Assembly: GCA_947503525.1 (NCBI GenBank)
Contig: CANNEA010000007.1
Span: forward strand, 62,001-126,000
Length of the DNA: 64,000 nt
Direction of reading: 5' to 3'
Origin: an uncultured Carboxylicivirga sp.
GTDB lineage: Bacteria; Bacteroidota; Bacteroidia; Bacteroidales; Marinilabiliaceae
In this document: one piece after another, positions 1 through 64,000 of the stretch
Numbering within the stretch: the stretch's first letter is position 1
How the letters are laid out: each line of letters starts with the position of its first letter
Program-made: the position numbers and the translations under genes
Notes under the pieces: generated by a model
Told to the model about the DNA's origin: nothing
What the model saw: only the letters and a program-made list of their open reading frames with translations
Databases searched by the model: none

Positions 1-1
1 A

Positions 2-724
2 AAAGGGCCATGGGCGGGATGTTACGAAAATGTTGGAATCTCTGGCTTCATAAAAAACATCATTGTTTACGTTTGGCGAATGTTGGATGCCGGTAGAATT
101 GTGATCTGGGGTTTAGTAGTTTTTCTCATTTATCACTTTTGGAGAAATAAGATTAAGTTATTGACCTACACTAAACAAATTAGTGTACTACTTATTATTG
201 TAATCGCCATTAGTTTGCCTAGTGCCCTTGGGTCAAACATGTTAATAGATAATCGATACTTTTTACCTATTTTCATTTCTCTTTCCCTTTTATTGGGGAC
301 TCTTTTAGAGCACTCAGAGCAAAAACTTATAACAAAAAAAAATCTGTTGATCATAGCAATTGCAGCCAGTCTATCTGGTAGTTTCTGGGTATACCCTGAT
401 CACATTTCAAAATGCTGGAGTGCCTCATTAAGTCATATTCCATATTATCGCCTTAAAAAGGAAATGAACGAATTCATCAATGATAATGGAATAGATAAAT
501 CCAAAATAGGAAGTTATGTCCCTAATGTAACGCAGGAAAGATATATTGAACTTAACGAAAGCTTATTCAGTTATAAACAAGTCGATTTTGAAAACAATAA
601 ATACATCTTCTATTCTAACATTTACAATATTAGCGACGAACATTTAGATGAACTTAAGAATTGGTCTGTCTTAAAACGCCTGGACTGCTGTTTCGTTAAA
701 GTTGTTCTTTATGAAAAACGTTAA
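2..724 (+). CDS. C-terminal part of a multi-pass membrane protein (left-edge partial)
   Basis: The reading frame is open from base 2 to a stop at 724, so the true start lies before the window; the first in-frame ATG at 80 is probably internal. The visible part has several hydrophobic helices (around 100-190, 175-240 and 330-400 bp) followed by a soluble tail of about 100 residues. This layout resembles the end of a GT-C type glycosyltransferase or similar lipid-linked sugar transferase, but no diagnostic motif is visible, so the function is not assigned. It converges on the purine nucleoside phosphorylase gene. Another large membrane protein of similar style lies at 50009. Confidence 0.6.
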   Translation, partial: KGPWAGCYENVGISGFIKNIIVYVWRMLDAGRIVIWGLVVFLIYHFWRNKIKLLTYTKQISVLLIIVIAISLPSALGSNMLIDNRYFLPIFISLSLLLGTLLEHSEQKLITKKNLLIIAIAASLSGSFWVYPDHISKCWSASLSHIPYYRLKKEMNEFINDNGIDKSKIGSYVPNVTQERYIELNESLFSYKQVDFENNKYIFYSNIYNISDEHLDELKNWSVLKRLDCCFVKVVLYEKR

Positions 725-733
725 ATAATACAA

Positions 734-1561
734 TTATAATTTCTCACAGACCTTCTTAAATACTTTAATTAGCCCTTCTTCCGCGGTGGCAGCAATATCC
801 AGTATTTCTTGCAAGCTAACAGGGTGTAAATTATCAGGATCGCATTCATCGGTTAAAACGGAAATAGCAGCACATGGCAGCCCAATATGATTGGCCACAA
901 TAACTTCCGGCACCGTTGACATACCTACCGCATCTGCACCTAAAGATCTTAAGTATCTGTATTCAGCGCGTGTTTCCAAATTTGGTCCGGGGACAGATAC
1001 GTAAACACCTTCGTGAAGAATGACATTCTCTGCTGAGGCAACTTGCCTTAAAGTTTTATTCAACTCAAAATTATATGGTTGACTCATATCGGGAAATCGC
1101 ACTCCCATTTCCTTCATATTAGCGCCGGTCAATGGATTTTCAGGAAGCTGATTAATATGGTCATCAATCAGCATTAAACTTCCCTTCTTATAGTCTAAAT
1201 TAACAGCTCCTGCTGCATTAGAAATCAACAAAGTTTTTACTCCCAACAACTTCATCACTCTTATTGGCAGCGTGACCTGTTGCATTGAATAACCTTCGTA
1301 ATAATGAAAACGCCCCTGCATAGCCAATACTTGTTTGCCTGCTAATTTACCATAAATGAGCTTTCCTTTATGCGACTCAACCGTGGAAACAGGAAAATAA
1401 GGAATATCGGCATAATCCACTTCTTTCTCTATTTCAATTTCATTGATCAATTTACCCAATCCAGTACCTAAAATAATTCCTATTTGCGGTTTATTAATAC
1501 CTTGGTCTTTTAAATAATCACAAGTCTCGACAATATCTTTATAAATAAAAGTGCTTTTCAT
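734..1561 (-). CDS. punA: Purine nucleoside phosphorylase (trimeric type), copy 1
   Basis: Cleaves purine nucleosides with phosphate to free base and (deoxy)ribose-1-phosphate in cytosolic purine salvage. The 275-residue length fits the trimeric PNP family. Visible motifs are the phosphate-binding GTGLG loop near residues 32-36, a VSTVESHKG segment, QGRFHYYEGYS, and a VGMSTVPEVIVA segment. The base-contacting Asn of mammalian PNP (ITN) is replaced by Asp here (LTD). The start gives an 8-bp gap to the upstream unknown gene at 1570-2316, suggesting cotranscription. A second PNP is encoded at 33283-34095 with the same Asp. Exact base preference cannot be told from sequence. Confidence 0.93.
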   Translation of the reverse strand: MKSTFIYKDIVETCDYLKDQGINKPQIGIILGTGLGKLINEIEIEKEVDYADIPYFPVSTVESHKGKLIYGKLAGKQVLAMQGRFHYYEGYSMQQVTLPIRVMKLLGVKTLLISNAAGAVNLDYKKGSLMLIDDHINQLPENPLTGANMKEMGVRFPDMSQPYNFELNKTLRQVASAENVILHEGVYVSVPGPNLETRAEYRYLRSLGADAVGMSTVPEVIVANHIGLPCAAISVLTDECDPDNLHPVSLQEILDIAATAEEGLIKVFKKVCEKL

Positions 1562-1569
1562 AACTGCTA

Positions 1570-2316
1570 TTAAAATTTCAATATGGGATAAAGTTGAGCA
1601 TTTAATAATTCTTCTTCAAATTTGATTTCCAAATTATATGAATCCAAATGGCTTTTTAATGCAATACGCCATGCCTTTTCTCCATCTCTGCATTCAGTGA
1701 ATGCATCAAATGCCTTGTATCCAATTTCAATGGTATCTTCACCAAACCATCTAAATAAGCGATGATACGAATCTGGTTTTATAAGAGTAATCTTAATTTC
1801 ATCGTAGCACTTATCCATTACCTCAATCAGCTTAATATCAGGGATTGGCGTTTCATTTTTAAAATGCTTTTGAAATTGACTTCCATTTCGTTCCTCAATA
1901 AAATCAAGAACTTCTTCCCAATTAACTTCTATTTCTACATTTCCGTTGTCTTGATTTTCTCCAATAAAAAAACGATTTCGGATTTCACTAAAACTTACTT
2001 CTTTTTGTTCTCTCATTAAAGTAAGAATCAATGGCCCAATAAACACTTTGAAATCCATCCAGGAAATACCGCTTTCTGTGTTTGAAAATGAATAATTATT
2101 TCCTGCCAGACTTTTCTTTACAAAAGAGATGTGTTGGTCTTGCATTATTCGTTTTTCTCTTTGACACAGATAAGGAAAGAATGTTTTAAATTGCTTCAAC
2201 AAGCTTCTCCTTTGCATGTCCTTCGTTCTCCCTGGAATCTTCTTATCCGTAGTTCGAAAAAGCACAAATGCGTAGGCATTATCAGGTAAATACATTTCCA
2301 ATATTGATCTATTCAT
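1570..2316 (-). CDS. Hypothetical soluble protein
   Basis: A 248-residue protein that I do not recognise. It has no signal peptide or membrane segment and is rich in charged and aromatic residues, with a basic N-terminal third and a WMDFKVF-like hydrophobic patch near residue 85. The TTDKKIPGRTKD stretch near residues 22-33 is the most distinctive part. It ends 8 bp before punA on the same strand, so the two are probably one transcript, but this does not define a role. The gene starts 75 bp from the divergent S41 peptidase gene. Confidence 0.7.
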   Translation of the reverse strand: MNRSILEMYLPDNAYAFVLFRTTDKKIPGRTKDMQRRSLLKQFKTFFPYLCQREKRIMQDQHISFVKKSLAGNNYSFSNTESGISWMDFKVFIGPLILTLMREQKEVSFSEIRNRFFIGENQDNGNVEIEVNWEEVLDFIEERNGSQFQKHFKNETPIPDIKLIEVMDKCYDEIKITLIKPDSYHRLFRWFGEDTIEIGYKAFDAFTECRDGEKAWRIALKSHLDSYNLEIKFEEELLNAQLYPILKF

Positions 2317-2390
2317 AAAACAAAGTTCAAAACTAATCGTAGTTATGAAATATTCAGTATTTTTCGGACATAATACCTAACACATAACTT

Positions 2391-3758
2391 ATGAAGAATT
2401 TTATTAGCCCCCTAATCTTATTATTCATCCTCAGTATAACATTAATATCCTGTGAAGATGATAATAAGATACCACAAGAAGTATTAGAGATCAACAAATT
2501 TGTGGATGATTATATGGATTTTGCGTATTACTGGAACACAGAAATGCCAAATATCGATTACAACAAAGAACCAGACTCCAAAACCTATTTTGACAAGCTT
2601 CTTTTTAAAGACATTGATCAGTGGTCGTTTATTACGGATAACTTAGATGAATTACTGGCCTATTTTTCAGGTGTCCGAAAAAGCATGGGACATTCCTTAC
2701 GTCTGTTTAAAATATCTGATAGTTCAGATGACATCATCGCATTTATTGAATATATCGAACCAAACTCCCCCGCTGATTTAGCAGGACTGGGACGAGGAGA
2801 TATGATTTATATGGTAGATGACCAAGTCCTGACTATAAATAACTATTCAAGTTTATTAAATAAAGAAAGCTACAAACTAAGCTTAGGTAGTTTTAATTCT
2901 GACTTTAGCATCAATCCTATAACGCCTTCGGTAAACCTTAGCTCTGTTGAACTCAATACAAATCCTATTCATATCTCAAAAGTAATTGAGCATGGAGGTA
3001 AAAAGGTTGGGTATCTAATGTATAAATCCTTTATTGATGATTATAACGATCAGCTTGAAGACGTGTTTGCTGATTTTAAAAGCCAGGGAATAGATGATCT
3101 AGTTCTGGATTTACGCTATAACGGCGGAGGATCAGTAAATACAGCTATTCTACTAAGTAGCATGATAGCGCCAGCTGATAAAAAAGACGAAGTATTTTTA
3201 AGAACAGCTTACAACGAAAACCTTGACAAATATTTCAAAGAAGAGAATCCAAACGATTCTGAATTATTTATTGATCGAATTCAGGAGAACGTTAATAATG
3301 TCAACCTTGATCGCCTGGTGGTATTAACAACCTACAAAACTGCATCGGCAAGTGAAATGGTAATGTATGGATTATCGCCACATATGGAAGTTCATCATAT
3401 TGGTGAGCAAACTCATGGCAAGTACTACGGATCAATCACCATTTCAGATCCTGACGAAAAACATTCGTGGGCAATTCAACCTATTGTCATGCGAGCTGAA
3501 AATATTGATAATTCAATTGATTATTCCATAGGACTAATTCCTGATGAAGATCGAACCGATTTTCTCAATGCAAGCACCTTCTATCCATTAGGTGACAGCA
3601 GGGAAGATTTTCTGGCGCAAGCCTTGGAATACTTAACCGGAATTGTGCCAAATGGGGTGAATTTGAAATCAACATCATCGCCATTTATTCCAATAAACCA
3701 AGAATATAAATTTGCACATCCCTTGGAATACGATATGCATTTCAGAAGTTTGAAGTAA
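2391..3758 (+). CDS. S41 family (C-terminal processing-type) peptidase, lipoprotein
   Basis: Predicted lipid-anchored periplasmic or outer-membrane serine protease. The N-terminus is a lipoprotein signal with the acylated Cys at residue 21 (LISC). A PDZ-like segment (EPNSPADLAGLGRGDMIY) spans roughly residues 115-160. The catalytic S41 domain follows, with DLRYNGGG, a TASASEM motif carrying the nucleophilic Ser region near residue 320, and THGKYYG providing the candidate Lys. At 455 residues it matches the Bacteroidota lipoprotein S41 group rather than CtpA/Prc proper. It is transcribed alone and ends at a strong bidirectional terminator. The substrate is unknown. Confidence 0.88.
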   Translation: MKNFISPLILLFILSITLISCEDDNKIPQEVLEINKFVDDYMDFAYYWNTEMPNIDYNKEPDSKTYFDKLLFKDIDQWSFITDNLDELLAYFSGVRKSMGHSLRLFKISDSSDDIIAFIEYIEPNSPADLAGLGRGDMIYMVDDQVLTINNYSSLLNKESYKLSLGSFNSDFSINPITPSVNLSSVELNTNPIHISKVIEHGGKKVGYLMYKSFIDDYNDQLEDVFADFKSQGIDDLVLDLRYNGGGSVNTAILLSSMIAPADKKDEVFLRTAYNENLDKYFKEENPNDSELFIDRIQENVNNVNLDRLVVLTTYKTASASEMVMYGLSPHMEVHHIGEQTHGKYYGSITISDPDEKHSWAIQPIVMRAENIDNSIDYSIGLIPDEDRTDFLNASTFYPLGDSREDFLAQALEYLTGIVPNGVNLKSTSSPFIPINQEYKFAHPLEYDMHFRSLK

Positions 3759-3763
3759 AACAC

Positions 3764-3790
3764 AAAAGGCAGCTATTAGCTGCCTTTTTT
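3764..3790. terminator. Bidirectional intrinsic terminator
   Basis: A 12-bp perfect hairpin (AAAAGGCAGCTA, 2-nt loop, complement) is followed by a T run on the plus strand and by TTTT on the minus strand. It lies between the convergent S41 peptidase and mlaF genes and can end both transcripts. Confidence 0.88.
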
Positions 3791-4542
3791 TAACTCTTTT
3801 CTTTTATTTTTCTGAACAATTTAGAGGCAAATATAAAATCTTCCAGTTGTTCGTTTTCGGCATGGATAATTTCATCCTTACTACCTTCCCAATGCTTTTC
3901 TCCCTGGTAGATAAAAATTATTTTTTCACCAATACCCAAAACAGAATTCATGTCATGCGTATTTACAATGGTGGTCATTCCAAATTCATGCGTAATTTCA
4001 TGAATTAATTCATCGATAACAATTGCAGTTCTAGGATCAAGACCTGAGTTTGGCTCATCACAAAACAAATATTTTGGATTAAGTGCAATGGCGCGGGCTA
4101 TTGCCACGCGTTTCTGCATTCCACCGCTAACTTCTGAAGGTAACTTCTTATTTGCATTCTCTAACTTCACCCTATCCAAACAGAAATTAGTTCGTTCTCT
4201 TTTTTCCTCTTCAGTCATCTTTGTGAACATATCAAGAGGGAAGCGTACATTTTCTTCAACTGTCATTGAGTCAAATAATGCCGATCCTTGAAAAAGCATA
4301 CCAATTTCTTGTCGTAAAGCCTTCCTCTTTTTATGATCCAAAGCCGGAAAACTCCTTCCATCATATAATATATCACCGCTGGTTAAATCATGTAATCCTA
4401 CCAGTGATTTCAATAATACAGTTTTACCAGAACCACTCTGTCCAATAATTAAGTTAGTCTTTCCTTTTTCAAAAACAGCCGAGATTCCTTTTAAAACTTC
4501 CTTTCCTTCAAAAGATTTAAACACATTTACCGCCTCAATCAT
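3790..4542 (-). CDS. mlaF: ABC transporter ATP-binding protein, MlaF-like
   Basis: Cytoplasmic ATPase of a lipid (Mla-type) ABC importer or exporter that helps maintain outer-membrane lipid asymmetry. The 250 residues carry Walker A GQSGSGKT near residue 36, an ABC signature VSGGMQKR near 138, and Walker B LFCDEPNSGLDP near 158. The SGGMQKR signature with the NSGLDP Walker B is typical of MlaF/YrbF. Its start overlaps the stop of the upstream mlaE by 4 bp, so translation is probably coupled. No MlaD (MCE) gene follows in the window, so the substrate-binding partner must be encoded elsewhere. Confidence 0.9.
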   Translation of the reverse strand: MIEAVNVFKSFEGKEVLKGISAVFEKGKTNLIIGQSGSGKTVLLKSLVGLHDLTSGDILYDGRSFPALDHKKRKALRQEIGMLFQGSALFDSMTVEENVRFPLDMFTKMTEEEKRERTNFCLDRVKLENANKKLPSEVSGGMQKRVAIARAIALNPKYLFCDEPNSGLDPRTAIVIDELIHEITHEFGMTTIVNTHDMNSVLGIGEKIIFIYQGEKHWEGSKDEIIHAENEQLEDFIFASKLFRKIKEKS

Positions 4543-5279
4543 TTTAATAACAGTTGGGTTAATAACAAATTGAAAAGTAATATCTGAACACTACTGGTAA
4601 CCACAGCTGTAGTACTAGCCTTACCAACCTCAAGAGCTCCTCCCTGAGCATAAAAACCCCAATACGCCGAAACGGTAGAAATGATGAATGCGAAAACAAC
4701 TGATTTTATTATTGAATAGGCAATATAAAATGGAATAAAAGCAAACTGTATTCCATAAATATAATCCGCAGCAGGCACTTCTCCGGTTAAAGCACCAGCC
4801 AGGAAACCACCCGTAATTCCAACACCCATACTTATGATGACCAAAAATGGGATTATAAAAACAAAAGCTAGCATTTTAGGCAATACTAAAAATGCAGCAG
4901 AATTAATTCCCATAATTTCAAGGGCATCAATCTGCTCAGTTACCCTCATTGTTCCAATTTCAGAAGCAATATTTGAACCAACCTTCCCTGCCAGAATCAA
5001 TCCTACTATTGTAGACGAGAACTCCAACAGCATAGAATCTCGGGCGGCAAGTCCAATGGTATATTTGGGAATAAAAGCCATATCAATGTTATAAGCCGTT
5101 TGCAAAGTAATTACAGCTCCCATAAAAATTGAAATGATAAAAACGATTCCAAGAGAATCAATTCCTAACTTATCAATTTCTTTTATAACCTGCTTTACTA
5201 AAACAGTATGCTTTTCAGGTCGTCCAAATACTTTTTTTACAAATAATGAATAACGCCCTATATGATAAAATAACTTCAT
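4539..5279 (-). CDS. mlaE: ABC transporter permease, MlaE-like
   Basis: Integral inner-membrane permease paired with the adjacent MlaF. The 246-residue length and five to six hydrophobic segments fit the MlaE/YrbE family. Family-type stretches include KVGSNIASEIGTMRVTEQIDALEIMG around residues 115-140, the most conserved part of MlaE. It is the first gene of a two-gene operon whose second gene overlaps it by 4 bp. The 168-bp gap to the divergent manC gene must hold both promoters, though neither is convincing by eye. Confidence 0.9.
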   Translation of the reverse strand: MKLFYHIGRYSLFVKKVFGRPEKHTVLVKQVIKEIDKLGIDSLGIVFIISIFMGAVITLQTAYNIDMAFIPKYTIGLAARDSMLLEFSSTIVGLILAGKVGSNIASEIGTMRVTEQIDALEIMGINSAAFLVLPKMLAFVFIIPFLVIISMGVGITGGFLAGALTGEVPAADYIYGIQFAFIPFYIAYSIIKSVVFAFIISTVSAYWGFYAQGGALEVGKASTTAVVTSSVQILLFNLLLTQLLLK

Positions 5280-5447
5280 TTGCGAATCAAAAAATTGTAT
5301 CTAATTTTACAGATAAAAGTAACAATATTCCTTAATTAATGGGAAGTATTCCGTAAATTACAATAAATACACGGGTACGCTTTCAAATGTACCTATTCAT
5401 GATTCTATGGAAACAACTGTTGTAATCAAGAAAGACCAACTAATCAA

Positions 5448-6527
5448 ATGAAAAATAATACTTTTTGCATAATTATGGCAGGAGGCTTGGGAAGTCGATT
5501 CTGGCCTTTGAGCACTTCACAAACACCAAAGCAATTCCTGGATATATTTGGAACCGGTAAATCTCTACTTCAACAAACCTTTGAACGCTTTGAACCCATA
5601 TGTCCTATTGACAACTTTATCATTGTCACCACGGTTGCTTATAAGGACATGGTGATTGAACAAATACCTCAAATATCACCTGATCAGGTCTTAGCTGAAC
5701 CATTACGTCGTAATACAGCTCCTTGCATTGCCTTTGCCAACACGCATATTAAACTAATAAATCCGGATGCCAATATTATTGTCACTCCTGCTGATCACTT
5801 GATTCTTAATGAGCAAGAATTCCGAAATAATATTGAAAAAGGTTTAGATTTTATCTCAACTAAAGATGCATTGCTAACACTTGGCATTAAACCAAGTCGC
5901 CCTGAGACCGGTTATGGCTATATACAAATAGGAAAAGAAATTAGTGACAAAAAACGCTTTAGAAAGGTAAAAACCTTTACAGAAAAGCCAAATTTAGAGA
6001 TGGCTAAGATTTTATTCGAAAGTGGTGAGTTCTTTTGGAATTCGGGCATCTTCCTATGGTCATTAAAAAGTATTGAAAAAGCCTTTAAAACTAATTTGAA
6101 AGAGATTGCAACCCCTTTTGAAGAATATTCGTCCCATGTTGGAACAATACATGAAAAAAAGGCCTTAAAAGAAGCTTATATCGAATGTAAAAACATTTCA
6201 ATTGATTACGGTTTGATGGAAAAAGCCAATAACGTCTACGTTAAAATGGTAAATTTCGGTTGGTCCGATCTCGGAACCTGGTCTTCTCTGCATGAACATG
6301 CTGATACCAACGAACAAAACAACGCCGTAATTAAAGGGGATGTGTTAACTTATGAAACTAACAATTGCGTTATTCATTTGCCTAGTGATAAGAAAGGCAT
6401 CATCCAAGGATTGGATAATTATATAGTTGTTGAATCGGAGAAAGCCCTATTGATTTGCCCAAGAAATAATGAACAACAGATAAGGCAATTTACCACAGAT
6501 CTAAAATCAGAATTTGGATCAGACTAA
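5448..6527 (+). CDS. manC: Mannose-1-phosphate guanylyltransferase
   Basis: Makes GDP-mannose from mannose-1-phosphate and GTP, feeding polysaccharide and glycoprotein mannosylation or GDP-fucose synthesis. The N-terminal nucleotidyltransferase signature MAGGLGSRFWPLS begins near residue 10, followed by PKQFLD. A TPADHLI metal/nucleotide motif lies near residue 115, FTEKP near 178 and FFWNSGIFLW near 197. At 359 residues it is the short monofunctional form, lacking the C-terminal phosphomannose isomerase domain of longer ManC proteins. It is a single-gene transcript ending at the shared hairpin with gldN. Confidence 0.93.
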   Translation: MKNNTFCIIMAGGLGSRFWPLSTSQTPKQFLDIFGTGKSLLQQTFERFEPICPIDNFIIVTTVAYKDMVIEQIPQISPDQVLAEPLRRNTAPCIAFANTHIKLINPDANIIVTPADHLILNEQEFRNNIEKGLDFISTKDALLTLGIKPSRPETGYGYIQIGKEISDKKRFRKVKTFTEKPNLEMAKILFESGEFFWNSGIFLWSLKSIEKAFKTNLKEIATPFEEYSSHVGTIHEKKALKEAYIECKNISIDYGLMEKANNVYVKMVNFGWSDLGTWSSLHEHADTNEQNNAVIKGDVLTYETNNCVIHLPSDKKGIIQGLDNYIVVESEKALLICPRNNEQQIRQFTTDLKSEFGSD

Positions 6528-6534
6528 AAAAAGA

Positions 6535-6556
6535 AAAGGGGCTTAAAAGCCCCTTT
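6535..6556. terminator. Bidirectional intrinsic terminator (manC / gld operon)
   Basis: A 10-bp perfect stem (AAAGGGGCTT with its complement, 2-nt loop) sits between the convergent manC and gldN genes. The U-rich tail is best on the minus strand (TTTTCTTTTTTT), so it probably ends the gldKLMN transcript as well as manC. Confidence 0.85.
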
Positions 6557-6579
6557 ATATATTTGATATCTTTCCTCTC

Positions 6580-7434
6580 TTAGAATTCCCACATATCATG
6601 CTCCATATTAAACATGGAGTTTTTGATTCTTTCCGATTCCATCATGGCTTCCATACCAGCGGTATAATCCTCAATTCGTCGGTTATTATAAACGTTTGAT
6701 TCACGATAGATGTAACTACCAAAGTAACGCTTTATAAAAATATCATCGAAAGTTCTTCTTTGAGCATCGTTACGTGGATTAAAAACTTCATGACGGGCCA
6801 GTAAGCCTCGTGCTTCAGGGAAATAAATCCAGAAAGCCTGTGATTGTACAACCTGTCCCTCCTGACCATCATCACCCTCTTTTACAAACTCGCGAATTGG
6901 ACACATTCCAACGATACGAACATCCATTCTTGAATAGTTACGATCGAAGAACCAAATCTCTTTTAACATGATCTGTTTTACTTCAGTAGAGCGAACCTCA
7001 CCTTCAACAATCTTCTTTTCGTATAAGCCTGTGTCCGGATTCCTAATCTCTGTTGTATCCGAAGTAGCTCCCATTTCTCTTAGAACCTGATCAAGAGTCA
7101 TTGGTACTTGAAACTCATCATCCGTTTTGGTTGAATAAGCAGTCAAACCTTCATATTGAATCCCATATACCAATAAATCAACCAAACTCATACGATCATC
7201 CATCTGTGTAGTTGGATAGTACATTGGTAAATTTATTTTTTCACGTAAATCAATTACTCTCCAAATTTTCTTAGCCCACAATACGTCCGATTCACGGATG
7301 TGTGCATAAGGTATTGGTTTACGATTTGGAACATGGTCTTTTGTGTACAATTCTGTATTCACCTGTTGTGCAACCGCTATATCAGCAGCTCCCATACCAA
7401 CAAGAACCAAGAGGATTAAGATGAATCGTTTCAT
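6580..7434 (-). CDS. gldN: Gliding motility / type IX secretion protein GldN
   Basis: Periplasmic component of the type IX secretion machinery that forms the outer-membrane-associated ring with GldK. The 284 residues begin with a signal peptide (LVLVGMGAADIAVAQQ). The family-type segment HIRESDVLWAKKIWRVIDL around residues 45-63 and the INLPMYYP stretch are characteristic of GldN/PorN. It is the last gene of the run gldK-gldL-gldM-gldN, 18 bp after gldM, and ends at a strong terminator. The gene order matches the known conserved T9SS cluster. Confidence 0.95.
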   Translation of the reverse strand: MKRFILILLVLVGMGAADIAVAQQVNTELYTKDHVPNRKPIPYAHIRESDVLWAKKIWRVIDLREKINLPMYYPTTQMDDRMSLVDLLVYGIQYEGLTAYSTKTDDEFQVPMTLDQVLREMGATSDTTEIRNPDTGLYEKKIVEGEVRSTEVKQIMLKEIWFFDRNYSRMDVRIVGMCPIREFVKEGDDGQEGQVVQSQAFWIYFPEARGLLARHEVFNPRNDAQRRTFDDIFIKRYFGSYIYRESNVYNNRRIEDYTAGMEAMMESERIKNSMFNMEHDMWEF

Positions 7435-7452
7435 ATCTGAAAAAATTAATTT

Positions 7453-9018
7453 CTAGTCAATAGTAAATGTTATAGACCCTAGTTTTCTTGTTCGTCCGTC
7501 AGGGCCAACGGCTCTAATATCTTCAATGAGAACACGGTTACCACGTGCAACTCCTTTTATCAATGTTTCCTGAGCTTCAGTAAACTTATTACTCTTAGAT
7601 GGTTCACTTACAAAGAAACCTTTTCTATTGGTAGCTACCGAAAACTGCGTTACTTTAAATTTTAAATCAAAGTCAAAATCTTCACCCATTTCAGCAATGA
7701 CATAACCAGCAGCCACCAGAAGGTTTTTACGTATTTTACCTTCATTTTTACCGGCTATCATGGCCACAGGATTTGGCACTCGCTTAATACGAAATTCCTG
7801 ACTTCCTAAACGACGATTCTTACCATTAATTTCAGCAGAGACCGTAATGATAGATTTTCCGCCTGCTTGTCCCGATCGAGGTTTTACAATGTATTCACTA
7901 CCTTTTTTGCGGAAAGTAGCATTTGTCATATTCACTTTGAGTTGACTACCTGCAACACCCGGCACTGAAATCTCCACAGGATTATCCAAGGCCTCGTAGA
8001 ACACATTCATTTTAGTTGGTGATATTACCACATTTGGTTGAATCACTTCATACTCATGTCTAATATTACGAGTTTGTCTCGCTCCATTAGGATCTTTAAA
8101 TACAATCTGACCATTCCAGGTCTTTTTACCTAGCGAAGTAGCCGGAATTCGTAATTCCCCTCTACCGTTTTCAAGTACATTAATTGTATGACCAGGTACA
8201 TTATACTCCGGATACTGCAAGGTATCCGTAGCAGCTAATAATATTTGAGCATAATACTCACCACCTTTAAATACATAATTCGAACGTGGTATTACAATCT
8301 CTTCAACTTTATTAAATTTATAAGAGCCTTCATCAACCTTACTCAACAAATAACTAATTACATCAGCCTGACCTGTTCGGACATTACTTTGTATACTACT
8401 CAGTAATGCAAATGAAGCTGATAAAGGTAAATGCTCAAACTTTTGACTTTCCCATGATACAGGTACCTGACCCTTTCGAGAAGGTGCTGCCGCTTCAGTT
8501 GATAAACTTTCTGTAATCGAATTTATCATTACAGTATCTTTGGGATCCAAATGTGAAATCAGCAATTCCTTATAATCTTTCAATGCAGCTTTAAGCTCTT
8601 CGCTTCGTTTCCCTGCTTGCTCAGTTATCATTACTTGAGCAGCTATATCTTGGTTATCAGCTCCTTTAAAGTTAGTTGTCGTCGCTTCAGGACTACTGTC
8701 AGCTATGCGCATCATTCGATGCTTTAAGCTGTCAATCGCATTATACAATGAATCAGCTTGAGCTACAATACTTTTGGCCTTATCGTGACTTTCCTTTACT
8801 TTTTTAGGATTGGTTAACTCCGCTGCCGCAAAATTAGCCAACAATTGATCATTTTTATTATCAACCGTCTTAGTAGACTCTTGAATACTTTTATCCACCA
8901 ACTGAAAAGCTTGAAGTAACTCTCCTGATACGTTCAATGCTAACATTGCCGTAAGGAAGAGATACATCATTCCAATCATTTTCTGCCTGGGGGTTTCGGG
9001 ACAGTTTCCGCCACTCAT
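7453..9018 (-). CDS. gldM: Gliding motility / type IX secretion motor protein GldM
   Basis: Inner-membrane protein with a long periplasmic arm that forms the proton-driven rotary motor of type IX secretion together with GldL. The start MSGGNCPETPRQKMIGMMYLF places the single transmembrane helix near residues 13-34, as in known GldM. The remaining roughly 480 residues are periplasmic and beta-rich, consistent with the D1-D4 arm that reaches the GldK/N ring. It is preceded by gldL with a 40-bp gap and followed by gldN with an 18-bp gap. Confidence 0.96.
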   Translation of the reverse strand: MSGGNCPETPRQKMIGMMYLFLTAMLALNVSGELLQAFQLVDKSIQESTKTVDNKNDQLLANFAAAELTNPKKVKESHDKAKSIVAQADSLYNAIDSLKHRMMRIADSSPEATTTNFKGADNQDIAAQVMITEQAGKRSEELKAALKDYKELLISHLDPKDTVMINSITESLSTEAAAPSRKGQVPVSWESQKFEHLPLSASFALLSSIQSNVRTGQADVISYLLSKVDEGSYKFNKVEEIVIPRSNYVFKGGEYYAQILLAATDTLQYPEYNVPGHTINVLENGRGELRIPATSLGKKTWNGQIVFKDPNGARQTRNIRHEYEVIQPNVVISPTKMNVFYEALDNPVEISVPGVAGSQLKVNMTNATFRKKGSEYIVKPRSGQAGGKSIITVSAEINGKNRRLGSQEFRIKRVPNPVAMIAGKNEGKIRKNLLVAAGYVIAEMGEDFDFDLKFKVTQFSVATNRKGFFVSEPSKSNKFTEAQETLIKGVARGNRVLIEDIRAVGPDGRTRKLGSITFTID

Positions 9019-9058
9019 AGTCTTATGTGTTTTAAATTAGCAGTTAATACTGTTCCTA

Positions 9059-9934
9059 TTATTTATTCCCCATATTCATGGCACTTAACATATTGCCATA
9101 AATGGTGTTTAATTCTGATACTGTTTGACTCAATTGAGCTACTTGTTCTTTATAAACCACAGCATCTGCTGCACTTTGTTCAAACTGAGCTTTAATATCT
9201 GTCATTCCCTTAGTTAATGACTGAGAAGCCTCTGCTTGAGTATTAAGCCCTTGCAACTGTAACTCGTATGCTGAATTTATAGCAGACAAATTCTTGGTTA
9301 CATCACCTAATTTCTGACTATATTCTTGATTATTCGAGTTTAACTGATCAAAGTGCTGCTTGATATTAACACCAGATTCAGATATCGTTTGAGCACTTGC
9401 CTCATAAGATTGAGACAATTTACCAACAGACTCTTCAAGAGCTGAAGCCGTTTTAGTTTGAACTGATGCTAATTCTCCAACAGCATTACCAGCCTGCTTC
9501 ATATTTTGAAGATAGGATTCAGTAGCTAAGCTAGCATTACTTAAATCCGCAAGTTGAGTAGAGGTCATCGATAACTTCTTAATACCCTCTGATAGTTTTT
9601 CAACCACCGCTGGCTCAAGATTTCCACTTTCAACCAAGGCAGCCAAATCACTTCCGCCACCTCCGCCTTGCACACCACGTGCACTTGTAGGTTCCAAACC
9701 AACTAATTCGGGATATACTAAACTCCAATCAGGCATTTCGTGAGGCGGCTCAAAGGCAGACAATGCAAAAATAACCGCTTCTGTTCCTAAACCAGCAATT
9801 AACATCGCTGTTGCACCTGGTAAATGCAATATCTTCCATAATGCTCCAAGAATCACCACTGCTGCACCAAGCCCATATACTTTACCCATCACTTTTTTAT
9901 AGCCCGGGCTCTCAACAAATTCCGTAAAACTCAT
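9059..9934 (-). CDS. gldL: Gliding motility / type IX secretion motor protein GldL
   Basis: Inner-membrane stator-like partner of GldM. Two transmembrane helices lie near residues 17-36 and 42-62, with the family-type segment ALWKILHLPGATAML between them. The rest is a cytoplasmic tail of about 220 residues rich in Gln, Ser and Ala, with a Gly run near 92-95 and heptad-like patterns compatible with coiled coil. At 291 residues it is longer than Flavobacterium GldL (about 215), as often seen in Bacteroidales. The second helix carries a Glu (GTEAVIFALS) matching the motor's proton-relay position. Confidence 0.95.
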   Translation of the reverse strand: MSFTEFVESPGYKKVMGKVYGLGAAVVILGALWKILHLPGATAMLIAGLGTEAVIFALSAFEPPHEMPDWSLVYPELVGLEPTSARGVQGGGGGSDLAALVESGNLEPAVVEKLSEGIKKLSMTSTQLADLSNASLATESYLQNMKQAGNAVGELASVQTKTASALEESVGKLSQSYEASAQTISESGVNIKQHFDQLNSNNQEYSQKLGDVTKNLSAINSAYELQLQGLNTQAEASQSLTKGMTDIKAQFEQSAADAVVYKEQVAQLSQTVSELNTIYGNMLSAMNMGNK

Positions 9935-9977
9935 AATGACCTATTTTTCAATTTACCGTCCAAAGTAAGGTGAAATA

Positions 9978-11306
9978 TTACTCACCAATATAATCACGTA
10001 CACATCTAAAACCTATATAGGATTTTGAAGAATCCTGGTATTCATAGGTACGGGTACCGTTCTGTAAGAAATAACCTATATCTTTCCATGAACCACCACG
10101 GATTACCTTACGTTTCATTACATGAGGATCGTCTGGAAGAGCATTATATTTATAGGTTGGGTTGAAATCATGCGTAAATGTATACGCTGATTCATCAAAG
10201 GCACTTGAGGTCCACTCACCTACATTACCTGCCATATCGAATAATCCATAATCATTTGGCGAATACGTTCCAACAGATACACTAGTCATACCACCATCAT
10301 CACCATATCGGCCACGTAAAGGCTTAAAGTTGGCTAAGAAACATCCTTTATCATTACGAGTGTACATTCCACCCCAAGGATAAATCGCATGCTCTAATCC
10401 TCCACGAGCAGCATATTCCCACTCGGCCTCAGTTGGAAGACGGTAATTCATTACCGTAGGTTCACCTTTCAACATTAGGTAGTTATTTAATAACTGCGTT
10501 CTCCAAATTGCAAAGGCTGTAGCTTGTTTCCAGTTTACTCCTACAACAGGATATTCATCGAAACCTGGATGCCAAAAATACTTTTCTGTCCATGGCTCAT
10601 TAAATGAATAGGTGAAATCTGCAATCCAACACAAAGTATCAGGATAAACATTAACCGCATCTTTCATGATAAAAGCTGAACGATCAGTGATTTCGCGTTC
10701 TTTACCGAACTGGTCATAAACTACTCCTTCGTACTCTTTGGTTTCAAAGTTGTAACGATTGCTTTTTTTAGCAGCCTGCAACAGATCAACCCATTCGTAC
10801 TCGTAAGTTAATTTACGCGTATCAATTTCTTTACGACGGAAAAAACGCTCGTTTTCCGGTAAATACATTTCGTCTAAAATTTCAGCGTATTCCTCATTTG
10901 TCCACTCAATTGGTTCATCCCAATTAACAAACGGAGGATCAATTTCATTGCCCAAATAGTCTTCCGAAATTAAGAACTCTTCGAACTGCTCACCTAATAA
11001 GTGACGTGCAATCGAATCCTTAACCCAGTATACAAACTGGCGGTATTCACTATTGGTAATTTCAGTTTCGTCCATCCAAAACGAACGAATAGAAACTGTC
11101 TTTGATTGAGATGTCATAGACCAGGCAACATCCTGATCATTAGGACCCATATTAAAACTCCCTTGTGGAATAAATAACATTCCAAAAGGATCTGGTTCAT
11201 AAAATGAACCACCACGGGAAACCCCTACTAACTCACCGGAACCGGTTTGTCCACATCCTGAAAGGATGGTTATTACTATGACACTTAGGGCAAGTACTTT
11301 CTTCAT
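9978..11306 (-). CDS. gldK: Gliding motility / type IX secretion lipoprotein GldK
   Basis: Outer-membrane lipoprotein that builds the periplasmic ring of type IX secretion with GldN. The signal peptide ends in a lipobox (LSGC) with Cys at residue 18. The body is a formylglycine-generating-enzyme/sulfatase-modifying-factor fold: FIPQGSFNMG near residue 50, RLPTEAEWEYAARGG near 290, NVGEWTSS near 360 and GFRCVRDY at the C-terminus. In GldK this fold is structural, not known to be catalytic. It lies 35 bp after the PorP/SprF-like gene and 43 bp before gldL. Confidence 0.95.
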   Translation of the reverse strand: MKKVLALSVIVITILSGCGQTGSGELVGVSRGGSFYEPDPFGMLFIPQGSFNMGPNDQDVAWSMTSQSKTVSIRSFWMDETEITNSEYRQFVYWVKDSIARHLLGEQFEEFLISEDYLGNEIDPPFVNWDEPIEWTNEEYAEILDEMYLPENERFFRRKEIDTRKLTYEYEWVDLLQAAKKSNRYNFETKEYEGVVYDQFGKEREITDRSAFIMKDAVNVYPDTLCWIADFTYSFNEPWTEKYFWHPGFDEYPVVGVNWKQATAFAIWRTQLLNNYLMLKGEPTVMNYRLPTEAEWEYAARGGLEHAIYPWGGMYTRNDKGCFLANFKPLRGRYGDDGGMTSVSVGTYSPNDYGLFDMAGNVGEWTSSAFDESAYTFTHDFNPTYKYNALPDDPHVMKRKVIRGGSWKDIGYFLQNGTRTYEYQDSSKSYIGFRCVRDYIGE

Positions 11307-11340
11307 AATAGCCTTATATATCTGAATTACTTCTTTTATT

Positions 11341-12426
11341 CTATAAATATCTTACACTCTTGTAATGCTTCTTTCTTTTTTCCAAGTTCAAATCAAAACT
11401 ATATCCTAACATCAACTCATGAGAACCATTTTTGGCTCCACTCAACTGGGATATGCTGATATCGTAACTGTAGCCTATTCTTAATCCATTATTGAGTTCA
11501 ACTCCTCCCAATAATACGATGGCATCCTGAAAACGATACGTTAATCCACCCCAATATTTATCTTTTAATATTCCGTTAACATTTAAATCAACCTGATAAC
11601 TGGACATATTCGATTTTATAAATATCGAAGGAACTAATACGATTGGTCTATTTTTCATCTGATACTTATACCCACCTGTGATAAAAATGGTTTGATCAAG
11701 GTATGATGTATATGTATCGGTGAACTTTGGTTGTGGTTTATTTAAGTGAGCCACTGATAAACCAAGGTAATACATTTTATGTTCCAAATAGGCTCCAATG
11801 CCCATATCAAATGCAGTTCCCTGATCGTCAGTAAAAGTTTCTTCACTATGGTAATCTCCATTTCCGAAATCATCTCCTATACCCGTAGGTAATGTTGAAA
11901 GATTACTTCCCTTTATGGATTGATTAACCATTCCTAAAGATAAACCAACACCAAGCTTTCCAAAATCGGTTTGCCAACGCTTTGAATACGCCAACGACAT
12001 ATACAAGTTTGTCCACTCACCAATTTCATCGTTCATAATAGATAGACCTAATCCGCTATCCCATCCCAATAAGTTTAAATTTGCATCTGCTCCAAAAACC
12101 GTTGTTTTAGGCGCCATCCCGTCAAATCCTCCCATCCATTGCTGTCTGTTTCCTAGGCCCACATTAATCATTCCTGTGTGCCCGGCATATCCAGGGTTTA
12201 CAACCAGTTGATTAAACATGTTCTGGCTGAACTGAGGATATTGTTGCCCTGCTGCATTTGTAGCAACGCAAAATAACAGAAAAAATAATATTCTCCTAGC
12301 TATGCCTTGAAAAAGCTGGCGATTAATAATTCGACCTAAGCCGAAGTGTTTTATTATCTCTTTTTTATAGAGCAAATCAACGTTATTAAATCCAGCTAAC
12401 AAAATGCTGGGGATATATACTCTCAT
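11341..12426 (-). CDS. porP: PorP/SprF family type IX secretion outer-membrane protein
   Basis: Predicted outer-membrane beta-barrel of the PorP/SprF family, which anchors T9SS components or secreted adhesins. The conserved motif QQYPQFSQNMFNQLVVNPGYAG follows the signal peptide near residues 60-83, and the C-terminal strands end in LMLGYSFDL. The only in-frame ATG gives about 43 residues before the hydrophobic signal core (RRILFFLLFCVATNAAG), which is unusually long; a TTG codon near residue 19 is an alternative. Its position directly upstream of gldK matches the porP-porK order of Porphyromonas, hence the symbol, though paralogs are common. Confidence 0.85.
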   Translation of the reverse strand: MRVYIPSILLAGFNNVDLLYKKEIIKHFGLGRIINRQLFQGIARRILFFLLFCVATNAAGQQYPQFSQNMFNQLVVNPGYAGHTGMINVGLGNRQQWMGGFDGMAPKTTVFGADANLNLLGWDSGLGLSIMNDEIGEWTNLYMSLAYSKRWQTDFGKLGVGLSLGMVNQSIKGSNLSTLPTGIGDDFGNGDYHSEETFTDDQGTAFDMGIGAYLEHKMYYLGLSVAHLNKPQPKFTDTYTSYLDQTIFITGGYKYQMKNRPIVLVPSIFIKSNMSSYQVDLNVNGILKDKYWGGLTYRFQDAIVLLGGVELNNGLRIGYSYDISISQLSGAKNGSHELMLGYSFDLNLEKRKKHYKSVRYL

Positions 12427-12486
12427 TTTATCTCAAAGGTTTCATTTTTGATATGATATATTCATAAACGAACATTTACCTTTGAT

Positions 12487-13647
12487 TTATAATTCATTTT
12501 TCTTGATGAACCGAAACCATCGTTCCGGGATGTCATTTTTTGATGCTTCCTCGAAATCAAGACGACTACAAGCAACAATTCCTTTCTGATCATCTTCACC
12601 TGGTACTTCTACCCACCAGCGATCATTTATTGGATTATTAAAAAATTTAATATCAATTTCATAATCATCCAGATGAACAATATATTGACGATAACTATCC
12701 AATTCTTTAACAGGAAAGTCATTGTATCGTAATGCAAATCCTTCTAAGGCATGCCATATTGACTGAGCACCAAGTCCTACTCCTTGGGTATGGATATCTT
12801 TTTCAACATCCATATTAAAAAAACCAAGGCACTTCAGTTTGTCACTAAGTCCGGCATACCATGCCATCTGACAAAATTCATCGCCGGTAAATCCATTGGG
12901 CATCGTTCCATTATGAGCAGGCTGATCAGTTTGTTTTATACTTGTGAAATCAAAACTAATTACATCAGCATCTCTTAACCAAGGCTCCGCTGCTTTCATG
13001 CCTTTCTGCCTAATTTGGCCCAATCTCAATATATCGTATGAATTATCTTTTAACTGCTCTTCCTGATATTGACTATACAGGTATTTTTGAACACCAACTA
13101 ATGACAAATCATATGGCTTTCGTTTCTCGTCAGAACAAAGCAAACCTAAAAAGCTGTCGGATGAATAATCTTTCTCAGGATGAACCCAATCAATTTTAGC
13201 ATCTACAACTGATAAACGAAACGCATTATTTTGTTGTTTTATTGCCCCAGACATAGGAATTGTGTAATCCTGACTTCCTCCTATTAGAATTGGAAAAATA
13301 TTATGCATGACTAACTCTGAGACCACATCTTCAATTGCACAATATCGATCATCAACTGTTTTGCCCAGTACATTTCCTAAATCTAATATATTTAAGGTTT
13401 TGCTAAGTGTTCGCAATCCATAGAGCAATGGTCGAACAGCATCGGGAAAACCGGAAACACCTTTGAGAACTGAATGCCTGGCATCTGCAATACCCAGGAT
13501 GGCAATATCAAAATCACTTAAATCAACGCGATCAAGATCATGAAGAGAAGAAACTTGCGAAAAAAGCAAATCATCAATTTCACCTTCAAAAGCTGGAACT
13601 ATTTTAAAAACACTTTTATCAAAATAATGCTTCCAATCTTCTACCAC
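12487..13647 (-). CDS. Arginase/formiminoglutamase-fold protein, probable pseudoenzyme
   Basis: A 386-residue member of the ureohydrolase (arginase/agmatinase/formimidoylglutamase) family by overall pattern. The metal-ligand motifs are degraded. Canonical GGDHS reads GGSQD at 123-127 (His to Gln), DAHxD reads DAKID at 149-153 (His to Lys), and SxDxDxxDP reads SFDFTS at 231-236 with the second Asp lost. Three of six expected Mn ligands are gone, so hydrolase activity is unlikely. It starts 4 bp after topA and precedes the porP-gldKLMN genes by about 60 bp. The context suggests a link to type IX secretion or a structural role, which is inference. Confidence 0.8.
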   Translation of the reverse strand: MVEDWKHYFDKSVFKIVPAFEGEIDDLLFSQVSSLHDLDRVDLSDFDIAILGIADARHSVLKGVSGFPDAVRPLLYGLRTLSKTLNILDLGNVLGKTVDDRYCAIEDVVSELVMHNIFPILIGGSQDYTIPMSGAIKQQNNAFRLSVVDAKIDWVHPEKDYSSDSFLGLLCSDEKRKPYDLSLVGVQKYLYSQYQEEQLKDNSYDILRLGQIRQKGMKAAEPWLRDADVISFDFTSIKQTDQPAHNGTMPNGFTGDEFCQMAWYAGLSDKLKCLGFFNMDVEKDIHTQGVGLGAQSIWHALEGFALRYNDFPVKELDSYRQYIVHLDDYEIDIKFFNNPINDRWWVEVPGEDDQKGIVACSRLDFEEASKNDIPERWFRFIKKNEL

Positions 13648-13651
13648 TTAA

Positions 13652-16111
13652 TTAATTCTTTTTTTGGGTTTTTTTGGTCGTTGCTTTCTTTTTCGCTGTC
13701 GTCTTTTTGGCTGTTGATTTCTTGGCCGGTGTTTTTTTAGCCGCAGCTTTCTTTGCCGGAGCTTTACCTTTCTTTTTATCTTCCGCTTCAATTAAAACCT
13801 TACAATCGTCGTATGAAAGGTCTTCAGCAACTTTATCTTTTGGAATTTTATAATTCTTTTTTTGATACTTTATAAAAGGCCCCCATCTGCCATTTAGGAT
13901 TTGAAGATCAGCTTCTTCTTCGAAAGCCCTAATCAGCTTTTTACGGTCTTCTTCACGTTTATCTTCTATTCTTATGATGGAAGTTTCCAAATCTATTTCA
14001 AATGGATCATCTTCGCCTTTTTTCAAAGATACAAATTTTCCGTCATGACGAATATATGGTCCGAATCGTCCAATGCCTATTACCACCACTTTGTTTTCAT
14101 ATTCTCCAAGTGTTCGCGGCAATTTAAACAGATCCAATGCCTCTTCAATGGTAATGGTTTCGATGTGTTGACCCTTTCGTAAAGAAGCAAACCTTGGCTT
14201 TTCAGCCTCTTCATCTTCAGAGCTAACTCCAATTTGAGCCAAAGGACCGAATCGTCCGATACGCACGGAAATTTGCTTGCCTGTGGCAGGATCATTTCCC
14301 AAGATACGTTCACCCGTACTTTTCTCAGATGTCTCAATGGTTTCTTCAACTTTCTTATGGAAAGGCTTGTAAAACTCATCTATCGACTTATCCCATTCAA
14401 TCTTACCTAAGGCAATCTCATCAAATTCTTTTTCAACTTTTGCCGTAAAATCAAATGAAACAATATTCTCAAAATATTTAACCAGAAAATCATTCACAAC
14501 CATTCCAATATCTGTAGGGAATAGTTTTGAACGCTCAGCACCTGAAATTTCTTTTTTATCACTAACAACAACGTTACTTCCCTTTTTAAGAAGAACGTGT
14601 TTGTATTCTCTCTCTACACCATCCCTATCCTCTTTTTCGACATAGCCTCGATTTTGGATGGTAGAAATAGTTGGAGCATATGTTGATGGTCGGCCGATAC
14701 CCAGTTCTTCAAGTTTGCGAACCAGACTAGCCTCTGTAAAACGAGGCGGTTTTAAGCTCCATCTCTGACGTGCTTCAACATTAAGCATATCCAACACATC
14801 CCCTTCGTTCATAGGCGGAAGTAGAACACCCTGGTCGTCCTCATTCTCATTTTCAGAATCAGTTGACTCAATATACACTTTCAGGAAACCATCAAATTTT
14901 ATAATCTCTCCGGTAGCAAGAAATTTCTCTCCTGTCGATCCGGCATCAATATGAATTACTGTTTTCTCCAACTGAGCATCACTCATTTGAGAAGCAATGG
15001 TTCTTTTCCAGATTAATTCATAAAGCTTTTTTTCCTGATTAGATCCACTTACAGTTTCTTTATCAAGGTATGTTGGTCGTATAGCCTCATGAGCCTCTTG
15101 CGCTCCTTTGGCCTTGGTTTTATACTTTCGTATTTTAACATATGCTTCTCCTCCCAACTTCTCAGTTATCATGGTCGAAGCCATATTTAAAGCCAGGTCG
15201 GATAGATTCACGGAATCGGTACGCATGTATGTAATCTTTCCCGCTTCATATAACTTTTGCGCTACCGACATGGTTTGCGAAACTGAGTAGCCCAATTTTC
15301 TAGAAGCTTCCTGCTGTAATGTAGATGTCGTAAAAGGTGCTGCCGGCGATTTTTTAACTGGTTTTTTCTCAACCTTAGCCACTTTAAAATTAGCATCCGC
15401 ACATTTTTCAACAAAAGCTGTAGTTTCTTCCAGCGTATTGAATCGCTTATTCAGTTCTGACTTAAGTTCAGTTACTTTTCCATTCGCATCTTTAACTTCA
15501 AACAAAGCAGTAACACGGTATGACGATGTAGGTTTGAAAGCAAATATTTCACGTTCTCTGTCTACCAATAATCGAACCGAAACAGATTGAACACGTCCGG
15601 CCGATAAGGAAGGTTTTACTTTTCTCCATAACACTGGAGATAGTTCGAAACCAACTAATCGATCTAAAATACGACGAGCTTGCTGAGCATTGACTAAATT
15701 AAAATCTATCGCTCTGGGATTTTTTACCGCATGTTGAATTGCTTCTTTCGTAATTTCATGAAAAACAATTCGCCTCGTATTTTCTGGTTTTAATCCAAGC
15801 ACTTCATATAAATGCCAGGCAATTGCTTCTCCCTCGCGGTCCTCATCGGAAGCGAGCCATACAACTTGTGATTTCTTTGCTAATCCCTTTAATTCCTTAA
15901 CTACTTCTTTTTTGTCACTCGATACGATATAATCAGGCTGATAACCGTTATTAAGGTCAACTCCAAAGTCGCTCTTTGACAAATCTCTAATATGACCATA
16001 GCTGGACTTCACCACAAAATCATCGCCTAAAAACTTTTCAATAGTTTTGGCTTTGGCCGGTGACTCCACTATAACCAAATTCCCTTCTTTAACCGTCGTT
16101 TTTTTACCCAT
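13652..16111 (-). CDS. topA: DNA topoisomerase I
   Basis: Type IA topoisomerase that relaxes negative supercoils. The TOPRIM domain at the N-terminus shows VIVESPAKAKTIEKFLG and DEDREGEAIAWHL. The catalytic Tyr lies in ITYMRTDS near residue 295. The C-terminal third has topoisomerase repeat units instead of clear four-Cys zinc fingers, each with a GRFGP or GRWGPFIKY core. The last about 40 residues are an AKK/TAKK-repeat tail resembling histone H1, a feature of several Bacteroidota TopA proteins. At 819 residues the length is normal. It heads the gene run that leads into the T9SS cluster. Confidence 0.96.
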   Translation of the reverse strand: MGKKTTVKEGNLVIVESPAKAKTIEKFLGDDFVVKSSYGHIRDLSKSDFGVDLNNGYQPDYIVSSDKKEVVKELKGLAKKSQVVWLASDEDREGEAIAWHLYEVLGLKPENTRRIVFHEITKEAIQHAVKNPRAIDFNLVNAQQARRILDRLVGFELSPVLWRKVKPSLSAGRVQSVSVRLLVDREREIFAFKPTSSYRVTALFEVKDANGKVTELKSELNKRFNTLEETTAFVEKCADANFKVAKVEKKPVKKSPAAPFTTSTLQQEASRKLGYSVSQTMSVAQKLYEAGKITYMRTDSVNLSDLALNMASTMITEKLGGEAYVKIRKYKTKAKGAQEAHEAIRPTYLDKETVSGSNQEKKLYELIWKRTIASQMSDAQLEKTVIHIDAGSTGEKFLATGEIIKFDGFLKVYIESTDSENENEDDQGVLLPPMNEGDVLDMLNVEARQRWSLKPPRFTEASLVRKLEELGIGRPSTYAPTISTIQNRGYVEKEDRDGVEREYKHVLLKKGSNVVVSDKKEISGAERSKLFPTDIGMVVNDFLVKYFENIVSFDFTAKVEKEFDEIALGKIEWDKSIDEFYKPFHKKVEETIETSEKSTGERILGNDPATGKQISVRIGRFGPLAQIGVSSEDEEAEKPRFASLRKGQHIETITIEEALDLFKLPRTLGEYENKVVVIGIGRFGPYIRHDGKFVSLKKGEDDPFEIDLETSIIRIEDKREEDRKKLIRAFEEEADLQILNGRWGPFIKYQKKNYKIPKDKVAEDLSYDDCKVLIEAEDKKKGKAPAKKAAAKKTPAKKSTAKKTTAKKKATTKKTQKKN

Positions 16112-16237
16112 CTCTTTTTGTTCTTACAAAAACCACTCTTCGTATTAAGCGCCTAAATTAGCAAATCTCGGTGCAATGTTAAAAAATGAAAATGCTTTAC
16201 GCAAACATAATTAACTCTGCTGTACATTAAAATTTAC

Positions 16238-16245
16238 TATTTTTG
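16238..16245 (+). promoter_or_regulatory. Possible -7 element for the PBP1A gene
   Basis: TATTTTTG matches the Bacteroidota TAnnTTTG -7 consensus and lies 22 bp before the PBP1A start. No clear TTG -33 element is seen at the expected distance, so this is only suggestive. Confidence 0.35.
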
Positions 16246-16267
16246 CATCAAATCTTCATTTTAACAC

Positions 16268-18634
16268 ATGGATTCAACTACATTTAAATATAAGAAATTC
16301 TTGATTTGGTTCTGGTCCTTCTTCATTGGGGGAACGGCGCTGGTAGTGCTACTCTTCTTGATGATATCGGCGGGAATACTTGGCTTTATGCCTTCCTTTG
16401 AAGAACTGGAAAACCCCAAGACAAACTTAGCTACTGAAATTATTTCAAGCGATCAGGAATTATTGGGAAACTTTTATAGAGAAAACAGAAGTTTCGTTAC
16501 TTACGAGCAACTTTCGCCCAATCTTGTTAATGCATTAATAGCTACTGAAGATGTTCGTTTTCATGATCATTCAGGTATAGATCCAAGAGGATTGGCGCGC
16601 GTAGCCTTTCGCACGGTGATTATGCAAGACCAAAGTTCGGGTGGTGGAAGTACCATAACCCAACAGTTAGCCAAACTTCTTTTTCATGATCCAGCGGCAA
16701 ATATTTTTGATCGTGTAATGCAAAAGCTCAAAGAATGGGTTATTGCCATAAAACTCGAGCGCAGCTATACCAAGAATGAGATCTTGACCATGTATTTAAA
16801 TAAAGCCGAATTTATTTATGATGCGTATGGAATAAAATCTGCGGCTAAAACTTTTTTTAATACCTCAACAGATTCCATTAAGGTGGAAGAAGCGGCCGTA
16901 ATTGTTGGCATGCTGAAGAATCCGGCCTTATTCAATCCGGTACGCCGACCTGAATTAACTCAGCAAAGACGAAACGTTGTTCTGAGTCAGATGCGTAAGG
17001 CTAAGTTTATTACAGAGGAGTTTTATGATTCTCTGTCAGCAATGCCAATGGAGCTTCAATTTAAACGAGCTGATCATAAAGAAGGACCTGCACCCTATTT
17101 CCGCGAATTCCTACGTTTAACTTTATCCGCTAAGGAACCAATTCGTGAAAACTATGCTTCCTGGCAAACTCAGAAATTTAAGGAAGATAGCGTTGAATGG
17201 TTGAATAATCCTTTATTTGGTTGGATCAATAAGAATCTTCGCCCTGATGGTACTAAATACGATATCTATAAAGACGGATTAAAATTTTATACCACCATAG
17301 ATTCACGCATGCAAAGCTATGCTGAAAATGCGGTTAAAACCCATTTGAGCGAGAATTTGCAACCTAAGTTCTTTAGAGAGAAAAAAGGCCGTACGCGCGC
17401 ACCTTTCACTAATAAAATCACTAAAGATCAATACGAAGGCATTATTAATCGTGCCATGCGAAATACGGATAGGTATCGTGACCTAAGACGAAGAGGTGCT
17501 GATGCCGATAGTATCAAGCGCGTTTTTAATACCGAGTATGACATGACTGTATTTACCTGGGAGGGCGAAAGAGATACAAGCATGACTCCAATGGATTCAA
17601 TCATACATTACAAAGCCTTTTTACGGGCGGGTATGTTATCCATCGACCCTCAGTCAGGACATGTTAAAGCCTATGTTGGCGGACCAAATTTCAAACACTT
17701 TATGTACGATATGGCAGGTGTAGGGAAACGTCAGGTAGGTTCAACCATTAAACCTTTTGTGTATACGCTAGCCATGCAGGAAGGGCATACACCATGTGAT
17801 TTAGTTCCAAATATTTCACAGACTTTTTACCTGCCAACCGGTAAAACCTGGACACCACGAAACAGCGGAAACAAACGTCAAGGTGAGATGGTATCCTTAA
17901 AATGGGGATTAGCTAATTCAAATAACAACATCACTGCATGGGTTATGAAGCAATATAACCCGGAAGCCGTAGCCTCCACCATCCATGAATTGGGTATTAA
18001 GAGTCCTATGGATGCAGTTCCGGCACTTTGCCTTGGCACGCCTGACTTTGGACTTATGGAAATGACTGGAGCCTACTGTACCTTCGCAAATAAAGGAGTG
18101 CACACCGAACCCCTTTTAGTGACGCGTATTGAAGACCGATTTGGAAATGTGATTAGTGATTTTCATCCGAACAAGCGTGAAGCGGTCAGTGAAGCTACTG
18201 CCTTTTTAATGCTTAATTTATTACAAGGGGTTATTAATCAAGGTACAGGTGTAAGATTGAGGTTTACTTATCAAATGCTTAATCAAATTGGAGGTAAAAC
18301 CGGAACAACTCAAAATCATTCTGATGGTTGGTTTATGGGAGTAACTCCAAACCTGGTAACGGGCGTATGGGTTGGCGGAGAAGACCGAGATATTCACTTT
18401 GACAACATTACATTAGGCCAGGGGGCTAATATGGCATTACCTGTTTTTGCTCTGTTTATGCAAGATGTTTATGCTGATGAAGAACTGAACGTCACTATTG
18501 AGGATGAATTTGAAGCACCTTTGAATTTCAACATAGATCTGCTATGTAACGATGAACACATCTCAGCAGATAAGAACACAGGAAATGAGGAGGAAGAAAT
18601 AGAACAAATTTCCAGCGAAGAAGAATTTTTCTAG
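16268..18634 (+). CDS. mrcA: Penicillin-binding protein 1A (bifunctional transglycosylase/transpeptidase)
   Basis: Class A PBP that polymerises and cross-links peptidoglycan in the periplasm. One N-terminal membrane anchor lies near residues 12-36. The GT51 transglycosylase domain shows ATEDVRFHDHSGID near residue 95 (catalytic Glu) and GGGSTITQQLAKLLF near 125. The transpeptidase domain has the Ser nucleophile in STIK near 495, SNN near 550 and KTGTT near 675. At 788 residues it is a standard PBP1A. The C-terminal tail is acidic, ending in a Glu-rich stretch. It is a single-gene transcript. Confidence 0.96.
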   Translation: MDSTTFKYKKFLIWFWSFFIGGTALVVLLFLMISAGILGFMPSFEELENPKTNLATEIISSDQELLGNFYRENRSFVTYEQLSPNLVNALIATEDVRFHDHSGIDPRGLARVAFRTVIMQDQSSGGGSTITQQLAKLLFHDPAANIFDRVMQKLKEWVIAIKLERSYTKNEILTMYLNKAEFIYDAYGIKSAAKTFFNTSTDSIKVEEAAVIVGMLKNPALFNPVRRPELTQQRRNVVLSQMRKAKFITEEFYDSLSAMPMELQFKRADHKEGPAPYFREFLRLTLSAKEPIRENYASWQTQKFKEDSVEWLNNPLFGWINKNLRPDGTKYDIYKDGLKFYTTIDSRMQSYAENAVKTHLSENLQPKFFREKKGRTRAPFTNKITKDQYEGIINRAMRNTDRYRDLRRRGADADSIKRVFNTEYDMTVFTWEGERDTSMTPMDSIIHYKAFLRAGMLSIDPQSGHVKAYVGGPNFKHFMYDMAGVGKRQVGSTIKPFVYTLAMQEGHTPCDLVPNISQTFYLPTGKTWTPRNSGNKRQGEMVSLKWGLANSNNNITAWVMKQYNPEAVASTIHELGIKSPMDAVPALCLGTPDFGLMEMTGAYCTFANKGVHTEPLLVTRIEDRFGNVISDFHPNKREAVSEATAFLMLNLLQGVINQGTGVRLRFTYQMLNQIGGKTGTTQNHSDGWFMGVTPNLVTGVWVGGEDRDIHFDNITLGQGANMALPVFALFMQDVYADEELNVTIEDEFEAPLNFNIDLLCNDEHISADKNTGNEEEEIEQISSEEEFF

Positions 18635-18655
18635 ACTTAAATAACAAACAATATT

Positions 18656-18684
18656 AATGCCGAAGATCTTCTTCGGCATTTTTT
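18656..18684 (+). terminator. Intrinsic terminator after PBP1A
   Basis: A 10-bp perfect stem (AATGCCGAAG with its complement) and 5-nt loop are followed by a T run. It lies 22 bp after the PBP1A stop and just before the convergent radA stop. Confidence 0.85.
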
Positions 18685-18690
18685 ATGCTC

Positions 18691-20061
18691 TTAAGCAAAT
18701 AAAAATTTAAATGCTTCTTCTATTTTATTGGCTTTGACTACCTGAATATCAAACTTTGTAAGATCAATGCCTTTAACAAAAGCGGGTACAATTATAGTTT
18801 TAAATCCAAGCTTAGCAGCCTCACTTACTCTTTGATCTAATCTCGTTACAGGACGAATTTCACCTGACAGTCCAACTTCCCCAGTCATGCACACTTCCGG
18901 AGAAATAGCCATATCCATATTTGATGACAATACAGCCGTGATTACCGCTAAATCAATCGCTGGATCATTGACCTTTAAACCACCGGCTATGTTCAAAAAC
19001 ACATCCTTCGCTGCTAATTTAAACCCTGCACGCTTCTCCAAAACTGCCAGAAGCATATTCAAACGACGTAAATCAAATCCAGTAACTGAGCGCTGCGGAT
19101 TGCCATATGCGGCAGTACTTGCAAGCGCTTGAACCTCTATTAAAAACGGACGCACTCCTTCCAATGCTGCCGAAATAGCTACTCCACTCATTTGTTTATG
19201 CTGAGTTGCCAACAGCAATTCTGAAGGATTACTTACCTCCCGAAGGCCGCTTCCCAACATTTCAAAAATACCGATCTCGTTAGTTGAACCAAACCTGTTT
19301 TTGATCGAACGTAAAATTCGATACATATGATGACGATCCCCTTCAAACTGAAGCACAACATCCACCATATGTTCCAATACCTTTGGCCCGGCTAAACTAC
19401 CTTCTTTATTTATATGACCTATTAGAAATACAGGTAGGTTCTTTTCTTTACAAACCCGAAGTATAGTAGCTGTACATTCTCTTATTTGCGATACACTTCC
19501 AGGTGCAGATTCTATCCTTTCGGTTTCCAGAGTCTGAACACTATCGATGACTAATACGTCTGGCTGTGTGTTTTCAATATGATTTAATATATGCTCTACC
19601 AGTACTTCGCTAACAACATGACAATTTTCTGCTGAAGATGTTGATATGCGATCAGCCCTTAATTTTATTTGCTGAGGACTTTCTTCACCTGAAACATAGA
19701 GCACTTTAACTCCCGGTAAATTCAACGCAGTTTGCAACACTAATGTAGATTTACCAATACCCGGTTCTCCTCCAATTAACACCATAGCACCTGGTACCAA
19801 TCCCCCACCGAGAACCCTATCCAATTCTTCATTCCCTGTGCCTAAACGCGGCAGCTCTTCAACAGAAACCTCCGAAACAGGCATTGGTTTTGTTCTTTCA
19901 GAAAGAACAGTGCCAGGTCGCGAATTCTTTTTTGAAACTCCTGTTATTTTCGTTTCCTCAATAAAAGTATTCCACTCATTACAAGAGTAGCATTTCCCTA
20001 CCCACTTTGGCGATTCGGAACCGCAATTTTGACAAACAAAAACCGATTTTGTCTTAGCCAT
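18691..20061 (-). CDS. radA: DNA repair protein RadA
   Basis: RecA-related ATPase that promotes branch migration during recombinational repair. An N-terminal four-Cys zinc finger (CQNCG...CYSC) covers residues 10-27. Walker A GGEPGIGKST lies near residue 97 and the RadA-specific KNRFG motif near 255. The C-terminal third is a Lon-protease-like domain (SLGEIRPV-like segment near 405). At 456 residues the length is standard. It shares one base with the upstream rfaE2 gene, so the two are probably cotranscribed. Confidence 0.96.
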   Translation of the reverse strand: MAKTKSVFVCQNCGSESPKWVGKCYSCNEWNTFIEETKITGVSKKNSRPGTVLSERTKPMPVSEVSVEELPRLGTGNEELDRVLGGGLVPGAMVLIGGEPGIGKSTLVLQTALNLPGVKVLYVSGEESPQQIKLRADRISTSSAENCHVVSEVLVEHILNHIENTQPDVLVIDSVQTLETERIESAPGSVSQIRECTATILRVCKEKNLPVFLIGHINKEGSLAGPKVLEHMVDVVLQFEGDRHHMYRILRSIKNRFGSTNEIGIFEMLGSGLREVSNPSELLLATQHKQMSGVAISAALEGVRPFLIEVQALASTAAYGNPQRSVTGFDLRRLNMLLAVLEKRAGFKLAAKDVFLNIAGGLKVNDPAIDLAVITAVLSSNMDMAISPEVCMTGEVGLSGEIRPVTRLDQRVSEAAKLGFKTIIVPAFVKGIDLTKFDIQVVKANKIEEAFKFLFA

Positions 20062-20579
20062 TACATGGAGCTTTTAATTTTTTCAACAATACTTGTGGTT
20101 GAAAACCCTTTTACAAAATCAATCGTTTCAACTGAACCTCCTTTAGCCGTCACCACATCGTAACCAACAATATCTTCTGCCTTATAATCACTTCCCTTAA
20201 CTAAGATGTCAGGTTGAAGACTCTTAATTAACTCATATGGCGTGTCCTCATCAAAAAACACGACCAAATCGATAAATTGCATGGCAGCTAATAAGATGGC
20301 TCTGGACATTTCATCCACAACAGGTCGATTCTCTCCTTTAAGCCGACGTACCGAATTATCAGTATTTAAACCTAAAACTAGTTTTGTTCCTAAATCTTTT
20401 GCTTTTGATAGATAATCGATATGGCCACGATGAACAATATCAAAACAGCCATTGGTAAATGCAATCTTCTGACCTTCTTTATCCCAATCCTTAACAATTG
20501 CGATGGCCTCTTCTCTGCTTTTTATTTTACTTTCTATTCGTTGTAACTCCGTCATGAATGCATTTTTCTTTAAAAACAA
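20061..20579 (-). CDS. rfaE2: D-glycero-beta-D-manno-heptose 1-phosphate adenylyltransferase
   Basis: Activates heptose-1-phosphate to ADP-heptose for lipopolysaccharide core or other heptose glycans. It is the single-domain form (172 residues) equivalent to the C-terminal half of HldE. The cytidylyltransferase-type motifs are [13 protein letters not shown] near residues 37-49 and LVLGLNTD near 66, plus LKGENRPV. The start at 20579 has a GAGG-like sequence upstream; an internal ATG at 20555 ([10 protein letters not shown]) is an equally reasonable start. It overlaps radA by one base. Confidence 0.92.
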
Positions 20580-20604
20580 TTGTTTTTCACCTCAATACCA
20601 AAGG

Positions 20605-20642
20605 TATAAAAATAGTAATACCCCGGCTGCAAACCGAGGTAT
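20605..20642 (-). terminator. Probable terminator after panCD
   Basis: On the minus strand a 9-bp stem with one mismatch (ATACCTCGG / CCGGGGTAT) is followed by a T-rich ACTATTTTTA stretch. It lies 31 bp after the panD stop. A second short palindrome (ATACCAAAGGTAT at 20595-20607) follows. Confidence 0.55.
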
Positions 20643-20672
20643 CAAAATATTATTCCGAAATGATATATTCTT

Positions 20673-21023
20673 TTAAACTAACAAGTTTGTAGCCGTATCA
20701 GGAAAAATGAAAGTAGGCTTAAACTTCTTCGCTTCTTCCAGCCCCATTGTACAATAAGTAATTATTATTACCACATCGCCAACAGCAACTTTACGAGCAG
20801 CAGCACCATTTAAACAAATAACTCCTGAACCGCGCTCTCCTCTTATCACATACGTTTCAATTCGTTCGCCATTATTATTGTTAACGACCTGAACTTTTTC
20901 ATTTTCAATAATATTGGCTGCATCCATCAAGTCTTCATCGATGGTTATACTACCAACATAATTCAAGTTGGCCTCTGTCACTGAAACATTGTGCAATTTA
21001 GATTTAACTAACTCAATATTCAT
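20673..21023 (-). CDS. panD: Aspartate 1-decarboxylase proenzyme
   Basis: Makes beta-alanine from aspartate for pantothenate and coenzyme A synthesis. The proenzyme self-cleaves between Gly24 and Ser25 to form the pyruvoyl cofactor; the matching YVGSITID motif sits at residues 22-29. At 116 residues it has the normal length, and the [10 protein letters not shown] segment is typical. Its start overlaps the end of panC by 11 bp, so the two are translationally coupled and supply both substrates for the same pathway. Confidence 0.96.
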
Positions 21024-21873
21024 GATCAGTATTTTTGTAAGTCACGTTATCAATCAATCTTATTTCACCGGCAAACACTGCAATACAACCAACAATGTAA
21101 GCACTCTCGTTCCAATTGTCAATTGTTTGCAGACTATTTCCGTCAACAATTTCAAAGTATTCAACCTCAAGTCCTTCAACCTGATTTATCCGCTTAAATA
21201 CTTTCAACTTTATTTCTTCAATAGTTGTTTCCGGTACAAAGTTACAAGAATCAAATAAAGTACGCGCAATCACCGAAGCATTTTTTCGTTGCTCTTTGTT
21301 AAGTAAGGTATTTCGCGAACTCATCGCTAACCCATTTTCCTCTCTAACAATCTGACATGGAACAATTTCAACATCCAACTGCAATTGCTTAACCATATTT
21401 TTAATAATGGCCAATTGTTGAAAATCTTTAAGGCCGAAATAGGCTTTATTTGGAGTTACCATTTCGAACAATCTACTCACAACCTGCGCCACTCCATTAA
21501 AGTGTCCCTGTCGGTATTTACCCTCCATAACAGTTTCTAAATCGCCGAAATCAAATCGGCGTTTATCTTCTTCAGGGTATACCTCTTTAACAGATGGTGC
21601 AAAAAGAAGTTCACAATTTACACTCTCCAACAGCTGTGCATCTTTATCCAGATCTCGTGGATAACGCTCCAGGTCTTTAGCATTATTAAACTGATTTGGA
21701 TTGACAAATACGCTTGCCAAAACAAAATCACATTCTGATACTGCCTGTTTTACCAGTGTGAGATGCCCGGTATGCAGGGCCCCCATAGTAGGCACAAAAC
21801 CTATTTGCTTCCCTTTTCTAATTTCGGCATCTAAAACCTCACGCAGTTCTGCGATTGTCTTAACTATTTTCAT
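21013..21873 (-). CDS. panC: Pantothenate synthetase (pantoate--beta-alanine ligase)
   Basis: Joins pantoate and beta-alanine using ATP. I choose the start at 21873 ([11 protein letters not shown]), because the 15 extra residues possible from 21918 are not family-like. Motifs are [15 protein letters not shown] (HxGH nucleotide site) near residues 28-42, FVNPNQFN near 61, [10 protein letters not shown] near 145 and the KMSKS-like AMSSRN near 185. The gene lies upstream of and overlaps panD. It is divergent from the GlgA-like gene, a neighbour order seen across Bacteroidota. Confidence 0.95.
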
Positions 21874-22031
21874 CACTTCTATAATTTCCTGACACCCGAA
21901 TAAAAAAATCCGCGCCAAAGTAACAAAATATGAGTCACACTTTAATTGCTTTCTAGCAAAAATCCACCTGCCCTTTCGTTTTTTATTTTACACAAGTACT
22001 CTTCAACAAGCTTTTGACATCCTATCTTTAT

Positions 22032-22061
22032 TTGCTGAGAAGTATATTTTTCGTACTTTTG
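22032..22061 (+). promoter_or_regulatory. Bacteroidota-type promoter for the GlgA-like gene
   Basis: TTG at 22032-22034, a 19-bp spacer and TACTTTTG at 22054-22061 match the -33/-7 consensus (TTG, TAnnTTTG). It lies 35 bp before the start at 22096, giving a short leader. Confidence 0.75.
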
Positions 22062-22095
22062 CATTTGCAAATTACACTACTACCAGAAAAAAGAA

Positions 22096-22902
22096 ATGGA
22101 AAAAGCCAAAGTCTTATTCATCTCACAGGAAATAACACCTTATCTACCAGAAAGCGAAATGTCGAAAATCGGTAGGTATTTACCACAAGGAATTCAGGAA
22201 CTTGGAAAAGAAATTCGGACTTTTATGCCTCGTTTTGGTTGCATAAATGAACGAAGAAACCAATTACACGAAGTAATTCGTCTATCAGGGATGAACCTGA
22301 TTATTGATGACACTGACCATCCGCTGATAATAAAGGTTGCCTCTATCCAAGCAGCTCGTATGCAGGTTTATTTTATCGATAATGAGGACTATTTCCAGAG
22401 AAAGTCAACTTTAACCGATGGTGATGGTGAAGAGTTTGAAGATAACGATGAAAGAACAATCTTTTTTGCACGTGGAGCATTAGAGACAACCAAAAAATTG
22501 AGATGGGCACCTGACGTTGTTCATTGCAATGGATGGTTTACTGCCTTAGCACCATTATATATTAAGAAAGCAATGAATGAGGATCCTCATTTTGCTAACT
22601 CCAAAGTTGTATACACCATTTATGACAATGAATTCACTAATAAATGGGATGACAACTTTAAGGAAAAGTTAAAAATTGATGGCGTTGAGGATTCCGATCT
22701 CGAAATTCTCGAAAAAAGCGATTACATTCACCTTTCAAAATTAGCCATTGCAATGTCTGATGGAATAATACAGGGAAGTGAAAACATCAACCCTGAACTT
22801 AGCGAATTTATCAAGGAAAGCGGAAAACCATTTTTGACTTATCATGATGAAGAAAGCTATGTTGAAGCCTACAATGAATTTTATGACTCATTGCTTGATT
22901 AA
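22096..22902 (+). CDS. Short glycogen/starch synthase-like protein (GT5 N-terminal domain only)
   Basis: Matches the N-terminal Rossmann half of GlgA: KVLFISQEITPYLPES at residues 4-19, PRFGCINERR near 50 and the DVVHCNGWFTALAP segment near 140. Full GlgA is about 480 residues, and the C-terminal ADP-glucose-binding domain is absent here; the sequence simply ends at 268 residues with no sign of a frameshift. The KxGG sugar-nucleotide motif is altered to SKIGR. Similar short forms occur next to panC in other Bacteroidota, so this is probably a fixed variant with a non-classical role. It is followed by DUF4270 after 15 bp. Confidence 0.8.
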   Translation: MEKAKVLFISQEITPYLPESEMSKIGRYLPQGIQELGKEIRTFMPRFGCINERRNQLHEVIRLSGMNLIIDDTDHPLIIKVASIQAARMQVYFIDNEDYFQRKSTLTDGDGEEFEDNDERTIFFARGALETTKKLRWAPDVVHCNGWFTALAPLYIKKAMNEDPHFANSKVVYTIYDNEFTNKWDDNFKEKLKIDGVEDSDLEILEKSDYIHLSKLAIAMSDGIIQGSENINPELSEFIKESGKPFLTYHDEESYVEAYNEFYDSLLD

Positions 22903-22917
22903 CAATTCAACCTCCTT

Positions 22918-24726
22918 ATGAAGAACATATCATTGAAAAATATATTTTCACTTAAAACAGGCCAATTATTAATTATTGGCCTTCTTTCTTTATCCGCCTG
23001 TAAAGATGAACCAACGCGATTAGCAGGTAATGTTTTGCCTGAAGGTGAGATTATTATTGGACTTAATTACGATGAGCACCAAATAATGGGTCAAAATGTA
23101 GGACGCGATGCTGTTCTGACCAGCGATGCAGATTATGGTTTATTTGGAGCCTTTAATGATTCTGTCTTTGGTCTTTCCAAAGCTGAGTTCGTAACCGATT
23201 TTTCAATCGGAGCCAGAGTTGCGATACGATCTATTATTACCAACGGTGTATATACGGATGGTGAAGATGGAATTTACTCTGATACAGTTACATGGGGAAA
23301 GTTTAACAACAACGACCCCAAGTATGATGATGTATGGCGTGTTGATAGTGTAGTGCTTAACCTTCAATATCAGTTTAACGATTGGTATGGCGACATGTTT
23401 AACGAGCAAAAACTAAGCGTTTACGAAGTAAGTTCGTCATTAGGTTCGAACTCAACAGAGTACTACAGCAATTCAGACGTTCCGGTATTGAGTATGCCGA
23501 TTGGCGAAAAAATGGTACATCCTAATGACGATGTGCCTGATTCATTAAAAAACAAAACAGATGATCGATGGACTAATCCTAAAACCCTGTGGCAATACCC
23601 GGATAGTCTTTTGAGCTATCCTCAATACTTATGGGATGTAGTAAGGATTGACTCAAGCATGAATGATTGGGATGGAGGTAGCTATAGTGCCCACACCAAC
23701 AGAACCAAGTATTGGAATATAAAACTGAATGATGATGTAGCGAACCGTTTTTTTAACATTGATAGTGTTTCATTATTAAGCACAAACGGTTTTCAAGGTC
23801 ATTTTAGTGGTGTATTGGTAACACCGGAAAGTAACACTTCGGAAGTAGGTAGTTTAACCCGAATTAATTTATTTGGAAGCACAACAGTGTTAGCTAGCCA
23901 TATTACTCTTCATTATTCGAGAGAATACAAGTACGTTAATTCCGAATCTGAATTAAGAGACACTTTAATGAATGGCTTTTATAATTTCCCAATTAACGTG
24001 GAAAATGTAAGATTTAACAGGTACCAGCACCTTCCCGACGAACGAATTAAATTCAATGATGAAAGTAGTCAAAGCCTTTACATTCAAGGAATGGCCGGCG
24101 TGTATTCTAAATTCAGCTTTCCAGAAGAAGTACGCCATTGGGCGGATTCTCTGTCATTAATTGCTGCCAATAAATTGGAGGGCGAACCTTATAGAACAGC
24201 AAGTAATATTGAAATACTTCTTGAAGTGGATACTCTTAGCTATCCAAGTGATGAAGGTGGCATACAGCGCTACCCTACTCCTTCAAGTCTAACTATTTTA
24301 TGGGAAGGCGATGATGGCAAACTCACAACACCGATCTATAATACTGTTGTTAATGGCCAATCGATATCGAGCCCAATTTTTGGTAGTGATGCTTCATCAA
24401 CAGGGAGTCGAAGCGGTGTAGGAGAACAAGTTGTTCGACAAGTTGAGAATGAAGATGGAACATACAGGTATGAATATTTATATCGCTTTATCCTTCGTGC
24501 TGATTACTTCAACTATATAATGAGAACTTTGGATGAGACGAGATATGAGCAAGACTTAAGTGAAGAAGAATTCTTAGAGGAATTCCGTCGTGTATTCAAA
24601 AATGAGTTTTATATCGGACCTACTTCCACAACTGCTGATTTCCGAAGAGTTAAACTATTCAATGGCTCTCACAAAAAGAAACCGATAAAGATGAATATTA
24701 AGTACTACCATTATCAACCCAGGTAG
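22918..24726 (+). CDS. DUF4270 family lipoprotein
   Basis: A 602-residue exported lipoprotein with a signal peptide and a lipobox-type Cys (LSAC) near residue 28. It resembles the Bacteroidota family DUF4270, which typically follows the short GlgA-like gene. The body is beta-rich with many Tyr, Asn and Asp residues and no catalytic motif I can name. It is probably at the outer membrane or surface. The gene begins 15 bp after its neighbour and ends at a strong hairpin, so the pair forms an operon. Confidence 0.75.
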   Translation: MKNISLKNIFSLKTGQLLIIGLLSLSACKDEPTRLAGNVLPEGEIIIGLNYDEHQIMGQNVGRDAVLTSDADYGLFGAFNDSVFGLSKAEFVTDFSIGARVAIRSIITNGVYTDGEDGIYSDTVTWGKFNNNDPKYDDVWRVDSVVLNLQYQFNDWYGDMFNEQKLSVYEVSSSLGSNSTEYYSNSDVPVLSMPIGEKMVHPNDDVPDSLKNKTDDRWTNPKTLWQYPDSLLSYPQYLWDVVRIDSSMNDWDGGSYSAHTNRTKYWNIKLNDDVANRFFNIDSVSLLSTNGFQGHFSGVLVTPESNTSEVGSLTRINLFGSTTVLASHITLHYSREYKYVNSESELRDTLMNGFYNFPINVENVRFNRYQHLPDERIKFNDESSQSLYIQGMAGVYSKFSFPEEVRHWADSLSLIAANKLEGEPYRTASNIEILLEVDTLSYPSDEGGIQRYPTPSSLTILWEGDDGKLTTPIYNTVVNGQSISSPIFGSDASSTGSRSGVGEQVVRQVENEDGTYRYEYLYRFILRADYFNYIMRTLDETRYEQDLSEEEFLEEFRRVFKNEFYIGPTSTTADFRRVKLFNGSHKKKPIKMNIKYYHYQPR

Positions 24727-24748
24727 CAATTTAAAGATACTATAGATT

Positions 24749-24777
24749 AAAAGGATGCCAATTGGCATCCTTTTTTT
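24749..24777 (+). terminator. Intrinsic terminator after DUF4270 gene
   Basis: An 11-bp self-complementary sequence (AAGGATGCCAATTGGCATCC) is followed by seven T. It ends the two-gene plus-strand operon. Confidence 0.88.
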
Positions 24778-24933
24778 GTAACCTTTCAAAGGCAAGCTTA
24801 CACTTCCTTATTAAATACATCAATATTATGCGTTTTACTTACCAAATACTTTCTTATTGTTTTTTTATTGTTTTAAAGTAAGTATCTTTTATACTTTAGC
24901 GTGCAATTAAAAAGCATTTACTGATATTAGAAA

Positions 24934-26937
24934 ATGAAGGATCTGCGCTCCTTAACTGAAAATGAAATACTTGTACTAGAACGCAACAACAATACTTGCT
25001 CAGATTGGAGTAAGGTTTCTGTTGTATCAGAATTTACATCTGAAAGTATTCGAAACACAAACTTTTCAGGTAATATTAAACTAGGGAGCTTTAATTCAGT
25101 ATTTTCTTTTCCAGGAGGGGTGAAAAAGAAAGCTGGCATTTCGAATGCTACGATTCATAATTGCACCATAGAATCCGATTCCTATATAAATCAAGTAAAA
25201 AATCACATTGCTAATTATTATATTAAAAGCAATGTAATTATTGAAAACGTTGATTCGATCAACACTGAGAAAAAATCATGCTTTGGAAATGGTGTTAAAG
25301 TATCTGCTTTAAATGAGGCAGGCGGTCGAGAAATTTCTATCTATAATGAACTCTCTGCACACACTGCCTACATCATGGCCTTATATCGTCATCGGCCAAA
25401 ATTAATTGAACAATTACAAAAACTTATTGACGGCTATCGCGATAATATCTGTAGCGATATTGGCACCATTGAAACAGGTGCTAAACTAATTAACTGCCGC
25501 ACAATTATTGACACCAATATTGGCCCGTATGCTGTTGTTGAAGGCATTTATCGGCTTGAGAATGGTTCAATCAATAGCTCAAAGGAAGACCCTAGTTACT
25601 TTGGCCCCGGTATTATTGCCGAAAATTTTGTGGCCACTTCAGGTTCAAAAGTGAGTGATGGCGCCTTAGTCAGCAAATGTTTTATTGGACAAGGCTGTGA
25701 ATTAAGCAAACAATATTCTGCTGAGAATTCCGTATTTTTCGCCAATAGTCAAGGTTTTCATGGCGAAGCCTGCTCAATATTTGCAGGTCCTTATACCGTA
25801 ACACATCATAAATCCACATTATTGATTGCAGGTTACTTCTCCTTTATGAATGCGGGAAGTGGTTCAAACCAAAGTAATCACATGTATAAACTGGGCCCTA
25901 TTCATCAAGGGGTACTGGAACGAGGTTCTAAAACAACCAGTGATTCATATATTTTATGGCCGGCCAGGATTGGGGCATTCTCCCTAGTTATGGGTCGACA
26001 TTATCGAAATCCAGACACTTCGTTACTACCATTCTCTTATTTGATAGAGAATAAGGATGAAAGCCTTTTGGCACCTGCTGTCAACTTAAGAAGTGTAGGA
26101 ACCATCAGAGATGCCAGAAAATGGCCAAAGCGGGATAAACGAAAAGACACAAAACTATTGGACTTTATTAATTTCAATTTATTAAGTCCATTTACCATAC
26201 AAAAGATGTTGGGTGGGAAACGTGCTTTAAAGCAACTTAAAGACTCATGCGGCCCAACATTGGATTATTACATGTACAACAGCGTAAAAATTACAAACAC
26301 GGCGCTGGAACGTGGATTGAAACTATATAACGTAGGCATCATCAAATTTTTAGGGAATGCGCTTATAAAAAAGCTAGAAGACATTACCTTTGCCAATTCG
26401 GAAGAATTAAGGAAAAGCCTTGCTCCAAATACACCTTATGGTAAAGGTGAATGGATAGACATGGCTGGCCTGCTCGTACCGAATGAAAGGGTAATGGCCC
26501 TTTTGGATGATCTTGAGAACGGTAACATATCGGATTTAACAATGTTAAATCAACGATATGAATCGTTGCATATCAACTATTTTGATTATGCCTGGAATTG
26601 GTGTTTGGATGTATTTAAGCAAGAATTTGGACTTGATTTCTCATACGTGGAAATAGATCAACTTCTGGCTTTTATTGATGATTGGAAAAAGAGTGTAATC
26701 GATTTAGATAATATGTTGTATGCTGATGCCCAAAAGGAGTTTACTTTAAACAACCAGACGGGATTTGGCATTGATGGCTCAGAAGAAACACGAACCATGG
26801 ATTTTGAACAGGTACGTGGCGAATTTGAAAGCCATCCGGCCGTGCAAGATATCCGAAATCATATTCGGGTGAAGAGCAGACTTGGCGATGATCTAAAAGA
26901 GAGGCTTATCCTTTGTAAGAAGAGAGATAAACCTTAA
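24934..26937 (+). CDS. DUF4954 family protein (beta-helix-like)
   Basis: A 667-residue cytosolic protein resembling the Bacteroidota family DUF4954. The N-terminal two thirds contain many short repeats with Gly, Asn and Ile in a pattern like a left-handed or pectate-lyase-like beta-helix (for example IGPYAVVEGIYRLENGS and GALVSKCFIGQGCELS), reminiscent of sugar-nucleotide acyltransferases. The C-terminal third is helical. It is followed after 12 bp by nagB and then glmS, so a role in amino-sugar metabolism is a reasonable inference, but activity is undefined. Confidence 0.75.
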   Translation: MKDLRSLTENEILVLERNNNTCSDWSKVSVVSEFTSESIRNTNFSGNIKLGSFNSVFSFPGGVKKKAGISNATIHNCTIESDSYINQVKNHIANYYIKSNVIIENVDSINTEKKSCFGNGVKVSALNEAGGREISIYNELSAHTAYIMALYRHRPKLIEQLQKLIDGYRDNICSDIGTIETGAKLINCRTIIDTNIGPYAVVEGIYRLENGSINSSKEDPSYFGPGIIAENFVATSGSKVSDGALVSKCFIGQGCELSKQYSAENSVFFANSQGFHGEACSIFAGPYTVTHHKSTLLIAGYFSFMNAGSGSNQSNHMYKLGPIHQGVLERGSKTTSDSYILWPARIGAFSLVMGRHYRNPDTSLLPFSYLIENKDESLLAPAVNLRSVGTIRDARKWPKRDKRKDTKLLDFINFNLLSPFTIQKMLGGKRALKQLKDSCGPTLDYYMYNSVKITNTALERGLKLYNVGIIKFLGNALIKKLEDITFANSEELRKSLAPNTPYGKGEWIDMAGLLVPNERVMALLDDLENGNISDLTMLNQRYESLHINYFDYAWNWCLDVFKQEFGLDFSYVEIDQLLAFIDDWKKSVIDLDNMLYADAQKEFTLNNQTGFGIDGSEETRTMDFEQVRGEFESHPAVQDIRNHIRVKSRLGDDLKERLILCKKRDKP

Positions 26938-26949
26938 AATAGATTACAA

Positions 26950-27753
26950 ATGAGATTAATTGTTGAACCGGACTATAAAGCAATGTCGGAATGGACTGCA
27001 GCTTATATAGCCCAAAAAATTAACAAGCACCAAGGAGAGCATCCTATAGTGCTAGGATTACCAACGGGATCATCTCCCATGGGAACCTACAAAGAATTAA
27101 TTCGATTGCATAGGGAAGGAAAAGTATCTTTTCAAAACGTAATCACCTTCAACATGGATGAGTATAGAGAAATCCCCAGGGAACACTCTCAAAGTTATTA
27201 TTCATTTATGTGGGAGAATTTTTTTAGCCATATTGATATAAAGCCTGAGAACACCAACTTGCTTAATGGGCAAGCTGAGGATGCAGAAGCGGAATGTCAG
27301 CGCTATGAAAATAAAATAAAAGAAGTTGGAGGCATTGATTTGTTTATGGGCGGAATTGGTCCCGACGGTCATTTAGCTTTCAACGAACCGGGATCATCAT
27401 TACAATCCCGAACAAGGGTTAAAACGTTAACCTATGATACCATTTTAGCTAATTCACGCTTCTTTAATCATGATCCTGATCAGGTCCCTAAGACAGCTTT
27501 AACCGTTGGAGTTGGAACTGTTTTGGATGCTAAAGAAGTATTGATAATTGTAAATGGTCATAATAAAGCGAGAGCTTTACAACATGCTGTTGAAGAAGGA
27601 ATCAATCACATGTGGACAATCAGTGCATTGCAAATGCATGCCAAGGGTATAATTGTTTGTGACGAAGCTGCCACTCATGAGTTAAAAGTGGGTACCTATC
27701 GTTATTTTAAAGACATTGAAAAAGACAATTTATCACCCGATAGTCTATGGTAA
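26950..27753 (+). CDS. nagB: Glucosamine-6-phosphate deaminase
   Basis: Converts glucosamine-6-phosphate to fructose-6-phosphate and ammonia, the reverse of GlmS. At 267 residues it matches E. coli NagB. Motifs are [17 protein letters not shown] near residues 36-52, FNMDEY near 69-74 with the catalytic Asp, and [17 protein letters not shown] near 135-151. It follows the DUF4954 gene by 12 bp and is separated from glmS by a terminator hairpin. Having synthesis and breakdown enzymes adjacent implies separate control of the two directions. Confidence 0.96.
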
Positions 27754-27802
27754 TCAAAAAAGGTTAACTTTTTAGCCTTTATAACATTATATTCACTGTG
27801 CG

Positions 27803-27838
27803 AAGAGGAATTCTTATTAGAATTCCTCTTTCTTTTTC
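27803..27838 (+). terminator. Intrinsic terminator between nagB and glmS
   Basis: A 12-bp perfect stem (AAGAGGAATTCT, loop TATT) is followed by TCTTTTTCTC. It separates nagB from glmS, which starts 41 bp downstream. Confidence 0.8.
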
Positions 27839-27879
27839 TCAAAGCATAATTTAAAAGGATAGAAATTAAAAAATAATAT

Positions 27880-29715
27880 ATGTGCGGAATAGTAGCATAC
27901 GTTGGTGAAAGAACTGCATACCCAATTATAGTAAAAGGGTTGCAGCGCTTAGAGTACAGGGGATATGATTCAGCCGGGTTAGCGCTGGTCAATAATGGAG
28001 TACATGTGTACAAATGCAAAGGAAAAGTTAAAGACCTTGAAAACCATGCCAATGGGAAGCCCATTTCCGGCTCAATTGGTATTGGACATACGCGTTGGGC
28101 TACACATGGTGTACCTAGTGACAACAATGCACACCCACATGTTTCTCAAAATGGTAAGTTTATAGTTGTGCACAATGGCATTATTGAAAACTATGCCCAT
28201 CTCAAAAAGGAATTAATCAACAGAGGCTATAAATTTCAAAGCGAAACGGATACCGAGGTTTTGGCTAATCTTATTGAAAATATTTATCTCGAAGAAAAAG
28301 TGGATGCTGAAATTGCCGTTCGCTCAGCACTTACAAAAGTGATTGGCGCTTATGGATTAGTTATTACTTGTACCGACGAAGAAGATCAACTTATTGCAGC
28401 TCGTAAAGGTAGCCCATTGGTTATAGGAGTTGGTGATAATGAATATTTCTTAGCCTCAGATGCAACACCAATTGTAGAATATACAGATCAGGTCATTTAT
28501 ATGAATGATGAAGAGGTCGCCGTCTTGAAAAAAGATAAACTTACTCTTAAAAGCATTCATAACGATGACAAAAAACCGAAGATTCAGAAAATCAGCTTGA
28601 GCATTGATGAGATTGACAAAGGCAATTACGATCATTTTATGCTTAAGGAAATATATGAACAACCTCTATCTATCGAAGATACCTTCCGTGGACGCATTTC
28701 TATGGATCATTCAAAAATATTCTTGGGTGGAATCATTGATGTACTGCCTCAAATTGCTGAAGCAAAGCGTGTGATTATTATTGCATGTGGAACTTCATGG
28801 CATGCAGGCCTGGTTGGCGAATATTTAATTGAGGAACTGGCCCGAACCCCAGTTGAAGTAGAATATGCCAGTGAGTTCAGATATCGTAATCCGGTAATCA
28901 ACAAGGATGATGTGATCATTGCCATTTCGCAAAGTGGTGAAACGGCGGATACGCTAGCCGCCATTAAAATGGCTAAAGAACAAGGCGCATTGATTCTTGG
29001 AATATGTAATGTTGCCGGATCATCCATTCCACGAGAAACGCATGCTGGTGTATATACACATGCCGGTCCTGAAATTGGAGTCGCCTCAACAAAGGCTTTT
29101 TCTTCGCAGGTAACTGTTTTAACCATGATGGCTATGTTGTTGGGTAAAACCAAAGGCCATCTTTCGAAGAATGAATACACCAACCTTATTCAGGAAATGA
29201 CCGAAGTGCCGGATAAGATTAAAACCATACTTAAATCGGAAGCAGAAGTGAAGAAGATTGCTGAGACCTATAAAGACGCATCTAATGCCTTATATCTTGG
29301 CCGAGGATATCTGTTTCCAGTTGCTCTCGAAGGAGCTCTTAAACTCAAGGAAATCTCCTATATTCATGCAGAAGGTTACCCTGCTGCAGAAATGAAACAT
29401 GGTCCGATTGCATTAATTGACGAAAACATGCCTGTTTTTGTTATTGCAACGAAGGACAAATCGTACGAAAAAATTGTAAGCAATATACAGGAAGTAAAGG
29501 CAAGGAATGGGAAAGTAATTGCCATAGTAACGGAAGGTGACGAAGTAATTCGAAAAATGGCGGATCACGTTATTGAGGTACCGGATTGTCATGAAGCAAT
29601 TGCGCCACTGCTAACTGTAATTCCACTACAATTTATATCTTATCACATTGCCGTCATGCGTGGCTGCAATGTTGATCAACCGCGTAATCTGGCCAAGTCA
29701 GTGACGGTTGAATAG
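27880..29715 (+). CDS. glmS: Glutamine--fructose-6-phosphate aminotransferase (isomerizing)
   Basis: Makes glucosamine-6-phosphate, the first step to UDP-GlcNAc for peptidoglycan and lipid A. The N-terminal class II glutaminase starts MCGIVAYVGER, with catalytic Cys2 exposed after Met removal. Two SIS domains follow: CGTSWHAGLVGEY near residue 305, SQSGETADTLAA near 350 and LEGALKLKEISYIHAEGY near 485. The C-terminus NLAKSVTVE is the family hallmark. At 611 residues it is full length. The 126-bp upstream gap holds only the nagB terminator and no ribozyme-like structure. Confidence 0.97.
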   Translation: MCGIVAYVGERTAYPIIVKGLQRLEYRGYDSAGLALVNNGVHVYKCKGKVKDLENHANGKPISGSIGIGHTRWATHGVPSDNNAHPHVSQNGKFIVVHNGIIENYAHLKKELINRGYKFQSETDTEVLANLIENIYLEEKVDAEIAVRSALTKVIGAYGLVITCTDEEDQLIAARKGSPLVIGVGDNEYFLASDATPIVEYTDQVIYMNDEEVAVLKKDKLTLKSIHNDDKKPKIQKISLSIDEIDKGNYDHFMLKEIYEQPLSIEDTFRGRISMDHSKIFLGGIIDVLPQIAEAKRVIIIACGTSWHAGLVGEYLIEELARTPVEVEYASEFRYRNPVINKDDVIIAISQSGETADTLAAIKMAKEQGALILGICNVAGSSIPRETHAGVYTHAGPEIGVASTKAFSSQVTVLTMMAMLLGKTKGHLSKNEYTNLIQEMTEVPDKIKTILKSEAEVKKIAETYKDASNALYLGRGYLFPVALEGALKLKEISYIHAEGYPAAEMKHGPIALIDENMPVFVIATKDKSYEKIVSNIQEVKARNGKVIAIVTEGDEVIRKMADHVIEVPDCHEAIAPLLTVIPLQFISYHIAVMRGCNVDQPRNLAKSVTVE

Positions 29716-29774
29716 TACTTTCTTTTCTCTCAAAGGGAAGTACTTGTAATACTTTTAAGGTTTATCTCTCAGTA

Positions 29775-29813
29775 AAAGCCCGATTGAAACGTCAATCGGG
29801 CTTTACTATTTTT
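29775..29813 (+). terminator. Intrinsic terminator after glmS
   Basis: A 13-bp perfect stem (AAAGCCCGATTGA with its complement, loop AACG) is followed by an ACTATTTTTGTTTT tail. It also lies just beyond the convergent rfbB stop. Confidence 0.85.
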
Positions 29814-29832
29814 GTTTTATTTCATAGGGGTA

Positions 29833-30885
29833 TTATCGCTTTTCGTATTGTTCTTTATAATACTTCTCATAATCACCAGATAGAATGTTATTGTTCCACT
29901 CTTCATTGGCCAAATACCAATCTACCGTTTTCACAATACCTTCTTCAAACTGTAATGAAGGTTCCCACCCTAACTCATTCATTAACTTTGATGAATCAAT
30001 GGCATAACGCATATCATGTCCAGCCCTATCTTTCACATAGGTGATCAACTTAGCTGATTCTCCTTTTTCACGATCTAATTTGTCATCCATTACTTCGCAT
30101 AACTTGTGAATCAAATCAATATTAGTCCATTCATTAATTCCACCGATATTGTAGGTTTCACCTAGTTTACCCTCTCGATAAATTAAATCGATTGCAACCG
30201 CATGATCAATCACATATAACCAATCACGAATGTTCTCACCTTTACCATAAATTGGAATAGGCTTGTTGTTCTTAATATTATTGATTGCCAAAGGAATCAA
30301 TTTCTCAGGAAACTGATTTGGACCGTAATTATTGGAGCAATTTGAAATTACCACAGGCAGCCCATAAGTATGATAATAAGCTCTCACAAGATGATCAGAA
30401 CTTGCTTTAGATGATGAGTATGGACTTCGAGGATCATAAGAAGTTGTTTCGATAAACAAACCAGTTTCGCCCAACGAACCATATACCTCATCAGTAGAAA
30501 TATGATAGAAACGCTTGTCGTCCATATTATCCTTCCATATGCTACGTGCAGCATTTAATAAATTAACCGTTCCTAAAATATTGGTCTTGATAAAAGCCAA
30601 TGGATCAGCAATGGATCTATCCACATGCGATTCTGCTGCCAGATGAACTACGCCATCAAATTGATACTCAACAAATAATTTTGTTATTAAATCTTCATCT
30701 GTAATATCCGCTTTAAGGAAAGTATAATTTGGCTTAGCCTCAATATCCTTAAGGTTTTCCAGATTACCCGCATAGGTTAAAACATCTAAATTGTAAATTT
30801 GTGTGTCCGGATAATTATTTACAAATAATCGTACAACATGAGATCCAATAAATCCTGCACCTCCTGTAATTAATATCTTTTTCAT
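29833..30885 (-). CDS. rfbB: dTDP-glucose 4,6-dehydratase
   Basis: Makes dTDP-4-keto-6-deoxyglucose, precursor of rhamnose and other deoxysugars in surface polysaccharides. Extended SDR fold: NAD-binding GGAGFIGSHV at residues 7-16, STDEVYG near 133, the YSSSKASSDH active-site region (Tyr-x3-Lys) near 160, and SNNYGPNQFPEKLIP near 190. The 350-residue length is normal. It stands alone, apart from rfbACD genes, which are not in the window. A good promoter lies about 45 bp upstream. Confidence 0.95.
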   Translation of the reverse strand: MKKILITGGAGFIGSHVVRLFVNNYPDTQIYNLDVLTYAGNLENLKDIEAKPNYTFLKADITDEDLITKLFVEYQFDGVVHLAAESHVDRSIADPLAFIKTNILGTVNLLNAARSIWKDNMDDKRFYHISTDEVYGSLGETGLFIETTSYDPRSPYSSSKASSDHLVRAYYHTYGLPVVISNCSNNYGPNQFPEKLIPLAINNIKNNKPIPIYGKGENIRDWLYVIDHAVAIDLIYREGKLGETYNIGGINEWTNIDLIHKLCEVMDDKLDREKGESAKLITYVKDRAGHDMRYAIDSSKLMNELGWEPSLQFEEGIVKTVDWYLANEEWNNNILSGDYEKYYKEQYEKR

Positions 30886-30930
30886 TCTGCTAATTTTTCA
30901 ATAATACAAGTTTTGGAATCAAGCTAAGTC

Positions 30931-30963
30931 CAAATATAAAACACTATTACACGATAAACACAA
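30931..30963 (-). promoter_or_regulatory. Bacteroidota-type promoter for rfbB
   Basis: On the minus strand TTG (30963-30961), a 22-bp spacer and TATATTTG (30938-30931) match the -33/-7 consensus; the predicted start of transcription is about 40 bp before the rfbB ATG. Confidence 0.6.
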
Positions 30964-31038
30964 GAGGCATACAATTTTACACCAACGCAAGTTTTATATC
31001 GATAAACATATTACATTAAGCTACTGAATATTAATAAC

Positions 31039-31071
31039 AAAAAAAGCCTTGACCAAAATCTGATCAAGGCT
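31039..31071 (-). terminator. Intrinsic terminator after ribE
   Basis: On the minus strand a 10-bp stem with one G-U pair (AGCCTTGATC / GGTCAAGGCT) is followed by seven T. It lies 20 bp after the ribE stop. Confidence 0.88.
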
Positions 31072-31090
31072 AATTGTGTAATTTATATTT

Positions 31091-31696
31091 CTAGTTCTGT
31101 AATGCCATTATTCGACTTATGTATTTACCTAATATATCAAATTCAAGATTAACGGTAGATCCATCCTTTATTTGATGGAAATTCGTGAAATCATAGGTAT
31201 AAGGTATAATAGCAACAGAGAATTGATCATTTTTGCTGTTAACAACAGTTAAGCTAACTCCATTTACAGTTACAGAACCCTTTTCAACGGTCATATATCC
31301 TTGCGAAGCTTTTTCCTTATCAATCACATATTGAAAAGTAAAATACCAACTCCCGTCAGCTTCTTTAACTTCAATACATTTTGCTGTTTGATCAACATGA
31401 CCTTGAACGATATGACCATCCAAACGACCATTCATAATCATGCTTCGCTCAAGGTTTACCTTATCACCTATATTTAGTAAACCCAAATTCGATTTCTCAA
31501 GTGTTTCTTTAATAGCTGTTACAGTATAAGTTTTGCCTTCCTTTTTTACAACAGTTAGGCAAACTCCATTGTGAGCTATACTTTGATCAATTTTTAATTC
31601 ATCGGTAAAACTACACTCCAAAGTTAAATGCAGATTTCCTTTATCTTGCTCAAGACCAACAACCGTGGCCGCCTCTTCAACTATACCTGAAAACAT
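31091..31696 (-). CDS. ribE: Riboflavin synthase alpha chain
   Basis: Dismutates two 6,7-dimethyl-8-ribityllumazine molecules to riboflavin. Two tandem lumazine-binding domains are visible: MFSGIVEE plus SIAHNGVCLTVV (residues 1-55) and GHIVQGHVDQTA plus KGSVTVNGVSLTVV (about 95-155). The 201-residue length is standard. It is a single gene with its own terminator. No FMN riboswitch-like structure is visible in the 139-bp upstream gap. Confidence 0.96.
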   Translation of the reverse strand: MFSGIVEEAATVVGLEQDKGNLHLTLECSFTDELKIDQSIAHNGVCLTVVKKEGKTYTVTAIKETLEKSNLGLLNIGDKVNLERSMIMNGRLDGHIVQGHVDQTAKCIEVKEADGSWYFTFQYVIDKEKASQGYMTVEKGSVTVNGVSLTVVNSKNDQFSVAIIPYTYDFTNFHQIKDGSTVNLEFDILGKYISRIMALQN

Positions 31697-31835
31697 TTTA
31701 AAGTCCTTTATGTTAGTATCATCAAATATCTTAAATGGCTAAAATAATCGAAAAAAAGCATTTAATAAATGACTTAAGCCTTTTTTAGCCTTTGATTATA
31801 TTTCGTACTTTTCGAAATCAATAAAATCATATGTC

Positions 31836-32240
31836 ATGACGACCATAAAAACAACCTACTTAGGTGAACTTAGAACAGAAAATACACATATTCAGTCTGG
31901 TTCAAAAATTATAACAGACGCGCCCTGTGACAACAGAGGTAAGGGTGAAGCTTTTTCTCCAACGGATATGCTGGCAACTGCTCTAGGGAATTGCATTATG
32001 ACCATTATGGGAATTAAAGCAATGGATAATGGTATTGATTTAGTTGGCACTGAATTGGACATCAAAAAAATAATGGCTGATAATCCAAGGCGTGTAGATG
32101 AGGTAATTATAGAATTTAATTTTCCTCAAAAGAATTATAGCGCAGAGGATAAAACATTAATTGAGAGCGTAGCTGGAACAAGTCCTGTACCCTTAAGTGT
32201 TCATCCGGATTTAAAACAAACAATAAAATTTAACTGGTAA
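31836..32240 (+). CDS. OsmC/Ohr family protein
   Basis: A 134-residue member of the OsmC family, whose classical members are thiol peroxidases acting on organic hydroperoxides. The first conserved Cys is present (Cys53 in ALGNCIMTIMG, after EAFSPTDMLA). The second Cys, normally in a CPVxxSLxP motif near the C-terminus, is Ser here (SPVPLSVHP). Classical two-Cys peroxidase chemistry is therefore unlikely, as in the YhfA-like branch. It precedes an SDR gene by 9 bp on the same strand. Confidence 0.88.
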   Translation: MTTIKTTYLGELRTENTHIQSGSKIITDAPCDNRGKGEAFSPTDMLATALGNCIMTIMGIKAMDNGIDLVGTELDIKKIMADNPRRVDEVIIEFNFPQKNYSAEDKTLIESVAGTSPVPLSVHPDLKQTIKFNW

Positions 32241-32249
32241 TTACCGTAC

Positions 32250-33245
32250 ATGATATTTGTTACTGGGGGAACAGGATTAGTTGGTTCACATTTGCTGTAC
32301 AAACTGGCAAGTGAAGGACACAAAATTAGAGCATTATGTCGGCCAGGAAGATCTTTGGATGATGTTGGCAAAATATTCCAATTTTATAAAGGTGGGCATT
32401 TACTAAATCAAGTTGAATGGTATGAAGGAGATTTGTTAGATTACTTCTCCTTACGAGATGCCTTAAAAGGTGCAACTCATGTGTATCACTGTGCCGCAAT
32501 GGTATCCTTTAAGCCAAGTGATGCAGCAGAAATGTTTGCCACTAATGTGGAAGGTACTGCTAACTTGATTAACGCTTCCATCGAAGTGAGAATTGACAAG
32601 TTGTGCTTTGTGAGTTCAATTGCAACACTTGGAAGTACAATAAATGGAGATGCAATAGATGAATCAACTTTTTGGCAAAATGATGACAATCACTCCGTTT
32701 ATTCGCAGAGTAAATTCAAGTCCGAAATGGAAGTGTGGCGTGGGACAAAAGAAGGTCTGAAAGCAATTATTGTTAATCCATCTGTTATCATCGGACCTGT
32801 TGCTATGAAAAGAAGTACAGGTCAGTTATTCAAAACCGTTCTTAATGGGATGAAGTTTTACACCATAGGCGCAACCGGCTTTGTTGATGTGCGTGATGTC
32901 GTTTCCTCAATGATTAAGCTAACTAATAGCGATGTAGAGAACGAACGATTTGTAATTAATAGTGAGAATTTAAGCTATAAGACTTTTCTGGGTATGATTG
33001 CTGATGCCTTACATGTTAAAACTCCAAAATATCAAGCCCAAAGGTGGGTAGTTAGTTTAGCCTGGAGATTCGAGCGTTTACGTTATTATTTGACCCGAAA
33101 GGAACCCAGATTAACGAAAGAAACAGCACGTACTTCGCAGCATCAATCGACATACTCAAATGTAAAATATAAGGAATACCACGACACTACGCATATTCCA
33201 ATAAAGGAATCTATTCAAAATACGGTAGAGTATTTACAAGGATAA
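32250..33245 (+). CDS. NAD-dependent epimerase/dehydratase family protein (extended SDR)
   Basis: A 331-residue extended short-chain dehydrogenase/reductase. The dinucleotide-binding GGTGLVGSHL lies at residues 5-14, the CAAMVSF segment near 80 and the active-site YSQSK (Tyr-x3-Lys) near 150, with SSIATLG before it. The closest known types are dihydroflavonol-reductase-like or 3-beta-HSD-like SDRs; the substrate cannot be told. It forms a pair with the OsmC-like gene 9 bp upstream and ends at a strong terminator shared with the convergent punA. Confidence 0.88.
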   Translation: MIFVTGGTGLVGSHLLYKLASEGHKIRALCRPGRSLDDVGKIFQFYKGGHLLNQVEWYEGDLLDYFSLRDALKGATHVYHCAAMVSFKPSDAAEMFATNVEGTANLINASIEVRIDKLCFVSSIATLGSTINGDAIDESTFWQNDDNHSVYSQSKFKSEMEVWRGTKEGLKAIIVNPSVIIGPVAMKRSTGQLFKTVLNGMKFYTIGATGFVDVRDVVSSMIKLTNSDVENERFVINSENLSYKTFLGMIADALHVKTPKYQAQRWVVSLAWRFERLRYYLTRKEPRLTKETARTSQHQSTYSNVKYKEYHDTTHIPIKESIQNTVEYLQG

Positions 33246-33250
33246 AGATA

Positions 33251-33284
33251 AATCGGATCTTAAACAGATCCGATTCTTTTTTTT
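33251..33284 (+). terminator. Intrinsic terminator between SDR gene and punA copy 2
   Basis: A 10-bp perfect stem (AATCGGATCT, 5-nt loop, complement) is followed by a CTTTTTTTT run. The stop codon of the convergent punA gene overlaps the end of the T run. Confidence 0.88.
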
Positions 33285-34095
33285 ATAATGAAGCCACTAG
33301 TTCTTTAATTACTTTAGTCATGTGAGGTTCTGCAGCAGCCGCTACTTTCTGAACTTCCTCGTGCGACACTTCAACTATTTGACCTGGCACTCCCGAATCA
33401 GTTATAATTGAAATACCAAACGTAGTCATATCCATATGGCGGGCAACGATGATTTCAGGCACAGTAGACATTCCTACAGCATCACCACCTAGCACCCTAA
33501 ACATCTTGTATTCAGCTGGTGTCTCAAAAGTTGGACCAGTAGTACCTACATAAACCCCTTGCTTTAAATCAATTTGGTTTGACTTTCCAATTTCAAGTGC
33601 CTTAGCAACAAGCTTTTTACTGTAAGGCTCACTCATGTCCGGAAACCTCGGTCCCAATTCATTATGATTTTTTCCCATCAATGGATTATCACCAAACATA
33701 TTGATCTGATCAGTTATCACCATAATATCACCCACTACAAAATCAGGGTTCAAACCACCACTGGCATTTGAAACAATTAATGTTTCAATTCCCATTGCTT
33801 TCATTACTCTAACTGGCAAAGTTACTTCCTGCATCGAATAGCCTTCATAGTAATGAAAGCGGCCTTGCATAGCTAGCACTTCAACTTGTCCAATTTTACC
33901 AAAAATTAATCTTCCACTATGACCTTCCACAGTTGAAACCGGAAAATTAGGTATATCCTCATATGAAATTGATTTCTCAATCTCAATCTCCTCTACTAAA
34001 CCTCCTAATCCGGTACCTAAAATAATACCAATAGCTGGGGTTAGCCCACTCTGTCCTGACAAAAAATCAGCTGTTTGTCTGATGGTCTCTAACAT
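33283..34095 (-). CDS. punA: Purine nucleoside phosphorylase (trimeric type), copy 2
   Basis: A second trimeric PNP of 270 residues, clearly paralogous to the one at 734-1561. Shared blocks include GIILGTGLG near residues 22-30, MQGRFHYYEGYSMQ near 75-88 and AVGMSTVPEIIVA near 200. The purine-contacting position is Asp (ITD), as in copy 1. Its start lies inside lpxK (29-bp overlap), and the sppA-lpxK-punA order is common in Bacteroidota. This context suggests it is the ancestral copy and the one at 734 the extra. Confidence 0.94.
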   Translation of the reverse strand: MLETIRQTADFLSGQSGLTPAIGIILGTGLGGLVEEIEIEKSISYEDIPNFPVSTVEGHSGRLIFGKIGQVEVLAMQGRFHYYEGYSMQEVTLPVRVMKAMGIETLIVSNASGGLNPDFVVGDIMVITDQINMFGDNPLMGKNHNELGPRFPDMSEPYSKKLVAKALEIGKSNQIDLKQGVYVGTTGPTFETPAEYKMFRVLGGDAVGMSTVPEIIVARHMDMTTFGISIITDSGVPGQIVEVSHEEVQKVAAAAEPHMTKVIKELVASL

Positions 34096-35152
34096 AGTTA
34101 CGTATAATTTTTACTAGTGTTGTTTCTTCGTTAAATAGAATTCTTAATTCAATAGGGATATATAACATTCGTTCCATGAACTCAATATTCATGCCATTTA
34201 AGCGCGTATAATCTTTCTCTGTAGTAATAATCAATCCATTCTCTCCCAGTTCATCCATAGCAGATTTGATACTCGTAATATCCGTAGCACTAAAATGATG
34301 ATGATCAGGAAAAGTGAAGTGCTTTTTTACATTAAAACGTTCATTCAAATAGTTTATAAAAGGTTCAGGACGTGCAATACCTGTTAATGCAATTACCGAA
34401 CTCTTATTTGAAATGATATTTTCATCTTTACAAACAAACTTTCCATAGTTTACTGCTGAGAAAAAAACGCTTTGCTCTTTAAGCGGATTAATTCTGTCAA
34501 GCCACTTTTGTTTATCAAGTATGGACATATCACCTGGACACTTATTAACCAGGATTACATCCGCTCTTTTTTGACCTTTAGCCCTTTCTCTTAAATCGCC
34601 TGCCGGAAAAGGCAGATCATCCCATAGCGGCCTGTTATAGTCAATAACAAGAATAGATAATCCAGCTTGCACATAACGATGTTGATAGGCGTCATCCATC
34701 AAAATAACTTCGGCCTCAGTATCTTTCTGAATTTTAGCTATACCATCAACTCGTTTTTCAGCAACAACAACTTCGATTTCCGGAAATTTACTTAAAACCT
34801 GATAAGGTTCATCACCTATTAGTGCGGCTGTACTATTTGTATTTGCGAGCACGACACCCTGGGTTTTTCGTTTATAGCCTCTACTCAACAATGCCAATTT
34901 GTAATCAGCCTTCAATAAACGAATACAAAACTCAGTTAGAGGTGTTTTACCGGTTCCTCCAACTGTAATATTACCTATCGATATAATCGCTTGATTATAT
35001 TGCTCAGAATGCAAAAGTTGCCAATCAAAACACTTGTTTCGAATGTCAGTTATAAGGCCGTAAAGAAGACTGAAAGGATATAATGCCTTGCGAAGTTGCA
35101 TGAATAAATGTCCTGATAAAAAATCCGGTTGACTTAAAAAGCCAACCTTCAT
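34067..35152 (-). CDS. lpxK: Tetraacyldisaccharide 4'-kinase
   Basis: Phosphorylates the lipid A disaccharide at the 4' position at the inner membrane, so the organism makes lipid A. The P-loop NITVGGTGKTPLTEF lies near residues 58-72. A hydrophobic N-terminal stretch (about 18-35) would hold it to the membrane. The VILMDDAYQHR motif near residues 145-155 is family-typical. At 361 residues it is normal. It lies 9 bp after sppA and overlaps punA by 29 bp. Confidence 0.95.
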   Translation of the reverse strand: MKVGFLSQPDFLSGHLFMQLRKALYPFSLLYGLITDIRNKCFDWQLLHSEQYNQAIISIGNITVGGTGKTPLTEFCIRLLKADYKLALLSRGYKRKTQGVVLANTNSTAALIGDEPYQVLSKFPEIEVVVAEKRVDGIAKIQKDTEAEVILMDDAYQHRYVQAGLSILVIDYNRPLWDDLPFPAGDLRERAKGQKRADVILVNKCPGDMSILDKQKWLDRINPLKEQSVFFSAVNYGKFVCKDENIISNKSSVIALTGIARPEPFINYLNERFNVKKHFTFPDHHHFSATDITSIKSAMDELGENGLIITTEKDYTRLNGMNIEFMERMLYIPIELRILFNEETTLVKIIRNYVRDHQTNS

Positions 35153-35161
35153 TCTAATTTC

Positions 35162-36925
35162 TTATTGTATTTCTACCATATATGGCATACGTGCCTGAAT
35201 CTGATGGCCATTCCTTAAACTCTCCAAAGTTTCAAGATATTTATACTCTTCACCCATTATCGATTTTCCTATAAACATCTTGGCTTCACCACTTAAGTCT
35301 TTTAATAATTGCTCAATTGGATCCGGTATTTTTGGCAGTTCAACTAATCTGTACTTTTCAAGTTCAGCAGCCTCTTTAGCTAATTCAATAGCCGAATTCA
35401 ATCCGCCCAAAGCATCGATCAATTTATTGTCAATGGCATTGCTACCACTCCAAACCCGACCTTGTCCAATCTCATCAATGGCCTCTTTCGTTGTTTCACG
35501 ACCATCAGCACAGCGACCTATAAATAAATCGTATCCTCTTTCAACATAAGCCTGCATCAATGCTTTTTCTTCTCTTCTGAAAGGACGCGTTAGACTTGGC
35601 ATATCGGAAAACTCATTGGTCTTAACACCATCGAAACTAAGGCCAATCTTTTTTGTCATTTTATCAGCGTTTGGAATCATCCCAAAAATACCGATCGAAC
35701 CTGTTAAGGTAGTTGGACTGGCAACTATTTGATCAGCAGCACAAGCAATATAGTATCCACCAGATGCAGCCACATCACCCATTGAAACAATTACCGGCTT
35801 TACTTCTTTAGCTAACTTTACTTCACGCCATATAATTTCTGAGCCCAATGCTGAACCTCCGGGAGAATTTACACGCAAAACAATTGCTTTAATAGAGCTA
35901 TCTCGTCTTGCCTTACGAATGGTTTTGGACAAATCATCCGATTGAATTCCATCCTGTGAACCTCCATCGATAGCACCCTGAGCATAGATTACAGCAATTT
36001 TATCTTTAACAAAACCTTTACCCTCTCTAGGTACATACACCTTTGCATATTTGCTACTCTTAACTGCATTAAGGTCATCTTTTGCCTCTGTCTCTGTTAT
36101 TTCCTTAATCTCTTCAATAAACTCATCTTTATATTTAAGTCCATCAATTAATCCATTATCCATTAGCAGCTGTGGATCTTTAAATAATGGCATTTGATCA
36201 GCAACATTATCAATCAAGTCAGGCTCAACGCCTCTTGCTTCAGCTAGTTTGACTTTAACATGATTCCACATCGAATTCAAGTAGACTTCTGTTTGTAAAC
36301 GGGCAGGTTTACTCATTTCTTTTAAAGTAAATGGTTCAACTGCAGATTTAAATTCCCCATGTCTTACAATTTGCATTTCCACTCCAAGCTTATCTAGTGT
36401 TCCTTTAAAGAACGTACGTTCTGCATACATTCCTTTTAGATCAACCATACCCGAAGGATTTAAATAAAGTTTATCACAAACCGAAGCCATATAATACCCC
36501 TTCTGCGTGTAGATTGGAGAAAAACTATAAATAAATTTACCTGTGGTTTTAAAATCTATTAATGCATCTCTTATTTCTTCAATTGTTGCATACCCAGCAG
36601 TTAAAAGTCCTGTCTCCAAAACAATCCCAACAATATTGTCATCACGTTTAGCTTTTTCGATATTAGCTAATAATCGATTTAATCCTTCAACCGAAGCTTG
36701 CCCGGATAAATTAGCCATTGCATCCTCAAAAGGATTTTCTACAACTCTATCAACAATTTGTCCTTCAAGATTAAGAACCAGAATAGTATTTTCCTTTATT
36801 TTAACTTCTGTGTCACCTGAAGCAGCAACAGCAGATAAAATTATAACAAGAAGGATAATAAAAACGAAAGCCGCCACAATTCCACCCGCAAAAGTGGCCA
36901 ACATGTATTTAAAAAACTTTACCAT
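35162..36925 (-). CDS. sppA: Signal peptide peptidase SppA (67K type)
   Basis: Inner-membrane serine protease that degrades cleaved signal peptides. One N-terminal transmembrane helix covers residues about 9-33. It is the long form with two S49 domains (587 residues). The catalytic Lys is in GEFKSAVEPF near residue 200, and the Ser is in VAASGGYYIACAAD near 390. It is the first gene of the sppA-lpxK-punA operon and is divergent from folK. Confidence 0.95.
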   Translation of the reverse strand: MVKFFKYMLATFAGGIVAAFVFIILLVIILSAVAASGDTEVKIKENTILVLNLEGQIVDRVVENPFEDAMANLSGQASVEGLNRLLANIEKAKRDDNIVGIVLETGLLTAGYATIEEIRDALIDFKTTGKFIYSFSPIYTQKGYYMASVCDKLYLNPSGMVDLKGMYAERTFFKGTLDKLGVEMQIVRHGEFKSAVEPFTLKEMSKPARLQTEVYLNSMWNHVKVKLAEARGVEPDLIDNVADQMPLFKDPQLLMDNGLIDGLKYKDEFIEEIKEITETEAKDDLNAVKSSKYAKVYVPREGKGFVKDKIAVIYAQGAIDGGSQDGIQSDDLSKTIRKARRDSSIKAIVLRVNSPGGSALGSEIIWREVKLAKEVKPVIVSMGDVAASGGYYIACAADQIVASPTTLTGSIGIFGMIPNADKMTKKIGLSFDGVKTNEFSDMPSLTRPFRREEKALMQAYVERGYDLFIGRCADGRETTKEAIDEIGQGRVWSGSNAIDNKLIDALGGLNSAIELAKEAAELEKYRLVELPKIPDPIEQLLKDLSGEAKMFIGKSIMGEEYKYLETLESLRNGHQIQARMPYMVEIQ

Positions 36926-37022
36926 AATAAATGATTTGAGTTAGCAAGGTTTGTTAATAATTAAGATCTTTAACAAAAGTATTAAAAATAACGGTGTAAT
37001 GCATACTTTTATCAAAAGGAAT

Positions 37023-37052
37023 AAAATTAAACCAAATGGTCGGTTTAATTTT
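37023..37052. repeat. Perfect 11-bp inverted repeat upstream of folK
   Basis: AAAATTAAACC at 37023-37033 and its exact complement at 37042-37052 flank an 8-nt centre (AAATGGTC). It lies 35 bp before folK in the sppA-folK divergent gap. It could be a transcription-factor operator or an RNA hairpin; there is no T run, so it is not a classical terminator. Confidence 0.7.
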
Positions 37053-37087
37053 CTAACACGGTTGTTTTTCAGATATATGAACAATAA

Positions 37088-37573
37088 ATGAATGTAATAT
37101 TACTGTTAGGTGGAAACCAAGGAATCGTTAAGAACTACTTAAGTAAAGCTATTAAATTACTTAGTGAAAGACTTAGCGGTCCAATAAAAGCTTCTAATCT
37201 ATACGAAAGTGAGCCATGGGGTTTTGAGGCACAACAAAACTTTATTAATCAGGTGGTGCAATTTAAAACCGAAATGAATCCGCATGAACTATTGGTCTAT
37301 ACTCAGTCCATTGAAAAACAACTGGGTCGCAAAGAAAAAGCCGGAATCCAATACGAATCCCGGCCCATTGATATAGATATCTTATTTTGTGATGAACTTA
37401 TTCTGCAATCTCAGCGTTTGACCATACCTCATCCATTATTACACGAAAGACGTTTTACCCTTCTTCCCCTTATGGATCATTGGTCCCAATTTACACACCC
37501 AGTATTCAAAAGAACTATTGAACAGTTATTGAAAGACTGCATCGATTTAAATCCTGTTCTTAAACTTGATTAG
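37088..37573 (+). CDS. folK: 2-amino-4-hydroxy-6-hydroxymethyldihydropteridine pyrophosphokinase
   Basis: Transfers pyrophosphate from ATP to the pterin in folate synthesis. The 161 residues contain LLLGGNQGIVKNYL at 5-18, YESEPWGF near 41 and the signature RPIDIDILF near residue 98. The gene is divergent from sppA and its stop overlaps the stop region of the convergent upp gene by 4 bp, leaving no space for a terminator between them. Confidence 0.95.
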   Translation: MNVILLLGGNQGIVKNYLSKAIKLLSERLSGPIKASNLYESEPWGFEAQQNFINQVVQFKTEMNPHELLVYTQSIEKQLGRKEKAGIQYESRPIDIDILFCDELILQSQRLTIPHPLLHERRFTLLPLMDHWSQFTHPVFKRTIEQLLKDCIDLNPVLKLD

Positions 37574-38223
37574 AGTTTCGTTCCATAAGCCAAATCACCA
37601 GCATCACCTAGTCCGGGTACGATATACGACTTTGCATTTAATTCTTCATCAACAGCACCTAACCACATAGTTGCCGGCTCCTCTTTAAACATATTTTCCA
37701 CATATTGCACACCCGCCTGGCTGGCTATTAAGGAAATAATATGCACATGTTTTGGTTTACCCCGATGCAGTAGAGCTTTATATGCCAATTCAATTGACGT
37801 GCCTGTTGCTAACATTGGATCTACCAACAAAACAGTTTTGTTATCTAAGGAAGGAGATGATATATACTCAATATGAATGTCAAAATCACCTTTTTCATTA
37901 TACTTTCTATATGCTGAAACAAAAGCATTTTCTGATCGGTCAAAATAGTTTAACACACCCTGATGTAAAGGAAGTCCAGCCCTTAGAATTGAAGCAATCA
38001 CCACTTCTTCAGCCGGAACAGATTCTTTTGCAATCCCAAGAGGAGTGGTAACATTTTTAGTTTCGTAGGATAATACCTTACTAACCTCATAGGCCATTAT
38101 CTCACCCATCCGTTCGATATTACGACGAAAGCGCATTGGATCGGTTTGGATAGATGTATCACGAATTTCGGCAATGAAGCGATTAAAAATACTTTGCTGC
38201 TGATTTAATATTGTTGTTTGCAT
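37570..38223 (-). CDS. upp: Uracil phosphoribosyltransferase
   Basis: Salvages uracil to UMP using PRPP. The PRPP-binding motif LLVDPMLATGTSIE lies near residues 124-137 and the uracil-binding C-terminal GLGDAGDLAYGT near 203-214. The 217-residue length is normal. It converges on folK with a 4-bp overlap. Together with the two PNPs it shows active nucleobase salvage. Confidence 0.95.
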   Translation of the reverse strand: MQTTILNQQQSIFNRFIAEIRDTSIQTDPMRFRRNIERMGEIMAYEVSKVLSYETKNVTTPLGIAKESVPAEEVVIASILRAGLPLHQGVLNYFDRSENAFVSAYRKYNEKGDFDIHIEYISSPSLDNKTVLLVDPMLATGTSIELAYKALLHRGKPKHVHIISLIASQAGVQYVENMFKEEPATMWLGAVDEELNAKSYIVPGLGDAGDLAYGTKL

Positions 38224-38267
38224 TGGGGATGATTTTCTGCAAAAGTAAGGAAAAATGCCTTATTCTT

Positions 38268-39161
38268 TTAATTCAACTTCTCAATAACTAAGATAATTCT
38301 TGACGGTTTTTTGAAGAGAAATATTAAAGTCTTATCTAACAACCTCCAAATACACTTTGGCAAAAAGGTAAATACAATGTGCATTCGCGTTTTAATTAAC
38401 CACCAGTGATTAATTAGCTTATAGTTTACCCTAGCATTATCAAAACGAGCCAGTTTTAACAGGTTCCCCTCATCAAACGAATGTAAATGTGCACTATGTG
38501 GAGTTGCTTGATTACAATGTACACATAACGAATATACTATCTTTTCTTTGTAGGGTGTTGATATTATCAATTTTCCTCCAGGCTTTAAAACTGCAAATAA
38601 ATTATTGATAAACTCTTTAGGATCCGGAACATGCTCAATTACTTCTGATGCAACCACATAATCAAAAGAATTATTAGCAAGAGGAATATTCATTGCATCA
38701 CCTACAATACCAGTATACCTTTCTGTTTTGTATAGAGTCTTCAGTTTAGTAATATTCTTAGTCGATAAATCCATCGACACTATTGAGCTTTTTGTTTTAT
38801 TAATCACATATTCAATAAGCCATCCTCCACCAGATCCAACATCAAGAATAAGCGAATTATTTTTAAGTTTCATCAAGGCTTTAATTTCACTATGCAACCT
38901 TTTAAACTCAAGTCTCCAGGATAAAGGATAGTCTGCAAAATAGTCTGATAATTCGGCATCCTTCTCATAATGATCAATGTGCTTATATCGTTCAGTTTCT
39001 TCTTTATTCATGATAAAACCGGGCAACAAAATTGGCACTTCACCATTTATTATATACACTTCCTTTTCATCATTTGAAACTATCTGACGGTTTTCAATAC
39101 TCAATTTTAGGTACTGTTTCGTAATTGGGCTTCTCAAAATAGAAACTATTTCAGACTTCAT
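38268..39161 (-). CDS. SAM-dependent methyltransferase with N-terminal Trm112-like domain
   Basis: A 297-residue class I methyltransferase. The first about 50 residues look like a Trm112/zinc-ribbon-type domain (SPITKQYLKL, INGEVPILLP) that has lost its Cys residues. The SAM-binding core shows LDVGSGGGW near 107, VVASEVIEHVPDP near 158 and KPGGKLIISTP near 183. It is the last gene of the minus-strand glycan operon, overlapping the flippase gene by 4 bp. It may methylate a sugar or lipid-linked intermediate; the target is not deducible. Confidence 0.85.
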   Translation of the reverse strand: MKSEIVSILRSPITKQYLKLSIENRQIVSNDEKEVYIINGEVPILLPGFIMNKEETERYKHIDHYEKDAELSDYFADYPLSWRLEFKRLHSEIKALMKLKNNSLILDVGSGGGWLIEYVINKTKSSIVSMDLSTKNITKLKTLYKTERYTGIVGDAMNIPLANNSFDYVVASEVIEHVPDPKEFINNLFAVLKPGGKLIISTPYKEKIVYSLCVHCNQATPHSAHLHSFDEGNLLKLARFDNARVNYKLINHWWLIKTRMHIVFTFLPKCIWRLLDKTLIFLFKKPSRIILVIEKLN

Positions 39162-40426
39162 ATAGACTTATTTTCGTATTGTTTTATCGAATGATATATA
39201 ATAATCATTAAAACCAATCCTGCAATTGCACTAACACTGGCATAGAATAACAAAGTTTCATTTACATTCAGTACCAATACATAGGAATAACCAAGAACAC
39301 CAAGTCTGACCATTAGTTGAATTAATTCAAAGATTAACCATTTTTTTTGAATATGTAATATCGATATTAATGAAGACAATGGCGTTTTTATAAAATTTAC
39401 AAACATCCACAATAAGATAAGACGCGTAAAAATTCCTGCCATTATCCAATCGGCACCCATAACTGTTTTAAAAAACCAGGGGCTAACAATGAATACAACA
39501 ATAAATGGAATTATTGCCAATCTAAATAGCTTATTCATTTCACTATAAAAAAGCTTCAATAGCGACCCTGATTTTTTATATACATCAGATGCATTTACAT
39601 AAAAATCCTGACCATAAACCTGAGAAAAAAGCATAAGTGGAAATAAAAGTGTCTTAAACGCCATACCATAGTTGGCAGTGACTCCTTTATCGAATAAAAT
39701 AGGTAAGAAAATATATGGTAGCTGATTACTAACAATATTAATAGGCGATACGATACTGTTATAAACCAAAATTCTTATGTAGCTCTTATAATATGTATAC
39801 AATAACAAATCGACTCTTTTCAAGAAATGTTTCCTAATCTGTATCTGAAACATTCTAGAATAAAAAATAATAACCATCGCAATCTGCCCACCAATATATC
39901 CAAGTACTAATGAATAATTACTACTAAGAACATATTGAAAAAATAGAGCTGTAGAAAAAAAGATGATTACCCTAATGACCTTTACATTAGTTATTAAGGA
40001 GTACTTTTTATTAGCAACATAAAAGTGCTCGCCAATTAAGTTTAATCCAAAGAGTAAAGAAGAAAGTGGTAATATAAAATACCAGACTTTAAAATCAATG
40101 TCAACATTAATAAAAAAATCAATACCAAAATAGCTAATAATTACACCTAGTAAAAATAAGGCATTACTCATTAGCAATATTAGTATGCCACAATACAAAT
40201 TTTCTATTTTTGCCTTTAAACTCCGTGGTAGAGCTAAAGTTAGATGCATTTGAAATGACAAAGAGGACCCAATAATGGTAACAATGGCAATGAAAATGAA
40301 GTATGTACCAATACTCTCAACTGGAAGAATATGTGCCGCACCAAAAAACACAAACAAATTAAGAATTTGTGCAACCAGATTTCCTTTATAAAGTTTAAAT
40401 ACATTCCTAATTCTACCAATACCCAT
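39158..40426 (-). CDS. Polysaccharide flippase (Wzx/MATE-like)
   Basis: A 422-residue protein with about twelve evenly spread hydrophobic helices, as in O-antigen/teichoic acid flippases of the MVF superfamily. Such proteins move undecaprenyl-linked oligosaccharides across the inner membrane. It sits among acyltransferase and methyltransferase genes, overlapping the methyltransferase by 4 bp. This is the only flippase-like gene seen in the region; no Wzy-like polymerase is evident, although the membrane proteins at the left edge and at 50009 are candidates. Confidence 0.82.
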   Translation of the reverse strand: MGIGRIRNVFKLYKGNLVAQILNLFVFFGAAHILPVESIGTYFIFIAIVTIIGSSLSFQMHLTLALPRSLKAKIENLYCGILILLMSNALFLLGVIISYFGIDFFINVDIDFKVWYFILPLSSLLFGLNLIGEHFYVANKKYSLITNVKVIRVIIFFSTALFFQYVLSSNYSLVLGYIGGQIAMVIIFYSRMFQIQIRKHFLKRVDLLLYTYYKSYIRILVYNSIVSPINIVSNQLPYIFLPILFDKGVTANYGMAFKTLLFPLMLFSQVYGQDFYVNASDVYKKSGSLLKLFYSEMNKLFRLAIIPFIVVFIVSPWFFKTVMGADWIMAGIFTRLILLWMFVNFIKTPLSSLISILHIQKKWLIFELIQLMVRLGVLGYSYVLVLNVNETLLFYASVSAIAGLVLMIIIYHSIKQYENKSI

Positions 40427-40456
40427 AAGTCAACAAAAACCTTTCAACTAATTTCA

Positions 40457-41506
40457 TTATGTAAAAATGACATCACCATCGCCATCTTGCCAAATAATTT
40501 CTTTCCCAAATTCCGCGACAAATGATTTAGTAAAAGCAACTCTTTGAAATTTATTTTTGCAAGGCACCATCCTAAATATCTTTTGACGAAGAATCATTTT
40601 CATGCTTTTCTGGTGAACATACAAACTTTTTCCTTTTTCACTATTAACATAATTCACCAGCACTTCTAAAATCATTTCTAGATCTTCCGGTTTAAGAAAA
40701 AGGTAAGGAATAGAATAATGCCCGTCTCTTTCTTTTAAAAAAACTACCGCGATAATCTGGCTTGCCTTTTTAATACAAAAACTCCTCAAATGATAGGATG
40801 AAGTTATTATACTGAAAGGATAGACTTCTTGTTCTTCAGCAAGTGTATTTTTATTTGTAATCCAAGGCCATTGTCTTATCCATTCAAATTCCTCTTTACC
40901 CCGCTGAAAAGAACTTACTTGAACTGAACTAATAAAAGTTTCCATTTCCGGGTTAATATCATTAGTTTGGGTCAACTTTAAGTCGCTATTTTTATTAACA
41001 CTGCAGATTCTACCTAATTGAGGCAGAAAGTCCATTAGTAAATTTAAACAAGCAAATTTGCTTCTAGTAGGCAGATATGGCCTCAATATAAATTTCAAAC
41101 CTACTGACTCACCAAATTCTTCAATAAGTCCTAATCTATTAAGAATGTTGTAAGTATGCTTTGGGAGATCGATAAAACCAACACGCCCATTCCATTGCTG
41201 AATTCCATATAACAACAATGGTATTGCTATATTCTTCCCCTTTTGTTCATCCACCCACCAGCCACTATTCCATGCAAATTTATCAACTTCATTATCTCTT
41301 AATGAATCAGGCAGGAAACCAACAAAACCAATTAAATCCTCATCCTTGTATGCCAAAACCAATATCACGTCATCATCACTGGCTCGGGGATTATTGGCTA
41401 AAGATTGTGCTCTCAATGATGAAAGTGGTAAAATGGTATCTTTACTTCGCTTACAGCGATCTATAAAAGAAATAATTTCGCCATTCTTGACAGTTTGAAA
41501 TTTCAT
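40457..41506 (-). CDS. GNAT-family acyltransferase-like protein
   Basis: A 349-residue cytosolic protein whose N-terminal half resembles a GNAT fold (VLAYKDEDLIGFVGFLPD near residues 50-67, NSGWWVDEQKGKNIAIPLL near 81-99). The C-terminal half is an additional domain with Trp and basic residues (EEFEWIRQWPWI near 215) that could be a second, degenerate GNAT unit. Its start overlaps the end of the acyl carrier protein gene by 4 bp. A plausible role is transfer of an ACP-bound acyl or aminoacyl group to a sugar; this is inference. Confidence 0.75.
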   Translation of the reverse strand: MKFQTVKNGEIISFIDRCKRSKDTILPLSSLRAQSLANNPRASDDDVILVLAYKDEDLIGFVGFLPDSLRDNEVDKFAWNSGWWVDEQKGKNIAIPLLLYGIQQWNGRVGFIDLPKHTYNILNRLGLIEEFGESVGLKFILRPYLPTRSKFACLNLLMDFLPQLGRICSVNKNSDLKLTQTNDINPEMETFISSVQVSSFQRGKEEFEWIRQWPWITNKNTLAEEQEVYPFSIITSSYHLRSFCIKKASQIIAVVFLKERDGHYSIPYLFLKPEDLEMILEVLVNYVNSEKGKSLYVHQKSMKMILRQKIFRMVPCKNKFQRVAFTKSFVAEFGKEIIWQDGDGDVIFT

Positions 41507-41739
41507 TTAATGATTTGCCTTACTTTTTGTATAATATCATCAGCCGTTCTCATTGAAATCATATCCATAATATCAAACTTTATTACGAAAACCTCTTCGA
41601 CTTTAGCAATAATAGTCGCATGTGCCAACGAATCCCACTGCTCAATAGTATCTCCAGATGATGTTGGACCAATAAGCCCTAATTCAACCTTTAACACTTT
41701 TGTAATGATATTGATTACTTTATCAGAAATTGCATCCAT
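41503..41739 (-). CDS. Acyl/peptidyl carrier protein
   Basis: A 78-residue carrier protein with the phosphopantetheine attachment Ser in EQWDSLAHATII near residue 37. It is acidic and helical as expected. It sits between two GNAT genes and just downstream of an adenylation-enzyme gene (1-bp gap to the GNAT, 4-bp overlap on the other side), so it is a dedicated carrier for that enzyme rather than the fatty-acid ACP. Confidence 0.9.
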   Translation of the reverse strand: MDAISDKVINIITKVLKVELGLIGPTSSGDTIEQWDSLAHATIIAKVEEVFVIKFDIMDMISMRTADDIIQKVRQIIK

Positions 41740-41740
41740 A

Positions 41741-42472
41741 CTAATTATAATTTTTTACGAGAATTAAATAATATCCCGAACAAGAGAAACCCATTTTCTC
41801 ATAAAATCCCATTGATTGTTCTGTAGCTTGCAAGGTCAAGGTCCGAATATTTTTATTAATAGCATCACTAAACACCGATTTAATCAAGCTCTCGCCCCAT
41901 CCTTTACCTCTAAATTCTTCTTTAGTTGCCATCATGTATATTCCCATATTAGAATCCACCTCATATGTAACACATCCTGCAGTTAATGTATTATTATTTA
42001 ACACCCCATACTGACAGCAACGATTCATTTGTGATAATGAGGCATAAAATCTATTAACTATAGGTTTTCCTTTGAAATGAATGCTATTAATAAGTTCTGC
42101 AAATTCATTATGGTCTACATGCATCGGGATAGAACTAGCAATCGAATAACTTGCATTAAGCTCCATATGCATCATTGGCCACCTTTTCAACGGCATAAAA
42201 CCAATTTCCCTTAAGACATTTATCAATTCGATATTACGCTCATCAAAAGGCAGAATAGCATTTACAGGCCAAGTGATGTCATTCAATACCTCCTTTAATC
42301 CATGCCTGATATCTGAAACATGATCACCAAGCAGAAACAAAAACTGAGGCCAACTATAGTCATTATCCTTAGGCATAAAAAAGCCTTTACCCTCCTGAAG
42401 TTTATTGTTGAGCAATAGCACATCTTTGTGAAAAGACTGCAAATTATATATGTTAGTTTCCTTATAATTCAT
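41741..42472 (-). CDS. GNAT family N-acyltransferase
   Basis: A 243-residue protein whose C-terminal half is a typical GNAT domain: MGIYMMATKEEFRGKGWGES (acyl-CoA pyrophosphate loop, R/Q-x-x-G-x-G/A) near residues 178-197 and the final MGFSCSGYYLI. The N-terminal 100 residues look like a degenerate GNAT unit. It overlaps the adenylation-enzyme gene by 11 bp and precedes the ACP by 1 bp, so expression is coupled to them. A role in transferring or acetylating the activated group is inferred. Confidence 0.82.
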   Translation of the reverse strand: MNYKETNIYNLQSFHKDVLLLNNKLQEGKGFFMPKDNDYSWPQFLFLLGDHVSDIRHGLKEVLNDITWPVNAILPFDERNIELINVLREIGFMPLKRWPMMHMELNASYSIASSIPMHVDHNEFAELINSIHFKGKPIVNRFYASLSQMNRCCQYGVLNNNTLTAGCVTYEVDSNMGIYMMATKEEFRGKGWGESLIKSVFSDAINKNIRTLTLQATEQSMGFYEKMGFSCSGYYLILVKNYN

Positions 42473-43958
42473 CTTGAATCATTTCTTTTAATCTTAACCT
42501 ATCAATCTTTCCATTACTATTTATTGGAAATTGAACCAACCATATTAACTTAACAGGAAGCATGAAATCTGGTAATTGAGATTTAAGAAGCGATAAAAAA
42601 TAATCATGATCTAATTCCAATTGAGATTCGTAAAACAAAACGATACGAGTAACATTCACATTCAATCGTAGTGCAATTGCAACTGCACTATTCAAATTCA
42701 TGGTGTTTTTACAAATATACTCAACCTCCCCTAATTCAACCTTATAACCGTCAATTTTTACCTGATTATCTATTCTACCACAGGTATAAAAAAGGCCATT
42801 TTCATCAACAAAAGCCATATCGCCAGTTTTATAAAACCGTTTGCCTTCTTTATAGAAAAACACTTCTTCATTATGTTCATCCATTTTCAAATAACCCTTC
42901 ATAAGATTATCTCCACTAAACGATAAATTACCTGTTGAAAGGATAGGTACAATATTATTATGCTCATCAACAATAATGGCTTCCGTATTGCTCCAAGGCA
43001 ACCCAAAGGCAAGAATTCCATTATGATGCTTGTATCTTTCAGAATCTTTAGGCAGTACATACCCCATGCATGCCATTGTTGTTTCTGTAGGGCCAGAAAT
43101 ATTGAAGACTTTCCCTTCTGGTAAACATTTTTGCCATTCGGCCGCAAGCATACAATCGAAAGGCTCACCTCCGACAAAACACCTCCTGAGAGCGGGCAAC
43201 AGAATAGTGGAAAAATAAGGTCTTAATAGGTTTAATGTTGTAGGCACTAAAGTAGCTACAGTAATATGGTGTTTCACTAATATCTCTATAGCCGAAAGAT
43301 ATTTTATTCCTTTGGATTGACATGGGTAAACACAGGCTCCAATACAAAATGCAGGTAAATACGAAAGCATGGACATGTCAAAATTAAAGTCAAACATTTG
43401 AAGAAAACGATCGTTTGAACTTAGGCGTGTATCTAATTTAAAATAAGCATCCAAGGAACAATTAATATTACCCAAAGAATAAGGTACTCCTTTGGGCACA
43501 CCCGTGCTGCCAGATGTAAATAAGACAGTCAAAACGTCATCATCCTTCAATTTTAACTTTGGGATGGAATAATAACCCTCCTTCATATCAGGTATAAAAC
43601 GATCAAATTCGGTCACAGTCTTTTGCTGAGAATTCAATACCAGTTGAACTTCACTCAATTGGAGAATATATTGATTTCGTTCCAAAGGCATATCGTTCAG
43701 AATAGGAATAAAGGTTTTGCCCAATAACATTATAGCAATAATAGAAGCATAAGATTTCAAATCTTGATTGCCAACAACACCGATTGCCGTTTGTTCAGAG
43801 TGATTATTCGCAATAAAATTACATATAGCTGCTACTTGACCTTCTAAATCTTGGTATGTATAATACTGGCCATTAACAAACAAAGCATTTCGTTGTGAAT
43901 GATCTTTAAACGAAGCCCTGATCATTGTAAGGCAATTTATATATTCCTTATTCTCCAT
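42462..43958 (-). CDS. AMP-binding (amino acid adenylation / DltA-like) enzyme
   Basis: A free-standing adenylation enzyme of 498 residues. Core motifs are LFTSGSTGVPKGVP (A3) near residue 150, ISGPTETT (A5) near 290, YKTGDMAF (A7) near 368, GRIDNQVKIDGYKVELGEVE (A8) near 384-403 and NSNGKIDRL (A10) with the catalytic Lys at the end. It activates a carboxylate, probably an amino acid, and loads it onto the carrier protein encoded 720 bp downstream. The layout resembles DltA-DltC and the aminoacyl-sugar systems of some O-antigens. Substrate identity is unknown. Confidence 0.88.
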   Translation of the reverse strand: MENKEYINCLTMIRASFKDHSQRNALFVNGQYYTYQDLEGQVAAICNFIANNHSEQTAIGVVGNQDLKSYASIIAIMLLGKTFIPILNDMPLERNQYILQLSEVQLVLNSQQKTVTEFDRFIPDMKEGYYSIPKLKLKDDDVLTVLFTSGSTGVPKGVPYSLGNINCSLDAYFKLDTRLSSNDRFLQMFDFNFDMSMLSYLPAFCIGACVYPCQSKGIKYLSAIEILVKHHITVATLVPTTLNLLRPYFSTILLPALRRCFVGGEPFDCMLAAEWQKCLPEGKVFNISGPTETTMACMGYVLPKDSERYKHHNGILAFGLPWSNTEAIIVDEHNNIVPILSTGNLSFSGDNLMKGYLKMDEHNEEVFFYKEGKRFYKTGDMAFVDENGLFYTCGRIDNQVKIDGYKVELGEVEYICKNTMNLNSAVAIALRLNVNVTRIVLFYESQLELDHDYFLSLLKSQLPDFMLPVKLIWLVQFPINSNGKIDRLRLKEMIQDEL

Positions 43959-44878
43959 AAATAATAGGCAAAAGATAATCTTGATTTTTTCATTGAAAGA
44001 TATTTATATGGTTGAGCGCCATATCCAATATTGTAATTTGCAATTCCTTTAATATCCGATCCTGCAAAATCAAGATAACAACTACTTAAACAATGATCTT
44101 CAATAAATCGATCAATAAGCAAAAAAGATGCACTTGCCGTTCTTCCCAACTGGTTTGAAGCTGAAAAAATGATTATTCGCTTTTTGCCCTTAAGAAAAAA
44201 AGCACTCGCACATATCAATCCATTATCAACAGCTTCGTAAAGGACTCCCTTTCCAAGAGCTATTGCTTTATCAACTAACAATTGAAATTTACGGTTATTC
44301 TGTCTCGCTATTGGCTTCAATCGTTTAACCGTTACCATCTCTTCCTTCATTTTGATTAAAAACTCAGATGAGTGACTTGTCCTTACCTTTATATTCGCCT
44401 TTATTGCTCTCCTAATATTTTTCTTACAGCTTTTTGAATAGCCTTCAACAAGAGTTCCATAAGCCAGGTTTAAATCTAGGTAATAGGTAGTTCTATGTAT
44501 ACAAGAAGGTATGTCTAAGACATCCATTCCCGGTGTTTGCGAAAAATTAATTATTCTAAAACCTCTACTTCTAAGGACATTAAATATCTTTTGAATATCT
44601 AAAGATAATACATTACCAAAAAAACCAAGATACTGCATATAAACTGGCATTGAGTACAGACTCATTCCCAAAAACCTATCAACGGTCAATGGGAAAACCC
44701 AAGAATATTCATTCCCTACCAAAGCCAACCAGTTTGGATGCATTACATCTAACACCCAGGAATTGGCCATAGGGCTTTCGTTAAGTGATTCCTCAACGCA
44801 CTTATCCCATTTCTCTGCATCAATCTCTTCTCGCTTAAGAAGCTTTATTTTATGTCCCTCCAATTCAAACTCTTTCAT
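43937..44878 (-). CDS. FemAB/BioF2-like GNAT acyltransferase
   Basis: A 313-residue protein of the GNAT_6 (FemAB-like, peptidoglycan bridge/lipid-linked sugar) type. The segment EGYSKSCKKNIRRAIKANI near residues 146-164 and ASAFFLKGKKRIIIFSAS near 224 are characteristic, as is the DFAGSDIKGIANYNIGYGA stretch near 270-288. Such enzymes move aminoacyl groups from aminoacyl-tRNA or carrier proteins. It overlaps the adenylation-enzyme gene by 22 bp and lies 1 bp from the deacetylase gene. It is the likely aminoacyl acceptor enzyme of the cassette. Confidence 0.82.
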   Translation of the reverse strand: MKEFELEGHKIKLLKREEIDAEKWDKCVEESLNESPMANSWVLDVMHPNWLALVGNEYSWVFPLTVDRFLGMSLYSMPVYMQYLGFFGNVLSLDIQKIFNVLRSRGFRIINFSQTPGMDVLDIPSCIHRTTYYLDLNLAYGTLVEGYSKSCKKNIRRAIKANIKVRTSHSSEFLIKMKEEMVTVKRLKPIARQNNRKFQLLVDKAIALGKGVLYEAVDNGLICASAFFLKGKKRIIIFSASNQLGRTASASFLLIDRFIEDHCLSSCYLDFAGSDIKGIANYNIGYGAQPYKYLSMKKSRLSFAYYLWRIRNI

Positions 44879-44879
44879 A

Positions 44880-45782
44880 TTAACGTTTGATTGTATTTTT
44901 ACCTACAAACCGACGAGCATAAGACTTTAACTTATAGTAGCCAATTATTTCTTTCGCATCATAATTAAACTCCATAGGTACTCTCTGAAAATTCATTTCA
45001 GCTTCATCGTTTTTTATCCCTGCAGTCCCAAAACTTATATCAACTAAATTCAGATCTCTCACCTTTTCAAAAAAACTCAATTTTAGTTGATAATCCGTAA
45101 AAGGAAATGAAAAGGCTTTAACACCATGATCGCAATAGCTTGCTACATCCAGCATACTCTCACTAACTTGATTAATTGCTTCGTCTTCATCAATTAGTCT
45201 AAATTCAGGGTGATCAGCACTATGTCCTCCAATACTAAAACCATTATCTGATAAAACTTGAATTTGAGCTCCAGTCATGTAAATTCTATTCGAATTCAAA
45301 TATTCATTAAAGTCCAAATCATAATTTGAAGCTAACTCATTCAAAGTTTGTTCATCAGAGTATTCTAAATCAAGAATCTCCTTTTTAAACCGCTTATCCT
45401 TAATGTTTTGTTGATATAGTGATTCAATGAGCAAGGAGGCCTTGAATCTAAAAAACATCTTTCGCCTGTTCACAAACGAAGAGTTAACAAAAAAAGTTGC
45501 AGGAATACCTTTCGATTTTAATATAGAATAAATAAGCTCAAAACATTCAATCAAACCATCATCAAAGCTGAGGTGGGCAACAGGCTTTAAGACATCTTTA
45601 AAATCATTTTTAGCTAAATTATAAAACTCAGTTAAGTCAACAAATTGATAATTCTTACCCATATAATCAAGGTCCGAAACAAATTGCTTTACATTCTTAA
45701 CATAAAACAAATGCTTTAAATGCGACAGAGGTTTGTCACTTATAGCATGATAAAACGGTAATATAAATGGTATTTTTTTCAA
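44880..45782 (-). CDS. Polysaccharide deacetylase family protein
   Basis: A NodB-homology (CE4) protein of 300 residues that would remove N-acetyl groups from sugars. The metal site shows LSFDDGLI near residues 72-79 and GGHSADHPEF near 195-204, the two canonical CE4 motifs, with a PATFF stretch between. It starts with TTG at 45782, since an in-frame stop lies two codons upstream; the protein ILPFYHAISDKPLSH is family-like from there. It is the first gene of the minus-strand operon and diverges from the glycosyltransferase. Confidence 0.86.
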   Translation of the reverse strand: MKKIPFILPFYHAISDKPLSHLKHLFYVKNVKQFVSDLDYMGKNYQFVDLTEFYNLAKNDFKDVLKPVAHLSFDDGLIECFELIYSILKSKGIPATFFVNSSFVNRRKMFFRFKASLLIESLYQQNIKDKRFKKEILDLEYSDEQTLNELASNYDLDFNEYLNSNRIYMTGAQIQVLSDNGFSIGGHSADHPEFRLIDEDEAINQVSESMLDVASYCDHGVKAFSFPFTDYQLKLSFFEKVRDLNLVDISFGTAGIKNDEAEMNFQRVPMEFNYDAKEIIGYYKLKSYARRFVGKNTIKR

Positions 45783-45918
45783 TTTCTATTTCCCCTGCAA
45801 TTACAAACGTATCATCAATGCCTTTATTATTTCAAACGATTGATTTTAATATAAACAAACGAAGTTAATGCATAAAATTTAAATCTGATATTTATATCTT
45901 GCCAACTCTTATACATCA

Positions 45919-45936
45919 ATGAAGAATTCAAATTGA
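45919..45936 (+). other. Five-codon mini-ORF overlapping a TTG start
   Basis: ATG at 45919 opens a 5-codon frame whose TGA stop (45934-45936) overlaps the TTG start of the glycosyltransferase at 45933. This arrangement could couple reinitiation to the downstream TTG, but may be chance. Confidence 0.3.
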
Positions 45937-47045
45937 AATTAAAACATAAAAAGAAGGCAATAATTTGCACTGTTAGCGAATTAGCCACTGATTACAGACT
46001 ACATAAACTAGCTGGAACCATAACGGAAGCAGGCTTTGAAGTCGCATTTTTATGTCGAAAAAAGAAAAATTTAATTCCTTCAAAAAGTAGCAATTACAAA
46101 ACAACATATCTAAATACTATATGGCAAAAAGGCCCATTATTTTACCTTTTCTTTAATATTAGAATATTCTTCTTTCTGATCTTTAAAAAACAAGACTTAA
46201 TTGTTTCGGTTGATTTAGACACACTTGTTGGTTGCGGAAGCACTAGGTTGTTTAAAAAATCGAAATTATTATTCGACAGTCATGAATATTTTCCAGAGGT
46301 GCCAGAAATTCAACACAAACTATGGATTAAAAACATTTGGTTAACCGCTGAAAAATGCTTTATCCCGGCTATTGATCATGGCGTAACGGTATGTCAGCCC
46401 ATTGCTGATCTTTATCAAAAAAAATATGACAAAGAATTTCTAATCATACGTAATGCACCTCTTGCAAATAGAATTAGCACTTCTGTGCAAAAGCAAAAAG
46501 ATCCAAACCACACATTCACAATCCTCTATCAGGGAGCAGTGAATCATGGCAGGGCACTAAGGGAGTTAATAATGGCCATGAAATACGTTTCAGATGCTAA
46601 GTTGTTAATTATTGGTGGTGGAGACATTCTTAAAGAACTACAAGAACTAGCCAGTGATCAAAGTGAAAGAATTAAATTCACCGGAAAGATTCCATTTGAA
46701 CAATTGCCTAAGTATACAAAACAAGCCGACTTAGGAATATCATTATTAGAAAACATTGGTCTTAATAACTACTATGCTTTACCCAATCGACTGTTTGATG
46801 CCATTCAGGCACAACTTCCAATGCTAGGAATAAACTTCCCTGAAATTGAAAAGTTTATTCATGAGAATGATTTTGGGACTACAATATCCAGTATTGAGCC
46901 TGAAAAAATTGCCAAAGCCATAAATAACATTAAAGATAATCCTGAGCAATTAAAAAAGTGGCGCATTAATGCGAGTATTGCACAAAAGAAAATTTATTGG
47001 GAGAACGAAGTAATTGAACTGACAAAAATACTAGAAAAAATATAA
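45933..47045 (+). CDS. Glycosyltransferase family 4-like protein
   Basis: A 370-residue GT-B glycosyltransferase. The N-terminal domain reads ATDYRLHKLAGTITEAGFEV near residues 15-34 and the C-terminal donor domain has FTILYQGAVNHGRALRELI near 195-213 and ALPNRLFDAIQAQLP near 290, the E/D-type GT4 site. It starts with TTG, as no in-frame ATG precedes the conserved N-terminus. It is divergent from the deacetylase operon and converges on radC, so it is transcribed separately. Confidence 0.85.
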   Translation: MKLKHKKKAIICTVSELATDYRLHKLAGTITEAGFEVAFLCRKKKNLIPSKSSNYKTTYLNTIWQKGPLFYLFFNIRIFFFLIFKKQDLIVSVDLDTLVGCGSTRLFKKSKLLFDSHEYFPEVPEIQHKLWIKNIWLTAEKCFIPAIDHGVTVCQPIADLYQKKYDKEFLIIRNAPLANRISTSVQKQKDPNHTFTILYQGAVNHGRALRELIMAMKYVSDAKLLIIGGGDILKELQELASDQSERIKFTGKIPFEQLPKYTKQADLGISLLENIGLNNYYALPNRLFDAIQAQLPMLGINFPEIEKFIHENDFGTTISSIEPEKIAKAINNIKDNPEQLKKWRINASIAQKKIYWENEVIELTKILEKI

Positions 47046-47058
47046 GTTTCTTCGATCC

Positions 47059-47757
47059 TCACATCTCCCCCTCATCTGCAAAACTATAATAAGTCGATTC
47101 AGTGACTATGATATGATCCAGAACCGGAATATCCATAATTGCTCCTGCCTCTTTCATCTTTTTAGTAATCTGCTTATCCATATCACTCGGCTCTCGATTT
47201 CCACTAGGATGATTATGACACAGTATAATAGAAGAAGCCAAACTGTCAATGGCAGACTTTAAAATTAAACGTACATCGATTACTGTACCGGAAATACCTC
47301 CCTGGCTAATTTTGTATTTGTTGATGATTTTATTGGAGCGATTTAAAAGTAATACCCAAAACTCCTCATGAGGAATATCGCCCAGTACAGATTGAAAAAT
47401 ATCAAACACATCACGACTTTGAGTTATTTTAATTCGATCCTCACTCTCCTGAAGTTTTCTTCGACGACCCAATTCAAGACTTGCAACTATTGTAATGGCT
47501 TTTGCATCCCCCACACCATGGTATTTAGTTTTAAGATCCGAGACCGTCTTTTTGCCTAAAACATTGAGATTATTGTTACAATCTTTAAGTATCTTCTTCG
47601 AAAGTTCAACGGCACTTTCTTTAGCACTGCCCGATCCTATGAGAATAGCTAATAATTCAGCGTCGGATAAAGATGAAAGCCCCTTACTCAATAGCTTCTC
47701 TCTGGGACGATCTTCAAGCGCCCATTCTTTAATGCTTAAATGCTGATAGCTATCCAT
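47059..47757 (-). CDS. radC: RadC family (JAB/MPN) protein
   Basis: A RadC-like protein with a helix-hairpin-helix-type N-terminus (SIKEWALEDRPREKLL, residues 8-23) and a C-terminal JAMM metallo-domain: GGISGTVIDVRLI near 142, CHNHPSGNREPSD near 172-184. The precise function of RadC is uncertain despite the name. I choose the ATG at 47757. A longer frame to 47829 would add 24 hydrophobic residues and would run into the tRNA-Glu terminator hairpin at 47814-47845, so the short start is preferred. It converges on the glycosyltransferase gene. Confidence 0.92.
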   Translation of the reverse strand: MDSYQHLSIKEWALEDRPREKLLSKGLSSLSDAELLAILIGSGSAKESAVELSKKILKDCNNNLNVLGKKTVSDLKTKYHGVGDAKAITIVASLELGRRRKLQESEDRIKITQSRDVFDIFQSVLGDIPHEEFWVLLLNRSNKIINKYKISQGGISGTVIDVRLILKSAIDSLASSIILCHNHPSGNREPSDMDKQITKKMKEAGAIMDIPVLDHIIVTESTYYSFADEGEM

Positions 47758-47813
47758 CTCAAATCTTTTTTCATTAAGATAAAGAGGGAAAATGAGAAAG
47801 TAAATATAAAGCA

Positions 47814-47845
47814 CAAAAAAGCCTTTCATCTTTTGATGAAAGGCT
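47814..47845 (-). terminator. Intrinsic terminator after tRNA-Glu
   Basis: On the minus strand an 11-bp perfect stem (AGCCTTTCATC, loop AAAA) is followed by TTTTTT. It sits 3 bp after the tRNA-Glu 3' end and would end the tRNA-rpsT-tRNA transcript. Confidence 0.88.
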
Positions 47846-47848
47846 CAG

Positions 47849-47920
47849 TAGTCCCTAGGAGAATCGAACTCCTGTTTCAAGGATGAAAACCTTGTGTCCT
47901 AACCACTAGACGAAGGGACC
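47849..47920 (-). tRNA. tRNA-Glu (anticodon TTC), copy 2
   Basis: The minus strand folds as a complete cloverleaf: acceptor GGTCCCT/AGGGACT (G-U first pair), anticodon stem CAAGG/CCTTG with loop TTTTCAT giving anticodon TTC, and a GTTCGATTC T-arm. It is identical to the copy at 48220-48291. CCA is not encoded. It follows rpsT by 11 bp and is followed by a strong terminator. Confidence 0.95.
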
Positions 47921-47931
47921 CTAATATCTTC

Positions 47932-48183
47932 TTAAAGCTTGTTTACGTGTCCTGTAAGCTTTGATTTCAAGTTAGCCGCTTTATTCTTATGAATAACGTT
48001 TCTTTTAGCCAACTTATCAAGCATTGATGCTACCTTAGGAAGTAATTCCTGAGCAGCCGCTTTCTCAGACGTATCTCTCAACTCCTTCACAGCATTACGT
48101 GCTGATTTTGCATAGTATTTATTGTGAAGTCTTCTCTTCTCGGTCTGACGAATTCGCTTCTTTGATGATTGATGATTTGCCAT
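47932..48183 (-). CDS. rpsT: 30S ribosomal protein S20
   Basis: Small primary-binding ribosomal protein. The start [21 protein letters not shown] and basic helical composition are diagnostic, and the 83-residue length is standard. The gene lies between two identical tRNA-Glu genes in the same direction, 36 bp from the upstream one and 11 bp from the downstream one, so the mature rpsT mRNA may be produced by tRNA end processing. Confidence 0.97.
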
Positions 48184-48219
48184 CGTGCTACAAATAAATT
48201 TGTTAATTTTCTACTTTAG

Positions 48220-48291
48220 TAGTCCCTAGGAGAATCGAACTCCTGTTTCAAGGATGAAAACCTTGTGTCCTAACCACTAGACGAAGGGACC
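48220..48291 (-). tRNA. tRNA-Glu (anticodon TTC), copy 1
   Basis: Identical over its whole length to the copy at 47849-47920, with anticodon TTC in loop TTTTCAT. It is the first gene of the tRNA-rpsT-tRNA unit and begins about 35 bp after a good promoter. Confidence 0.95.
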
Positions 48292-48332
48292 AAAACGCCT
48301 TTGAACATGTATTCTTGTCTCAAATGCGGATG

Positions 48333-48362
48333 CAAAGATATATCAAATTCAAATTCCTCCAA
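48333..48362 (-). promoter_or_regulatory. Bacteroidota-type promoter for tRNA-Glu/rpsT
   Basis: On the minus strand TTG (48362-48360), a 19-bp spacer and TATCTTTG (48340-48333) match the -33/-7 consensus. Transcription would start near 48326, about 35 nt before the first tRNA-Glu. Confidence 0.8.
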
Positions 48363-48486
48363 ATATTTTCTCAAAAAAATATCAAATTTTATTTCAAACT
48401 TTTTCCCACACTCCATCTAAAGCCCCAAAGATAAGGAAAATCGACTATTTAAAAAGATTAAACAAGACCAATTCCTCTTAATTTAT

Positions 48487-48517
48487 TTGCACACATATTT
48501 ATAAATCCTTTACTTTG
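48487..48517 (+). promoter_or_regulatory. Probable metK promoter
   Basis: TTG at 48487-48489 and TACTTTG at 48511-48517 (one base shorter than TAnnTTTG) are separated by 21 bp. Transcription would begin a few bases before the first arm of the SAM-II candidate at 48529, so the riboswitch would sit at the very 5' end of the metK mRNA. The backbone between this and the tRNA promoter (48363-48486) is AT-rich with nothing else visible. Confidence 0.5.
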
Positions 48518-48528
48518 CAGAAGTGAAA

Positions 48529-48578
48529 AGTGGAAGGATTTGGCTGATTGCAACCACTCAAAAAAAGTGCTAAAACGC
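48529..48578 (+). promoter_or_regulatory. Candidate SAM-II riboswitch upstream of metK
   Basis: The order of elements matches the SAM-II pseudoknot. P1 is AGTGG (48529-48533) with CCACT (48554-48558). Loop 1 holds GATTT (48537-48541) and ATTGCAA (48547-48553). An A-rich 10-nt linker then leads to GCTAAAA (48569-48575), which can pair with TTGC in the pseudoknot; GC at 48577-48578 can extend the pairing. The invariant blocks GAUUU, AUUGCAA and GCUAAAA agree with the known metX SAM-II sequence in order and spacing. A metK gene (SAM synthesis) 90 nt downstream fits product feedback. Confidence 0.75.
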
Positions 48579-48667
48579 AAAATTCGTTTTAAACTTCCTT
48601 TTTTCACATATCATTTTAATAAATAACAATTGCATCCATTTCGATGAGTGCATTAAGATTTTAAGAT

Positions 48668-49915
48668 ATGGGATATTTATTTACCTCCGAATCGGTTTCG
48701 GAAGGACATCCAGACAAAGTAGCAGATCAAATTTCAGATGCCATCCTTGACGAAATGTTACGACAGGATCCGGAATCTAAGGTAGCCTGTGAAACATTGG
48801 TTACAACCGGACTTGTGGTGCTTAGTGGCGAAGTAAAAACCGAAGGTTTTGTTCCCGTTCAGAATGTAGCTCGTAAAGTTATCGAACGTATTGGCTACAC
48901 CTCTTCTGATTATATGTTTGATTCAGGTTCTTGCGGTGTTATATCTGCTATTCATGAGCAATCAGCTGATATTAATCGCGGTGTGGAACGTGAAAAAGAA
49001 GAAGAACAGGGAGCCGGAGATCAGGGAATGATGTTTGGTTATGCGTGTAAGGATACTGAAGATTATTTGCCGTTACCACTGTTTCTTTCTCATGTACTTC
49101 TTAAAGAGCTTGCCGCAATTCGTCGCGAAGGCAAAGAAATGACCTATCTTCGACCTGATTCTAAAAGCCAGGTTACAATTGAATATGGCGAAGACAACAA
49201 ACCGCTGAAAGTTCATACGATTGTTGTATCAACACAGCACGATGAGTTTGACGACGATGAACCTATGTTGGCTAAAATCAAACAGGATGTTCAGGATATA
49301 CTTATCCCAAGGGTAAAAGCTATTTTACCTGATTCGCAACAACACCTATTTAATGACTATATATTACATGTCAACCCTACAGGTAAGTTTGTAATCGGTG
49401 GCCCTCATGGTGACACAGGCTTAACCGGACGCAAAATCATTGTAGATACATATGGCGGTAAAGGTGCACATGGTGGCGGAGCTTTTAGCGGAAAAGACAG
49501 CTCAAAGGTTGACCGTTCTGCTGCATATGCAACACGTCACATTGCTAAAAACCTGGTTGCGGCAGGTGTTGCTGATGAAGTATTGGTTCAGGTAGCCTAT
49601 GCAATTGGTGTAGCAAAGCCAGTAGGATTATATATTAATACCTATGAGACAGCTAAAGTTAAGCTGAGTGATACCGAGATTGCTGAAAAGGTTGAAGCTA
49701 TATTCGATTTACGCCCTAGCGCTATTGTAAAACGTTTTGGCTTAAAGAATCCGATATTTCAACCAACGGCGGCTTATGGCCATGTAGGTAGAACACCATA
49801 TATTGATACTGTTGAGTTTATTGAAAACGGGCAAAAGGTTAATAAAGAAGTAGAATTCTTTACATGGGAGAAACTGGATTTTGTAGATGAAATCAAAAAG
49901 AACTTTTCATTGTAA
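48668..49915 (+). CDS. metK: S-adenosylmethionine synthase
   Basis: Makes SAM from methionine and ATP. Motifs are [17 protein letters not shown] at residues 14-30, [16 protein letters not shown] near 114-129 and [21 protein letters not shown] near 248-268. The 415-residue length is the Bacteroidota form, slightly longer than the usual 384. It is preceded by a candidate SAM-II riboswitch and followed by a terminator, so it is a single-gene transcript under probable SAM feedback. A UUCG-capped imperfect hairpin (about 48631-48651) lies just upstream of the ATG. Confidence 0.97.
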
Positions 49916-49939
49916 ACAGATACAATGAGGTATAAACTG

Positions 49940-49965
49940 AAAGAAGGTCATACGACCTTCTTTTT
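49940..49965 (+). terminator. Intrinsic terminator after metK
   Basis: A 9-bp stem (AAGAAGGTC with GACCTTCTT, loop ATAC) followed by TTTTT lies 25 bp after the metK stop. Confidence 0.85.
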
Positions 49966-50008
49966 GCCCATCTAGCTAAACTCCTCAAGTTCCAAATCTA
50001 ATTTACAA

Positions 50009-51475
50009 ATGAATATTGCATCCCTAAATAAAGTAGGAAACTACAAGCTACTTTTATTAATACTTCCACTTTGTTATTTATTGCTTCCAAACAATAATCA
50101 AACCCTAGACTCATGGGGATATGCTAGTTACGTAAAGTATGGAGAAGGATTATTCCAGGCTCACCACTTAATATACAATTGGTTCATGTATCATTTAAAA
50201 CTATTTCCTGGTTTAAACAATTCTCTTGATACAATGAAATTCATGCAATTCATTAATGGGTTATTCTCTATATTTTCACTTTTGTTTTTATATCTTACAC
50301 TACTAAATACAAATAATTGTAAAAACAAATCACTTTCATGGACAATTTTAGTGGGTTGTACATTTTCTCTACTTAGGTATGGAACAGAAAATGAAACGTA
50401 TATACTTCCTATTTTCTTTTCTATTATTGCCTCCTATTTCTTAAGCCTATACTTTAAACAAACTTCAGAACTCAAATGGCTATTCTTTAGCGGACTGGCC
50501 GCAGCTATCAGCTGCTTGTTTCATCAAATTCATTTCTTTTGGTGGTTAGCCATTCTGCTAGGTTTGTTTATTTTCTCGACAGAAAACAGAATCAAAAAAT
50601 CAATTCTCTTTTTACTTCCGGCTATTGTAGTTCCCGTAACTTATGGTTTAGTTATACGCTATAGTCTTGAAAAGGAACTAGAGCTTAATAATATACTATC
50701 ATATGTATTTGAGTATTATTATTCTGAAAATGCTGACACAGAATTTGGTGCAATTAATCTCATAATGACACCTATAAGTTTCTTTCGTACATTTTATCAG
50801 GTACACGGAAATATAATCAATTTAATTCTTGCAAAACCAGTGCTTTCTGCGTGTAGCTTTACTCTAAGCAGTTATTTCTTTTATAAATTTTTATTTCCTT
50901 TAAAGCTAAGATCTAAGTTTAATACTAATAATTTATTTACCAATATTCACCTCTTAGCCTTTTTATTGCAATTTGGCTTTGCCTTTTATTCTCATGGCAA
51001 TGCTGAATTTATGGTAATGCTCCCTTTCTTGATGGCTATTTTCCTTTCTGATATGTTCACCATATCAAATAATAAATTAATCTCTCTTGCCCTATCCATG
51101 CTAATTTGGAATTTAAGTTTTGCAATATTTCCTAATCACTTTTATAATTATCATAACAATCAGGAAATAATAAAAGTAATCAACGCTTATCCTGACAAGA
51201 AGTTTATATTAGAAGAAAGGCAAAAAATTAATCTACAATACAGGTATGAATATGATGAAGATATCTCGGAGCGAATATTTTTTAAGATGGATATAGTTAA
51301 TAAAAAAGAAACTGGTGTATTTTATACCGACATCCTAACTAAAAAAACACCATTCAACCGAGGATCAATAACTTTAAATAACAATACAAATTTAAACTAC
51401 ACAGTAATTCGTAGCGTTGAGAATATTCAGTCGTTTTACGGCAACTATTCCGTTGATGAAATTATGATAAAATAA
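50009..51475 (+). CDS. Multi-pass membrane protein, GT-C-like
   Basis: A 488-residue integral membrane protein with about ten hydrophobic segments and a periplasmic C-terminal tail. It has an early DSWGYASYV segment near residue 32, similar in position to the acidic first-loop motif of GT-C glycosyltransferases or Wzy polymerases, but no clear Asp-Glu pair can be assigned. It precedes the Wzi-like gene and sugar-modification genes on the same strand, which supports a glycan-related role. No name is given. Confidence 0.7.
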   Translation: MNIASLNKVGNYKLLLLILPLCYLLLPNNNQTLDSWGYASYVKYGEGLFQAHHLIYNWFMYHLKLFPGLNNSLDTMKFMQFINGLFSIFSLLFLYLTLLNTNNCKNKSLSWTILVGCTFSLLRYGTENETYILPIFFSIIASYFLSLYFKQTSELKWLFFSGLAAAISCLFHQIHFFWWLAILLGLFIFSTENRIKKSILFLLPAIVVPVTYGLVIRYSLEKELELNNILSYVFEYYYSENADTEFGAINLIMTPISFFRTFYQVHGNIINLILAKPVLSACSFTLSSYFFYKFLFPLKLRSKFNTNNLFTNIHLLAFLLQFGFAFYSHGNAEFMVMLPFLMAIFLSDMFTISNNKLISLALSMLIWNLSFAIFPNHFYNYHNNQEIIKVINAYPDKKFILEERQKINLQYRYEYDEDISERIFFKMDIVNKKETGVFYTDILTKKTPFNRGSITLNNNTNLNYTVIRSVENIQSFYGNYSVDEIMIK

Positions 51476-51570
51476 ATTTGAAACCATCTTAAGCAAAAGG
51501 TTTTATTATCATCTAAATATTGAGTTCATTACGTCAAAATAACTATTTTAGTGGCTTATTTCACATAGTA

Positions 51571-53211
51571 ATGAATAAAAAAAATATAATCCTTTTCTTC
51601 TCCCTGCTTACTTTTATCCATAGCCTTTCACAGGAGGCACCCTACCACATTAGTAATGTTGCCCTTTACGATTTTATTGACGAACTAACAAACAAAGGAA
51701 TCATCGATGTAAATTCGGCAATTAAGCCCTATTCAAGAAAACAAATTGCTTCCTGGTTACTATCTGCCAAACAAGATCCCTCACTTACAAAACGCCAGCT
51801 AAAGGAACTTAGCTTTTATTTAAAGGATTTTAATAAAGAACTAACTATCGGGAAGAATTTTGATAAACGATGGGATGTCCTCTACCACAATGATTCCTTA
51901 TTTAAATTAAGTATAAATGGCATCCTTGGAGGACAGTTTTTCAATAATGGAAAAAACACTGAGTACCATCGTTGGGGAGGCGCTGAATTTTTCGGATCAG
52001 TTGGGAAGCATCTTGGAATATATGGAAGTTTGCGCGACAACCATGAATCTCATTTTTTTGGAGGTCCGGAATATATCACCCGACGACCAGGAGCTGTTTA
52101 TAAGGGAGATTATAGTGATAAGGACTATTCCGAAACACGTGGTGGAATAACTTATTCTTGGAAATGGGGAAGCCTCGGCTTGCACAAAGACCATATTCAA
52201 TGGGGAAGCGGATATAGCCAATCCGTAATTATGTCGGGACGTACGCCTTCATTCGGATTTATCTCATTTAAAATGTCTCCTGTAAAATGGTTTGATTTCA
52301 ATTACATCCATGGCTGGCTGGTAAGTGAAGTTATTGATAGTACACGAAGTTATAATGTATTTAATGGCCAGCGAGAAGTGTATGCCAACAAATTTATTGC
52401 GGCCAATATGTTTACCGTTCGCCCCTGTCCTAAGCTGAACATATCTTTTGGTAACTCAATCATTTATGGTGATACTGACTTTAATCCAACTTTTCTCGTA
52501 CCCTTCCTTTTTTATAAGTCAGCCGACCACACCTACAACTCATGGGATAATTGGGTGGGTCACAATGCTCAAATGTACATTGATATTAGCAGTCGACAAA
52601 TTAAAAACCTTCATCTCTACACGAGTCTTTTCATTGATGAAATCAGTATTAATAACTTATTTAATAAAGAATCTCAATCCAATGATATAGCATGGAAAAT
52701 TGGTGGAAGAATTACAGATATCGTACCCAATACCTCATTAACGGCAGAATACACTTTAATTCGCCCCTTAGTATATCAGCATTTTGTGCCTACTGTGAAT
52801 TTCAAGAGCAATTTATATGCAATGGGAAGTTATATCCTTGACAATTCCGACGAACTCTATTTATCGGCCAGATACAAACCAATTCGCGGCCTGGATATTA
52901 TAGCTAGCTATACCTATGTTCGTAAAGGAAAGGATTATCAAGAAATATTTGACAATGGCGAAATGGACGAACATCCTGAAATCAATCAAGATCAGGAAGA
53001 AATTCGGCGAGGTCTACCTTTTATGAATGAAGTACGTTATAAGAACAGCAACTTTTGTCTCAAAACTCAATACCAAATTATAAATGATGCCTTTGTTTTC
53101 ATAGAGTATCAATACAATAGCTATGACGGTGAAGACCAGGAAAAGTACGCTAATCCTTATTTTCTTGCAGGTAGTCAAATAGTTTCCTTCGGAATGAACT
53201 TTGGCTTCTGA
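51571..53211 (+). CDS. Capsule assembly Wzi family outer-membrane protein
   Basis: Predicted outer-membrane beta-barrel of the Wzi family, which binds and organises surface polysaccharide. I choose ATG 51571, where the signal peptide NKKNIILFFSLLTFIHSLSQ begins; a TTG at 51520 would add 17 residues upstream of it. The N-terminal EAPYHISNVALYDFIDEL region and many aromatic-rich strands (for example WGSGYSQSVIMSGRTP, HLYTSLFIDEI) fit the family. At 546 residues it is typical. It follows the membrane-protein gene and precedes three sugar-nucleotide genes. Confidence 0.85.
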   Translation: MNKKNIILFFSLLTFIHSLSQEAPYHISNVALYDFIDELTNKGIIDVNSAIKPYSRKQIASWLLSAKQDPSLTKRQLKELSFYLKDFNKELTIGKNFDKRWDVLYHNDSLFKLSINGILGGQFFNNGKNTEYHRWGGAEFFGSVGKHLGIYGSLRDNHESHFFGGPEYITRRPGAVYKGDYSDKDYSETRGGITYSWKWGSLGLHKDHIQWGSGYSQSVIMSGRTPSFGFISFKMSPVKWFDFNYIHGWLVSEVIDSTRSYNVFNGQREVYANKFIAANMFTVRPCPKLNISFGNSIIYGDTDFNPTFLVPFLFYKSADHTYNSWDNWVGHNAQMYIDISSRQIKNLHLYTSLFIDEISINNLFNKESQSNDIAWKIGGRITDIVPNTSLTAEYTLIRPLVYQHFVPTVNFKSNLYAMGSYILDNSDELYLSARYKPIRGLDIIASYTYVRKGKDYQEIFDNGEMDEHPEINQDQEEIRRGLPFMNEVRYKNSNFCLKTQYQIINDAFVFIEYQYNSYDGEDQEKYANPYFLAGSQIVSFGMNFGF

Positions 53212-53249
53212 TTTTTAATTATTTTCATGCTCTTGAATTTAGAATTACA

Positions 53250-54377
53250 ATGAAACAACATCGAATGGTAGACCTTAAGAGCCAATACAGGCGCTTACAA
53301 CCTGAGCTTGATAAAGCCATGGCTGAAGTGCTTGAACATACAGCTTTTATCAATGGTCCTGCTGTCAAGTCCTTTCAAAAAAATCTGGAAGACTATTTAA
53401 ATGTAAAACATGTGATACCTTGTGCCAATGGTACAGATGCATTACAAATTGCCTTAATGGCACTCGACTTGCAGCCTGGCGATGAAGTTATTACTTCCAC
53501 GTTTACCTTTATCGCAACGGTAGAAGTCATTGCTCTGCTTAGGTTAAAACCTGTTTTGGTTGATGTTAATCCCAATACTTTTACTCTTTTAACTGAGCAA
53601 GTGGAGCAGGCCATCACGTCCAAAACCAAAGCCATTATTCCGGTTCACCTTTTTGGACAAGGTGCTGATATGAATGCCTTAATGAGCATAGCTGAAGATA
53701 ACAACTTGTATATTGTAGAAGATACAGCTCAAGCCATTGGATGTGATTACATGCATAAAGGCATTACTACCAAGTTGGGTACAATAGGTAATATTGGATG
53801 TACATCTTTTTTTCCCTCTAAAAACTTAGGCTGTTTTGGTGATGGAGGCGCTTGCTTTACCAATAATGATCAACTGGCCGAAAAAATGCGCATGATTATC
53901 AATCATGGCTCAAAACAAAAATATTACCACGAAGTTATCGGCGTCAATTCAAGACTGGATACTTTGCAGGCAGCCGTTTTGGATGTTAAGCTCAAACAAC
54001 TGGATGATTTTAATTTCCGCAGGCAAGATGCTGCGAGCTATTATGACAAAGAACTAAGCGATATTGATGGCTTGGAGATTCCGAAACGGGACAAACATTC
54101 CAAACACATCTTTCATCAATATACCCTTAAAATAAAGGATGGGAAAAGAGATGAGTTGCAGGCATTCCTAAAGGAAAACAACATTCCTTCAATGGTTTAT
54201 TATCCAGTTTCGCTGCATCAACAGGAAGCTTTTAGCAGTTATCAGGACGCCAATAAAAGCTTACCAAATTCTGAAGCTTTAAGTCACGAGGTATTATCGC
54301 TACCTATGCATACTGAAATGACAGAAGAACAACTCCAAGATATAACATTAACAATAAAAAGCTTTTTCAAACAATGA
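53250..54377 (+). CDS. DegT/DnrJ/EryC1/StrS (WbpE-like) sugar aminotransferase
   Basis: A PLP-dependent aminotransferase of 375 residues acting on a nucleotide keto-sugar. The start MVDLKSQYRRLQPELDKAM, PCANGTDALQIALMAL near residue 60 and the PLP Lys in SFFPSKNLGCFGDGG near 190 are diagnostic. Its neighbours, a LbetaH acetyltransferase (4-bp overlap) and a UDP-sugar dehydrogenase, suggest a 2,3-diacetamido-type sugar route like WbpE, but the Gfo/Idh oxidoreductase of that route is not present here. Confidence 0.9.
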   Translation: MKQHRMVDLKSQYRRLQPELDKAMAEVLEHTAFINGPAVKSFQKNLEDYLNVKHVIPCANGTDALQIALMALDLQPGDEVITSTFTFIATVEVIALLRLKPVLVDVNPNTFTLLTEQVEQAITSKTKAIIPVHLFGQGADMNALMSIAEDNNLYIVEDTAQAIGCDYMHKGITTKLGTIGNIGCTSFFPSKNLGCFGDGGACFTNNDQLAEKMRMIINHGSKQKYYHEVIGVNSRLDTLQAAVLDVKLKQLDDFNFRRQDAASYYDKELSDIDGLEIPKRDKHSKHIFHQYTLKIKDGKRDELQAFLKENNIPSMVYYPVSLHQQEAFSSYQDANKSLPNSEALSHEVLSLPMHTEMTEEQLQDITLTIKSFFKQ

Positions 54378-54964
54378 ACGAAAAGAAATACTTTGTACAC
54401 GAAACAGCTGTTGTTGATGAGCCTTGCCAAATAGGAGAAGGAGTCAAAGTATGGCACTTCTCGCACATTATGAGCGATTGTGTGATTGGCGATGGATGTA
54501 ATCTTGGGCAGAATGTAGTTGTATCACCCGGGGTAAAACTTGGTAAAAACGTTAAGGTTCAAAATAATGTTTCCATTTATACGGGTGTGATTTGCGAAGA
54601 TGATGTCTTTCTTGGACCATCAATGGTTTTTACCAATGTCACCAATCCCAGAAGTGCCATTAACCGAAGAGGGCTTTACGCCGAAACTCGTGTTAAGAAA
54701 GGGGCCACTATTGGTGCCAATTCAACAATTGTTTGTGGTCACGATATTGGCGAATTTGCCTTTATTGGTGCCGGAGCAGTAGTAACAAAAGATATACCTG
54801 CCTATGCTTTGGTAGTGGGTAATCCATCGCATCAAATAGGTTGGATGAGTGAATATGGCCATCGTCTGGAGTTTGATACAAACGGAAAAGCCATTTGTCT
54901 CGAGAGTAAAGAAGAGTATCTTCTTGAAAACAATAGAGTAACTAAGATTAGAAATAAAAGATAG
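54374..54964 (+). CDS. Hexapeptide-repeat (WbpD/WlbB-like) N-acetyltransferase
   Basis: A trimeric left-handed beta-helix acyltransferase of 196 residues. Isoleucine-patch repeats such as VIGDGCNLGQNVVVSPGV (about residues 37-54), GATIGANSTIVCGHDIGEF near 115 and AFIGAGAVVTKDIPAYALVVG near 133-153 are typical of WbpD-type UDP-amino-sugar N-acetyltransferases. It overlaps the aminotransferase gene by 4 bp and precedes the UDP-sugar dehydrogenase by 15 bp, so the three work in one pathway. Confidence 0.9.
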   Translation: MNEKKYFVHETAVVDEPCQIGEGVKVWHFSHIMSDCVIGDGCNLGQNVVVSPGVKLGKNVKVQNNVSIYTGVICEDDVFLGPSMVFTNVTNPRSAINRRGLYAETRVKKGATIGANSTIVCGHDIGEFAFIGAGAVVTKDIPAYALVVGNPSHQIGWMSEYGHRLEFDTNGKAICLESKEEYLLENNRVTKIRNKR

Positions 54965-54979
54965 ATTAAATATAGCGCT

Positions 54980-56269
54980 ATGCTTAAAGAACTTTTAGCC
55001 AAAGAGGCCAAATTATCCGTAATCGGATTGGGATATGTAGGTTTACCAATTGCACTTGAATTTGCACGCAAAATGTCAGTTATCGGTTTCGACATCAAAG
55101 AAGACCGCGTTGAGATGATGCGAAATAACATTGATCCCAGTAATGAATTGGAGAGCTCGGCTTTTGATGGATGTGATATTCAGTTCACCAGTAATGCTGA
55201 CGACTTAAAAGAAGCTAAATTTCATGTGGTTGCGGTGCCTACTCCAATTAACACGCATAACCTTCCTGATCTAACTCCTCTTTTTGGTGCTACTAAAGCG
55301 GTAGGAAAAATCCTTAAAAAAGGAGATTACGTGGTGTTTGAATCAACGGTTTATCCCGGATGTACTGAAGAAGATTGTGTACCTATTCTTGAGGCTGAAT
55401 CAGGATTGAAGTTCAACGAAGACTTTAAAGTCGGTTTTAGTCCTGAACGAATTAATCCGGGTGATAAGGAACACACCCTGACTAAAATCTTAAAGATTGT
55501 TTCGGGTAGCGATGAAGAATCTGCACAGGTCATTGAAGAAGTATATGCCAGTATTATACAGGCAGGTATCCACAAAGCCAGTTCAATAAAAGTGGCAGAG
55601 GCGGCAAAAATTATTGAGAACACCCAGCGCGATGTTAACATTGCCTTGATGAATGAGCTTTCACTGATTTTCGACCGCATGGATATCAATACTTTTGAGG
55701 TATTGGAAGCAGCCGGAACTAAATGGAACTTCCTTAAATTCTTCCCTGGCCTGGTTGGTGGACACTGTATTGGTGTTGATCCTTATTACTTAACCTACAA
55801 GGCCAATGAATTGGGTTATCACTCAAAAATTATTACCGGTGGACGTACCATTAATGACTCAATGGGAGCCTATGTGGCCAAAACATTGGTGAAGAAAATG
55901 ATTTCGGCTGGCAATAAAATCAATGGCGCCAAAGTATTGGTGATGGGTGCTACTTTCAAAGAAAATGTAAGTGATATTCGTAACTCAAAGGTGGCCGATG
56001 TGGTCAATGAATTAAAATCATTTAGTATAGATGTGGATGTAGTTGATCCCTATGCTTCCTCAGAAGAATTAATGCACGAATATGGCTATGGTCTTATTGA
56101 TGAAGTGAAAGACAAATACAATGGTGTAATTGTTGCCGTGAATCATGTTGAATACCTCAAGCTGGATGAAGCTTACTTCAAGTCTATACTTGTTGATAAT
56201 GGCGTATTTGTTGATATCAAAGGCATTTACCGCGATAAAATTAAAGACCTAACTTACTGGAGCCTATAA
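54980..56269 (+). CDS. UDP-N-acetylhexosamine 6-dehydrogenase (TviB/WbpO/WbpA-like)
   Basis: Oxidises a UDP-HexNAc to the uronic acid, supplying acidic sugar for capsule. The NAD-binding GLGYVGLPIALEFA lies near residues 16-29, the STVYPGCTEE segment near 122 and the active-site Cys in GLVGGHCIGVDPYYL near 252-266. At 429 residues it has all three domains. It is the last gene of the 50.0-56.3 kb run and is followed by a strong terminator. Confidence 0.92.
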   Translation: MLKELLAKEAKLSVIGLGYVGLPIALEFARKMSVIGFDIKEDRVEMMRNNIDPSNELESSAFDGCDIQFTSNADDLKEAKFHVVAVPTPINTHNLPDLTPLFGATKAVGKILKKGDYVVFESTVYPGCTEEDCVPILEAESGLKFNEDFKVGFSPERINPGDKEHTLTKILKIVSGSDEESAQVIEEVYASIIQAGIHKASSIKVAEAAKIIENTQRDVNIALMNELSLIFDRMDINTFEVLEAAGTKWNFLKFFPGLVGGHCIGVDPYYLTYKANELGYHSKIITGGRTINDSMGAYVAKTLVKKMISAGNKINGAKVLVMGATFKENVSDIRNSKVADVVNELKSFSIDVDVVDPYASSEELMHEYGYGLIDEVKDKYNGVIVAVNHVEYLKLDEAYFKSILVDNGVFVDIKGIYRDKIKDLTYWSL

Positions 56270-56289
56270 CCTTATTTAAATAGCATTTA

Positions 56290-56325
56290 AAAAGCCGGAT
56301 AATGAAGATTCATTATCCGGCTTTT
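56290..56325 (+). terminator. Intrinsic terminator after the UDP-sugar dehydrogenase
   Basis: A 16-bp perfect stem (AAAAGCCGGATAATGA with its complement, loop AGAT) ends in TTTTT. It closes the 50-56 kb glycan operon. Confidence 0.9.
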
Positions 56326-56603
56326 TAATTTTATTAATTTCTTCGGTTTTAAGTTTAGGTCCAATTGAAAAGTCAATTATTGTACTGAATCAAATCAGTA
56401 ATAAAAACCACCAATATCACCAACTATAAAACATGTATCTTGATACTTTAATGAGTAAGTATGGTTGTTTCAAGTTTTTGTTTGTCACAAACCAATATAG
56501 TATAAAAATTATTGCAAAGTCTATTGAGTTAAAAAGCATTGATTAATTTTTAAACAAATTTCGTCCTAATAAGTGTAAAGGATGTTTGTATAACGTACCT
56601 AAA
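56326..56603. other. AT-rich intergenic DNA without a visible gene
   Basis: Between the glycan terminator and the REP-like hairpin lie 278 bp of AT-rich DNA. I see no ORF, tRNA or conserved RNA shape here; it is a spacer between the glycan region and the bacteriocin block. Confidence 0.6.
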
Positions 56604-56656
56604 CTTAAGGATACGATCTCTATTTATAAGCTGTAAATAAAGATCGCATCCTTAAG
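56604..56656 (-). repeat. REP-like hairpin, minus orientation, 3' of bacteriocin operon
   Basis: A 53-nt hairpin: 16-bp arms (CTTAAGGATACGATCT at 56604-56619 with one mismatch) plus an inner 6-bp stem (TATTTA/TAAATA). Read on the minus strand it has TCTTTATT, 12 nt, ATAGAGA, 5 nt, TCCTTAA, the exact layout of the two elements flanking the RAYT gene at 62967 and 63668. It lies 40 bp beyond the C39 exporter stop and may also act as its transcript end. Confidence 0.75.
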
Positions 56657-56695
56657 GAAGAACAATCAAGCAATTCTGAACCTTTATATATGATA

Positions 56696-58876
56696 CTAGA
56701 AGCTTACAATAGTAATTTCTTCAAAGGCCATTTTGTAAAGCGTGCTGCTATTGAGAACTTGTGCATGCGTTCCATTAGCTGTAATAGTATTGTTTTCGAT
56801 AACATAAATAGTATCGGCATGCCTTGCTAGTTGCGGTCGATGAGTAACAAGTAGAATAAGCATTTTATTCCTAAGTTGATTTAATAAATTAATGACAAAA
56901 TGTTCCGTTTTGCGATCCATTGCTGCAGTAGGTTCATCCAGCAATAATACCTGAGGTTTGGAATATAAGGCACGCGCCAAAGCAATCAATTGAAGCTGAC
57001 CACCCGATAAATTGGTAGCATTCTCGTTAATTAGTGTTGCATAACCTTGTTGTAATTGCTTAAAAAAATTATCAAACCCATATTTTCTGCAAAAAGCTTC
57101 CATTTGTTTGTAGTTGGGATTTTCAGACAAAGTAATATTTTCGAGTAAAGTTGCATTAAATAATTTAACATGTTGTTCAACAACAGCAACGTGCTGCCGC
57201 CAATGTCTAACACCAATGTGTTGCCAATTTTGCCCATTCACACATATGTTTCCAGATTCAATATTATGAAGGTGTTGAATTATACTTAACAATGTACTTT
57301 TGCCACAACCAATCTCACCATAGAGGCTTGTAATTTTCCCTTTTTCAAGTGACAGACTAATGTTTTTAAGTAATAAAGATTTTCCTGGAAATCGGAAATT
57401 TAGCTTATCAATAGTTAGCGTCTGCATATTTATTAACTCAACATTTGTGTCCATATTATCCTCAACACATTCTGGATCAGCGCTTGCAAACTCGAACATA
57501 CGTTCAAATGCTATCTTTGCTTCTTGCAGTTGAATATTAGCCAAGGCTATTTGTATTACAGCAGCTGTCATACTGCTTGTTAAAGTGATAATGGCCATTA
57601 GTTGTCCAACTTGAAGCTGATTGCTTAACACCAAATTAGCAGCCCATGCGATAATCCCAAGCAGCAATAGAGAGTTAACAATACTTACCCACCAGCCAAG
57701 TTTAGCACTTAGAACTCCCAGTTGATAAACACCATCTAAAAATAAATGGTAAATAGACTTCACTGTTTTTCCCAATAAGATTTCGAGGTTATTGGTTTTT
57801 ATGGTATCTATATTATTAATGGTGTCTATGTATTTACTCTCCGTAATGGCATAATTCTTCATCACTTTTTGTTGCCCTTTGATAATATTATTATTAAAAT
57901 ACAAAGTGATTAAACCAAACAAAGGAATAGCCATTAGACTAATAAAACCTGTAGATGTTGAATATACAAAGATGTATGAAACCGATGCGATAGCAACTAA
58001 GGCATCAATAATTAATTCACTACTCAGATAAACCACAACCTTTTGTATTCGACGAACATCGTTTAAGCGGGCCACCATATCTCCTGTGGAAGTGCTGTTG
58101 AAAAAGGATTTAGGTAAGAATAATAATTTACCGAAAAATGACGACACCATGCGACTGTTCATATCACGACCTTGTCGTTGCAAAAAAACATTTCGTAAAT
58201 AGCTGATTGATGAGTGAGCCAATAAAATCATTCCAAATACTATTAGGCCTAGTATAAGCATCCTGGTATCTTTACCAGGTAAAAAATTATCAATCAATTT
58301 TTGCGAAAAGATGGCTGTAGCCAATCCTAAAATAGAAAGAACAATACCAAGGAAGCCTGCAATTGCTAAAACAGGGTAATCATCTTTTAATAGGTTCAAA
58401 AACCATTTACGTTGATTAATTCGATGTTTCTGAGTGGTTATAAATTTATCGCCTCGTTTCAATGTTAATAAAGCGCCACTTTTCCAGATTTTTCCTAAAT
58501 CATCCTCCGAATACTGTATAATTCCATGACTCGGATCTCCAATTACAAAGGTGTTATCGGTAAATGCATAGCAAACAATAAAGTGTTCACTTTTATCATC
58601 CTTAACAACATGTAAGATGACCGGATAATTCTGTTTTTTCAAGGTGCTCATGTCGGCTTGATACCCTTTAGCTTCTAATCCCAAATGTTGAGCTGATTGG
58701 TATAAGCCAAGTAATGATGTGCCATTTAGTGTTGTGCCACTACTCTCACGTAACTTATCTTGCGTAGTATTTCCACCATAGTATTTGATAATGGATGTTA
58801 GACAGGCTAAACCACAGTAATACTGACTGTGTTGTTTTGTAAATGAGCGCTCAATCAGCTTAAAATTAGGCTTCAT
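56696..58876 (-). CDS. C39 peptidase-containing ABC exporter (PCAT)
   Basis: Cleaves double-glycine leaders and exports the peptide. The N-terminal C39 peptidase shows YYCGLACL with catalytic Cys at residue 21, the His in EHFIVCYA near 98 and the Asp in GDPSHGI near 114. Six transmembrane helices follow (about 165-430), then an ABC domain with Walker A GEIGCGKST near 520, LSGGQLQL near 625 and LLLDEPTAAMD near 645. At 726 residues it is full length. It is the last gene of the bacteriocin operon, downstream of the thioredoxin by 18 bp. Confidence 0.93.
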   Translation of the reverse strand: MKPNFKLIERSFTKQHSQYYCGLACLTSIIKYYGGNTTQDKLRESSGTTLNGTSLLGLYQSAQHLGLEAKGYQADMSTLKKQNYPVILHVVKDDKSEHFIVCYAFTDNTFVIGDPSHGIIQYSEDDLGKIWKSGALLTLKRGDKFITTQKHRINQRKWFLNLLKDDYPVLAIAGFLGIVLSILGLATAIFSQKLIDNFLPGKDTRMLILGLIVFGMILLAHSSISYLRNVFLQRQGRDMNSRMVSSFFGKLLFLPKSFFNSTSTGDMVARLNDVRRIQKVVVYLSSELIIDALVAIASVSYIFVYSTSTGFISLMAIPLFGLITLYFNNNIIKGQQKVMKNYAITESKYIDTINNIDTIKTNNLEILLGKTVKSIYHLFLDGVYQLGVLSAKLGWWVSIVNSLLLLGIIAWAANLVLSNQLQVGQLMAIITLTSSMTAAVIQIALANIQLQEAKIAFERMFEFASADPECVEDNMDTNVELINMQTLTIDKLNFRFPGKSLLLKNISLSLEKGKITSLYGEIGCGKSTLLSIIQHLHNIESGNICVNGQNWQHIGVRHWRQHVAVVEQHVKLFNATLLENITLSENPNYKQMEAFCRKYGFDNFFKQLQQGYATLINENATNLSGGQLQLIALARALYSKPQVLLLDEPTAAMDRKTEHFVINLLNQLRNKMLILLVTHRPQLARHADTIYVIENNTITANGTHAQVLNSSTLYKMAFEEITIVSF

Positions 58877-58894
58877 TCTGGTAGGTTTTAGTTC

Positions 58895-59410
58895 TCAGGG
58901 TAAAGAAGCCATGATAGCTTCAGGCTTAGTTTCTCCTAAATATTTGTTTTGTAATTGTCTTTTGCTATCATAGATAAAAACGGATGGTACCATCGAAGTT
59001 CCAAATGTTTTATAAAACACATCTCTTTTATCAATCAATATATCTATGGCTTCCAAATCCCATAACTTGTAATTCTCAGCAAACAGATTAACCTGTTCAA
59101 AGGAATTGTCATTTGTAATCATTAATAATTGTGTATTGATAAGTGCTTCTCTATTTAAGCGTAGTGCTTGCGCTTCGTATTGGCAATGTTCGCATTCAGG
59201 ATGAAAATAGATAATTAGTATTGGTTTGCCTTTATAATCATGCAAATTAACCACCTCATTACTAAGGCTGATAAACTGTCCATTTGGTAATTCTTGAATG
59301 TTAACTTCAATTTCCTTTTTATTAGAATAGGAAACGACGACTTTATAAACACCATAGCCAATTATGGTTAGTAGCAATAGGCGAAGAATAAGTTTAACCT
59401 GATGCTTCAT
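58895..59410 (-). CDS. Membrane-tethered thioredoxin-like protein (TlpA family)
   Basis: A 171-residue redox protein anchored by an N-terminal helix (about residues 7-26). The redox motif is HPECEHC with Cys at 73 and 76, and the cis-Pro is in SMVPSVFIY near residue 142. It is an AhpC/TSA-like fold facing the periplasm. Placement between the exporter and the membrane protein suggests it forms or reshuffles the disulfide expected in the two-Cys bacteriocin-like peptide encoded upstream; that is inference. Confidence 0.85.
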   Translation of the reverse strand: MKHQVKLILRLLLLTIIGYGVYKVVVSYSNKKEIEVNIQELPNGQFISLSNEVVNLHDYKGKPILIIYFHPECEHCQYEAQALRLNREALINTQLLMITNDNSFEQVNLFAENYKLWDLEAIDILIDKRDVFYKTFGTSMVPSVFIYDSKRQLQNKYLGETKPEAIMASLP

Positions 59411-59411
59411 T

Positions 59412-60086
59412 TTATCCTAGATTTAGGCTAACAAACATTACCAACAACACCCAGATTAAAAGACCACTACCATAGGATGACACAACCAATTGCAGTGATC
59501 TACCATAATTGATTGGTTGTAGTTCTTTAGACTCTTTTATAGCAATACTCAAAAACAACGCTAATATAAAGATGTACAATAATTCAAAAGCATTAAGTAA
59601 GCTTAATGGATAAACGAAGACAGGATCTATTGAACTAGTTTTAAACAGGGAAAAGATCGAAAGGGGAGTATATGTTAAGTCATGTAGAGATGAAACGTTT
59701 TTGTATAGAACTAATACAGCCATTTTAAACACTCCTGATATAATGTAAATAAAATCGGCTATTAGGGCGACTTTAATAATTTTTTTAAACTCTAGTTTAA
59801 TTTCAAAGAAATAAGTACCAATATACAGAAGAATGGATGTAAAAAAGATCCTGGTCATTAAAATAAGAGGAACGAGAACTATTCCGATCCAAGCATACTT
59901 CTGGCTTAACTCAAAAATAGTATCAATTCTACCAAAAGATAACTGTTCTGAGAACGTGTTATAATACAATTGTTTATTTACAAATAAATAGTCAATTGAT
60001 AGCTTTAAAGCTAAAGCAAGGATGATTAAATAAATAAAGAGCTCACACCCTTTTATATGACCGAATCCTTTATTTTTAACAGTCAT
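59412..60086 (-). CDS. Hypothetical multi-pass membrane protein in the bacteriocin operon
   Basis: About 225 residues with five hydrophobic segments. I choose the ATG at 60086, because the extra three codons to 60095 begin with TTG. It has no recognisable motif. It sits 1 bp before the thioredoxin gene and about 100 bp after the small membrane protein, always in the same direction as the exporter. A role in immunity or peptide maturation is suggested only by position. Confidence 0.65.
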   Translation of the reverse strand: MTVKNKGFGHIKGCELFIYLIILALALKLSIDYLFVNKQLYYNTFSEQLSFGRIDTIFELSQKYAWIGIVLVPLILMTRIFFTSILLYIGTYFFEIKLEFKKIIKVALIADFIYIISGVFKMAVLVLYKNVSSLHDLTYTPLSIFSLFKTSSIDPVFVYPLSLLNAFELLYIFILALFLSIAIKESKELQPINYGRSLQLVVSSYGSGLLIWVLLVMFVSLNLG

Positions 60087-60188
60087 AATTTGCAATTAAC
60101 ATACCATACCTTAATCCCGTAGAATCTATTTTTTACAATCATAAATGAATTAAATAGTTTCTTATCCTCTGCTCACTCAGGTTAAAAA

Positions 60189-60533
60189 TCAGTTGAATAT
60201 CTTATTCCTTATGGCAACTATAGCAATTGAAATTATGGAAATAGCTATAACGCCGATCCACTGCAAATCACCTTCATTCATGATAGAATACCAAATTACA
60301 GACAGGATTATTGCCAAAAGAAAAAAAATAAATAATTCTTTGGTGAGTTTTTTATTTGATTTGATGTTTTTTCTCTCTTTAATCCAAACACCGATTATAC
60401 CACCGATTGTACAACCAAGCCATGCCATAGCCATTGAAATAAAAGTACTATTACCATAGCCATATGCTAAAATAAACAGAACGATTGCTATGACTAACAT
60501 GAAAGAGGATTTGTATAATAATGTATTTTTCAT
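60189..60533 (-). CDS. Small membrane protein, candidate immunity factor
   Basis: A 114-residue protein with four hydrophobic helices and a basic loop (KERKNIKSNKK) in the middle. It lies immediately downstream of the bacteriocin-like precursor gene, the classical position of a class II immunity gene. Size and topology fit such a role, but no family is recognised. Confidence 0.6.
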   Translation of the reverse strand: MKNTLLYKSSFMLVIAIVLFILAYGYGNSTFISMAMAWLGCTIGGIIGVWIKERKNIKSNKKLTKELFIFFLLAIILSVIWYSIMNEGDLQWIGVIAISIISIAIVAIRNKIFN

Positions 60534-60568
60534 AATGTGTGATTTAAATATAATCTATAACATTTTAG

Positions 60569-60610
60569 TTATTCTAGGGTCTTAGAATACTATCTAAAAC
60601 CCTATAATAA
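60569..60610 (-). other. Stem-loop between precursor and downstream genes
   Basis: A 12-bp stem with one mismatch (TTATTCTAGGGT with ACCCTATAATAA) and an 18-nt loop lies between the precursor gene (stop at 60627) and the small membrane protein gene (start at 60533). There is no U run, so it would be an attenuator, processing site or 3' stabiliser of the precursor mRNA rather than a terminator. Confidence 0.4.
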
Positions 60611-60626
60611 ATAAATAGTTTTTCTT

Positions 60627-60818
60627 TTAATCACAGACATAGGCCGTTAAACCACCCCATGCGAGACCAACAACGGCAGCTCCAATGCCACCAGTAGCAA
60701 TTCCTGCCATGCCAGCCCAGAACACCCCTACAGCTGTCATACCTATATTACACGACCAATAAGCGTAATCACCCCCGCCATTTAATTGTTCCATTTGATC
60801 AAAGTTTAATTCTTTCAT
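60627..60818 (-). CDS. Double-glycine-leader bacteriocin-like precursor peptide
   Basis: A 63-residue precursor. The leader MKELNFDQMEQLNGG ends in the double-glycine site at 14-15 and contains the hydrophobic positions used for C39 recognition. The mature part (about 48 residues) is Gly/Ala-rich and hydrophobic with several GxxxG motifs (residues 39-43 and 51-55) and Cys at 23 and 62, which could form one disulfide. It shares no obvious motif with pediocin-like peptides. The C39 exporter, thioredoxin and two membrane proteins downstream complete a class II bacteriocin-type locus. Confidence 0.85.
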   Translation of the reverse strand: MKELNFDQMEQLNGGGDYAYWSCNIGMTAVGVFWAGMAGIATGGIGAAVVGLAWGGLTAYVCD

Positions 60819-60855
60819 AACATCAAGGTTTTACATTAATAAAAAAAGCATGAAT

Positions 60856-60886
60856 TCAATTTATGTTGGAGCTAAAAGTTTGTCAA
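60856..60886 (-). promoter_or_regulatory. Weak promoter for the bacteriocin-like gene
   Basis: On the minus strand TTG (60886-60884), a 20-bp spacer and TAAATTGA (60863-60856) resemble a poor -33/-7 pair. The weakness fits a promoter needing an activator; the phased repeats lie about 25 bp upstream of the TTG. Confidence 0.35.
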
Positions 60887-60905
60887 TTCTTTTTTTTATA
60901 AAAAA

Positions 60906-60989
60906 ACGTGAGCGTTAAGAATTCTTGAATAAGCGTGAATAATTTAGGCTTAAGCGTAAAGAAATTGAGCTTAAGCGTTATAAAGGATG
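60906..60989 (-). promoter_or_regulatory. Four direct repeats with exact 21-bp spacing upstream of the bacteriocin gene
   Basis: AGCGT occurs at 60911, 60932, 60953 and 60974, exactly 21 bp apart each time. Read on the minus strand (the strand of the peptide gene) the units are ACGCTTAAG, ACGCTTAAG, ACGCTTATT and ACGCTCACG, each followed by 12 bp. Such 9-bp direct repeats with 12-bp spacing are the binding layout of LytTR-domain regulators of bacteriocin operons. The surroundings, to 61184, hold several more AAGC-type fragments but no further copy in phase. Confidence 0.7.
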
Positions 60990-61184
60990 TGGCAAAAAAG
61001 TAAAGAATAAGCTTAGGTGTTTTAAGCCTGCCTAAGTTTTAATACTAACCCCATTTAATTTTTAGAAGCCTGGGACCTTTCATAAGCTTGCCGAAAGATA
61101 TTTAGGTTATTTTAAGCGCCTTGATAATACTTAAGAATTGCGCTGTAAAGCGAAAGAATAGAACTAATGCAAGCTTAAGTAATT

Positions 61185-61367
61185 TTATTTTTTAAAAGCA
61201 GATAAAGCCAAAGCAATGCTTGAAAGCACAGAGCTAGCAAGCACCCATAGTGGAGCTTTCATTTCAGTGAATGGCCGGTCACTTAGCACAATAAGCATTA
61301 TCAGGACTAAAGAGAATAGTGCCGATGTATAAAATAATACTCCACTGATTTTAGTATTCGCCTTCAT
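61185..61367 (-). CDS. Small two-helix membrane protein (hypothetical)
   Basis: A 60-residue protein with two hydrophobic helices (about 9-29 and 40-57) joined by a short charged loop (SDRPFTEMK). It lies upstream of the phased repeats, about 200 bp beyond them, on the same strand as the bacteriocin operon. It might be a small immunity or regulatory membrane protein, or a spurious ORF; I cannot decide. Confidence 0.45.
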   Translation of the reverse strand: MKANTKISGVLFYTSALFSLVLIMLIVLSDRPFTEMKAPLWVLASSVLSSIALALSAFKK

Positions 61368-61518
61368 CTTCTGAGTTCATTCTTGTAGTGGCTAATTCTT
61401 TTGGTTTTGCTAGCTTCAAATAACAATGTTCTATACTTCTAACTCTATTATGAAGCACAACTCTTCAATATAAATAAGAGATGTGAAATTGTCAATACTG
61501 GTATAGATTAAAATAAGT
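61368..61518. other. Intergenic DNA without a visible gene
   Basis: Together with 61571-61648 this is the spacer between the 60-residue gene and trpS. Apart from the degenerate REP-like hairpin at 61519-61570 I see nothing in it. Confidence 0.5.
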
Positions 61519-61570
61519 GGAAGTCATCCGATCTTATTGGGCAAACGGTTTATAAGGATGATATCCTTAA
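61519..61570 (+). repeat. Degenerate REP-like element, plus orientation
   Basis: TCTTATT (one base short of TCTTTATT), 13 nt, ATAAGGA (for ATAGAGA), 5 nt, TCCTTAA. The outer arms GGAAGTCATC (61519-61528) and GATGATATCC (61557-61566) pair at 8 of 10 positions. It is in opposite orientation to the hairpin at 56604-56656, and the two bracket the bacteriocin block. Confidence 0.55.
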
Positions 61571-61648
61571 TAAGCAAAGCTAAGTACGATCACTCACTGA
61601 AAACTTACCTCTGAGTCTCCCTGCCGCTGTGTTCCATTTTAAAAGCAT

Positions 61649-61676
61649 AAAAAAAGGGATGCCAGGTGACATCCCT
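61649..61676 (-). terminator. Intrinsic terminator after trpS
   Basis: On the minus strand a 7-bp stem (AGGGATG with CATCCCT) is followed by seven T. It lies 22 bp after the trpS stop. Confidence 0.8.
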
Positions 61677-61697
61677 CTGTTATTTATTTAAAATTTC

Positions 61698-62792
61698 TTA
61701 GATATTCATATTCATGGCCTTTCGCACTTCTTCCAAAGTACCGATGGCTACTTCGCGGGCATTGGCAATGCCATCACGTAGTATATTTTTTACATAGTCT
61801 TCGTTTTGCTCCAAGTCGGCACGGCGTGCACGGATAGCTCTAAAATGCTCATTCAAGGCTTCCGATGTTACCTGCTTTAACTTACCTGCTCCCTGATCAC
61901 CAATGGCTTCTGCAATTTTGGCCGGATCTTCACCCGTACACAAGGAAGACAACATCAATAGGTTAGCTACTTCAGGGCGAGTTTCAGGATCGTAGGTAAT
62001 TACGCGTTCCGAATCCGTTTTAGCACGCTTTATCAGCTTACTGGTTTCGTCTTCGGTGGCCTTAATCATAATGGTATTATTACGGCTCTTACTCATTTTC
62101 TGACCACCGTCTAGTCCCAATATCATTGGTGCTTCACTTAATAAGCCCACAGGCTCACGAAATACTCTGGTCTTAAATTTCTTATTAAAACGCTTGGCAA
62201 TTTTACTGGTCAGCTCAATATGAGGTAATTGATCTTTACCCACCGGAACTACGTCACTCTTACAAAACAAAATATCAGCTGCCTGATGTACCGGGTAAGT
62301 ATACATGCCGGCATTAATTACATTTTGTCCCGATGCCGAAATCTCTTCCTTAATGGTTGGATTCTTGCTTAATTCAGCATTTGACACCAAGGATAAAAAT
62401 GGCACTAATAACTGATTCAATTCAGGAATGTGACTATGCGGGAAAATATGCGTTTTAAATTTATCCGGATCCAAACCACAGGCCAAATAATCCAAAGTCA
62501 GTTCATACACATACTTCGAAATGTCTTTAAAAACATCACGGTCAGTTAATACCTGGTAGTCGGCAATAACAATAAATGTTTCAACGCCCAGGTTCTGTAA
62601 ACGAACTCTGTTTTTTAATGATCCAAAATAATGACCAATATGAAGATTCCCCGTAGGCCTATCCCCTGTTAGCACACGATGTTTGTGTGGGTTAATATTT
62701 AAATCGGCTTCTAAGGCATTACTTCTCTGAACAGCAGTATCAAAGGACGACTTGCTTATTCCTTCTTCTTTTACTTCACTCATATTTGTCAA
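61698..62792 (-). CDS. trpS: Tryptophan--tRNA ligase
   Basis: Class I aminoacyl-tRNA synthetase charging tRNA-Trp. The HIGH motif is in TGNLHIGHYFGSLKN near residues 48-62 and KMSKS in GGQKMSKSRNN near 228. At 364 residues it is the normal bacterial size. The N-terminal 35 residues are a charged extension before the conserved core; a later start would be possible but no internal Met is better placed. It is transcribed alone. Confidence 0.95.
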   Translation of the reverse strand: MTNMSEVKEEGISKSSFDTAVQRSNALEADLNINPHKHRVLTGDRPTGNLHIGHYFGSLKNRVRLQNLGVETFIVIADYQVLTDRDVFKDISKYVYELTLDYLACGLDPDKFKTHIFPHSHIPELNQLLVPFLSLVSNAELSKNPTIKEEISASGQNVINAGMYTYPVHQAADILFCKSDVVPVGKDQLPHIELTSKIAKRFNKKFKTRVFREPVGLLSEAPMILGLDGGQKMSKSRNNTIMIKATEDETSKLIKRAKTDSERVITYDPETRPEVANLLMLSSLCTGEDPAKIAEAIGDQGAGKLKQVTSEALNEHFRAIRARRADLEQNEDYVKNILRDGIANAREVAIGTLEEVRKAMNMNI

Positions 62793-62966
62793 TCATTATT
62801 TATCTACACAATTCTATAAGGAGAGCTGATAAGCACAAGCGCTATTACTCCCCCAAAGCGTTCTGTTCTTTTAATTAATTACAAAACAGCCACAAAAATG
62901 AGAAAAAATAAGGAAATGAGGGATTAAAAAGTATAAAATATTAGAAGCATGCTTTATAAGCTTTAA

Positions 62967-63015
62967 GAAGCGGCTCTTTATTGGCATCATTTAAAATAGA
63001 GAGCCAATCCTTAAG
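62967..63015 (+). repeat. REP-like element 5' of the RAYT gene
   Basis: TCTTTATT (62975-62982), 13 nt, ATAGAGA (62996-63002), 5 nt, TCCTTAA (63008-63014), with GGCTCT/AGAGCC arms. It is a direct repeat of the element at 63668-63716 on the other side of the transposase gene, and the two share the same orientation. Confidence 0.8.
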
Positions 63016-63054
63016 ACACTTGAAAGTTCAATGCTAATATTTTAACTTGTGTCC

Positions 63055-63657
63055 ATGCCATCCATTAAAACATCAACTCCTATATTGGCAGGGAAATACT
63101 ACCACCTGTTTAATCGAGGCACCAATCGACAGAATATTTTTTTCTCAGCAGCAAACTATGCTTACTTTCTTTCATTAATGGATAAATTCCTAAGCAAGTA
63201 TATGTCAATCCTTGCCTATTGCTTACTGCCCAATCACTTTCATATGGTAGTGAAAATTAATGACCACCAATCTTCCATCAAAGACCCAATCCCATCTTCT
63301 GATCCGGGCAAACTGGCTGTTCGCCAATTAATGAAGCTTTTTCTTACTTATGCCATGGCTATCAATAAGCAAGAGAAACGTGTTGGCAACCTCTTTGCTC
63401 CCAAATACAAGCGACTCAACATTTCCTCAGATGAGTACTTGAAATACCTTGTGTTTTATACCCATTACAATCCTGAGAAGCACGGCATAATAGATTCCTT
63501 TTTTTCTTATTCCTTTAGTTCCTACAAAGCCATCTGCTCAGGCAAAAACACTAAGCTTGATCGAGAATTAGTATTGGACATTTTTGATGGACTTGATAAT
63601 TTTCTGAATTATCATGCAGTTCTTTATAAAGAACGTAAGGATTTAGAACTCGAATAG
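63055..63657 (+). CDS. REP-associated tyrosine transposase (RAYT, IS200-like)
   Basis: A 200-residue single-strand HUH transposase of the Y1 type. The metal-binding HUH motif is LLPNHFHMVVKI near residues 64-75, with FNRGTNRQNIFF near 20. The VFYTHYNPEKHG segment near 140 carries the likely catalytic Tyr region. I choose ATG 63055; GTG 63049 is possible. It is flanked by directly repeated REP-like hairpins, the usual substrates of RAYTs. Being a single domesticated-type copy with no IS ends of its own, it is probably immobile but shapes REP spread. Confidence 0.88.
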   Translation: MPSIKTSTPILAGKYYHLFNRGTNRQNIFFSAANYAYFLSLMDKFLSKYMSILAYCLLPNHFHMVVKINDHQSSIKDPIPSSDPGKLAVRQLMKLFLTYAMAINKQEKRVGNLFAPKYKRLNISSDEYLKYLVFYTHYNPEKHGIIDSFFSYSFSSYKAICSGKNTKLDRELVLDIFDGLDNFLNYHAVLYKERKDLELE

Positions 63658-63667
63658 CAGTAATTAT

Positions 63668-63716
63668 GGAGCGGTTCTTTATTAGCGTCTTGTACATAGA
63701 GAGCCGCTCCTTAAAA
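63668..63716 (+). repeat. REP-like element 3' of the RAYT gene
   Basis: An 11-bp hairpin with one G-U pair (GGAGCGGTTCT at 63668-63678, AGAGCCGCTCC at 63700-63710). It contains TCTTTATT, 12 nt, ATAGAGA, 5 nt, TCCTTAA, matching the copy at 62967-63015. Confidence 0.82.
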
Positions 63717-63819
63717 CGAAAGTTAACTATAACATAAACAAATTGCCAAAAGCACTATCTCATTCAGCTCTCCCTTGAATTCAGCTTAGCTATGGGGCAA
63801 ACACTTCAACTTGCAAATC

Positions 63820-63838
63820 AAAAGGAACAGCTCCTTAA
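63820..63838 (+). repeat. Partial REP-like 3' half overlapping the yqaA stop
   Basis: AAAAGGA, 5 nt, TCCTTAA reproduces the 3' half of the family with the same spacing. The TTA at 63835-63837 is the complement of the YqaA-family stop codon, so the repeat may supply the gene end. The 5' half is missing. Confidence 0.4.
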
Positions 63839-64000
63839 AACAAGTCGATGACTTTAAGGGTCAATAATGCCCACACCACATAACGCAGCAATTTACCAAC
63901 AAACATCCCAATGGCCACATACCAGGTATTCACCTTAAGCAAACCCAACAACACCGCTATAACATCGCCCACGCCGGGAAGCCAACAAAAAAAAGCGATC
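63835..64000 (-). CDS. YqaA/DedA-family membrane protein, C-terminal fragment
   Basis: The minus-strand frame is open from the right edge to a TAA at 63835-63837, giving 54 residues. The sequence FCWLPGVGDVIAVLLGLL and MFVGKLLRYVVWALLTLK match the C-terminal helices of YqaA-type (DedA/VTT) inner-membrane proteins, thought to be lipid carriers. The N-terminus lies beyond the window. Confidence 0.75.
   Translation of the reverse strand, partial: IAFFCWLPGVGDVIAVLLGLLKVNTWYVAIGMFVGKLLRYVVWALLTLKVIDLF

Follow-up and report, generated by a model that had tools for sequence, protein, structure and literature searches.

A four-unit, 21-bp repeat array upstream of a bacteriocin-like operon in Carboxylicivirga: a likely LytTR-type operator and its candidate regulator

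The locus considered here raises the question of why one short element recurs four times, with a strictly constant step, immediately before a bacteriocin-like operon of an uncultured Carboxylicivirga sp. The window, by which we mean the whole stretch of 64,000 nucleotides that was analysed, carries AGCGT on the plus strand at 60911, 60932, 60953 and 60974, and a recount bore out these four positions and the 21-bp step of the original prediction. When spacings from 12 to 60 bp were tested, AGCGT was the sole 5-mer of the 64-kb window with four constant-step copies, and 60 simulated 64-kb sequences (order-2 Markov) gave no four-copy array in 2940 spacing tests. The best period score of the window (n=4, k=7, periods 15-40) belongs to the same array, which is also called by Tandem Repeats Finder (60930-60978, period 21). 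On the coding (minus) strand, the array consists of four 9-mers separated by 12-bp gaps: the distal unit 1, AACGCTTAA (60971-60979, 11.9 bits with a matrix made from LytTR-gene arrays only), unit 2, TACGCTTAA (60950-60958, 21 bp from unit 1, 11.9 bits), unit 3, CACGCTTAT (60929-60937, 21 bp from unit 2, 8.4 bits) and the promoter-proximal unit 4, AACGCTCAC (60908-60916, 13.1 bits). The core had been described as ACGCTTA throughout; this holds for three units, and the promoter-proximal one reads ACGCTCA. A possible decayed extra unit on the same strand, AACACCTAA (61013-61021, a weak 5.9 bits), lies two periods upstream of unit 1, and the position between the two scores -9.9 bits.

The operon that follows is encoded on the minus strand. 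Its first gene encodes a 63-aa peptide (60627-60818) whose double-glycine leader contains MKELNFDQMEQLNGG; its match to the family profile PF10439 reaches 18.3 bits, below the required cut-off of 27.1, and it is probably bacteriocin-like, judging by leader and context. Both elements by which a class II bacteriocin is recognised, the GG leader peptide and a peptidase-containing (C39) ABC exporter, are present in the operon, the latter as a 726-aa protein (56696-58876; PF03412, E=9.6e-36, with ABC domains). Between them are encoded a 114-aa membrane protein (60189-60533), a candidate immunity protein whose position in the orthologous locus described below is taken by a similar gene, a 227-aa membrane protein of unknown role (59412-60095) with no Pfam match, and a 171-aa thioredoxin-like protein (58895-59410; PF00578, E=1.2e-9). 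Promoters of Bacteroidota have a -33/-7 form, and examples of it are printed in Table 3 of PMC6193735. Here, the TTG of a weak -33 element (60884-60886, minus strand) begins 30 bp from the first base of unit 4, which leaves a gap of 21 bp between unit and TTG, and the -7 element TAAATTG (60857-60863, minus strand) begins 53 bp from the same base. LytTR-type operators are recognised by a 9-bp direct repeat with a 12-bp gap (11-13 allowed) and by their position just upstream of the promoter core; the window array has this repeat and this position.

A scan of genome contigs with the exporter gave five relatives, one of them close: a locus of Marinilabiliaceae bacterium A049 (L027), with an exporter 72% identical and the same gene order. 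The 63-aa peptide itself was searched in samples of 393 (order) and 395 (phylum) genomes. In the A049 array, three units follow at steps of exactly 21 bp (locus positions 7893, 7914 and 7935), reading ACACTCA, ACACTCA and ACGCTCA. A 20-nt stretch containing the promoter-proximal unit is identical in the two loci; since the remaining units and the gaps differ and the 21-bp step is nevertheless exact, the phase has been kept while the letters drifted. A more distal CCCCTCA lies 22 bp away and scores -8.2. Alignment of orthologous upstream regions, which had been put forward as a check, thus recovered three phased units, whereas the four copies are not conserved. The operons L068, L069 and L111, of the same type but more distantly related, contain no motif pair for any spacing from 15 to 27 bp. 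The idea that such arrays are general to bacteriocin exporters was tried and rejected: scanned with the matrix of LytTR-gene arrays, 620 kb around 34 exporter and 3 leader-peptide loci contained one pair at 21 bp, two at 20 bp and two at 22 bp, three of these five lying within exporter genes and none, by coordinates, directly upstream of a leader-like ORF.

The original prediction had proposed, as a check, to look for a LytTR regulator nearby in the genome; none lies near the array, the nearest LytTR gene on the contig being about 92 kb away. The genome of the window (G000) has 21 LytTR genes. A unit matrix built from the window and A049 arrays (four units being taken from the latter, CCCCTCA among them) was run on 984 kb of sequence from the window genome, a figure that counts overlapping loci. 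The best 21-bp pair outside the window (20.7 bits, locus L014) was found at the stop codon of one of these genes, the runners-up scoring 17.8 at 21 bp and 18.3 at both 20 and 22 bp. This gene, here called LytTR-A, is a standalone 111-aa LytTR gene on another contig than the array (G000:C1:1020913-1021245, minus strand; PF04397, E=3.4e-18). Among 71 family genomes, orthologs at 60-62% identity occur in G007, G009 and G019, the next match being at 38%. All four genes terminate AAC GCT TA[AG], which is the first unit of a three-unit 21-bp array, so that in all four genomes the stop codon lies inside unit 1; the 12-bp gaps vary. The arrays read AACGCTTAA/TACGCTCAA/CACGCTCAG in G000, AACGCTTAA/CACACTTAA/TACGCTCAC in G007, AACGCTTAG/AACACTCAC/TACGTTCAC in G019 and AACGCTTAA/TACACTTAG/TACACTCAC in G009. 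A period score blind to the motif picks out the array of G000 alone: in G007 and G009 other periods score equally well, and in G019 the array falls outside the top three. The LytTR-A arrays therefore rest on the motif and on its position at the stop codon. Considering motif and period together, LytTR-A is the probable cognate regulator of the window array. Downstream of the gene, the order is array, terminator-like hairpin and large many-TM gene. Upstream of it, TGTTACGWTT was seen by eye shortly before a TTTTG box in all four genomes (L175-L178), as a single half-site-like element at LytTR-A's own promoter.

A 21-bp period would also be left by a decayed coding repeat of seven residues, or by a minisatellite, without regulatory role. 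One open minus-strand frame does run through the window array and another through that of A049, heptapeptide-coding 21-bp arrays exist in relatives (L267, L268 and L269), and intergenic 21-bp arrays with other motifs occur. However, no minus-strand ORF of at least 40 aa with a start crosses the window array, 14 of the 16 invariant columns in a seven-row alignment of the arrays fall inside units, the units drift while the phase holds, and each LytTR-A array has a gene's stop codon within its first unit. We regard this origin as very improbable.

The link between the two kinds of array was also approached from the regulator side. Model R1 matches the arrays by construction, and evidence was drawn from R3 alone, a sequence-only model built from the four LytTR-A arrays only and run on 14 genomes of the genus. 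Its top non-training match was the window array (G000:C7:122897-122957, E=4.1e-7 per genome, or ~6e-6 for 14) and its second the A049 array (G007:C88:23870-23925, E=7.4e-4 per genome, ~0.01 for 14). The third was at G012:C129:147278 (E=0.0097). At that place (147283-147339, L237), three LytTR-consensus-like 21-bp units, AACGCTTAT, ACCACTTAT and ACCGCTTAT, precede a 237-aa gene, and the site may be an operator of another LytTR protein of that genome. Because the R3 scan scores only 150 candidates per genome, it may overlook weak arrays. Run on 877 kb from the window genome, the matrix of LytTR-gene arrays found nine pairs at spacing 21 (three at training loci, three in the window array) versus none or one at each of 12 other spacings. 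LytTR-A is present in four of the 14 genomes of the genus and the exporter ortholog in two, both among these four (chance probability of this nesting, 0.066); the other two, G009 and G019, have neither an exporter match above ~30% identity nor, in the R3 scan, a bacteriocin array.

With 21 LytTR genes in the genome, the array might be bound by one of the other 20 LytTR proteins instead of LytTR-A, for example by a peptide-sensing response regulator of the LytS/LytR type. A kinase gene beside the LytTR gene is the classical wiring of bacteriocin control, and 13 of the 21 LytTR genes have a neighbour of 332-361 aa, in some cases truncated where the locus ends, that is predicted to have 3-4 membrane segments and is kinase-like by inference only. 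Against this, LytTR-A is the only one among the 21 that has the same motif at its own gene, and with the LytTR-A matrix the stop-codon region stayed below 17 in all 41 other LytTR genes from G000 and G007. We hold a regulator other than LytTR-A to be unlikely.

Standalone LytTR genes of the genus were also compared with published operators. All 11 standalone proteins scanned match PF04397, and their profile matches AgrA structures at ~1e-4 and 3d6w (methyl-accepting/DNA response regulator) at 1.6e-7; the LytTR-A sequence alone had no PDB match at 0.01. Asn68 and Arg95, invariant across the 11 proteins, align in the profile match with AgrA residues that we take to be N201 and R233, which contact DNA. 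S. mutans-type systems have 9-bp repeats mostly 12 bp apart (PMC6193735, in excerpt). The published LRS consensus fits the stop-codon arrays of L267 (ACCGCTTAT/ACCGTTTAT/ACCGCTTAT) and L268 (ACCGCTTAT/ACCGCTTAT/ACCGCTCAA), as well as a ACCACTTAT-12-ACCACTTAT pair at +121 in the window genome (L021/L065). A literature-only matrix, made from the published LRS repeats, was scanned from -20 to +260 of the stop codon at spacings of 20-22. Seven of the 15 standalone LytTR genes of the genus scored at least 19.9 and eight reached 15; the four LytTR-A genes, included in the 15, all stay below 19.5, one of them (L177) being the eighth gene with a 20-bp pair at 16.9. At spacings of 16-18 and 24-26, the top score was 13.7. 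In G000 and G007 together, none of the 41 other LytTR genes reached 15, either downstream or in the 300 bp upstream, and none of eight standalone LytTR genes from other genera had a pair (best 11.6). Fisher's test for 7/15 versus 0/41 gives 2.8e-5, a value that overstates the difference and is indicative only, as the 19.5-bit line was drawn post hoc and several of the seven genes are related. In the window, the AGCGT array is the best 21-bp triple with this matrix, at 10.8 bits, and other spacings score up to 17.0; by eye, its units agree with ACCRCTTAY at seven of nine positions at most. These moderate scores are due to the second base, A and not C, and the published LytTR consensus by itself fails to single out the window array. 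The LytTR reading, originally drawn from geometry, has thus gained from comparative genomics (LytTR-A and its three orthologs share motif and period, and other genes of the genus fit the published repeat), but its limits are that no LytTR gene adjoins the array, that the four copies are not conserved and that the published consensus alone does not pick the array out.

The arrays, their phase, their link with LytTR genes and the promoter spacing are read directly from the sequence. Counted from where the proximal unit begins, TAnnTT[TG] starts at +50 to +53 in nine of 11 array loci, the window included; the exceptions are L269 and the A049 locus, the latter having by eye the -7-like TAATTTAT at +53, the same offset as in the window. 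The LytTR-A locus of G000 has the motif at two further offsets. By a hand estimate made without shuffling, about 2% of random stretches of 64% A+T would have TAnnTT[TG] in those four positions, and more if richer in A+T. We infer, as the likely reading, that the window array is a multi-copy LytTR operator at which LytTR-A binds and activates the bacteriocin operon. LytTR-A, which has no receiver domain, would contact the 9-bp units on a single side of the helix, one every two turns and the nearest to the promoter beginning 53 bp before the -7 box. It would recruit or hold RNA polymerase at a poor -33 promoter and so switch on the operon, presumably in response to a signal acting on LytTR-A.

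The array could also be a repressor or architectural site, occupied by a CoxC-like LytTR protein or another two-turn oligomer that silences the promoter. Such a role is compatible with binding by LytTR-A, and we think it improbable. The -33 element is poor here, which is a trait of activator-dependent promoters. Repression by a LytTR protein is seen with CoxC, which binds three repeats; its sites overlap the -35 box (excerpts of PMC11347149), whereas in the window a 21-bp gap lies between unit 4 and the -33 TTG.

Activation by LytTR-A would have close counterparts. The operators of S. mutans HdrR/BrsR (LRS) likewise lie immediately before a promoter and consist of 9-bp direct repeats with 12 bp between them and the core CRCTTA; they too have a bacteriocin target and a further operator at the regulator locus (PMC6193735, in excerpt). 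The present system differs in having four (or three) units where those have two, in the A at the second base, in its Bacteroidota promoter, in the placing of the operator at the regulator gene's 3' end, and in the lack at LytTR-A of the small membrane inhibitor gene that, by the LRS criterion, directly follows the regulator in one operon. The operators of RcoM1 and CoxC share three evenly spaced LytTR repeats at about two-turn intervals, but their motif is TTNNNGCN, they are tied to CO sensing and CoxC represses (excerpts of PMC11347149). Within Bacteroidia, LRS-like operons of Bacteroides also have LytTR repeats upstream of a -33/-7 promoter; these are 11-bp repeats with 11-bp gaps (22-bp period) and a membrane-bound regulator, bacteriocin being unmentioned in the excerpts of PMC6193735 (section 9). 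In the literature searched, with subscription journals mostly outside it, no paper was found that describes a LytTR-controlled bacteriocin in Bacteroidota, and the parts of PMC8895600 consulted contain nothing on it. The window array adds a variant to a known kind of operator, and not a new kind of system. If the proposed activation is true, bacteriocin control by LytTR proteins, known from Gram-positive bacteria, extends to Bacteroidota, with LytTR-A and the bacteriocin promoter as a directly testable candidate pair of regulator and target.

LytTR-A would also bind its own three-unit array, which starts within the stop codon of the gene, and would there activate a short transcript with a conserved hairpin at its end. 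In all four genomes (L014/L175, L176, L177 and L178), the array is followed by a -7-like box and then by ~100 nt that end in this hairpin, which has a predicted 12-pair stem and a conserved pyrimidine-rich loop. Two of the 12 pairs vary, one of them changed on both sides, and with so few varying pairs the support from covariation is thin. Model R2 finds the four copies in 71 family genomes at E ≤1.3e-17, the next match being at 0.0018, and Rfam gave no match at the hairpin and two weak matches elsewhere in the loci. The predicted transcript is a candidate small RNA; the hairpin may also be merely the terminator of LytTR-A.

The AgrA P2/P3 and RNAIII system of Staphylococcus also combines a LytTR protein, direct repeats two turns apart and a regulatory RNA transcribed beside the regulator. 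The RNA beside LytTR-A is a prediction, and no receiver domain, kinase or autoinducer gene was seen there. We give about even chances to a small Bacteroidota regulon of this kind, lacking receiver, kinase and autoinducer: one LytTR protein of a single domain would drive a conserved small RNA from the array at its own stop codon and a bacteriocin from the four-unit array on another contig.

The placing of an operator array at the end of the regulator's own gene is a recurring design, usable to find LytTR operators in the genus. Other periodic arrays were met in the same searches. At the strictest setting, 21 is the commonest intergenic period, with three matches including the window array (42 has two, others at most one). 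A single universal class of 21-bp arrays was rejected: arrays with other motifs exist, some of them coding for heptapeptides, and no motif shared with the window was seen. Briefly, 21-bp arrays with open heptapeptide frames (AQSISPx-like, KExxxPx) lie ~200-640 bp 3' of standalone LytTR genes at L267, L268 and L269, possibly in the transcript from a LytTR-type promoter. In the window genome (C7, ~281.8 kb; L065:9809-9985), a 21-bp series of nine TTGAGGA-like boxes, interrupted by stops in each of the six frames, follows directly 3' of an ACCACTTAT-12-ACCACTTAT promoter and so falls within the 5' UTR predicted for a 219-aa gene, whose protein looks helical by eye. At L082:12661-13010 and L096:13044-13300, genes of 218-226 aa adjoin long arrays of 21-bp period in intergenic DNA, whose motifs are different (ATTATTT, GATAAAATGA) and which have stops in every frame read; further intergenic stretches of 21-bp periodicity occur in the same genome as the window at L139:15586-15710 and L147:19592-19800. 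Finally, L180/L260 (G018:C77), L093 and L100 have palindromic repeats with a 22-bp period (CCGATAACTATCGG; AAAGGTTTAACCC-like), which do not resemble the window motif.
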